This document shows, in pieces, positions 1-33,832 of a stretch of DNA of 33,832 nucleotides. The DNA comes from Bacteroidaceae bacterium (lineage in GTDB: Bacteria > Bacteroidota > Bacteroidia > Bacteroidales > Bacteroidaceae). Numbering within the stretch: the first letter of the stretch is position 1; each line of letters starts with the position of its first letter. A program made the position numbers and the translations under genes. Below the pieces are notes generated by a model. It was not told the origin of the DNA. It did no database searches and saw only the letters and a program-made list of their open reading frames with translations. The stretch spans positions 1 to 33,832 of the forward strand of contig JAKSJA010000018.1 in assembly GCA_024398495.1 (NCBI GenBank). The letters run 5' to 3'.

Positions 1-10
1 TTTAGGATAC

Positions 11-56
11 TTGGAGAGCGAAACCAGAACGATGGATTTGCTCTCCAAGTTTTTTA
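11..56 (+). terminator. Rho-independent terminator ahead of infC operon
   Basis: A perfect 9-bp inverted repeat (TTGGAGAGC at 11-19, GCTCTCCAA at 40-48) encloses a 20-base loop and is followed by a T-run at 50-55. It most likely ends transcription of the gene lying upstream of the window (thrS often precedes infC in Bacteroidales, an inference here). The long loop would also allow an attenuator role, but the promoter at 67-98 lies downstream, which favours a simple terminator. Confidence 0.7.
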
Positions 57-66
57 TCTTGAAAAA

Positions 67-98
67 TTTTGCTGTTACTGGAAAATGTTGTACCTTCG
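67..98 (+). promoter_or_regulatory. Bacteroidetes-type promoter for infC-rpmI-rplT
   Basis: A -33 element TTTTG (67-71) is separated by 19 bases from a -7 element TACCTTCG (91-98), which matches the Bacteroidetes consensus TAnnTTTG at seven of eight positions. The expected start of transcription is near 105, giving a leader of about 30 bases before infC. Confidence 0.7.
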
Positions 99-136
99 CA
101 CCGCATTTATAGTGCAATAATAAATAACAAGTGCTG

Positions 137-820
137 ATGGGCAAAAAAGATGATTTGAAAAACCAGTATAGAATCAATGAAGCTATACGTTCAAGTGAGG
201 TCCGCGTGGTCACAGAAGGTGGCGCGGAAGTGATGCCTACGTATAAAGCACTTGACTTGGCAAGAAGACAGGATGTGGATCTTGTTGAGATTTCTCCTAA
301 TGCTCAACCTCCTGTATGTCGTCTGATAGACTATTCTAAATTTCTTTATCAGCAGAAAAAGAAACAGAAGGAGATGAAGGCTAAGCAGGTAAAGGTGGAA
401 GTAAAGGAAATAAGATTTGGTCCTCAGACTGATGACCACGATTATAATTTCAAGATGAAGCATGCTATTGAGTTCCTGAAAGCAGGAAACAAGGTTCGTG
501 CTTATGTCTTCTTCCGTGGTCGTTCAATTCTTTTCAAGGAGCAGGGTGAGGTGTTGTTGTTACGCTTTGCCAATGACTTGGAAGAATATGCAAAGGTAGA
601 GTCATTACCATCTTTGGAAGGTAAGAAGATGTTTCTGTATCTCTCACCGAAAAAGCCAGGGCAGAGCAAAAAGCCACAGCAACCTCAACAGCAAAAACAG
701 CATGCTGCACCTGAAAGACAGGAAGAAAAAACTGAGATACCTGTGAACAATGTGTTTGCTAATGCTAAGATAAGTCCTGAGGACTTGGAAAAATTGAAGG
801 CGGCAGGTACGGATGAATAG
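137..820 (+). CDS. infC: Translation initiation factor IF-3
   Basis: IF-3 binds the 30S subunit, keeps it apart from 50S and checks start-codon pairing. The protein shows the N-domain signature [16 protein letters not shown], the linker stretch [22 protein letters not shown] and the C-domain with [19 protein letters not shown] and [14 protein letters not shown]. After the core there is a low-complexity Q/P/K/E-rich tail of about 60 residues, as is common in Bacteroidetes IF-3. The ATG at 137 was chosen; an in-frame GTG at 131 would add two residues and cannot be excluded, since infC often uses rare start codons for autoregulation. It is the first gene of the infC-rpmI-rplT operon. Confidence 0.96.
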
Positions 821-832
821 GAAATGAAATGT

Positions 833-864
833 TATGCGTAACGCCGGGTATATGCGTTGCCATA
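833..864 (+). ncRNA. Possible structured leader between infC and rpmI
   Basis: The 78-base gap between infC and rpmI contains an imperfect hairpin: TATG(833-836) and AACGC(840-844) can pair with GCGTT(854-858) and CATA(861-864), with a small internal loop. In several bacteria L20 represses rpmI-rplT through an RNA structure in this gap. That this hairpin does so here is inference from position only; no known leader motif was recognised. Confidence 0.3.
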
Positions 865-898
865 CAAAATAAATATTAATAATTAAAATTTATAAACA

Positions 899-1096
899 AT
901 GCCAAAAGTTAAAACAAATTCAGCAGCGAAGAAGAGATTTCGCTTTACTGGGACAGGCAAGATTAAAAGACGTCATGCCTACCATAGTCACATTCTGACT
1001 AAGAAAACAAAGAAGCAAAAACGTAATCTGGTGCATACGGCTATCGTTGACCCATCAAACATGAAGCAGGTCCGCGACTTGCTCAATCTGCGTTAA
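899..1096 (+). CDS. rpmI: 50S ribosomal protein L35
   Basis: This 65-residue basic protein is the usual L35 length and begins with the family signature [20 protein letters not shown], followed by [22 protein letters not shown]. It is a structural protein of the large subunit. It sits between infC and rplT, with 32 bases before rplT, in the order conserved across most bacteria. The start ATG is preceded by an AT-rich stretch without a clear Shine-Dalgarno site, typical of Bacteroidetes. Confidence 0.97.
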
Positions 1097-1128
1097 GTAA
1101 TGTCTAACAATTTAAAACGTAAAGAATT

Positions 1129-1479
1129 ATGCCAAGATCAGTAAATCACGTTGCTTCAAGAGCAAAGAGAAAAAGAATATTGAAACTTACTCGCGGTTAT
1201 TATGGAGCGAGAAAGAATGTCTGGACAGTAGCAAAGAATACATGGGAGAAAGGTCTTACCTATGCTTTCCGTGACCGTAAAAACAAGAAACGCAGTTTCC
1301 GTGCTTTGTGGATTCAGCGTATCAATGCTGCTGCACGTCTGGAAGGTTTGAGCTATTCTGCACTTATGGGTAACCTTAAGAAGGCTGGTATCGAAATGAA
1401 CCGTAAGGTGCTTGCAGACCTTGCTATTAATAATCCTGAGGCTTTCAAGGCTATCTGCGATAAGGCAAAGAAAGCTTAA
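1129..1479 (+). CDS. rplT: 50S ribosomal protein L20
   Basis: L20 is an early assembly protein of the 50S subunit and often the autogenous repressor of its own operon. The 116-residue product has the canonical opening [20 protein letters not shown], the basic helix [15 protein letters not shown] and the globular C-domain with [25 protein letters not shown]. Length and all landmark motifs are normal. It is the last gene of the operon and is followed 24 bases later by a strong terminator. Confidence 0.97.
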
Positions 1480-1503
1480 CAGATAATTGAGCAATAGAAG
1501 CAA

Positions 1504-1538
1504 GGAGTTGCAGTACCTTTTCTGCAACTCCTGTTTTG
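1504..1538 (+). terminator. Terminator after rplT
   Basis: A perfect 10-bp stem (GGAGTTGCAG at 1504-1513 with CTGCAACTCC at 1522-1531), an 8-base loop and the tract TGTTTTGT directly downstream. It closes the infC-rpmI-rplT operon. Confidence 0.85.
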
Positions 1539-1573
1539 TAACTATATACGAACTCATCTTTTACTGAAGACCT

Positions 1574-3412
1574 GTGATTGCAGTTGAAAACCTATCAATA
1601 GAATTCGGTACACGACCATTGTTTTCGGGTGCTAATTTTGTCGTCAATTCGAAAGACAAGATTGCTCTTGTTGGCAAGAATGGTGTCGGAAAATCTACTT
1701 TGCTGAAGATTCTTTCCGGTGTACAGGAACCTACTACCGGTGCCGTTAACATCACTGGCGGTGAGACTGTGGGATATCTTCCTCAGGTGATGAAACTTCA
1801 GGATGAGACTACTGTCCGTGACGAAGCAAAGAAGGCTTTTTTTGCCATGGAGTCGTTCATCGCTCCTGAACGGTGGGATGGAGAGATAGAGAAGACACTT
1901 GTCGGTATGGGTTTTGACCGTACAGATCTTGACCGTCCTACAGCAGAGTTTTCCGGTGGCTGGCGCATGCGTATTGAATTGGCTAAGTTGTTGCTGATGA
2001 AACCTGACGTATTGTTGCTGGATGAACCTACTAACCACCTGGACATAGAGAGTATTCAGTGGCTTGAGAACTTTCTCGTCAAGAATAGCAGAGCGGTGGT
2101 ATTGGTATCACATGACCGTGCCTTTATCAATAAGGTAACAAACCGTACATTTGAGATAACTTGCGGTAAAATTGTTGACTATAGGGTAAAATATGACAAG
2201 TACCTTGTGCTGCGTGAAGAACGCCGTGAGGCTCAGTTGCGTGCCTATCGCAATCAACAGAAGGAGATTGCAGACATACAGCAGTTCATTGATAGATTCC
2301 GCTATCAGGCAACGAAGGCACAGCAGGTGCAGCAACGTGTCAAACAGTTGGAAAAAATAGTCCCTATCGAGGTAGATGAAGTGGATACCAGACATCTGAA
2401 TCTAAAGTTCCCACCAGCACAGAGAAGTGGTGACTTTCCGTTGATATGTGAAAATGTTGTCAAGTCTTTTCCTGTTACAGCAGATACTACAGGACAGCGT
2501 TCACATCTTGTATTCAAAGATGTAACCATGACAATAAAACGTGGAGAAAAAGTGGCATTTGTCGGTAAGAACGGTGAGGGAAAGACAACACTTGTAAAGT
2601 GTATCATGAATCAGATTCCTTTTGATGGCGAACTAAAGGTGGGACATAATGTGCAGATAGGATATTTTGCACAGAACCAGGCACAGTTATTAGATGATTC
2701 GCTGACCGTCTTCCAAACAATAGACAATGTGGCAAAGGGAGACATTCGTACACGCATAAAGGATATCCTTGGTGCATTCATGTTCGGTGGACGTGAATCA
2801 GAAAAGAAGGTTAAGGTGCTGAGTGGCGGCGAACGGTCGCGTCTGGCAATGATAAAACTCTTGCTGGAACCTGTAAACTTCCTGATCCTTGATGAGCCAA
2901 CAAATCATCTGGACATGGATTCTAAAGATGTACTGAAAGAAGCAATAAAGGCTTTTGACGGAACTGTGATTGTAGTCTCCCATGATAGGGAATTTCTTGA
3001 CGGACTTGTAGAAAAGGTGTATGAGTTTGGTGGAGGAAAGGTTGTGGAACATCTTGGAGGAATATATGATTTTCTCAGGGCAAAGAACATTGAAAGTCTT
3101 GACCAGTTATCCCTCTCTCCAAAACAGAAAGAAGCAGAACAACCTGTCATAAAGGCAAACAAAGATGACTGGAGAGAACGAAAGGAGAGAAACAAGAAGA
3201 TAACTCAGTTGGAAAAACGTATCAAGGAAAGCGAAGGAAGGATAGAAAAAGGAGAGAAGAGATTGAAGGAACTTGATATTATTCTATCTACTCCAGAAGG
3301 AGCTGCCCACATAGACCTTTGTACAGAATATGCCGAGATAAAGCAGTCTATGGATAGAGAGATGGAAGTCTGGGAACAGATGTCGTCTGATTTGGAAAAA
3401 TTGAAACAATGA
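1574..3412 (+). CDS. ABC-F family ATPase (ribosome-associated type)
   Basis: ABC-F proteins have two ATPase domains and no membrane domain; known members bind the ribosomal E site and rescue stalled ribosomes or protect against antibiotics. The 612-residue protein shows domain 1 with Walker A GKNGVGKST, signature FSGGWRMR and Walker B VLLLDEPTNHLD; a charged helical linker (about residues 200-270) rich in R, Q and E; domain 2 with GKNGEGKTT, signature LSGGERSR and FLILDEPTNHLD; and a C-terminal coiled coil (about 520-612) as in Uup/YdiF-like members. Start: the GTG at 1574 gives the family-typical opening (M)IAVENLSIEFG, and no nearby ATG fits. Its stop overlaps the ATG of the next gene by four bases, so the two are translationally coupled. 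The precise ABC-F subfamily was not resolved. Confidence 0.93.
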   Translation: MIAVENLSIEFGTRPLFSGANFVVNSKDKIALVGKNGVGKSTLLKILSGVQEPTTGAVNITGGETVGYLPQVMKLQDETTVRDEAKKAFFAMESFIAPERWDGEIEKTLVGMGFDRTDLDRPTAEFSGGWRMRIELAKLLLMKPDVLLLDEPTNHLDIESIQWLENFLVKNSRAVVLVSHDRAFINKVTNRTFEITCGKIVDYRVKYDKYLVLREERREAQLRAYRNQQKEIADIQQFIDRFRYQATKAQQVQQRVKQLEKIVPIEVDEVDTRHLNLKFPPAQRSGDFPLICENVVKSFPVTADTTGQRSHLVFKDVTMTIKRGEKVAFVGKNGEGKTTLVKCIMNQIPFDGELKVGHNVQIGYFAQNQAQLLDDSLTVFQTIDNVAKGDIRTRIKDILGAFMFGGRESEKKVKVLSGGERSRLAMIKLLLEPVNFLILDEPTNHLDMDSKDVLKEAIKAFDGTVIVVSHDREFLDGLVEKVYEFGGGKVVEHLGGIYDFLRAKNIESLDQLSLSPKQKEAEQPVIKANKDDWRERKERNKKITQLEKRIKESEGRIEKGEKRLKELDIILSTPEGAAHIDLCTEYAEIKQSMDREMEVWEQMSSDLEKLKQ

Positions 3413-5244
3413 GAAAACTGGAGTTGCTGTCGCCTGCGAAAGATTTGGAATGTGGCATTGCTGCAATTGACAATGGTGCTGATGCCGTATATATAGGTGC
3501 GGAGAAATTTTCTGCACGTGCAGCGGCAGGTAACTCGCTTGCAGATATTGAAAAACTGGTACACCATGCACATCAATATGGTTGCAAGGTTTATGTTACT
3601 GTCAATACCATCATATATGATGAAGAACTGGAGAGTACGCGGGAACTAATCAGGGGCCTGTATGACATTGGTGTGGATGCACTTATAGTACAAGATTTCG
3701 CAATCCTTGACATGGCAAAGGACATCCCTTGTCCTCCGCTTCATGCATCAACACAGATGGATATACGCTCGGTTGAAAAAGTACTGTGGTTGTATGAACT
3801 TGGGTTCAAGCGTGTCGTTCTCGCTCGCGAATTGTCATTGGCGGAGATTGCCGAGATACATGAAGCGGTACCGGATATGGAATTGGAGGTCTTCGTTCAT
3901 GGGGCCTTATGTGTATCTTATTCCGGCCAATGCTATGCTTCGCAGTATTGCTTCAACCGTAGTGCAAACAGAGGAAACTGTGCGCAATTCTGTCGATTGA
4001 AATTCAATCTCGAAGATGGAAATGGAAACATATTGCTCGCTGACAAATACTTTCTGTCTCTGAAGGACATGAATCGTCTTGACAGGTTGTATGACCTTGC
4101 CAAGGCAGGCGTGGTATCCTTCAAAATAGAAGGAAGACTGAAAGATGCCAATTATGTGAAGAACGTTACAGCAGCATATTCACAACAGTTGACATCACTC
4201 ATATCAAGATTCCCAGATGATTATACGCGTGTATCATACGGAAAATGTGAGTATGATTTTACTCCAGACCTTAACAAGACATTCAACAGAGGTTTCACAT
4301 CCTATTTCCTTGACGGACGTGGGGAGCAGATCGCAGATTTTGATACACCAAAGGCAAAGGGAGAATATGTGGGAAATGTGAAAAACATTTGTGGACGATA
4401 TTTTATTGTGTCGGGAGTATCCTCATTTTCCAATGGTGACGGCTTGTGTTTTGTCAATGCTCATGGTATCCTTGAAGGTTTCCGCGTAAATAGGGTAGAG
4501 GGGAACAGACTCTTTCCACATAGTATGCCAGAAGGTTTGTTTGTGGGTGCACAACTGTTCCGTAACAATGACGAAAACTTTCAGAAGATTCTTGCATCGG
4601 CGCAGACGAAGAGAAAGATTGCTGTTACTATGTGTTTTGAAGAAACAGATAAGGGTTTTAGACTTTCCATGACGGATGAAACAGGACGCACAGCATCGAA
4701 GACGATGGAATTAAAGAAAGATTTGGCACGTCTGCCCCAACACGAAAACATAAAACGTCAGTTGCTAAAACTCGGTAATACGATCTTTTATAGTGAGGAT
4801 GTGGAAATACGTATGAATGCAGAATGGTTCGTGCCATCTGCTATGCTTTCAGATTTACGCAGACGCGTATGTGATCAGATGATGGAAATCCCGATGTCGA
4901 CGATGAAAAATGTTGCATCGGTGAAAACTTTTGAAATACAAAAGTTTGTGCATCCGAAACAAATGTCGTATGATTATCTTGCGAATGTAAGCAATGCTTT
5001 GTCTGCAAAATATTATGTTGCTCCATACTCTTCCTTTGAGATAAGACAACCACATGGTAAGAAGTTGATTATGCAGTGCAGACACTGTGTCCTATGGTCG
5101 TTGGGACAATGTCGAAAACAAAAAACATCTGTAAGCAGAAAACGCCTTGATGCAGAAAATCTATATTTGTCATTACCAGACAAAAGGATATTTAAGTTGG
5201 AATTTGACTGTAATAACTGTCGAATGAATGTTTTTGTAGAATAA
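3409..5244 (+). CDS. Peptidase U32 family protein (TrhP/RlhA-like RNA hydroxylation)
   Basis: The protein opens with ELLSPAKDLECGIAAIDNGA and contains GADAVYIGAEKFSAR, the FVHGALCVSYSGQC motif near residue 165-180 and the cysteine cluster RGNCAQFCRLKF near 190, the hallmark of U32 proteins. Characterised members of this family (TrhP/YegQ, RlhA) hydroxylate uridine-34 of tRNAs or a 23S rRNA cytidine rather than digest protein. The 611-residue length with a second cysteine-rich tail (CRHC...GQC...FDCNNCRM) is the long form seen in Bacteroidetes. The ATG lies inside the ABC-F stop region (ATGA overlap), and its own TAA overlaps the next ATG by one base, so three genes are tightly coupled. Which RNA it acts on cannot be told from the sequence. 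Confidence 0.88.
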   Translation: MRKLELLSPAKDLECGIAAIDNGADAVYIGAEKFSARAAAGNSLADIEKLVHHAHQYGCKVYVTVNTIIYDEELESTRELIRGLYDIGVDALIVQDFAILDMAKDIPCPPLHASTQMDIRSVEKVLWLYELGFKRVVLARELSLAEIAEIHEAVPDMELEVFVHGALCVSYSGQCYASQYCFNRSANRGNCAQFCRLKFNLEDGNGNILLADKYFLSLKDMNRLDRLYDLAKAGVVSFKIEGRLKDANYVKNVTAAYSQQLTSLISRFPDDYTRVSYGKCEYDFTPDLNKTFNRGFTSYFLDGRGEQIADFDTPKAKGEYVGNVKNICGRYFIVSGVSSFSNGDGLCFVNAHGILEGFRVNRVEGNRLFPHSMPEGLFVGAQLFRNNDENFQKILASAQTKRKIAVTMCFEETDKGFRLSMTDETGRTASKTMELKKDLARLPQHENIKRQLLKLGNTIFYSEDVEIRMNAEWFVPSAMLSDLRRRVCDQMMEIPMSTMKNVASVKTFEIQKFVHPKQMSYDYLANVSNALSAKYYVAPYSSFEIRQPHGKKLIMQCRHCVLWSLGQCRKQKTSVSRKRLDAENLYLSLPDKRIFKLEFDCNNCRMNVFVE

Positions 5245-6278
5245 TGAACAAGATGTCGTCTATAAGAATACATATAAAATCACTGTTTCCGTTGTTGATG
5301 ATATGCGTAATGTGTGTCATGACATTACTCTTTACTGGATGTTACAATCGTACAGATTGGAAACTGATGCTTTCGGATTCTACGTTGACAGATACACAGC
5401 GCGACTCCATTACATTCATTGGTAAGCATCATTATGGTATAAACTATAATTTCATTATCAAAAGTGATTCCCTTCAGCTCATTCAACAAGAGCCAGAAGA
5501 ATATCTTGAAGGTCTGACGTTAGACACGTTTTCATTGTATAAGAACAGTCCGATTGTCGTTGCTGACTTTAAGACTCTTCCTACAGACAGTATTGATTCG
5601 TTATGGGTAAAGGTGGCTGATGATAATTTTGCTATAGGATGGCTGCATGAAAGCGATTTGCATAAAGGTACTATACCTGATGATCCTATTTCTCAATTTA
5701 TAGACCTTTTCTCTAATACTCATTTGTTGGTGTTTTTTGTCATCATCATTGTCATAATAAGCATATATGTCATACGGCATCTTATGCGAAATAATGCGCG
5801 GCTTGTCCATTTCAATGACATAGACTCATTTTATCCAACATTCCTCGCCCTTTTGGTTGCATTGTCGGCTGCGGTATATGCTTCCATTCAAAAATTTTAT
5901 CCTGACTTATGGCAAGAATATTATTATCATCCGACACTTAATCCGTTTATCTGTCCTATGATACTTTCTCTTTTCCTTATCATGGTATGGCTACTGGTTG
6001 TTGTTGCAATTGCTGTCATTGACGATGTGCGACGACAACTCCCTATCGGTGAAGCCGTATTGTATATCTGTGGACTCCTGGCAATGTGTGCTCTAAACTA
6101 TATTGTGTTCTCGATACTTACTCTATACTATATAGGTTATCTCTTATTAGCTGTATATATAATCTTTGCCTTGTGGCGTTATTTTACAAAATTCCGTTCA
6201 TACTACCAGTGTGGACACTGTGGTGCAGATCTCAGACACAAGGGTGTTTGTCCTCATTGTGGTTCTGTAAACAAGTAG
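5244..6278 (+). CDS. Membrane lipoprotein with SH3-like segment and C-terminal zinc ribbon
   Basis: I recognise no named family. The 344-residue product starts with a hydrophobic leader ending in a lipobox (LLFTGC, Cys33). Residues 34-145 form a polar domain whose end, WVKVADDNFAIGWLHESDL, resembles bacterial SH3-like domains. Then follow about five membrane segments (roughly 159-179, 194-214, 233-257, 268-288, 290-312) and a C-terminal zinc ribbon with two CxxC pairs (CGHC and CPHC). It overlaps the U32 gene by one base (TAATG), so it is the third member of that operon. It converges with the aldo/keto reductase gene with only four bases between stops and no visible terminator. The SH3-like domain is predicted outside and the zinc ribbon inside or outside depending on helix number. 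Function unknown. Confidence 0.85.
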   Translation: MNKMSSIRIHIKSLFPLLMICVMCVMTLLFTGCYNRTDWKLMLSDSTLTDTQRDSITFIGKHHYGINYNFIIKSDSLQLIQQEPEEYLEGLTLDTFSLYKNSPIVVADFKTLPTDSIDSLWVKVADDNFAIGWLHESDLHKGTIPDDPISQFIDLFSNTHLLVFFVIIIVIISIYVIRHLMRNNARLVHFNDIDSFYPTFLALLVALSAAVYASIQKFYPDLWQEYYYHPTLNPFICPMILSLFLIMVWLLVVVAIAVIDDVRRQLPIGEAVLYICGLLAMCALNYIVFSILTLYYIGYLLLAVYIIFALWRYFTKFRSYYQCGHCGADLRHKGVCPHCGSVNK

Positions 6279-6282
6279 ATTT

Positions 6283-7701
6283 TTATCCATTCTGTTTAAG
6301 GTCTTCGATCATATTGTCAATTTTCTGCATTTCTTTTGGAATGTTGATGTGTTGTGGGCAATGATTTGTGCATTGACGGCAACCTATGCAATGGTCTGCC
6401 TGTCGCAGACGTGGAACACTGCGGTCATAACCAACAAGAAAAGCTCTACGTTGTTTGGTAAACTCTTCTGACTCACGATTATGAGGCATCGTTCCGTCTT
6501 TTATCATCTTGTTATAGTGTGCAAATATCGTAGGAATGTCTATTCCATAAGGACAAGGCATGCAGTATTCACATCCTGTACAAGGTATATTTTTTAGATC
6601 ATAGATATCCTTGGCAATATCCATGAGAAATATATTTTCTTCTTTTGTGATAGGTATCAATGGAGAGTATGTACATAGGTTTTCACGCAGATGCTCCATA
6701 TAGGTCATACCAGACAATACGCATAAAACGTCTTCAGGTGTACCGGCAAAACGAAATGCCCATGATGCAACGCTGTTTTCAGGACGACGTGTTTTCATTT
6801 TGGCAATGATAGGGTCTGGTACGTTTGCCAGTCGTCCTCCAAGGAGTGGTTCCATTATGATGACAGGTATCTGTCGTTTCTGTAGTTCCTGATAGAGATA
6901 GACAGCATCTGTATTGCGATCATTGATTTCATTGGCATAGTTCCAGTCAAGGTAGTTCATCTCTATTTGTACAAAATCCCAACGATAACGTCCTTCATCA
7001 TGCCATTTAAGAAGCATATCAAAGACTTGCACATCTCCATGGTAAGAGAAACCGAGATTACGAATCTTCCCATTTTTCTTTTGTTCTACAAGCCAGTCAA
7101 GAATGCCGTTATCCATATAACGGACATTGAATGTTTCAAAAGCATCCAGTTCTTTACCATCATTGGTACGTTCCGTGCCACCAATGGAATGTAGCAAAAG
7201 GTAATCAATGTAATCAACCTGCAGATATTTCATGGAATCGTGAAACATATCCTGTGATGCCTTGCGACTCCATGTATCAGGTGAAAAGTTGCTGAGTTTT
7301 GTTGCAACGAAGAATTTATCACGTTGATGCCTTTTTAGGGCTATACCTGTGGCGGCCTCTGACATCCCCTGACAGTATACAGGACTGGTGTCATAATAGT
7401 TGACACCATGCTCTATGGCGTAGTCTATCTCTTTATTGACCATTTCCTGATCGATGACATCAGGGTCGCTGTCTTCATTTTTTTGTAATACTGGCAAACG
7501 CATCATACCATAACCGAGGATGGATACCTTATCGCCAGAGAAATGGTTAGTGCGCATTGTCATCTTGTCCTTTGGTGGCTCTTGTTGGGTTGCAGTTGTT
7601 TGGTGCATGTTATTGTTCGTACAAGCCGTGAGTACTGCCGATGATGCAATTGTTGCACTACCGAATATCTTGAGAAAATCTCGTCGATTTAGATCTTTCA
7701 T
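6283..7701 (-). CDS. Tat-exported aldo/keto reductase with two [4Fe-4S] sites
   Basis: The 472-residue protein begins with a twin-arginine signal (NRRDFLKIFG, Arg6-Arg7) whose hydrophobic stretch ends in LTAC (Cys27), so it is predicted to be a Tat-exported lipoprotein. Residues about 50-340 are an aldo/keto reductase barrel: YDTSPVY carries the catalytic Asp and Tyr, ATKLS the Lys and YLLLHS the His. The C-terminus has two ferredoxin clusters, CTGCEYCMPCP near 374-384 and CIGCRQCTNHCP near 438-449. Related cytoplasmic enzymes with this Fe-S tail are common in anaerobes; the export signal is unusual because NAD(P)H is absent outside the cytoplasm. It is the last gene of the feoAB-tat operon, 21 bases after the polyferredoxin gene. 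Substrate unknown. Confidence 0.9.
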   Translation of the reverse strand: MKDLNRRDFLKIFGSATIASSAVLTACTNNNMHQTTATQQEPPKDKMTMRTNHFSGDKVSILGYGMMRLPVLQKNEDSDPDVIDQEMVNKEIDYAIEHGVNYYDTSPVYCQGMSEAATGIALKRHQRDKFFVATKLSNFSPDTWSRKASQDMFHDSMKYLQVDYIDYLLLHSIGGTERTNDGKELDAFETFNVRYMDNGILDWLVEQKKNGKIRNLGFSYHGDVQVFDMLLKWHDEGRYRWDFVQIEMNYLDWNYANEINDRNTDAVYLYQELQKRQIPVIIMEPLLGGRLANVPDPIIAKMKTRRPENSVASWAFRFAGTPEDVLCVLSGMTYMEHLRENLCTYSPLIPITKEENIFLMDIAKDIYDLKNIPCTGCEYCMPCPYGIDIPTIFAHYNKMIKDGTMPHNRESEEFTKQRRAFLVGYDRSVPRLRQADHCIGCRQCTNHCPQHINIPKEMQKIDNMIEDLKQNG

Positions 7702-7722
7702 AGGAAGATTTTTCTTTGATGG

Positions 7723-9189
7723 TTAATTTAATTTATGTGTTTCATGTCCTTCTACATATATTGCAGAGAAAGGACGTGCAGGGCAGAGATATTCGCATGC
7801 ACCACATCCTATACACTTTGTTTCATTGATAGCTGGAATCTGCGGTTTTGATTCGTCTCCATTCGGATAAATCATCTGTATTGCACCGACAGGACAGTGA
7901 CGTGCACAGTTTCCACATTCTTGCCCATCAGTCAAAGGTATGCAGTTCTTTTTTACCCAAACTGCATGCCCAATCTGTGTTGATGATTTTTCTGCCAGCG
8001 TAATAGGTTTGATAGCTCCTGTAGGACATACGTTGGAACAAATATTACATTCTGGTCGGCAATAGCCACGCTCGTAATTCATTGTAGGCTGCATAATATG
8101 CAGTAAATCAGTACTTGGACGCAGTACGTCATTAGGACATTTGCTTATACATAACTGGCAACCAGTACAATGTTGTTGTAAATTGTGTGCAGATGCAGCA
8201 CCGGGTGGTACGATAGGTGTATTGCGTTTTGGTTCAACTTTGTCTTCGATGACAGCAAGTCCACCATCTACCTTCTTTCTCTCCTGTGCGAGTGCTGCTG
8301 TGGTTAATGCAAGACCAGCACCTACGAGAAATTCACGTCTGCCTGTATTATCTTTCTCTGATTGACGTGTTTTGTCTTTTTTAATCCAAGAGAACGTGAT
8401 GGCATTTGAAGAACATTCTTTCAGACAGTTACCACACACCACGCAACGTGAATAATCTATTTTGTGTTCTTTACTGTTGATGCATGAAGCCTTACAGTTG
8501 CGTTCGCATTTATGACAGTTGTTACATAGATCTGTATCAATCTTTACTTTCATACATGAATGGCGGGATATAAATCCTAAGACAGTACCGACAGGACAAA
8601 TAGTGTTGCAGACAGTTCTTCCATTTCGCCATGCAATGATTATTATGACGATGAAACTGATGACAGCGATTACGAATGTAGGCATGGAACGAATCCAGAC
8701 GTCACGATGATAGAAAGTGTAACTGTCTAACCTTTCCGCAAATATGGCAAGGATGTTATTAATATAGATATATATCGGTTGGAATATGTTTTGTACAATA
8801 CGCCCAAAGGTGCTGTAGGGGGCAAGTAACGTTGCCAATGAACCAATACCTAAGATGATGGAAAGGATAAGCATTGCAAGCATTAAATATCTCAGCCATG
8901 TGAGTGGTCGTGAATAAGATTGATGATTTTTCTTCTTGTTGCAATGTGAAATAAAGTCCTGCATAATACCTAAAGGGCATATTACAGAGCAATAGATGCG
9001 GCCGAAGAGGAATGTGAGCACTACAAGTACGGCAATGACTACAATGTTTAATGCCAATACTGCTGGTAAGAACTGTATTTTGGATAACCATCCGAGATAT
9101 GTATGCAACGTACCCGTAAAGTCAAGAAACAACAAGGTGATAAGTGCAAAAATCACTGTTGCCAGTATGATCCTAATTTTTCGTAACAT
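7723..9189 (-). CDS. NapH/NapG-like membrane polyferredoxin with internal Tat motif
   Basis: A 488-residue fusion. The N-terminal half resembles NapH/MauN-type quinol-linked Fe-S membrane proteins: four strong membrane helices (about 6-24, 40-62, 98-123, 169-187), each even one followed by a CxxxCP motif (67-72, 194-199), then two ferredoxin sites (Cys222-232, Cys249-259). Residues 283-301 read TGRREFLVGAGLALTTAAL, a complete twin-arginine signal in the middle of the chain. The rest (341-469) resembles NapG, with four more cysteine sets (341-351, 377-388, 416-432, 459-469). Topology predicts the first ferredoxins inside and the second group outside. By analogy with NapGH it would pass electrons from quinol to an extracytoplasmic acceptor, probably the neighbouring reductase (inference). 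It overlaps tatC by 17 bases. Confidence 0.9.
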   Translation of the reverse strand: MLRKIRIILATVIFALITLLFLDFTGTLHTYLGWLSKIQFLPAVLALNIVVIAVLVVLTFLFGRIYCSVICPLGIMQDFISHCNKKKNHQSYSRPLTWLRYLMLAMLILSIILGIGSLATLLAPYSTFGRIVQNIFQPIYIYINNILAIFAERLDSYTFYHRDVWIRSMPTFVIAVISFIVIIIIAWRNGRTVCNTICPVGTVLGFISRHSCMKVKIDTDLCNNCHKCERNCKASCINSKEHKIDYSRCVVCGNCLKECSSNAITFSWIKKDKTRQSEKDNTGRREFLVGAGLALTTAALAQERKKVDGGLAVIEDKVEPKRNTPIVPPGAASAHNLQQHCTGCQLCISKCPNDVLRPSTDLLHIMQPTMNYERGYCRPECNICSNVCPTGAIKPITLAEKSSTQIGHAVWVKKNCIPLTDGQECGNCARHCPVGAIQMIYPNGDESKPQIPAINETKCIGCGACEYLCPARPFSAIYVEGHETHKLN

Positions 9190-9934
9190 TATGTTTAGAT
9201 GTTTTTAATACGATGAAAATGCTTGCTTCGTAAAGTAGCCATATGGGTAACGATACGATTAGTAATGTCAAGACGTCTGCAGTAGGCGTTATTATTGCAG
9301 CAATTATCAGTATTGCAATGATTGCATGCCTACGGTAGTGTGTCATCCAGTCTGCTTTCAATAGCCTTAGTCGTGCGAGAATCCACGATAATACAGGAAT
9401 TTCGAAGATTATTCCGAATAGAAGTGTCATCATCAGTAATGTGTCTATATATGAACTGATTGTCAGCATGTTATCAATACTGTTGCTAATCTGATATGTT
9501 CCGAGAAACCGTACTGTCAACGGAAATATGATGAGGTAGTTTATTGTTACCCCTACAAGGAACATGATATAAGCAGACAGTACGACACGTATCGTACGCC
9601 GTTTTTCGTTGTCGTACAATGCTGGAGAGATGAATCCATATAGTACGACAATGATATAAGGAGAAACGGCAATGATACCAATGCATAATGCCATTTTCAA
9701 ATGTATCATCATCTGTTCAGTCAGTCCTGTATTGATGAGATGCAGATGAAAATCGTCAGCGTTTATCAGTTTATAGATGATGAAATCCCCATTGCATGGA
9801 GCGAATATAAGACCGAACAGCCAGTCTTTCATACAGAAAGCGGCGATGCTGCCTATTATAACTGCTACAAGGATTCTTAAAATACATCCTCTCAACACGT
9901 CTAAATGCCCCCAGAATGTCTGGTCAGTATTCAT
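9173..9934 (-). CDS. tatC: Sec-independent protein translocase TatC
   Basis: TatC is the multi-spanning receptor for twin-arginine signal peptides. The 253-residue product starts MNTDQTFWGHLDVLRGCILR, matching the conserved TatC N-terminus (xFWxHLxELR), and has six hydrophobic segments, the conserved periplasmic proline region (FISPALYDNEKRRT) and FGIIFEIPVLSW before helix 5. Its ATG directly abuts the tatA stop (TAAATG), and its 3' end overlaps the polyferredoxin gene, so translation is coupled in both directions. The location next to two proteins with RR motifs strongly supports a dedicated Tat module. Confidence 0.95.
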   Translation of the reverse strand: MNTDQTFWGHLDVLRGCILRILVAVIIGSIAAFCMKDWLFGLIFAPCNGDFIIYKLINADDFHLHLINTGLTEQMMIHLKMALCIGIIAVSPYIIVVLYGFISPALYDNEKRRTIRVVLSAYIMFLVGVTINYLIIFPLTVRFLGTYQISNSIDNMLTISSYIDTLLMMTLLFGIIFEIPVLSWILARLRLLKADWMTHYRRHAIIAILIIAAIITPTADVLTLLIVSLPIWLLYEASIFIVLKTSKHNVTKN

Positions 9935-10108
9935 TTATTTCTTCTCTGTATCATCTTCTTTTTTCTCTGATTCGTCAAGTCCTTTCATGCCGTCTTTGAA
10001 ACTCTTAACTCCTTTCCCAAGACCACGCATGAGTTCTGGTATTTTCTTACCACCGAACAATAATAGGATAACGATGATGATAAGGATAATTTCTGGTGTA
10101 CCAATCAT
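9935..10108 (-). CDS. tatA: Sec-independent protein translocase TatA
   Basis: This 57-residue gene is easily missed by length cut-offs. Reading the minus strand from ATG at 10108 to TAA at 9935 gives MIGTPEIILIIIVILLLFGG, then KKIPELMRGLGKGVKSFKDG and a charged tail rich in K, E and D. That is the full TatA plan: a short N-terminal membrane helix, the FGxxKxPEL hinge and an amphipathic helix. TatA oligomers form the transport pore with TatC. No separate TatB is present, so this is a minimal TatAC system. It lies 33 bases after the outer-membrane barrel gene and immediately before tatC. Confidence 0.95.
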   Translation of the reverse strand: MIGTPEIILIIIVILLLFGGKKIPELMRGLGKGVKSFKDGMKGLDESEKKEDDTEKK

Positions 10109-10141
10109 AATTGTTATTTTTATTTATGTTAACATATATCA

Positions 10142-11410
10142 TTAGAAATCGAAAGAGTAGGCGAGTGCAAGTGCGAACTCGTTGGCGTTGTTCATAGTAT
10201 CGCTACCTCTGCCTATCCGACGTGTGATGTAGCTGCTCTTTACTGCGATATTTTCAATAGCTTTCCAGTTGATGCCGAAACTCCATAGGCTTACCTTACT
10301 GCACGGATTGCGCAGCTCGCATAGCTCGGATGCAACCTTCTCTTCTGAATCATAGCATTCATAGTGCACAAATGGTATCAGTTCTGGTCCTTTGCTTTCT
10401 TTGTAAAAACAGTTTTTGATATTTACCCCAACTTCACCCATATAACTGATGACCTGTTTGCCTATTGCTCCTTTGACATATTCCAGTTCTTCTCCGTTAA
10501 ACTCTCTGTCGATATTATTCAGCAGACTTCTGTAATATGACGTGAGTTGATATGTTCCGCCCATGAATCCCTGCATATAACTTGCACGTGCAGTGAAATA
10601 ATCATTTTGATACTGTCCGTCAGCAAACAAGATTGTTACAGGTACTGATTGAGTCTTGTTGAAGTTTTTAAGACAATACTCCTTATAACCACTGTAAAGC
10701 GACATGTTCCTTGCTGTGTTGGTGCAGTAATAGATTCCTGCGCCGAATCTCATGTTTCTTATGCCATCATATCCTAAATTCAATGATATTGCTGGTGACG
10801 AGAAGAATGAATCATCTTTGAAGAAACCTTGTGTGGCATATTGTGTCCAGTATTGTGCAGAGTATTTTAATGGTGTCAATGCTGTTGTGAAACTTGCTTG
10901 GTAACTGAGACCGCATTTTAATTTTCCAAGTAACGAAACTCCTGTCTCAATGAATGGACAAGGAATGAGAGCATATTCACCTTCCGGGTCACCGGCAGTA
11001 AAATAATCTAAGTACGTATAGCCATTGTTACAGTGGCCTATTGGTAGAATGAACATACCTGCTTTGATATTGAATGTAGGTGTGAACTCTCTTGTCAAAG
11101 ATATCTCATCCACCTGAATATTGCTTTCACTTATAAATTCAACGTCAGCCGTTGCCTTCCATTTTGGTGCAAATTGATATTGCATATTTACATCAAAACT
11201 TGGTATGCGTGCGGTGGCAGAGTGTTCTGTTTCCGGTCCTTTTGGTGTGGCAAATCTATCATTGGAATAGTTTTTGATTGCTGCATCAAATTCGCCGCTG
11301 ATAGTTAGTACAATCTTTTTGTCTTCTTTTCCCTTTGTGTCTTGAGCGAATATGTTGCCTGTCATCAATGTCAAGCAAAGGAAAAGTATTGAAAGTAATG
11401 TCTTTTTCAT
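10142..11410 (-). CDS. Outer-membrane beta-barrel (porin-like) protein
   Basis: The 422-residue product has a signal peptide (MKKTLLSILFLCLTLMTGNIFAQ) and then alternating aromatic/polar strands with no extended hydrophobic segment, ending in ...ALAYSFDF, the terminal-Phe signature of outer-membrane barrels. Phrases such as FNIKAGMFILPIGHCNNGYTYLD are reminiscent of phosphate-selective-porin-type (OprO/P) barrels, but I would not assign a substrate. It contains an unusual number of cysteines for a porin (more than ten). It lies between feoAB (40 bases upstream) and tatA (33 bases downstream) on the same strand without a terminator, so it is probably co-transcribed and may admit the ion or substrate handled by the operon. 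Confidence 0.82.
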   Translation of the reverse strand: MKKTLLSILFLCLTLMTGNIFAQDTKGKEDKKIVLTISGEFDAAIKNYSNDRFATPKGPETEHSATARIPSFDVNMQYQFAPKWKATADVEFISESNIQVDEISLTREFTPTFNIKAGMFILPIGHCNNGYTYLDYFTAGDPEGEYALIPCPFIETGVSLLGKLKCGLSYQASFTTALTPLKYSAQYWTQYATQGFFKDDSFFSSPAISLNLGYDGIRNMRFGAGIYYCTNTARNMSLYSGYKEYCLKNFNKTQSVPVTILFADGQYQNDYFTARASYMQGFMGGTYQLTSYYRSLLNNIDREFNGEELEYVKGAIGKQVISYMGEVGVNIKNCFYKESKGPELIPFVHYECYDSEEKVASELCELRNPCSKVSLWSFGINWKAIENIAVKSSYITRRIGRGSDTMNNANEFALALAYSFDF

Positions 11411-11450
11411 TCTAAGTTATCAGTTAATCTTGAAAATGTAAGCATTAGAG

Positions 11451-13820
11451 TCAGGCAAAAAGTAATCCAATCTGTGTTATCAGTGCAGATACAATCCATG
11501 CTATCGCCGTTGTATATACAGCGGCAAACAATGCCCATTGCCATCCACTCTCATTCTTTATTGCTATTATCACGGCGAAGCAAGGGAAGTACAGCAATAC
11601 GAATATGATGAATGAGAATGCTATCAATGGTGTTATGCCATCCTGCATCATCAGTTGTTTCATCACTTTGAAGTTGTTTTCGCCCTCACCCATATTCTCA
11701 TCATCAGAATAGTTCTCTCCGTTGTAGAGAACTCCCATCGTGGATGCAACAATTTCTTTTGCACCGACTCCGGCAACAATGCCGACATCAAGTTTCCAGT
11801 CGAAACCCTGCGGCGTGAACACAGGGGCGATAGCTTTTCCTATCTGTCCTATGTAACTCTGTTCCTGTTGTTCCTGTCTGTTCAGTTCTGCATTATGCGG
11901 GAAATATGAAAGACACCATACAGCGATACTGGCAACCATGATTATCGTTCCCATCTTCTTGAGATATTGTTTCCCTTTTTCCCAAGTGTGTCGTCCTATT
12001 GCTTTCCATGTAGGAAAACGGTAGGGCGGAAGTTCCATTACAAATGGTATGTCTTCGCCTTTGAAGAGGAAACGGCTGAATATCTTGCTCATGACACATG
12101 CCACAATGATTCCGATGAGATAAATGGCAAAGAGGATGAGACTTTGATATTTCACCGCAAAGAACGTACCTATCAGCATGATGTATATCGGCAGCCGTGC
12201 CGAACAACTCATGAACGGTGTTATCAGCATCGTTATCATTCGTGAATGTCTGCTTTCTATGATCCTCGTTGACATTATCGCCGGCACATTGCAACCAAAT
12301 CCCATTATCATCGGTATGAACGACTTGCCATGCAAACCAATCTTGTGCATCAGTTTGTCCATGATGAAGGCAGCACGCGACATGTAGCCACTGTCTTCCA
12401 TATAGGAGATGAAAAAGTATAATATCAGAATGTTTGGCAGGAAGATTATAACCCCACCAACACCTGCTATTATTCCATCTACAATACAGTCTTTGAGGAT
12501 ACCTGCCGGCATATAATTTCCTACTATTTTCCCGAACCATTGTACAAGAGATTCTATCCAATCCATAGGATATTGCCCAAGGTCAAAGGTCACCTTGAAC
12601 ATAAGATAGAGGATTGCGAGAAAGATAGGGAAACCGAAATACTTGTGTGTTAGTATTTTGTCAAGAATGTGAGTAAATTGATAAGTATCTTCTTTTTCTC
12701 CCGTCTTATAGTCTGCTTCCTGCAATGCACCATGGATGAAACCGTATTTCGCATCCATGATAGCAGTTTCACTGTCCTGTTTTGTTTCTTCTCTCACACG
12801 TGCGGCAACCTTCTCTTTCTGTTGTAGCATATCTTCTCCGTACGGTTGGCGTGAAATGATATTTTCAATATCTTTATCTCCTTCGAGTAGTTTGATGGCA
12901 AGATAGCGTGTAGAGTATTTGTTGCTGAGGCTGTTGTCTGTCTTCAGGCTTTTCTGCAACTCGGTAATACCGTTTTCAATTTCATGCCCGTGGTTGATGT
13001 GTATGTGTCTGAAGTTCGGCTCTTCATTTTCCTTGCCTTCATACAGGTCTATACATTTCTGCAACAGAGCCTTTACGCCACGTCCGGTAGTGAAAACGGT
13101 TGGTATCATAGGCACACCGAACAGTTCACTTATCCTGTCACAGTCTATGTTGTCGCCACGCTTCTCTGCCTCGTCATACATGTTGAGGGCACAGACAATG
13201 CGCAAGTGCATGTCTATGAGTTGTGTGGTGAGATAAAGATTGCGCTCAAGATTGCTCGTGTCAATGACATTGATGATTATGTCCGGGGCATTGTCAACAA
13301 TCTCCTTTCGTACATACAGTTCTTCTGGGGAATATGCTGACAGGGAGTATGTCCCGGGTAAATCAACGAGGTTGAACTGATAACCGTTATATTCACACTT
13401 TCCGACCTTTGCATCTACGGTGACACCGCTATAGTTGCCGACACGTTCATGTGCTCCTGAAGCAAAGTTGAACAGCGATGTCTTTCCACAGTTGGGATTG
13501 CCAACCAAAGCAACATTGATGACATTGCCAATATCGGTATGTTGTTCATTTGCAGTGGTGTGTTCTTTGGCAGCAGATGATTTCTTGTTTTTTGGTGTTT
13601 CTTTGATAACTTCAATCTGTTGTGCTTCATCATGGCGGAGAGACACTTCATACCCCATTATTTTATATTTCACGGGGTCATGAAAAGGTGCATTTTGCAG
13701 GACTTCTACCTGCTGCCCTTTGATGAATCCCATTTCGATGATACGCTTGCGGAATCCACCGTGTCCCTTTACCTTTATGATAATACCCTTATCCCCAGTA
13801 TGGAGTTCTCCTAAATTCAT
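11451..13820 (-). CDS. feoB: FeoA-FeoB fusion ferrous iron transporter
   Basis: FeoB imports Fe2+ across the inner membrane with a GTPase-regulated pore. The 789-residue protein has a FeoA/SH3-like domain at 1-75 (MNLGELHTGDKGIIIKVKGH), a linker, and the FeoB G domain with G1 GNPNCGKTS (107-115), G3 DLPG (153-156) and G4 NMYD (213-216). The membrane part begins near 390 and includes the two Gate-type repeats with conserved cysteines (FGCNVPAIMSTR and the PFMSCSARLPIY region). FeoA-FeoB fusion is common in Bacteroidetes. The start ATG at 13820 is preceded by a -7 box at 13845-13852. It is the first gene of a six-gene minus-strand operon. Confidence 0.96.
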   Translation of the reverse strand: MNLGELHTGDKGIIIKVKGHGGFRKRIIEMGFIKGQQVEVLQNAPFHDPVKYKIMGYEVSLRHDEAQQIEVIKETPKNKKSSAAKEHTTANEQHTDIGNVINVALVGNPNCGKTSLFNFASGAHERVGNYSGVTVDAKVGKCEYNGYQFNLVDLPGTYSLSAYSPEELYVRKEIVDNAPDIIINVIDTSNLERNLYLTTQLIDMHLRIVCALNMYDEAEKRGDNIDCDRISELFGVPMIPTVFTTGRGVKALLQKCIDLYEGKENEEPNFRHIHINHGHEIENGITELQKSLKTDNSLSNKYSTRYLAIKLLEGDKDIENIISRQPYGEDMLQQKEKVAARVREETKQDSETAIMDAKYGFIHGALQEADYKTGEKEDTYQFTHILDKILTHKYFGFPIFLAILYLMFKVTFDLGQYPMDWIESLVQWFGKIVGNYMPAGILKDCIVDGIIAGVGGVIIFLPNILILYFFISYMEDSGYMSRAAFIMDKLMHKIGLHGKSFIPMIMGFGCNVPAIMSTRIIESRHSRMITMLITPFMSCSARLPIYIMLIGTFFAVKYQSLILFAIYLIGIIVACVMSKIFSRFLFKGEDIPFVMELPPYRFPTWKAIGRHTWEKGKQYLKKMGTIIMVASIAVWCLSYFPHNAELNRQEQQEQSYIGQIGKAIAPVFTPQGFDWKLDVGIVAGVGAKEIVASTMGVLYNGENYSDDENMGEGENNFKVMKQLMMQDGITPLIAFSFIIFVLLYFPCFAVIIAIKNESGWQWALFAAVYTTAIAWIVSALITQIGLLFA

Positions 13821-13844
13821 CTGTGTCTATACCTCTATGGCATG

Positions 13845-13852
13845 CAAAGGTA
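13845..13852 (-). promoter_or_regulatory. -7 box of the feoAB operon
   Basis: On the minus strand the bases read TACCTTTG followed by CATG, a full match to TAnnTTTG, placing the transcript start about 20 bases upstream of feoAB. No convincing TTTG -33 element is at the usual distance; instead that area holds the duplicated motif listed at 13855-13893, suggesting activator or repressor control. Confidence 0.6.
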
Positions 13853-13854
13853 AT

Positions 13855-13893
13855 AAAAAAGTTATTGTATTAATAAAAAAAAGTTATTGTATT
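13855..13893 (-). repeat. Tandem direct repeat overlapping the feoAB upstream region
   Basis: The 17-base sequence AAAAAAGTTATTGTATT occurs at 13855-13871 and again at 13877-13893, a repeat distance of exactly 22 bases (about two helical turns). Each copy contains an imperfect inverted repeat (AATAA...TTATT on the minus strand). The pair sits immediately upstream of the feoAB -7 box and overlaps the stop codon of the neighbouring gene. It could be a double operator; this is inference. Confidence 0.6.
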
Positions 13894-14783
13894 GAGAAGT
13901 CAAATCCGAAGACATGTTGTTTGAATGTCTCGCTGCTCAGACCGTTCTTCCAGAAGAATACATATTCACCCGGCTCAAGAGGTTGTGGAAATGTTATCTC
14001 GAAAGTATTGTTGTTTATTTCGTTCACTTCAAATTCCTCTACTACACGGTTCTTGTTGTTCTTTCCTGTAAAACCAGCGACACTATATGATGCATCATCA
14101 GTAAACAGACGGCGGTTTTTCTTCTGTTTCATCTTCACAACCTGAAATTCGTTAGGACTCTGTACTTCATTCATTATCATTGTGTACCAGTTACCTCCAT
14201 CTTTTGCGAAACTTGCACCGTCATGTTTCGGAAGATAGAAACGGAACACCGGCTGACGAGAACTTACAACATTCTTTGATGTCGTTCCCATGATGCAGAG
14301 TTTGTTGATGTCTTTTCCTGTTGATGCAAGTAATATGGCACCACCTGTTGCGGCTGCGGTAACGCCCCTTGAGATATTACCGCTTACAGCACTACCTATC
14401 AGCACAGCACCGGCAACACCGGCAGCGGCAGTCCCGAGGTTAAATCCTTTTTCTTCCATTTCGAAGTTTGAACGGAGGATCTTCTTTGGCTTGCTGCCAG
14501 TATTCCACCAGAATACGCCTTCAAGACCATAGTCGGTCTTTGCTATCTTCTGGATATAGGCCGTCAGTCTGGTATCTGCGCCGGCAGCCTTCAACTGACG
14601 CATAAAGTCAATACTGTAAGTAATGGTACGTGTGGAACTTGTTTCAATGGCGCCGATGATTTCTTCACTTGAAAAGCCTTCATTCAACAGTTGCAGTACC
14701 ATTGCGTTAGTCATCTCTTCATTCTGTGCAAAGCTTGTCGTAAATGTAAACGCAAGGCTCAATACGATAAATAATCTTTTCAT
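13884..14783 (-). CDS. Unknown secreted protein with glycine/alanine-rich core
   Basis: I do not recognise the family. The 299-residue product has a signal peptide (MKRLFIVLSLAFTFTTSFAQ). Residues 21-90 contain helical motifs such as MVLQLLNEGFSSEEIIGAIE, often seen in Bacteroidetes secreted proteins as a short helix-turn-helix-like module. Residues about 115-155 are a Gly/Ala-rich hydrophobic stretch (LGTAAAGVAGAVLIGSAVSG) that could insert in a membrane. The C-terminal 140 residues look like a beta-sandwich and end in EPGEYVFFWKNG. It lies 43 bases after thiL on the same strand and is probably the last gene of that operon. Confidence 0.8.
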   Translation of the reverse strand: MKRLFIVLSLAFTFTTSFAQNEEMTNAMVLQLLNEGFSSEEIIGAIETSSTRTITYSIDFMRQLKAAGADTRLTAYIQKIAKTDYGLEGVFWWNTGSKPKKILRSNFEMEEKGFNLGTAAAGVAGAVLIGSAVSGNISRGVTAAATGGAILLASTGKDINKLCIMGTTSKNVVSSRQPVFRFYLPKHDGASFAKDGGNWYTMIMNEVQSPNEFQVVKMKQKKNRRLFTDDASYSVAGFTGKNNKNRVVEEFEVNEINNNTFEITFPQPLEPGEYVFFWKNGLSSETFKQHVFGFDFSIQ

Positions 14784-14826
14784 CTCTTTTTAATTTATTT
14801 GTTTTGTTCTTTTATCAGATATGTTT

Positions 14827-15906
14827 TTATTTTTCTTTCAGCGGATTCCATCCCTGTGCTTTTATTTCAAATTCGCTTCCGTCACGCGTCACCAGTTGCG
14901 CACCGAATTTTTCTTCCGTCACATATCCTATCATCTTGACGCCTTCCATACCGTCTATCTTCTCTTTGTCACCGATAGGTACAGTAAAGAGCAGTTCGTA
15001 GTCATCGCCACCGTTCAGGGCGCATGTCGTCACGTTCAGATTCATCTCCTCTGCCATCACAGCAGTCTGGTAGTCGATAGGAATCTCCTTTTCATAGACA
15101 CGGCAACCGCAATGGCTCTGCTTGCAGATATGCAGAAGTTCGCTGCTCAGCCCGTCGCTGATGTCCATCATTGCCGTTGGGTGTATGTTCTGTTCTTTCA
15201 GTTTCTTTATCACATCCCCACGGGCCTCTGGCTTCAACTGCCGTTCTATTATATATTCTTTGCCCGTGAACACTTCCTGTATGTTCTCTCCGAAAGACGG
15301 ATTCTCCTTGCCTTTGTTTTCTTTCAGTTGCTGATAGAACACCGCCTTTTCCCTTTCCAGCAGTTGCAGTCCCATATAAGCAGCACCGAGGTCGCCGCTT
15401 ACGCATATAAGGTCTGTCGGCTTGGCACCGCTGCGCATCACAATACGGTCCTTTCCCTCTGCATCTGTGTCAGGAATGCCGATGGCGGTAATGCTTATTG
15501 CCAACCCTGTCAATGATGATGTGGTGTCACCGCCTACAATGTCAACACCCCATTTCTCACATGCTAACTGCAGTCCTTCATAGAACTGCTCCATGTCTTC
15601 TACGGAAAACCGTTTCGAGAGTGCGATGCTGACGGTAATCTGCTTTGGTATTCCACCCATGGCAAAGATGTCACTGATGTTCACCATGGCAGACTTGTAG
15701 CCGAGGTGTTTCAGTGGCATGTAGGTAAGGTCGAAATGTACCCCCTCCATGAGTATGTCTGTGGTGACGAGGATATGCTTGTTACCATATCTGAGTACGG
15801 CGCAGTCGTCACCGACACCGCATACCGTTTCTTTGTTTCTGTTTTTCAGTTCAGAGGTGAGATGATTTATCAGCCCGAACTCACCCAGTTGCGCTATCTC
15901 TGTCAT
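14827..15906 (-). CDS. thiL: Thiamine-monophosphate kinase
   Basis: ThiL phosphorylates thiamine monophosphate to the cofactor thiamine diphosphate. The 359-residue protein shows the AIR-synthase-like fold signatures: GVGDDCAVL (Asp33-Asp34 region, Mg-ATP binding), TTDILMEGVHFD, NISDIFAMGG, GGDTTSS and MDISDGLSSELLHI, with GGDDYELLFTVP near the C-terminus. Length is normal with a modest insertion around 195-225 (KGKENPSFGENIQ). It starts four bases after the punA stop, in an operon with sppA-lpxK-punA. Confidence 0.95.
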   Translation of the reverse strand: MTEIAQLGEFGLINHLTSELKNRNKETVCGVGDDCAVLRYGNKHILVTTDILMEGVHFDLTYMPLKHLGYKSAMVNISDIFAMGGIPKQITVSIALSKRFSVEDMEQFYEGLQLACEKWGVDIVGGDTTSSLTGLAISITAIGIPDTDAEGKDRIVMRSGAKPTDLICVSGDLGAAYMGLQLLEREKAVFYQQLKENKGKENPSFGENIQEVFTGKEYIIERQLKPEARGDVIKKLKEQNIHPTAMMDISDGLSSELLHICKQSHCGCRVYEKEIPIDYQTAVMAEEMNLNVTTCALNGGDDYELLFTVPIGDKEKIDGMEGVKMIGYVTEEKFGAQLVTRDGSEFEIKAQGWNPLKEK

Positions 15907-15910
15907 CTGT

Positions 15911-16720
15911 TTATGAGCGTTTAATCATTTCACGCATTATCTCCGTCATCAGAGGCTGTGCGTTGTTGGCGGCAATCTGTACCTCTTCGTGACTGACTTC
16001 GGTAGCCTGTCCTTCCACGCCAAGGTCTGTGACGATACTTATTCCGAATACGCGTATTCCACAATGATGAGCCACTATTATCTCCGGTACTGTGGACATT
16101 CCTATGCAGTCAGCCCCCATGTGCCAGTACATGGTATATTCTGCCGGTGTCTCAAAGGTCGGACCCTGCACACCCATATACACACCTTCCATTATGCGGA
16201 TGTTCTTCTCCTTTGCTATTGCCTTCGCCTCTGCTATCAACGCCTTGTCGTAGGTGTCGTGCATGTCAGGGAAACGTGGACCTGTCGGTATGTTCTGTCC
16301 GCGCAGAGGATGCTCTGGAAACATGTTTATGTGGTCTTTGATTATCATCAGGTCGCCGACTCTGAAATTAGGGTTCATGCTTCCTGCGGCATTTGATACG
16401 AAGAGTGTCTTTATTCCCAGTTCGTACATCACGCGGATAGGAAATGTAACCTCCTTCATATTGTACCCTTCATAGTAATGGAAACGTCCTTGCATGGCCA
16501 TAATGTCCTTGCCTCCCAGTTTGCCGAAAATCAGTTTTCCTGAATGTCCTTCTACTGTTGATACGGGGAAGTTGGGAATGTCGTGATAGTCAATGGAGTA
16601 CGTATCCGCTATCTCCGTTGCCAACTGTCCTAATCCTGTACCGAGGATGATGGCAGTCTCTGGACTTGTGGTCATCCTTTCTTTCAGCCACTTAGCTGTT
16701 TCTTGAATCTTTTCTAACAT
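15911..16720 (-). CDS. punA: Purine-nucleoside phosphorylase (trimeric class)
   Basis: This enzyme splits purine nucleosides with phosphate to free base and ribose-1-phosphate in salvage. The 269-residue product shows ILGTGLGQLA (phosphate loop), VEGHSGKLIFG, GRFHYYEGY, VSNAAGSMNP, and GMSTVPEIIVAHHCG, the set of motifs of the homotrimeric PNP family rather than the hexameric DeoD type. The start overlaps the 3' end of lpxK by 29 bases, and thiL follows after four bases, so all are co-translated. Confidence 0.95.
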   Translation of the reverse strand: MLEKIQETAKWLKERMTTSPETAIILGTGLGQLATEIADTYSIDYHDIPNFPVSTVEGHSGKLIFGKLGGKDIMAMQGRFHYYEGYNMKEVTFPIRVMYELGIKTLFVSNAAGSMNPNFRVGDLMIIKDHINMFPEHPLRGQNIPTGPRFPDMHDTYDKALIAEAKAIAKEKNIRIMEGVYMGVQGPTFETPAEYTMYWHMGADCIGMSTVPEIIVAHHCGIRVFGISIVTDLGVEGQATEVSHEEVQIAANNAQPLMTEIMREMIKRS

Positions 16721-17753
16721 AGTCTGTAATTATTTTATTGAATGTTTTTTCCTTGTCGCCAAGAAATCTCACTTGTATAGGCAAGACGAATGTTACTTTT
16801 TGTATGTCTTCCGTCATACCGTCAGCCTGCAGCAGTCTTGTCTCGTCTTTTTCTGTCGTGACGATGATGCGTGGCTCCGGCATGGTGTTGAATCTGTCGC
16901 TTATCTTCCTGATGTCCTCCTTTGTGAAAGCATGATGGTCACCGAATATCATCGGAGTGCAGGTCCTGCACATTGGTTTTACGTCTTCCATCATCTGCCG
17001 TGGCGATGCTATCCCTGTCAGCAGCAGTACGTTGGTGTCACTGAGCATTGGGGTAGGGGTGTCGGCATGTCCTTTCATCGCTCTCAACTCCCCATATTCC
17101 AATGTGGTGAAGAACAGTTGCTGGAAAGGCAGTACCCCGGCATTCTTTTCCAGCACGCGGTAGTCGATAGGACGCATTTCCTTCGGACATTTCGTCACTA
17201 TTATCATGTCAGCCCTGTCAATGTTCTTTGACGGCTCACGCAGTCTTCCAGCCGGCAGCATGCAGTCGTCATTTATCATCCTGTTGCTGTCGATGAGCAG
17301 GATGTTCAGTCCCGGCTTGATATATCTGTGTTGGTAACTGTCATCAAGGAGTATCACATCTGACTTCTCTTCGGCAGACAGCCTTGCCACCCCGTCACAG
17401 CGTTTCTCATCAACGGCTACACTTATGTCTGGAAACTTCCTGTGCATCTGATAAGGCTCGTCTCCGATGTCCTCCATAGTCGTGTTGTCGTCAGCAAGTA
17501 CGAAGCCCTTTGTCTTTCTCTTGTAGCCTCTGCTCAGCACCGCAACGCTATGCTTTGTTTGCAGCAGACGGATGAGGTATTCTATATGAGGTGTCTTTCC
17601 CGTTCCCCCAACGGTGATGTTGCCGACTCCGATGACAGGTATGCTGAAACTGCGGCTCTTCAATATCCCCATATCGAAGAACTTGTTCCGCAGGGTGACC
17701 ACCATTCCGTACAGCCACCCCAGCGGCAACAGCGCAGTTGTTTTATAGTTCAT
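16692..17753 (-). CDS. lpxK: Tetraacyldisaccharide 4'-kinase
   Basis: LpxK adds the 4'-phosphate to the lipid A precursor at the inner membrane. The 353-residue protein has an N-terminal membrane-associated helix, the Walker A of the family (GNITVGGTGKTP, residues 44-55), LSRGYKRKTKGF, GDEPYQMHRKF and the LLDDSYQHRYIKP catalytic stretch. TTEKDETRLL toward the C-terminus is also typical. It is placed 11 bases after sppA and overlaps punA. Its presence shows that the organism makes lipid A. Confidence 0.96.
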   Translation of the reverse strand: MNYKTTALLPLGWLYGMVVTLRNKFFDMGILKSRSFSIPVIGVGNITVGGTGKTPHIEYLIRLLQTKHSVAVLSRGYKRKTKGFVLADDNTTMEDIGDEPYQMHRKFPDISVAVDEKRCDGVARLSAEEKSDVILLDDSYQHRYIKPGLNILLIDSNRMINDDCMLPAGRLREPSKNIDRADMIIVTKCPKEMRPIDYRVLEKNAGVLPFQQLFFTTLEYGELRAMKGHADTPTPMLSDTNVLLLTGIASPRQMMEDVKPMCRTCTPMIFGDHHAFTKEDIRKISDRFNTMPEPRIIVTTEKDETRLLQADGMTEDIQKVTFVLPIQVRFLGDKEKTFNKIITDYVRKDSRNS

Positions 17754-17764
17754 TTAGTCGTTTT

Positions 17765-19573
17765 CTATTTTACTTCCATTATGAACGGTATGCGTGCTTG
17801 CATACGGTCTTGGTTCTTTATCGTCTTGACAAACATGATAGGCTCATACAGTTCGCCGAACTCGCTGCGTATCTTTGAATCCAGCACACCATTGCCCTTC
17901 CCTGTAGTACTCTCCAACAGTTGTGTAAGCCAGTCGGTAGGCTCAGGATATGCCACACGGTGGTATTTCTTTACCTTTGCCAGTTTCGCAGCCTTGCTTA
18001 TTGCTGCGTCAAGACCGCCCAACTCATCCACGAGTTTTATCTTCAGTGCATCCTCAGCAGTATATACATGCCCCTGACCGATGGCATCCACCTGTGCGGT
18101 CGTCATGTGGCGACCGTCGCCGACACGCTTTATGAACAACTGGTAGCCACGCTGTACGTATCTCTCCAGCATTGCCATCTCTTCGTCGTTGATAGGGCGT
18201 ACAGTCGTGTTGCCGAAGGTTGCATTCTTGTTTGTCTTCACCTCATCGAACTTGATACCCAGTTTCTGCGTATATAGTTCGCTGAAGTCAGGGAACATGC
18301 CGAAGATGCCGATGCTTCCCGTCACTGTCGTAGGCTCAGCCACTATCCAGTTAGAGTTGCAACTCATATAATAACCGCCGCTGGCAGCCATGCCACCCAT
18401 GGACACCACAACCGGTTTCTGTTTCTTCAGTAACTCTATCGACCTCCACAACTGCTCTGATGCGTATGCAGAGCCACCGCCAGAGTTGATGCGCAGCACC
18501 ACAGCCTTCACATTTTCATCGGCAGCCAGACGTTCAAGGTCTTTGCAAACATCCTGTGCCACTATCTGATGACTGCCACCGCCGAGCATCCCCTGCTCAG
18601 AAGTCTGCACGATGTCACCGAAAGCATAATAGACAGCAATCTCCTCGCCACTGTCGTCATCATCCACAGTTTTGAGGTCGCTCACCGTCACTTGGTTTAT
18701 CTCGTCACCGCCAAGCACACCCAGAATCTTGTTGCCACCCTTAATGCCGAGACGCTTCATGATGTCCGCCTTTGCCTCGTCAGCATAAGCCAACCTGTCC
18801 ACGAGATGACGCTTCACGAGAGTCTTCTGGTCGTCAAACAGAGTATATCCGTCAGCATATACGTTCAGGGAATCCACCACGATGTTACGGCTCTTGCTCA
18901 CGTCTTTCAGTATGTTGTTCCATATACTTGTCATGTAAGCCATTGTCTGCTCGCGGTTGGCGTCGCTCATCTTGTCCGCAACGAACATCTCCGGAGCACT
19001 CTTGTACGTACCCACCTTTGCCAACTGCATCTTGATGCCCACCTTAGCCAGCAGGTCCTTGATGAACATCGGGTTGCCACCAATGCCATGCCAGTCAATT
19101 TCTCCATTAGGATTCAGCAGAATCTCGTCAGCACATGAAGCAATGTAGTATGCTGGCTGTGAATAAGTATCGCCGTATGAAACAATCCATTTGCCACACT
19201 TCCTGAAATCCGTGAGAGCCTTGCGCACAGCCTGTGCAGAAGCCCACGAGTCGGGCGAGAATATCCCAGCCTGTATGAAGATACCTTTTATGTCATCATT
19301 CTTCTTAGCCTTCTCTATGGCGTTCAGCATATCGTCAAGACCCGTCTGCGACAGCACTGTGCCACCCATAAACTCAGCAAAAGGATTCTCCTCCACACGT
19401 TCATCCAGAGTTCCGTTAAGGTCGATGACGAGAACGGAGTTGTCCTTGATAGGGTTGTCCTCACCGGACAGAACCGAAGAAACTATGGTAAACAGCCCGA
19501 AAAGAAACAGGATGATACCGAAAACAAAAATGCCGACCACTGTGGCAAAAACGTACTTAAAAAACTTTTTCAT
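17765..19573 (-). CDS. sppA: Signal peptide peptidase SppA, 67-kDa type
   Basis: SppA digests cleaved signal peptides at the periplasmic face of the inner membrane. The 602-residue double-domain protein has an N-terminal membrane anchor (residues 1-36), the catalytic lysine in GTYKSAPEMF (Lys191) in the N-domain and the catalytic serine in GGMAASGGYYM (Ser398) in the C-domain, matching the Lys-Ser dyad of the E. coli enzyme. RINSGGGSAYASEQLW and TVTGSIGIFG are further family motifs. The ATG at 19573 lies about 35 bases from a -7 box at 19610-19617. It leads the sppA-lpxK-punA-thiL operon. Confidence 0.96.
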   Translation of the reverse strand: MKKFFKYVFATVVGIFVFGIILFLFGLFTIVSSVLSGEDNPIKDNSVLVIDLNGTLDERVEENPFAEFMGGTVLSQTGLDDMLNAIEKAKKNDDIKGIFIQAGIFSPDSWASAQAVRKALTDFRKCGKWIVSYGDTYSQPAYYIASCADEILLNPNGEIDWHGIGGNPMFIKDLLAKVGIKMQLAKVGTYKSAPEMFVADKMSDANREQTMAYMTSIWNNILKDVSKSRNIVVDSLNVYADGYTLFDDQKTLVKRHLVDRLAYADEAKADIMKRLGIKGGNKILGVLGGDEINQVTVSDLKTVDDDDSGEEIAVYYAFGDIVQTSEQGMLGGGSHQIVAQDVCKDLERLAADENVKAVVLRINSGGGSAYASEQLWRSIELLKKQKPVVVSMGGMAASGGYYMSCNSNWIVAEPTTVTGSIGIFGMFPDFSELYTQKLGIKFDEVKTNKNATFGNTTVRPINDEEMAMLERYVQRGYQLFIKRVGDGRHMTTAQVDAIGQGHVYTAEDALKIKLVDELGGLDAAISKAAKLAKVKKYHRVAYPEPTDWLTQLLESTTGKGNGVLDSKIRSEFGELYEPIMFVKTIKNQDRMQARIPFIMEVK

Positions 19574-19609
19574 ACCTTGTGACTGTTAAACTTAAAATTC
19601 GTCCGTTTG

Positions 19610-19617
19610 CAAAGATA
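19610..19617 (-). promoter_or_regulatory. -7 box upstream of sppA
   Basis: The minus strand reads TATCTTTG followed by CAAAC, a full match to TAnnTTTG, with an expected start of transcription near 19603. A -33 TTTG at the normal 19-21 base distance is not seen. Confidence 0.55.
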
Positions 19618-19677
19618 CGAAAAAATTTTATTTTTTTCGTTTTTGAAATCAAACTTTTCCGTGTGCAACTTTTTTGT

Positions 19678-19685
19678 TATTTTTG
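19678..19685 (+). promoter_or_regulatory. -7 box upstream of the pspC-like gene
   Basis: TATTTTTG at 19678-19685 matches TAnnTTTG and would give a leader of about 65 bases ahead of the small pspC-like gene. The surrounding sequence is T-rich, so chance occurrence is possible. Confidence 0.4.
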
Positions 19686-19758
19686 TGGTCTATTATGTAG
19701 TGAACCTGTTTGAGTTTGCGAAAAATGGAATTTAATCAATAAAAAATACATATAAACT

Positions 19759-19941
19759 ATGAGTCGTAAATTTTATCTTTCTTCTACCGACAAGAAACTC
19801 GGTGGTGTGTGTGGTGGACTGGCTGAGTATTTTGATATTGATCCTCTTTTGGTCCGCATCGCTTTTCTTGTTCTCCTCTTTGGATGTGGAATTGGATTTT
19901 GGGCTTATATCATTCTGTGGATATTGGCTCCCAAGAAATAA
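19759..19941 (+). CDS. PspC-domain small membrane protein
   Basis: The 60-residue product is essentially one PspC domain: [21 protein letters not shown], the [12 protein letters not shown] motif and a single membrane helix [20 protein letters not shown]. PspC proteins of proteobacteria take part in envelope-stress signalling; stand-alone short versions are common in Bacteroidetes and their role is not settled. It is a single-gene unit, divergent from sppA and convergent with the EamA transporter gene. Confidence 0.9.
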
Positions 19942-19992
19942 AAAGTAATCAGCCTCTATTGAAAGTGTTGGAAGTATTTTAGTACCATTTTC

Positions 19993-20904
19993 CTATTTGC
20001 TTCCGAAGAATAGGAACAGCATTGACAGTAATACGAGGAGTAGGTCGAAGATTTTGGATTTGAGGTTTTTCTCTTGGAAGATCATCGCTCCGAAGATGAA
20101 CGATACGACAACGCTGCTGCGGCGTATCATGCTGACGATGCTTATCATCGCCTCTGCATGACTTAACGACCAGAAATATGCGAAGTCGGCTACGGTCAGA
20201 CAGATGGAAATCATCAGGATGCTCCATTTCCAGTCGAGAGGCCGACGCGTGTATCTGCGGTTGCGGTAGCGTTGTATAAGGTATATGACGCTGAGCATTA
20301 CCCATTGCCAAATGTTGTTCCACAGTTGTACGGATACTTGGTCGCAGTCCATGCCTTGCGGGGATAACAGCCAGCGGTCGTAGAGACCGGCGATGGCTCC
20401 GAAGACATTGGCGAGGATGACGCATATTATCCACTTGTTGCGTCTGAAGTCGATACCTTCTTTCTTTCCGCTTTGGCTGAGCAGTACGAATGATATTACG
20501 GCAATAGTAATACCAACCCATTGCCAGAGGTTTAGATGCTCACCAAGTAGTGTCAAGGCTCCGATGAGAACCATTACTGGGCGTGTGGCGTTGATTGGTC
20601 CTACGATAGTTATGGGGAGGTGTTTGATGCCAAGATAACCGCATATCCATGACGACATGACGATGACGGCCTTAAGGATGTAATACACTTGTTCCTGCAG
20701 TATGAACGGATTGGTGTACAGTATGGAGTGTGGGGGGATGACTCCTTCATTTGACAGGAAGAAGAATGGTAGTAGCAGGAGAGATGAGAAGAGTGTGTTC
20801 AGACAGAGTACGGGGATGACGGCATTCGTCTTCAGCGATATCTTCTTGAATACATCGTAGAAACCGAGTAAAACGGCGGATATGAGTGCAAGAATCAACC
20901 ACAT
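19993..20904 (-). CDS. EamA/DMT-superfamily transporter
   Basis: The 303-residue protein has about ten hydrophobic segments in two repeats, with motifs typical of the drug/metabolite transporter superfamily: GFYDVFKKISLK at the start, INATRPVMVLIGALTLLGE at the end of repeat one and SMIRRSSVVVSFIFGAMIFQEKN near the end of repeat two. Such proteins export or import small metabolites; the substrate cannot be read from the sequence. Its ATG overlaps the 3' end of the cation-efflux gene by ten bases, so both form one operon. Confidence 0.88.
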   Translation of the reverse strand: MWLILALISAVLLGFYDVFKKISLKTNAVIPVLCLNTLFSSLLLLPFFFLSNEGVIPPHSILYTNPFILQEQVYYILKAVIVMSSWICGYLGIKHLPITIVGPINATRPVMVLIGALTLLGEHLNLWQWVGITIAVISFVLLSQSGKKEGIDFRRNKWIICVILANVFGAIAGLYDRWLLSPQGMDCDQVSVQLWNNIWQWVMLSVIYLIQRYRNRRYTRRPLDWKWSILMISICLTVADFAYFWSLSHAEAMISIVSMIRRSSVVVSFIFGAMIFQEKNLKSKIFDLLLVLLSMLFLFFGSK

Positions 20905-21758
20905 ACCTTACTGTCACATTCGTAGTCTTCTGTCTCTATCTCGAGGGTGCTGTGGTGTATGCCTTCCTGACAGAGCATTTCCTTTATGTTGTGGATGATG
21001 TCGTGATAAGACGTGATGTCGTTGATGACGACGTGTGCCGTCAGTGCCACCTCGTTGGTACTTATGCCCCAGATGTGTATGTGGTGTACGTTGCCGACAC
21101 CGTCAACAGCCTGCATCTTCTGCACGATGGAATCGGTGTCAATGCTCTCCGGTACTGCATCTACGGACATGCGCAGGCTCTCTGAAAGGAGTCCCCATGT
21201 GGAGATGAGTACGATGACGGCGATGATGATTCCCGTGAGGGGGTCTATGATGTACCATCCTGTGTAGTTGATGATGATTCCTGAGATGACGACACCGGCA
21301 GATACAAGGGTGTCGGCGAGCATGTGCAGAAATGCGCCACGCGTGTTGATGTCGTGTTTATGCTGTTTTGCAAGCACGAGTGCTGTGGCTCCGTTGATGA
21401 CGATGCCTGCGGCGGCTGTCCAGATGACGAATGATGAGTTAACGCTTTCGGGATGCGGAATCTTCTCGATACTTTCTATGATGATGATGCCGACGGCTAC
21501 CAACAGTATGATGGCATTGAGCAACGAAATCAGTATTGAACCTTTGCGATAACCGTAGGTGAAACGTCTTTTTGAATTGTTTGCCGCGGTCAGTTTCAGT
21601 GCTATCATGGCGAGAAGTAGGCTGAATACATCACCGAGGTTGTGTCCTGCATCAGAGATCAGTCCCATGGAGTTGCCATACAGTCCTATGACGACCTCAA
21701 TGATGACGAACAGTAGGTTGAGGACGACAGCAACGACATAGATGGTGTTCAGTTTCAT
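20895..21758 (-). CDS. Cation diffusion facilitator (Zn2+/metal efflux)
   Basis: CDF proteins export Zn2+ or similar divalent metals by proton exchange. The 287-residue product shows six membrane segments, the metal-site motif SDAGHNLGD in helix 2 and its partner HMLADTLVSAG in helix 5, a short His-poor loop (KQHKHDINTRG) and the cytoplasmic ferredoxin-like domain with VHHIHIWGIS. Start choice: an upstream GTG at 21776 lies three bases from a -7 box (21779-21786) and would precede the transcript start, so the ATG at 21758 is preferred. It is the first gene of a two-gene operon with the EamA transporter. Confidence 0.92.
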   Translation of the reverse strand: MKLNTIYVVAVVLNLLFVIIEVVIGLYGNSMGLISDAGHNLGDVFSLLLAMIALKLTAANNSKRRFTYGYRKGSILISLLNAIILLVAVGIIIIESIEKIPHPESVNSSFVIWTAAAGIVINGATALVLAKQHKHDINTRGAFLHMLADTLVSAGVVISGIIINYTGWYIIDPLTGIIIAVIVLISTWGLLSESLRMSVDAVPESIDTDSIVQKMQAVDGVGNVHHIHIWGISTNEVALTAHVVINDITSYHDIIHNIKEMLCQEGIHHSTLEIETEDYECDSKVCG

Positions 21759-21778
21759 ACTTTTGGCTATTTGCACTG

Positions 21779-21786
21779 CAAAGATA
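21779..21786 (-). promoter_or_regulatory. -7 box upstream of the CDF transporter
   Basis: The minus strand reads TATCTTTG, a full match to TAnnTTTG. It places the transcript start near 21772, so the ATG at 21758 is the first usable start codon. It is back-to-back with the divergent box at 21808-21815. Confidence 0.55.
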
Positions 21787-21807
21787 GTGATTTTTATATT
21801 TTTTTAC

Positions 21808-21815
21808 TATTTTTG
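21808..21815 (+). promoter_or_regulatory. -7 box upstream of pgeF
   Basis: TATTTTTG at 21808-21815 followed by CAG matches TAnnTTTG. The pgeF ATG begins only 12 bases downstream, implying a very short or nearly leaderless transcript. Confidence 0.5.
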
Positions 21816-21827
21816 CAGTCGTAAGAA

Positions 21828-22493
21828 ATGAAAAATACAGATTTACTTCAATACAATGTTGCTGACGGGGTGACTGCCTTTTCGACAATGAGGAATGCTG
21901 AATTGCCTTATCCTGTGCTGCAACCGCATCAGGTACATGGTGATGAGGTGGCAGTGGTGGAGTCACGTACCCTGACACGTGATGACTTGCAGGGGGTGGA
22001 CGCACTGATAACAGCATTGGACGACTATCCCATCGCCGTGCGTACTGCCGACTGTGTGCCGGTGTTGCTCTACGACCCTGTGCAAAGGGTGGTGGCTGCC
22101 GTGCATAGTGGATGGAGAGGTACCGTGAAACGTATTTCGCAGAAGACGATGAGGATAATGTGTGAGAAATTCTCAACCACACCATCTCACCTATTGGCGG
22201 TGATAGGTCCATCAATAGGTCCCGACAGTTTTGAGGTGGGGCAGGAGGTCGTGGAGGCATTTCGTGATGCGGGCTTCCCTGTTGCCGACATAAACAGACC
22301 GAAGGAGGGCGTGCCGGAAAAGTCGTATATAGACTTGTGGAAGGCAAATGCGTGGCTGTTGGAGGAGATGGGCGTGAAAGCCGAAAATATCCAAGTGGCG
22401 GGAATTGATACGTATCAACGCAACGACCTGTTTTTTTCTGCACGCCATGAGGGCCGAAAATGTGGAAGGATAATCAATGTGATAAGTTTATAG
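21828..22493 (+). CDS. pgeF: Laccase-domain protein PgeF/YfiH, short form
   Basis: Members of this family carry a Zn-bound His-His-Cys site and act on purine nucleosides or, in E. coli, as a peptidoglycan editing factor. The 221-residue product keeps the key motifs HQVHGDEV, RTADCVPVLLYD and AAVHSGWRGT and the C-terminal TYQRNDLFFSARHEG. It is shorter than usual (about 240-270): between VTAFSTM and HQVHG there are only about a dozen residues, where the family normally has a GGVS...N loop of some 40. The start is set by the -7 box just upstream. The EamA gene follows after 11 bases. Confidence 0.9.
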   Translation: MKNTDLLQYNVADGVTAFSTMRNAELPYPVLQPHQVHGDEVAVVESRTLTRDDLQGVDALITALDDYPIAVRTADCVPVLLYDPVQRVVAAVHSGWRGTVKRISQKTMRIMCEKFSTTPSHLLAVIGPSIGPDSFEVGQEVVEAFRDAGFPVADINRPKEGVPEKSYIDLWKANAWLLEEMGVKAENIQVAGIDTYQRNDLFFSARHEGRKCGRIINVISL

Positions 22494-22504
22494 TTTAAAG
22501 ATAT

Positions 22505-23440
22505 ATGGGAATCATTTTTCTTTTTGTAGCGATATTGTGTACTTCTCTTTTTGCTGTGATATTCAAGATTTGTCAGCAGAGAGGTGTTGAGGTTATGCCG
22601 GTCATCTTGTTCAATTATATCACCGCGGCGTTGATAAGTGTTGTGTCCGTAGCAGTAAACATCACAGTAACCTCTGCTCCTGTGGAGAGTTGTCTTCTGC
22701 CTCCTGTGTCTATTGTCTTGGCATTGATACAGGGTGCTGTGTTCGTGGCAGGTTTCAGCATGATGAACTGGGCAACATTGCGCAGCGGAGTAGCCCTTAC
22801 GACAGTGTCGGCACGTGCATCTCTCGTGGTGCCTGTACTGCTCAGTTGGCTGATTCTCAACCAACCACAGCCGGCATGGATACCGACTGCCCTCATCATC
22901 ATTGCCATGACATTGATTGTGATGCCTGTCGGCGACAACGGAAAACAACAGAACTCTGATTCGCAAGGTGTGATGACAAAGACGAGTGCTGCCATCGCAC
23001 TGGCAGGTGTCTTCATTATATACGGAGTTTCCGACTTTTCGTTCAAACTCATTCAGGACAGCATAGAGAAGACGTTTGCAGATAATGATTTGGAAATCCA
23101 TCTGTCATCATTGACATGCATGATGTTCCTCATGTCTTCATTGCTGGCTCTTGTCATCTGCCTGATGAAAGGCAGTCTTCACCGCAACCGTATCAGTTGG
23201 AAGAGTGTAGGGTGGGGATTTCTGTTGGGACTTGTCAATCTCGGTTGTGCTTCCAGTGTGCTGCGTGCGTTGGGTGAGATGTCCACAGGAGTATTCTATC
23301 CAGTATATAATGCAGGAATAGTGATGATGGCAACGCTGATAGGCGTACTGTTTTTCAAGGAACGCATCAAACCTTGGCAGTATGTGGGACTGCTGTTGGC
23401 TGTCGTCGCCATCGTTCTGTTCACTTATTCTTCTATCTGA
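22505..23440 (+). CDS. EamA/DMT-superfamily transporter
   Basis: The 311-residue product has about ten hydrophobic segments in a two-fold repeat, with the end-of-repeat signatures RASLVVPVLLSWLILNQ and NAGIVMMATLIGVLFFKERI that mark drug/metabolite transporters. It is a different subfamily from the copy at 19993-20904. A polar loop at about 140-160 (NGKQQNSDSQGV) joins the halves. It is 11 bases after pgeF on the same strand and overlaps the convergent gene at 23425 by 16 bases at the 3' ends. Confidence 0.87.
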   Translation: MGIIFLFVAILCTSLFAVIFKICQQRGVEVMPVILFNYITAALISVVSVAVNITVTSAPVESCLLPPVSIVLALIQGAVFVAGFSMMNWATLRSGVALTTVSARASLVVPVLLSWLILNQPQPAWIPTALIIIAMTLIVMPVGDNGKQQNSDSQGVMTKTSAAIALAGVFIIYGVSDFSFKLIQDSIEKTFADNDLEIHLSSLTCMMFLMSSLLALVICLMKGSLHRNRISWKSVGWGFLLGLVNLGCASSVLRALGEMSTGVFYPVYNAGIVMMATLIGVLFFKERIKPWQYVGLLLAVVAIVLFTYSSI

Positions 23441-24006
23441 TTTATTATCTCATCGCAGGTGTTGATGACACGTTTGTTCATCTTTCTGCCGATGAAACCG
23501 CCAGCAACGCCACCGACAACCAATCCGATTATCATATAATAATCTGTTGATTCAGGGTTCCTCTGGTAGATGAGCCAGCACAGCCATCCAAACCACAGTA
23601 TTACCGTTGGCAGGGCAAAATATATCCAGTCGTGATACTGCTTTTTTACCTTTTTCATCTTCTGCGCTACGGTGAAGAGGTCGCCGTTGACATCGTCTTT
23701 TCTCACATTTCTATGGATGAGGAATGTGGCGATGGCACATGTGAGCATATACACGATGGTCACAATGATGAACAGGTAAGAATGTGATATTTCATAGAAT
23801 ACGGCACTGCCGAAGGTTATGACGAACAGGCAGGCAATGTATGAGAATATCGTATTGCCGTTTATCTTCTCCATCTTTTGTTTTATGGTACTGCGTATCA
23901 TCTTGTCGGTGATGATGGTTTCATTTTCCAGTTTTGCTTTCAGCAATGCAATCTGCTGACGCATCTCCTCTATCTGATGTTCTTCTGTATGAATGTTCGT
24001 TTCCAT
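23425..24006 (-). CDS. Four-helix membrane protein, possible anti-sigma factor
   Basis: No named domain is recognised. The 193-residue product begins with a charged coiled-coil region (METNIHTEEHQIEEMRQQIA to about residue 40), then two membrane helices (about 53-98), a cytoplasmic stretch rich in lysine, one helix with a Trp-rich start (DWIYFALPTVILWFGWLCW) and a last helix with GLVVGGVAGGFIG. It starts two bases after the ECF sigma stop, an arrangement typical for sigma/anti-sigma pairs, and both proteins begin METN. The anti-sigma role is inference from position and topology. Confidence 0.8.
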   Translation of the reverse strand: METNIHTEEHQIEEMRQQIALLKAKLENETIITDKMIRSTIKQKMEKINGNTIFSYIACLFVITFGSAVFYEISHSYLFIIVTIVYMLTCAIATFLIHRNVRKDDVNGDLFTVAQKMKKVKKQYHDWIYFALPTVILWFGWLCWLIYQRNPESTDYYMIIGLVVGGVAGGFIGRKMNKRVINTCDEIINQIEE

Positions 24007-24008
24007 GA

Positions 24009-24482
24009 TTACATTTGTTTTAATTGTTCTTTAATCCTGACGAGTTTGACAGATACGTTTTTCGTGGAAATACCGATAATCTGTCCTATCTCTTCATAAC
24101 TGACATTGTCCAGCCACAGCAATACTATTGCCCTGTCCACAGGACCCAGTCGATGAATGCGATCGTAGAGTTGCCTGATCTGTTTTGCGTCGTTGTCTTC
24201 GTCGCTGAAAAGATTGGCATTCATGGATAGTCTTTCCTTTTGTCTGGTACGTTTGTTTTTTCTGTCCACGGAGATGCAGGTGTTGAGGCTCACGCGGTAG
24301 ATGAACGTGTTCATGCTACATTCGTTGCGGAACTTCCCGATACCTTTCCACAGGTTTATCAGCACTTCCTGAAACAGGTCGTTGACCTCATCTTCGTCCT
24401 TAGAAAACATATAACAAACGGTGTAGATAGTACCTTTGTACTCTCTGACGATTCGTGTAAAATCCAGTTCGTTTGTTTCCAT
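24009..24482 (-). CDS. ECF-family RNA polymerase sigma factor
   Basis: The 157-residue protein shows sigma region 2 (VCYMFSKDEDEVNDLFQEVL, then LWKGIGKFRNECSMNTFIYR) and sigma region 4 with a helix-turn-helix (LGPVDRAIVLLWLDNVSYEE, then IGQIIGISTKNVSVKLVRIK). Length and motif spacing fit extracytoplasmic-function sigma factors. A membrane protein that may control it follows immediately, and an outer-membrane receptor gene lies divergently across a 203-base gap. A link of sigma factor and receptor is plausible, but no shared promoter motif was identified. Confidence 0.94.
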   Translation of the reverse strand: METNELDFTRIVREYKGTIYTVCYMFSKDEDEVNDLFQEVLINLWKGIGKFRNECSMNTFIYRVSLNTCISVDRKNKRTRQKERLSMNANLFSDEDNDAKQIRQLYDRIHRLGPVDRAIVLLWLDNVSYEEIGQIIGISTKNVSVKLVRIKEQLKQM

Positions 24483-24508
24483 TTGGTGGTTTTGTTTAAA
24501 GTTTTCTG

Positions 24509-24516
24509 TATCTTTG
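24509..24516 (+). promoter_or_regulatory. Possible -7 box in the sigma/receptor intergenic region
   Basis: The 203-base gap 24483-24685 holds TATCTTTG at 24509-24516 (plus) and TATCTTCG-type boxes on the minus strand at 24563-24570. The plus box would give the receptor gene a leader of about 160 bases; the minus box would serve the sigma gene. None has a -33 element at ideal spacing, and no inverted repeat or terminator was seen in the gap. Confidence 0.3.
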
Positions 24517-24685
24517 ACGCAGTTTTGCGGAGATAACTACAAAAATAAAAAAATGTGTGTTGCGAAGATAACATATTTAGATACAAACAATGGTATATGC
24601 ACGCAACTTTTTCTGCATTTTCTTCGTCTAACGTGTAGTGAGTCGGCAAAGATTTGCGACAGATGAAATAAAATAGAATGTTTAC

Positions 24686-26863
24686 ATGAAAAAAGTATTA
24701 GGATTGTTTCTCGTAACTATGGCCGCCGGCAGCATGCCGTCAATGGCGGATGAAAAGACAGATACCTTGCAGGACAAACATCTCGGAGAAGTGGTGGTGA
24801 CAGCTCAGAAACCAGTCGTGAAGCAGAAGGACGACAGGATTATCTACGACATGAAAAGCGACGACGAGGCAAAGACGAACACCTTGAAGGATATGTTGAA
24901 GAAAGTACCTTTTGTCACCGTTGACCAAGACGGTAACATACAGATAGAAGGCAAGGGTAACATTCGTATCTATAAGGACGGCAAACCAAACAACTCGCTG
25001 ACGAAGAATGCAAAGCAGATTCTTGATGCCATACCTGCATCACTTATCGACCATGTTGATGTCATCAGGACTCCGGGTGCGAAATATGATGCGGAAGGTG
25101 TTGACGGAATCATTGACATAGTGTTCAAGAAAAACACCAGTCTTGACGGCATCATGGGGCAGGTGGAACTGCAGACTACAGACCAGAGCGACCCTGTGGC
25201 AAATATATACCTTGCGGGTAAACGTGGTAAACTGGATATTTCAGCAAACTATACCTTCGTAGGACTCATGGCACCTCATAGCGAGAGCGACCAGTCAACG
25301 GAGGTGCATTATCTGAATAGTGGCAACGACTACAAGAACCAGTTTCGTCAGGAGTTTAGTGGTAATGCTCAGATAATAGGCCTTGAAGGTTCCTACGACA
25401 TAGACTCTCTCAATCTCATCACCATGTCGTTGAATGGTTTTCTGAATAATGTCAACATAGACGGTCATGGCGATGTGGCTATGATGAATGGCAGTGATGT
25501 GCTGTATGCCTTTCATGAGAATTATGACGACAGCCGTCAGTCGTATTACAACTTTGACGGAAAGATTGACTTTCAGCATCTCACTCATCGTCATGGAGAG
25601 ATACTGACAGCATCCTATCTGCTCTCTACCTCAAACACGCACTCCCAGATAGGTGAAAACTATTCCGACTGGATAAAGCGGCCACCATATTATGATTACG
25701 ACAGATATTTCCGCGATAATGACGGTCGTTTTGTCGAGCATACCTTGCAAATTGACTGGGAACGTCCTATAACGCTCAACCATAAATTGAACTTCGGAGC
25801 AAAATATATCAACAGAAACAACTCCTCCGATGGAAAGCAGGAACACGATGACGTGGTGTTTTCTACCAACGATTTCAGCCATATCACCAACGTAGCGGCA
25901 GCGTATGCGGAATACCGTTTCGTAAGTCCTAAATGGAGTGCATCTGCTGGTTTGCGATATGAATATTCCTATCTCAAGGCAGAGTTTTATGACGGTAGTG
26001 CCGATGACTATTCGCGAAACCTCAGCGACTTTGTACCATTTGCCAGTGTTACGTATAGGATGAACGATGCCAACACGCTGAACTTCAACTATTCCTCACG
26101 CGTTGAGCGACCGGGTATTGACTATCTGAATCCTTTCCGTGTGGAAGATATGACGCAGATAAAGGAGGGAAATCCCTACCTCGACAGTTCACGTCCTAAC
26201 AAACTCACGCTTTCCTATACATACCTGAATCCTAAGTTTATGGGTAGTTTCAACCTTTCGTCATCATTCAATAGTGATGGCATAGGTCTCATCAGAAAGG
26301 ATTTGGATGGTAAAATCTATTCCACATACGGCAACATACAGAAATATAACAATTATGCAGCCTCTGTCTTTATGCGCTGGCAACCGTCAGCGAAGACAAA
26401 CCTTACCATAAACTTCTCTGGTGGATGGACGAAGGTAGAGAATGATGAGTTGGCTTTGAGTCAAAGTCGCTGGAACTGGTCAGGCAATATGTATCTCACG
26501 CAGGAATTGTTATGGAAAGTCAAACTGAATGCCCATGCAGGACTTTGGCAGAGCCCTGTCAATGATGTGTATAGCCATGGCGACCCTGTTTTCTGGCATG
26601 GGATAAGCATGCAGCGTTCTTTTCTCAAGGAAGACCGTCTGACGGTGCGCTTGGGTGTCAGCAATCCGTTCACACAGACGCAGACATACAAGAACTACAT
26701 GACACAGGGCGATTTTACCAGCAAATATGTCAATGAGCGTACTGCACGTTGGATAAGTGGTAGCATATCCTATCGTTTCGGTTCTCTCAAGTCGCGTGTG
26801 AAGAAAGCACAGAAGACTATAACCAACGATGACCTCGTTGGGCAGAAGAAAAGTAATGACTGA
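24686..26863 (+). CDS. TonB-dependent-receptor-like outer-membrane barrel protein
   Basis: The 725-residue product has a signal peptide (MKKVLGLFLVTMAAGSMPSM), a plug-like domain starting LGEVVVTAQKPVVKQKDD with LKKVPFVTVDQDGNIQIEG and VIRTPGAKYDAEGVDGIIDI, and then a long beta-barrel region (about 140-700) of the outer-membrane beta-barrel family 3 type (NFNYSSRVERPGIDYLNPF is characteristic). Unlike many Bacteroidetes relatives it lacks the N-terminal carboxypeptidase-like domain. No SusD-like partner is present, so it is not a typical glycan-uptake pair. The C-terminus has a short polar tail after SISYRFGSL. Substrate unknown; possibly controlled by the divergent ECF sigma factor. Confidence 0.9.
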   Translation: MKKVLGLFLVTMAAGSMPSMADEKTDTLQDKHLGEVVVTAQKPVVKQKDDRIIYDMKSDDEAKTNTLKDMLKKVPFVTVDQDGNIQIEGKGNIRIYKDGKPNNSLTKNAKQILDAIPASLIDHVDVIRTPGAKYDAEGVDGIIDIVFKKNTSLDGIMGQVELQTTDQSDPVANIYLAGKRGKLDISANYTFVGLMAPHSESDQSTEVHYLNSGNDYKNQFRQEFSGNAQIIGLEGSYDIDSLNLITMSLNGFLNNVNIDGHGDVAMMNGSDVLYAFHENYDDSRQSYYNFDGKIDFQHLTHRHGEILTASYLLSTSNTHSQIGENYSDWIKRPPYYDYDRYFRDNDGRFVEHTLQIDWERPITLNHKLNFGAKYINRNNSSDGKQEHDDVVFSTNDFSHITNVAAAYAEYRFVSPKWSASAGLRYEYSYLKAEFYDGSADDYSRNLSDFVPFASVTYRMNDANTLNFNYSSRVERPGIDYLNPFRVEDMTQIKEGNPYLDSSRPNKLTLSYTYLNPKFMGSFNLSSSFNSDGIGLIRKDLDGKIYSTYGNIQKYNNYAASVFMRWQPSAKTNLTINFSGGWTKVENDELALSQSRWNWSGNMYLTQELLWKVKLNAHAGLWQSPVNDVYSHGDPVFWHGISMQRSFLKEDRLTVRLGVSNPFTQTQTYKNYMTQGDFTSKYVNERTARWISGSISYRFGSLKSRVKKAQKTITNDDLVGQKKSND

Positions 26864-26881
26864 GGGGTTTAATGGTAGCCT

Positions 26882-26957
26882 ACCCCCAGCCCCTCCCTAA
26901 AGGGAGGGGAGTTAAAAAGTCTCTCCCTTCAGGGGGAGATTTAGAGGAGGCTGAGGA
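26882..26957. repeat. Compound palindromic (REP-like) intergenic repeat
   Basis: The gap between the receptor and queH genes holds a C/G-rich double hairpin: CCCCTCCC (26890-26897) pairs with GGGAGGGG (26902-26909) around a TAAA loop, a second stem CTCCC/GGGGGAG follows at 26922-26937, and the outer arms CAGCCCCTCC and GAGGAGGCTG can also pair. Both flanking genes converge on it, so it can act as a bidirectional terminator. Its style is that of dispersed palindromic repeats known in Bacteroidetes genomes. Confidence 0.65.
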
Positions 26958-26958
26958 T

Positions 26959-27588
26959 TTAGGAGAGGCTTCCCTTTCTTGAAAACTCACAGCCACAATA
27001 GTTTTGTCGGTAGAGGTTGTATTTTCGTGACAATTCGATGGAGCGTTTGTAACCTTCGTTTTTCTTGAAGTCGCTGTTGAGAAACGCCATTTCATCGAAC
27101 TGTTTCACTATCTCCTCGCCAATGCTGTTCAGTAGTTCTGCATCTTTCAGCGGACTTATGGTGAGGGTTGTGGAGATAAATACTTTTCCTTGTATTGTCG
27201 CTCTTGCTTTCTCTGCCGTCTTTGCCAGTCGCAGACGGAAACACTTTTCGCATCTCGCACCGCCTTCTGGCTCCCTCTCCAGTCCTTTTGCAACAGCAGC
27301 AAACGCCTTAGGCTCGTACTCCCCTTCAACAAATTCTATGGGGTGTCTTGCAGGCATCTCGGCAATGAGTCTCTTTACCTCGGCAACACGTTTGCCGTAT
27401 TCTTCTCTGTCAGTAATGTTTGGATTGTAGTAGAACACCGTTATGTGAAAGTAGTCGGACAGATACTCAAGCACATAACTGCTGCATGGGGCGCAACAGC
27501 AATGCAGGAAGAGTTGTGGCACTTCTCCCGACCTCTGTATCTGTGTCAATGTCTTTTCTAATTCCTTTTGGTAGTTGTGTTTCATCAT
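26959..27588 (-). CDS. queH: Epoxyqueuosine reductase QueH
   Basis: QueH (former DUF208) carries out the last step of queuosine synthesis for tRNA, reducing epoxyqueuosine with an Fe-S cluster. The product of about 209 residues shows HCCCAPCSSYVLEYL, the family signature, YYNPNITDREEY, EGGARCEKCFRLRL and the C-terminal YRQNYCGCEFS, together supplying the conserved cysteines. Start: a -7 box (TAACTTTG, 27621-27628 on the minus strand) lies inside the longest open frame, so the in-frame ATG at 27642 would precede the transcript start; the ATG at 27588 (or 27585) fits. It is a single gene, divergent from the EFR1 gene. Confidence 0.93.
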   Translation of the reverse strand: MMKHNYQKELEKTLTQIQRSGEVPQLFLHCCCAPCSSYVLEYLSDYFHITVFYYNPNITDREEYGKRVAEVKRLIAEMPARHPIEFVEGEYEPKAFAAVAKGLEREPEGGARCEKCFRLRLAKTAEKARATIQGKVFISTTLTISPLKDAELLNSIGEEIVKQFDEMAFLNSDFKKNEGYKRSIELSRKYNLYRQNYCGCEFSRKGSLS

Positions 27589-27620
27589 AACTTTAATGCC
27601 GACTAATTTCGACTGGAGGT

Positions 27621-27628
27621 CAAAGTTA
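27621..27628 (-). promoter_or_regulatory. -7 box of queH
   Basis: The minus strand reads TAACTTTG, a full TAnnTTTG match, with a start of transcription expected near 27614. It decides the queH start codon in favour of 27588 over 27642. Confidence 0.55.
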
Positions 27629-27636
27629 GTAAAAAG

Positions 27637-27668
27637 TTGCATAATAGTTGAATTTTTTCGTAATTTTG
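27637..27668 (+). promoter_or_regulatory. Promoter of the EFR1-DUF1846-pfkB group
   Basis: TAATTTTG at 27661-27668 is followed by CACGG, the classical Bacteroidetes -7 context, with TTG at 27637-27639 as a -33 element 21 bases upstream. The ATG of the EFR1 gene is at 27691, giving a leader of about 15 bases. Confidence 0.65.
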
Positions 27669-27690
27669 CACGGTTAAATCGTGATGAGTA

Positions 27691-28449
27691 ATGATATACT
27701 ATTTTTCAGGAACAGGCAATTCTCGGTGGGCGGCACAGACTCTTGCCGATTCTCTGCACGAGCATCTCGCCTTCATACCTGACGTAAAGTCTCAGACAAC
27801 CACAGAAAAAGACGATAGGACTCTCGGCATTGTCTTTCCCGTCAACGGATGGATGCCGCCGAAGATTGTACGCGACTTCATCAAACATCTTGACGGTACG
27901 AAGATAGACTATTGTTACTGCCTTATCACCGCCGGTGACAGTATCGGCGAAGCTGTGCGCGTACTGCGTCATGACCTGAAGAAAGTCAACATCCGTCTTG
28001 ATGCAGCCTTTTCTCTGCTCATGCCGGAGAGTTATGTTTGTATGCCGGGGTTCTATACAGATAAACCGGAAAGAGAACGGAGAAAGATAGACAGGGCAAC
28101 GGAAGACTTGAAAGAGTTTGCAGACGACATTCTGAATCGCCACCATGTGGAGAAGACCACCAAAGGCTTTCTGCCGTATCTTCTTACTTACGTCTTGGGC
28201 ATACCTTTCAACCATATATTCATCACGGATAAACCGTTTAAGGTAGATGCCTCGCGCTGTACCCATTGTGGTATGTGTGCCAAGGTGTGCCCCGTACATA
28301 ATATAACGATGTCAGACACACCGGAGTGGCATAAGGATGGTACCTGTACCAACTGTATGGCATGTTATCATCATTGTCCCGTTCATGCCATAAACTATTG
28401 GACAACGAAGAAAAAAGGACAGTATTATTTTGGAAGGAATAAAAGATGA
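27691..28449 (+). CDS. EFR1-type flavodoxin/ferredoxin protein
   Basis: The 252-residue product has a flavodoxin-like N-domain (MIYYFSGTGNSRWAAQTLA, the FMN-phosphate loop, and FPVNGWMPPKIVRDFI) and a C-terminal double ferredoxin with CTHCGMCAKVCP and CTNCMACYHHCP. This is the architecture of the EFR1 family, found in many anaerobes and of uncertain role, probably an electron carrier between flavin and Fe-S centres. It overlaps the DUF1846 start by four bases (ATGA), so the pair is translationally coupled. Confidence 0.9.
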   Translation: MIYYFSGTGNSRWAAQTLADSLHEHLAFIPDVKSQTTTEKDDRTLGIVFPVNGWMPPKIVRDFIKHLDGTKIDYCYCLITAGDSIGEAVRVLRHDLKKVNIRLDAAFSLLMPESYVCMPGFYTDKPERERRKIDRATEDLKEFADDILNRHHVEKTTKGFLPYLLTYVLGIPFNHIFITDKPFKVDASRCTHCGMCAKVCPVHNITMSDTPEWHKDGTCTNCMACYHHCPVHAINYWTTKKKGQYYFGRNKR

Positions 28450-29900
28450 AGACAGGATTTGACAATGAGAAATATCTGCGCATCCAGTCGCAGCATATCA
28501 AGGAGCGTATAGCACAGTTCGGCGACAAACTCTATTTGGAGTTTGGTGGCAAGTTGTTCGACGACCATCATGCCAGTCGCGTACTGCCCGGCTTCAAACC
28601 CGACAGCAAACTGAAGATGCTCGGACAGCTGAAAGACGATGCCGAGATAATAATTGTCATCAGTGCCGTTGACATACAGAAGAACAAGATACGCGAAGAC
28701 CTTGGTATCACCTATGACGCCGACCTGTTGCGTCTGCGTAACGAGTTCATAAACCGTGGCTTCTACGTGTCGTCAGTAGTGATAACACACTACAGCGGAC
28801 AACAGTCTGCCGACCGTTACCGTTCATTCCTTGAACGTCAGGGGATAACGGTATATTATCATCATACCATAGAAGGCTATCCCGAAAATGTGGCACTCAT
28901 AGATTCCGATGAAGGTTTTGGCAAGAACGACTATGTAAAGACAACGCGTCCTCTCGTCATCGTCACCGCACCGGGTCCCGGTAGCGGCAAGATGGCAGTA
29001 TGTCTCAGTCAGCTGTATCAAGAAAACCAGCGTGGCATAAAGGCAGGTTATGCAAAGTTCGAGACGTTCCCTATCTGGAATCTGCCACTTAAACACCCTC
29101 TCAATGTAGCATACGAGGCAGCAACGGTAGATTTGAACGATGTAAACATGATAGACCATTTCCATCTTGAAGCATACGGCAAGATGGCAATAAACTATAA
29201 TCGTGACATAGAGATATTTCCCGTCCTCAATGCAGTCTTTGAGGGTATCTACGGCACCAATCCTTATAAGTCGCCTACTGATATGGGAGTCAATATGGTG
29301 GGCTTCTGCATCTCCGATGATGAAGTGTGCTGTGAGGCATCGAAGGCAGAGATAATACGCCGTTATTATACATCACTCTGCAATCTTGCTGAAAATAAAT
29401 CTACGGAGCATGAAGTCAACGAGATAGCCCTGCTGATGAAGCAGATGAACATTCAAAAGACCGACCGCAAGCCTGTTGTGGCAGCACATGAACGTCAGCG
29501 CAGCAGTAATGTGCCATGCGCAGCCATAGAACTGGAAGATGGCACTGTCATCACCTCCGAGACCTCATCATTGTTAGGGCCGAGTGCAGCACTCATCCTC
29601 AACGCCACGAAATACATTGCAGGCATACCGCATGAGATAAAACTCATCCCACAGAATATGATAGAGCCTATACAGAATACCAAGGTGGGACTCCTGCACG
29701 GTCATAATCCACGACTGCATACTGATGAAGTGCTGGTGGCACTCTCTATGCTCAGTCTTACCGACGACAACTGTCGCAAGGCACTTGCCGTCCTGCCACA
29801 GTTTGAAGGCTGTCAGGTACACAGCACGGTAATGCTCAGCGAGGTGGATAGAAAAATCTTCAAAAAGTTAGGAGTCGAACTCACCTGCGACCCGAATTAG
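28446..29900 (+). CDS. DUF1846 family protein
   Basis: The 484-residue product matches the DUF1846 family in length and in its landmark segments: FDNEKYLRIQSQHIKERI at the start, ELEDGTVITSETSSLLGPSA and the C-terminal CQVHSTVMLSEVD. A loop VTAPGPGSGKMAVCLSQ near residue 175 looks like a nucleotide-binding P-loop with the first Gly replaced. Members are widespread in Firmicutes and Bacteroidetes anaerobes and have no established function. Coupling with the EFR1 electron carrier by a four-base overlap suggests a redox or nucleotide-linked reaction, which is inference. Confidence 0.88.
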   Translation: MKTGFDNEKYLRIQSQHIKERIAQFGDKLYLEFGGKLFDDHHASRVLPGFKPDSKLKMLGQLKDDAEIIIVISAVDIQKNKIREDLGITYDADLLRLRNEFINRGFYVSSVVITHYSGQQSADRYRSFLERQGITVYYHHTIEGYPENVALIDSDEGFGKNDYVKTTRPLVIVTAPGPGSGKMAVCLSQLYQENQRGIKAGYAKFETFPIWNLPLKHPLNVAYEAATVDLNDVNMIDHFHLEAYGKMAINYNRDIEIFPVLNAVFEGIYGTNPYKSPTDMGVNMVGFCISDDEVCCEASKAEIIRRYYTSLCNLAENKSTEHEVNEIALLMKQMNIQKTDRKPVVAAHERQRSSNVPCAAIELEDGTVITSETSSLLGPSAALILNATKYIAGIPHEIKLIPQNMIEPIQNTKVGLLHGHNPRLHTDEVLVALSMLSLTDDNCRKALAVLPQFEGCQVHSTVMLSEVDRKIFKKLGVELTCDPN

Positions 29901-29909
29901 GAGACTAAA

Positions 29910-29980
29910 CCGTAAAACCTCACAACCGTAAAACCTCACAACCGTAAAACCGCATAACCTCACAACCTCACAACCGTAAA
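29910..29980 (+). repeat. Short tandem repeats before the pfkB-type gene
   Basis: The unit CCGTAAAACCTCACAA (16 bases) occurs perfectly at 29910-29925 and 29926-29941, then as a variant at 29942-29957, followed by two copies of its second half, CCTCACAA (29958-29973), and a final CCGTAAAA running into the ATG of the sugar kinase gene. It fills the whole gap between the DUF1846 stop and the kinase start, and probably changes in copy number by slippage. Confidence 0.9.
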
Positions 29981-29982
29981 AA

Positions 29983-30930
29983 ATGAAAATAATTGGACTC
30001 GGAGAAACCGTTTACGACATTATCTTCAAAGATAATCAACCGCTGCGGGCAGTGCCCGGAGGTAGCACCTTCAACGCCATCATCTCACTCGGACGTACCA
30101 GCCACCTGTTGCAACAGAAGCCAGACGTCTGTTTCATCTCCGAGACCGGTGACGACCATGTGGGGCAGATGATTCTCGACTTCCTCCACGATAGTGGAGT
30201 GTCGTCAGAATATGTCACCGTAAACAAAGGAACCAAAACGCACCTCTCTCTCGCCTTCCTTGACGAGAACAGCGATGCACACTACACCTTCTACAAAGAC
30301 CATGAAAATGCCGACATCTCCGACAACTGCCCATCCATCACAGCTTCCGACATACTCCTCTTTGGCAGTTTCTTTGCCATCAACCCCGTTCTGCGCACAC
30401 GCACACGGCACATACTGCAACAGGCACATGCCGCCGGAGCAATGATTTATTATGACATCAACTTCCGACGTCCTCACCTTGCACAACTTGATGCCGTCAT
30501 GCCGAACATAACGGAAAACTACTCTCTTGCTACCATAGTGCGAGGGTCGTTGGATGATTTCGATATCCTCTATGACACACGCGACAAGGAACGCATATAC
30601 CGCGAGTATGTGTCGCCATACTGTCCATATCTCATCATCACAGACGGTAGCAACACCATCACCGTTTTTACCCCTCATACCCGTTACGATTATCCTGTGA
30701 CAGCCTTATCGCAAGTCGTCAGCACCATTGGGGCAGGGGATAACTTCAACGCAGGCTTCATCTTCGCCATTGCCAACGCCAAGGTCAGCATGAAACCTGC
30801 AACATGGAGTTCTCCTGAGCAAAGTCGAAGGAACTTCGCACCCCTTGTCGCCACGGCTCAGCACTTCTCACAGGCAGTATGCCAGAGCGTTTTCAACTAC
30901 GTGGAAAAAGACTTCCGTATAGACTTATAA
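29983..30930 (+). CDS. PfkB-family carbohydrate kinase
   Basis: PfkB (ribokinase-type) enzymes phosphorylate sugars or nucleosides. The 315-residue product opens MKIIGLGETVYDIIF, with PGGSTFNAIISLGR (substrate site), YYDINFRRPH, LIITDGSNTITVF and the catalytic STIGAGDNFNAGF near the C-terminus. After the catalytic helix there is a short extra loop, TWSSPEQSRRNFAP, encoded by a dispersed palindromic repeat inserted in frame (30808-30835). Start ATG at 29983 follows the tandem repeats directly. It is read in the same direction as EFR1-DUF1846. The sugar substrate is not determinable here. Confidence 0.9.
   Translation: MKIIGLGETVYDIIFKDNQPLRAVPGGSTFNAIISLGRTSHLLQQKPDVCFISETGDDHVGQMILDFLHDSGVSSEYVTVNKGTKTHLSLAFLDENSDAHYTFYKDHENADISDNCPSITASDILLFGSFFAINPVLRTRTRHILQQAHAAGAMIYYDINFRRPHLAQLDAVMPNITENYSLATIVRGSLDDFDILYDTRDKERIYREYVSPYCPYLIITDGSNTITVFTPHTRYDYPVTALSQVVSTIGAGDNFNAGFIFAIANAKVSMKPATWSSPEQSRRNFAPLVATAQHFSQAVCQSVFNYVEKDFRIDL
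30808..30835 (+). repeat. Dispersed palindromic repeat inside the kinase gene
   Basis: The stretch AGTTCTCCTGAGC (30808-30820), AAA, GTCGAAGGAACT (30824-30835) has matching ends (AGTTC/GAACT) and the core CTGAGCAAAGTCGAAG, a type of sequence found as interspersed repeats in many Bacteroidetes genomes. It keeps the reading frame and adds residues around SSPEQSRRN to a surface loop of the kinase. Confidence 0.65.
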
Positions 30931-31044
30931 ATGTCACCTTGTCACTTTCTCCTCTGCCACACAGTCATTGTGCATCATCATCGTTAGCGCGTTCTGAACA
31001 ACAACAAAAACGACAGACATTCCCGACTGCCGTTCTTTACAAAT

Positions 31045-31440
31045 CTATTTCTTCCTACCTATTACCCTCAATAGTACAGGCGGCTGATTGCGAAAACACA
31101 CACTTGCAGACTGGGTTACAAATCCATCATCTTTATCTACCTTTACCGTCATCTTCATCTCGCCTCGTTCACCAGCTTTTATTACCTTATGAGGATAAGA
31201 AAAGGTAGTACAGCCACATGTTGTCTTGACCTCATCTATAGCCTGAGGCTCGCCAGTATCATTATAGTATTTGAACGTTGCGTTAAGTGTCTTCAGTCCT
31301 GTAATGTCTGGGAATATCTTTTTTTTCTCTAAAAAGATAAATTTCCAGTGGCGGTCAAATTTCGGCTTTTCCTGCTTTGAACATCCCCAAAACAGAAAAA
31401 CTAAAACCACTCCAACACACAGTATTAATTTCTTCTTCAT
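31045..31440 (-). CDS. DUF1573 lipoprotein
   Basis: The 131-residue product starts MKKKLILCVGVVLVFLFWGC, a lipoprotein signal with a cysteine at 20. The mature part has the DUF1573 core: LNATFKYYNDTGEPQAIDEV, TTCGCTTFSYPHKVIKAG and GERGEMKMTVKV, an Ig-like fold with a conserved CGC motif. DUF1573 proteins are common envelope lipoproteins of Bacteroidetes with unknown function. Start: the ATG at 31440 matches the identical start region of the gene at 32536-33003; a longer frame to 31476 would run into a hairpin repeat. It is the last gene of the minus-strand cluster of small membrane proteins. Confidence 0.87.
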   Translation of the reverse strand: MKKKLILCVGVVLVFLFWGCSKQEKPKFDRHWKFIFLEKKKIFPDITGLKTLNATFKYYNDTGEPQAIDEVKTTCGCTTFSYPHKVIKAGERGEMKMTVKVDKDDGFVTQSASVCFRNQPPVLLRVIGRKK

Positions 31441-31455
31441 AACTATATCATTCAA

Positions 31456-31488
31456 ATCTCCACTCCCTTGTACCAAAGGAGTGGAGAT
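31456..31488. repeat. Hairpin repeat, copy 1
   Basis: ATCTCCACTCC (31456-31466) and GGAGTGGAGAT (31478-31488) form a perfect 11-bp stem with an 11-base loop that itself can pair (TTG/CAA). It lies between the stop of the 78-residue gene and the DUF1573 start. A second, diverged copy is at 32078-32107. Confidence 0.8.
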
Positions 31489-31497
31489 GCACCATAT

Positions 31498-31734
31498 TTA
31501 TGTAAATAAACTCATATATTTGTCAATGTCCTCTGACAGAGTATCAATCTCCATCCACTCGTAACATAATAACATTACAAGCAATAAGATTGCGACATCA
31601 TATAAAAGTGATTTCCATTGCTTATTACGTATATCTGTTCGAATATGACGTACATATACACATATGCCATACACACCTAATACAAGTATAGCACATCTCA
31701 AAACAATTACTACAGAACTCAAAAATACATCCAT
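31498..31734 (-). CDS. Small membrane protein, 78 aa, unknown
   Basis: Two hydrophobic segments are visible: about residues 5-27 (LSSVVIVLRCAILVLGVYGI) and 44-60 (LLYDVAILLLVMLLCY), separated by a basic loop (VRHIRTDIRNKQWK), and an acidic tail (EIDTLSEDIDKYMSLFT). No family was recognised. It sits 15 bases after the 89-residue gene and ahead of the DUF1573 gene on the same strand. Its AT-rich codon use matches the neighbouring small genes and differs from the housekeeping part of the window. Confidence 0.65.
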   Translation of the reverse strand: MDVFLSSVVIVLRCAILVLGVYGICVYVRHIRTDIRNKQWKSLLYDVAILLLVMLLCYEWMEIDTLSEDIDKYMSLFT

Positions 31735-31749
31735 AACGATAAATTATTG

Positions 31750-32019
31750 TTACAATAATATGATTATTTTCACAACGCAAAGAATAAGCAAAATTATATC
31801 TAATGTAATAGTGCCATTTTTAGTACCTTCTGCATGTTTCATTAGGTAGATAACTCGACATAAATATATCAGCCCCATTATCCCCAGCAAAAAATAACTC
31901 AACCGGATATGGCAACAATCATACCATATCATGTCATAATTCGCATGATTTATTGGAAACGAAAATATCAATAACCCCAGAAACAATAACAAAGTGTCAA
32001 GTTTAGTTAGTGTTTTCAT
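31750..32019 (-). CDS. Small membrane protein, 89 aa, unknown
   Basis: Three hydrophobic segments are seen: about 7-24 (LDTLLLFLGLLIFSFPI), 40-60 (LSYFLLGIMGLIYLCRVIYL) and 70-89 (TLDIILLILCVVKIIILL). A stretch with two adjacent cysteines (YDCCHIR) lies between the first two. No family recognised. It is in the middle of the minus-strand cluster of small membrane proteins, 15 bases before the next gene. Confidence 0.65.
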   Translation of the reverse strand: MKTLTKLDTLLLFLGLLIFSFPINHANYDMIWYDCCHIRLSYFLLGIMGLIYLCRVIYLMKHAEGTKNGTITLDIILLILCVVKIIILL

Positions 32020-32077
32020 AATTTTAGTATTTCATACATTTATCAAAATCTTGAAGTGCACGATCATTGTATTTAAA

Positions 32078-32107
32078 ATCTCCACTCCGCTGGAATACAG
32101 TGGAGAT
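32078..32107. repeat. Hairpin repeat, copy 2
   Basis: ATCTCCACT (32078-32086) and AGTGGAGAT (32099-32107) form a 9-bp stem around a 12-base loop. The stem sequence and the flanking GC are the same as in the copy at 31456-31488, while the loops differ. It occupies the gap between two small membrane protein genes. Confidence 0.75.
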
Positions 32108-32134
32108 GCTACAGGTTATAGGCTATAGTTGTTA

Positions 32135-32356
32135 TTAAATCAAAGTCAATACCCAGTCTTTGATTTCATATATTGCATTAATAGGCCATATCTGGGGATA
32201 TATATATACAGACATTATAATCACAATGATAAGCCCCCAATAGTTTTTTAGTTTTATATTATTTATTATAGACTTTATTGTTATATATGCAATAAAAATA
32301 AATAAAGCAACACCTATAAAGCATGCCGAAATGTGAAAGAATAAATCCCAATTCAT
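32135..32356 (-). CDS. Small membrane protein, 73 aa, unknown
   Basis: The product has two hydrophobic segments, about residues 6-28 (FFHISACFIGVALFIFIAYI) and 40-56 (WGLIIVIIMSVYIYPQIW). It begins MNWDLFFH. No family recognised. It is bounded by the deleted DUF1573 remnant upstream (32429-32498) and a hairpin repeat downstream (32078-32107). The gap 32357-32535 holds only the remnant and AT-rich sequence. Confidence 0.6.
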   Translation of the reverse strand: MNWDLFFHISACFIGVALFIFIAYITIKSIINNIKLKNYWGLIIVIIMSVYIYPQIWPINAIYEIKDWVLTLI

Positions 32357-32428
32357 ATTAGTTGTTATTTATAAGCCATCATCACAATTCTTAAGATCAG
32401 CTACCATAATTGCCAGACCTACACCATT

Positions 32429-32498
32429 GACTGCCGTTCTTTACAAATCTATTTCTTCCTACCTATTACCCTCGAAATTAAAACCACTCCAACACACA
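32429..32498 (-). pseudogene. Remnant of a second DUF1573 gene with internal deletion
   Basis: Bases 32429-32473 are identical over 45 bases to 31025-31069, which covers the 3' flank and last codons of the DUF1573 gene. Bases 32479-32498 are identical over 20 bases to 31402-31421, which encodes part of its signal peptide. The intervening 332 bases of the intact gene are missing. The start region beyond 32498 is degraded, so no protein is made. Confidence 0.85.
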
Positions 32499-32535
32499 AT
32501 AACTTACAGCACTTCTTCGTCATTCGTCATAAGTT

Positions 32536-33003
32536 TCATAACCAATCAAGCAAACCATACGTTCTTGTAAAATGTGGTAATGTTAAACCTAATATTGAAA
32601 AAATCAGCATAATAAGTAAATTTTTTCTTTCTTTTTTGAAATCAAGTACAGCATTGTTTTTTCTAACAAGGTATCTCCTGTGTAAAACATAAATTAGCAT
32701 GAATACAAGAATCACCACGAATATATCCAATGAAAAAAACTTGCACCACTGTGACAATGGAAATATAGTTGATATCACAAGGGCAAAATATTCAATCTGA
32801 ACAAGCAACAAAAGGCTTATGAAGAAACGCATCAATCTACTTTTGTGTACTTTTATATCATAAGCATTCAGAATGTAAATCAATGCCAACCCTGTAATAA
32901 GCATTATCGGAGCATTCACCCAAAAGATTTCTCTACAAAATAAAGTAGAACATGCCATAATTACAAATGTCACTCCAACAGACAATATCAATTTCTTCTT
33001 CAT
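32536..33003 (-). CDS. Multi-spanning membrane protein, 155 aa, unknown
   Basis: From the ATG at 33003 the product starts MKKKLILSVGVTFVIMACST, almost the same as the DUF1573 lipoprotein, but continues as a membrane protein: segments near 24-46 (FWVNAPIMLITGLALIYIL), 60-80 (FFISLLLLVQIEYFALVIS), 90-112 (FSLDIFVVILVFMLIYVL) and 130-145 (NLLIMLIFSILGLTL). A longer frame to 33117 would overlap the upstream gene and lacks support. The first 33 bases of the gene and 15 bases before it are 45 of 48 identical to the DUF1573 start region. It starts 7 bases after the upstream stop. Function unknown. Confidence 0.7.
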   Translation of the reverse strand: MKKKLILSVGVTFVIMACSTLFCREIFWVNAPIMLITGLALIYILNAYDIKVHKSRLMRFFISLLLLVQIEYFALVISTIFPLSQWCKFFSLDIFVVILVFMLIYVLHRRYLVRKNNAVLDFKKERKNLLIMLIFSILGLTLPHFTRTYGLLDWL

Positions 33004-33010
33004 AACTATA

Positions 33011-33280
33011 TCATTCAACCAGCCTTTTCCAAATAGCAAACAATGCAAAAGACAATAAAGACAGAAAATATAAAAGATCTGTTTTAAGTATTTGTTTTTT
33101 GTGTAGAATATTCTCAATTAAATGAAATAAAGTCAATATGCAAATGATTATTGTCTCTGTTGTCATCGCCACATCAACAGAACAAGTATAAATATCATGG
33201 CAATATGCACCTATCCAAACTATGCAACAGGCATAAATGAGCCATGAAACAAACGACAATCTATATACGTGTATTTTCAT
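33011..33280 (-). CDS. Small membrane protein, 89 aa, unknown
   Basis: Three hydrophobic segments: about 9-25 (FVSWLIYACCIVWIGAY), 38-56 (TTETIIICILTLFHLIENIL) and 67-84 (DLLYFLSLLSFALFAIW). No family recognised. It is the first gene of the minus-strand cluster and has its own promoter (33315-33345). Its TGA lies in the 48-base segment shared with the DUF1573 start region, so the next gene can be translated by coupling. Confidence 0.7.
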   Translation of the reverse strand: MKIHVYRLSFVSWLIYACCIVWIGAYCHDIYTCSVDVAMTTETIIICILTLFHLIENILHKKQILKTDLLYFLSLLSFALFAIWKRLVE

Positions 33281-33314
33281 TCAATTTTTTGCAATGCTAT
33301 ATATCTTCCTTCCG

Positions 33315-33345
33315 CAAATATAGCGATATTTTTACAAAAAGCAAG
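33315..33345 (-). promoter_or_regulatory. Promoter of the small membrane protein cluster
   Basis: On the minus strand TATATTTG (33315-33322) matches the -7 consensus fully and CTTG (33342-33345) lies 19 bases upstream as a -33 element. The transcript would start near 33308, about 28 bases before the first gene. Confidence 0.65.
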
Positions 33346-33482
33346 TGAAAATGATAAAAATATGTATTTTTTCTACCTATTATTTGAAAAACTTTGTGTT
33401 TTCACATTTTAATAAGAGAATAATGAGAATTTCGTTGAAAACATATTATACAACTCACCACACCTCATTTTACAAAACACAA

Positions 33483-33832
33483 GACTGCACCATGCTACCC
33501 ATCTGACATGGGGGCGTGTGTCACATGACGTGGGAATGTGCATTACCTGACGTGGCGATGTGTACAACCTGACATGATGATATGCGACACCTGATGTGAG
33601 GATGTGCATCACCTGACGTGTCGTTAAGACCTACCTGACCTATTGTCAAGACCTGTCTGACTTGTCGTGTAGAATCTCCATTGTTGTCGGGCAGACCTAC
33701 CATATGGGCATGTTAGAATCAAATTCTGTGAGCCGTAGATGTGACTTGCCTTTATGTCGGATGTACGCGTCACATAGTTTGGTTGTACTCGTCACAAAGA
33801 TTGTTTGTACGCGTCAAAAAGAAGTGACAAAC
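33483..33832. repeat. Drifting tandem array with exact 22-bp period
   Basis: About sixteen units in strict 22-base register start at 33483, 33505, 33527, 33549, 33571, 33593, 33615, 33637, 33659 and so on to the window end. Early units begin GACGTG and end in ACCT; middle units share GACCTACC or TTAGAATC at fixed phase; the last share GTACGCGTCAC. Sequence drifts gradually but the period never slips. It is not a multiple of three and no convincing gene covers it. The stretch 33346-33482 before it is AT-rich with nothing recognisable. The array probably continues beyond the window. Confidence 0.85.

Follow-up and report, generated by a model that had tools for sequence, protein, structure and literature searches.

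The window, as the whole analysed stretch of 33,832 nucleotides from a Bacteroidaceae bacterium is called here, carries on its minus strand a run of four genes in the order tatA, tatC, a napH-napG type fusion and a reductase. The tatA gene abuts tatC, tatC overlaps the start of the fusion gene by 17 nucleotides and the reductase gene starts 21 nucleotides after the fusion, in keeping with the original prediction that tatAC sits beside the fusion. The features of the run, all on the minus strand, are as follows.

9935..10108, minus: tatA, 57 aa, the one TatA-family match detected in genome G000, which is incomplete
9173..9934, minus: tatC, PF00902 and TIGR00945 above cut-off
7723..9189, minus: NapH-NapG fusion, 488 aa (open reading frame, profile matches, E. 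coli K-12 alignments)
8371..9189, minus: NapH-like half (residues 1-273) containing four predicted membrane helices (profile match, NapH alignment, model)
8977..8991, minus: first CX3CP motif, C67-C71, invariant in 67 aligned rows
8596..8610, minus: second CX3CP motif, C194-C198, invariant in the same 67 rows
8413..8526, minus: two 4Fe-4S cysteine sets with predicted cytoplasmic location, C222-C232 and C249-C259, invariant in the 67 rows
8287..8346, minus: internal Tat-type signal, T282 to A301, with R284-R285 at 8335-8340 (sequence and conservation)
8284..8289, minus: predicted signal peptidase I site A301/Q302 (conservation and the Q-rule, PMC5837995)
7726..8286, minus: NapG-like half, Q302-N488 (NapG profile and NapG alignment)
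7783..8169, minus: four 4Fe-4S cysteine sets of the NapG-like half, C341-C469, invariant in the 67 rows
6283..7701, minus: aldo/keto reductase, 472 aa, with a C-terminal 4Fe-4S domain, the proposed partner (PF00248 and Fer4 families)
7621..7686, minus: reductase N-terminal Tat signal (R6-R7) and lipobox LTAC (C27) (sequence)

Directly upstream of tatA and on the same strand (10142-13820) lie the genes for a 422-residue protein without a Pfam match, which looks like an outer-membrane protein, and for a FeoA-FeoB fusion. FeoAB was considered as part of the unit and rejected because the only loci taken that share the linkage are the window, its near copy L036 and L219, where FeoAB lies downstream of the reductase. 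Elsewhere in the window, positions 27691-28449 encode a flavodoxin-ferredoxin type protein which by eye resembles the EFR1 family.

Both halves of the fusion protein are homologous to subunits of the NapG-NapH quinol dehydrogenase of E. coli K-12. In direct comparison residues 41-267 align with NapH 80-278 (E 6e-11) and residues 276-469 with NapG 3-196 (E 2e-13), with the two RR motifs superposed. The best NapH model matches fall on residues 159-267, and the NapG model PRK09476 covers residues 276-471 starting at profile position 3, so that the internal signal of the fusion aligns with NapG's own signal. NapH and NapG models both match all 67 aligned members at E 1e-5, and the cysteines of the six four-cysteine sets and of the two CX3CP motifs are invariant among these members. 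The scores amount to 64.8 of 269 (PRK09476) and 64.2 of 178.85 bits (TIGR00397) against the curated cut-offs of the NapG models and to 72.9 of 234 (PRK09477) and 77.7 of 213.05 bits (TIGR02163) against those of the NapH models; as all of them are far below the cut-offs, the fusion is a distant homologue and not an equivalog. It further differs from the E. coli system in that the latter has separate genes in the order napG-napH, whereas the order in the fusion is NapH-NapG. An assembly artefact is ruled out, since every one of the 91 genus rows has a single uninterrupted frame, 483-540 aa long. Sequence and fold searches of solved structures listed no NapH-NapG relative; the matches were to ferredoxin-like parts, in the second search mainly to residues 406-488, and the result excludes nothing.

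The original prediction of a NapH-NapG fusion, with two ferredoxin sites in the membrane half, four cysteine sets in the other and the NapG signal retained as an internal Tat-type signal, is thus upheld by the profile matches and by the alignment with the separate E. coli proteins. Its anatomy was incomplete, with no mention of the two CX3CP motifs, of a site of the cleavage type or of the reductase as partner. The peptide that it quoted, TGRREFLVGAGLALTTAAL, is present but occupies residues 282-300, one off from the numbering given, while R284-R285 was placed correctly.

The AlphaFold2 model of the fusion has a mean pLDDT of 87.8 and a pTM of 0.86 and is confident for both halves. It predicts four helices in the NapH-like half (residues 2-22, 49-62, 97-113 and 169-189), for which insertion energies of -2.3 to -4.3 are predicted, as compared to +1.69 for the internal signal, with approximate scale parameters. 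The four helices claimed to precede the signal are therefore predicted by model and insertion energy alike. Another long helix of the model (124-153) scores +3.4 and is read as lying outside the membrane. Residues 275-310 around the signal have a pLDDT below 50 and form no helix, although the low pLDDT could merely reflect a poor alignment there. The uncharged stretch that follows the second arginine of the signal comprises 14-16 residues in 83 of 91 genus rows and 14-19 in all of them.

The original prediction considered such a protein to be a new, second class of dual Sec/Tat substrate, but this class has already been published with experiments. A survey of genomes for Tat motifs in internal positions yielded a polyferredoxin with seven clusters and five helices, which the authors state to be a NapH-NapG fusion and whose reporter export depends on Tat (Tooke et al. 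2017, PMC5449189). Within Bacteroidota, the window protein belongs to this class or to a close sister of it. Like the MLMS-1 polyferredoxin Q1NSB0 and its relatives, it is a NapH-NapG fusion with four helices, an even number, followed by a twin-arginine motif (here R284-R285) before a weakly hydrophobic segment, basic residues behind this segment (here ERKK) and four exported 4Fe-4S sets (here predicted to be so) (PMC5449189). Low hydrophobicity together with following positive charges has been shown to play a role in dual Sec/Tat insertion, and the signal energy of the window protein falls within the range of 0.297 to 1.715 given for the last helix of seven native proteins (PMC5449189). The RR pair is present in the window protein but is not conserved as a pair among its relatives, and this loss is counted as a variant, not as exclusion from the class. 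Dual Sec/Tat insertion was shown with reporters for Q1NSB0. In that paper its TMD5 is regarded as an anchor, whereas the window protein has a shorter segment with a Q-rule cleavage-type site; the interchange of arginine and lysine at the first position and the reductase partner are further features of the window family. A cleavage site was introduced into the published fusions by the authors themselves; the relatives they name belong to Chloroflexi, Nitrospirae and Euryarchaeota, and Bacteroidetes is mentioned for another family (PMC5449189). Actinobacterial Rieske proteins (Sco2149) similarly combine Sec helices with an internal Tat signal, but they carry another cofactor domain and their last helix stays in the membrane (PMC5449189, PMC13186574). 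No paper on this Bacteroidota branch was among the matches listed by searches of open-access literature, in which most subscription journals are missing. What is added to the prior art is the conserved cleavage-type site, the switching between arginine and lysine at the first position and the split of the family by partner.

Conservation of the signal was followed in a genus set of 91 rows, made up of the window and 90 fetched stretches which were picked along a list of at least that many fusion matches and not by motif. The second arginine and the phenylalanine of the motif are invariant in all 91 rows, while the first position is lysine in 47 and arginine in 44. At least 20 switches at this position are needed within the genus on a tree from which the signal region had been left out. 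Lysine is encoded by AAG or AAA and arginine by CGN in 41 of the 44 rows, so that two or more base changes are required for most of these exchanges. In a wider set of 115 rows, with the arginines taken from alignment columns, the pair is RR in 67, KR in 46, KK in one (L208) and RK in one (L242), and the second arginine is thus kept in 113. At 90 of the same loci the reductase could be read in 89 cases, and its N-terminal Tat signal is RR in every one of them, including all 47 with a KR fusion. Since the second arginine is kept throughout the genus and nearly throughout the wider set, the motif is not due to chance, and since exchange is almost only from arginine to lysine at the first position, it is read as real and relaxed. 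These patterns suggest that tethering of the signal to the membrane may relax the need for the first arginine. The expectation that homologues lacking the RR pair would mark the motif as accidental therefore has a mixed outcome: the pair is not conserved, but the second arginine is almost always kept and nearly all exchanges are to lysine at the first position. The Tat signal model TIGR01409 matches at 8287-8340 with 13.7 bits, below its cut-off of 16.7, and this is its only match with E <=0.5 in the window's genome (62.7% complete); as the model finds few Tat signals and misses the reductase of the window, it is unfit for counting Tat substrates. A DNA pattern for RR-x-F in the same genome gave fewer matches than its backward control.

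The dependence of the fusion on Tat is further suggested by its co-occurrence with tatC, which is given as counts because shared ancestry inflates any P value. Among 249 genomes of the genus the fusion is found at E 1e-30 in 178 and tatC in 190; both are found in 172, the fusion only in six, tatC only in 18 and neither in 53. The six fusion-only genomes are 71-88% complete. As these exceptions all fall below 90% completeness, tatC is found in all 68 fusion-bearing genomes among the 107 with at least 90% completeness and at most 5% contamination. At the level of the locus, tatC lies inside the stretch taken in 75 of the 91 genus rows, upstream in 70 and downstream in five. The 53 genomes in which neither tatC nor the fusion was found include G010, G016, G040 and G061, which consist of one to three contigs at 99% completeness, and in such genomes the Tat system seems to be absent together with the fusion module. 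Searches for TatA-family proteins in nine genus genomes gave one match in six, a second weak one in G183 and none in G016 and G040. Across the phylum 42 of the 395 genomes sampled match the fusion at E 1e-40. Some genomes, namely G217 (C3, C80), G611 and G615, carry two or three copies; of these, G217 is listed at 10% contamination so that its copies may come from mixed genomes.

In the window protein 16 residues separate R285 from the predicted cleavage site A301/Q302. This A-x-A/Q site is conserved in the genus, position -1 being alanine in 90 rows and glycine in one and position +1 glutamine in 86 and glutamate in five. The 64 rows with the main spacing have column entropies of 0.00 and 0.20 at -1 and +1 but of 1.67 and 1.65 at -2 and +2, respectively, and the pattern is the same in the 22 rows that are one residue longer (0.27, 0.57, 2.00 and 2.24 at -1, +1, -2 and +2, respectively). 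Positions -1 and +1 thus rank with the columns of lowest entropy in the signal, whereas -2 is variable. The signal peptidase I of Bacteroidetes exposes glutamine in most of its substrates, with pyroglutamate seen in reanalysed mass spectrometry data (PMC5837995), and the fusion has the residues of this Q-rule, namely a small or permitted one at -3, a small one at -1 and glutamine at +1. The same paper names inner-membrane proteins as remaining to be tested for the rule, and the words 'Tat' and 'twin-arginine' are absent from its text (PMC5837995). E. coli NapG likewise has A-x-A behind its signal.

The DGG-motif group, which as defined by script includes one DUF362-linked row (L199), counts 112 rows, and 102 of them have an A/Q pair, against 13.0 expected from linker shuffling; once the group is reduced to 60% identity, the pair is present in 10 of 14 against 0.95. 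Elsewhere it occurs in 39 of 75 rows of other Bacteroidota (4.4 expected), three of eight of Ignavibacteria/Chlorobi (0.2) and three of nine outside Bacteroidota (0.7). These statistics disregard kinship, related sequences not being independent, and the automatic signal finder behind the counts chose a wrong or shifted place in some rows (e.g. L161, L175 and L224) and none in L187. Read by eye, the 24 reductase-linked rows of the wide set have A/Q in 20, A/E in three and S/Q in one. On the wide tree A/Q changes 25 times, and some matches outside the reductase-linked clade are implausible as cut sites (L132). The candidate site is thus firm in the clade of the window and patchy elsewhere, and as it comes and goes outside the reductase-linked clade, cleavage cannot be a rule of the family. 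L221 (3983-5515) and L234 (3986-5599) have the lipobox-like sequences LSAC and IQGC, respectively, in place of the signal peptidase I site, so that their NapG half may become a lipoprotein.

The reductase gene follows the fusion on the same strand at a distance of 6-389 nucleotides in 90 of 91 genus rows, the exception being L042, with only a partial match in L120. The RR pair and the lipobox are each found in 91 of 92 reductase homologues, L060 being mis-started and scored without RR and L106 missed by the lipobox pattern. Outside this group the neighbourhood differs. Among the named relatives (the best 80 of 438 confirmed candidates), 18 adjoin a reductase and 55 lie directly after a DUF362-like gene, and none has both. 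The remaining seven comprise L165, L179, L187 and L192, which start no more than about 210 bases from the end of a contig, and L211, L224 and L242, where neither a reductase nor a DUF362-like neighbour was detected. DUF362 was confirmed by Pfam in six of six neighbours tested. The fusions beside the 55 DUF362 neighbours have RR in 32 cases, KR in 22 and KK in one. The neighbours themselves have RR near the N-terminus in 47 of 50 readable cases, 45 recognised by script and L195 and L204 by eye; L216 has RK, L221 and L233 have no pair, and the N-termini of L177, L189, L194, L202 and L208 lie outside the 50 read. DUF362-linked fusions outside the window's clade are those of L182, L185, L209, L223, L183, L197, L193, L171 and 47 further named loci. 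The family is thus split by partner, with the Fe-S aldo/keto reductase here and a DUF362 protein in most other named relatives among the best 80 of 438. The fusion would thus seem to be a shared wiring element whose exported partners are exchangeable.

Taken together, these observations are best explained by a single precursor of two redox proteins that uses Sec and Tat, is cut by signal peptidase I and forms an electron wire to the reductase, a reading to which we assign a probability of roughly 0.6. The NapH-like half would be inserted by Sec as four helices, as judged from the sequence and the published homologue, while the weakly hydrophobic signal behind R285 would not be retained by Sec. 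The NapG-like half may then take up its four 4Fe-4S clusters in the cytoplasm and be exported in the folded state by the TatAC encoded alongside. Signal peptidase I would probably cut at the conserved A301/Q302 site, after which NapH would retain a short hydrophobic tail and the NapG-like protein would be set free, its N-terminal glutamine being cyclised as is usual in Bacteroidota. Together the NapH and NapG parts would act as an electron wire that is linked to quinol and connects the membrane with the periplasm. Its partner, to judge from the conserved neighbourhood, would be the Fe-S aldo/keto reductase, a lipoprotein that carries a Tat signal of its own. The steps of this scheme are not equally secure: analogy and sequence make dual Sec/Tat export very likely, the reductase is a likely partner on the strength of gene order, and cutting of the chain after export is probable to a slightly lesser degree, as a short uncharged stretch ends in a conserved A-x-A/Q that matches the Q-rule. 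A single precursor that is cut by signal peptidase into two respiratory subunits is known from the cytochrome b/c1 precursor FbcH of Bradyrhizobium which, unlike the fusion, is a haem protein exported by Sec and not by Tat. A nicotinamide-type reductase outside the cytoplasm could be accounted for by export with its cofactor bound, which is one possibility and has a precedent in the glucose-fructose oxidoreductase of Zymomonas.

That the motif is accidental and the second half stays in the cytoplasm is highly improbable. The frequent lysine at the first position would fit this explanation, as tested Tat signals tolerate even lysine poorly (review, PMC7317946), yet the invariant second arginine and phenylalanine, the homology to the signal of NapG, the co-occurrence with tatC, the published Tat dependence of a homologue (PMC5449189) and a downstream protein with its own Tat signal in 90 of 91 rows all oppose it. 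A more serious contender, though still somewhat unlikely, is that the same Sec/Tat route is taken but no cut is made, the signal then serving as a fifth anchor in the membrane, in line with the drawing of the published polyferredoxins, where TMD5 is treated as the final helix of the MLMS-1 protein with 22 residues by prediction (PMC5449189). Stretches of 19-23 uncharged residues lacking A/Q in some homologues (L167, L212 and L223) would suit an anchor, in contrast to the short stretch in the genus, the conserved A-x-A/Q at its end, which an anchor would not need, and the lack of a helix at the signal in the model.

It may also be asked whether the fusion works with the reductase at all, or is instead a general electron-delivery unit whose neighbourhood is explained by a shared need for Tat. 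In favour of this, tatAC is linked as well, and a relative of the reductase is found without the fusion in six of the 18 tatC-only genomes. The two of these that were read, L245 and L246 (G254 and G247, with tatC and no fusion at E 1e-30), encode a related Tat reductase without a lipobox. Such a unit is nevertheless unlikely, as the reductase-linked rows represent one change on the tree, albeit on a branch with low support, and in the 16 of 91 loci without tatC in the stretch taken the reductase still follows in 15.

The preferred reading of a cleaved dual Sec/Tat precursor can be extended to the Bacteroidales at about even odds: a respiratory precursor would use two translocases in turn and be cut at its internal Tat signal, with Tat releasing a folded subunit, and the motif would have relaxed to [RK]R, with at least 20 switches in one genus, since the membrane already tethers the signal, while the reductase stayed RR. 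If true, the Tat pathway could finish and release parts of membrane proteins, beyond anchoring them, and the strictness of the twin-arginine rule would be a matter of the way in which the signal arrives at TatC. The KR and RR fusions beside RR reductases would then serve as a natural experiment on the role of the first arginine, and Bacteroidota with one TatA and one TatC would offer a simple translocase for testing both ideas.
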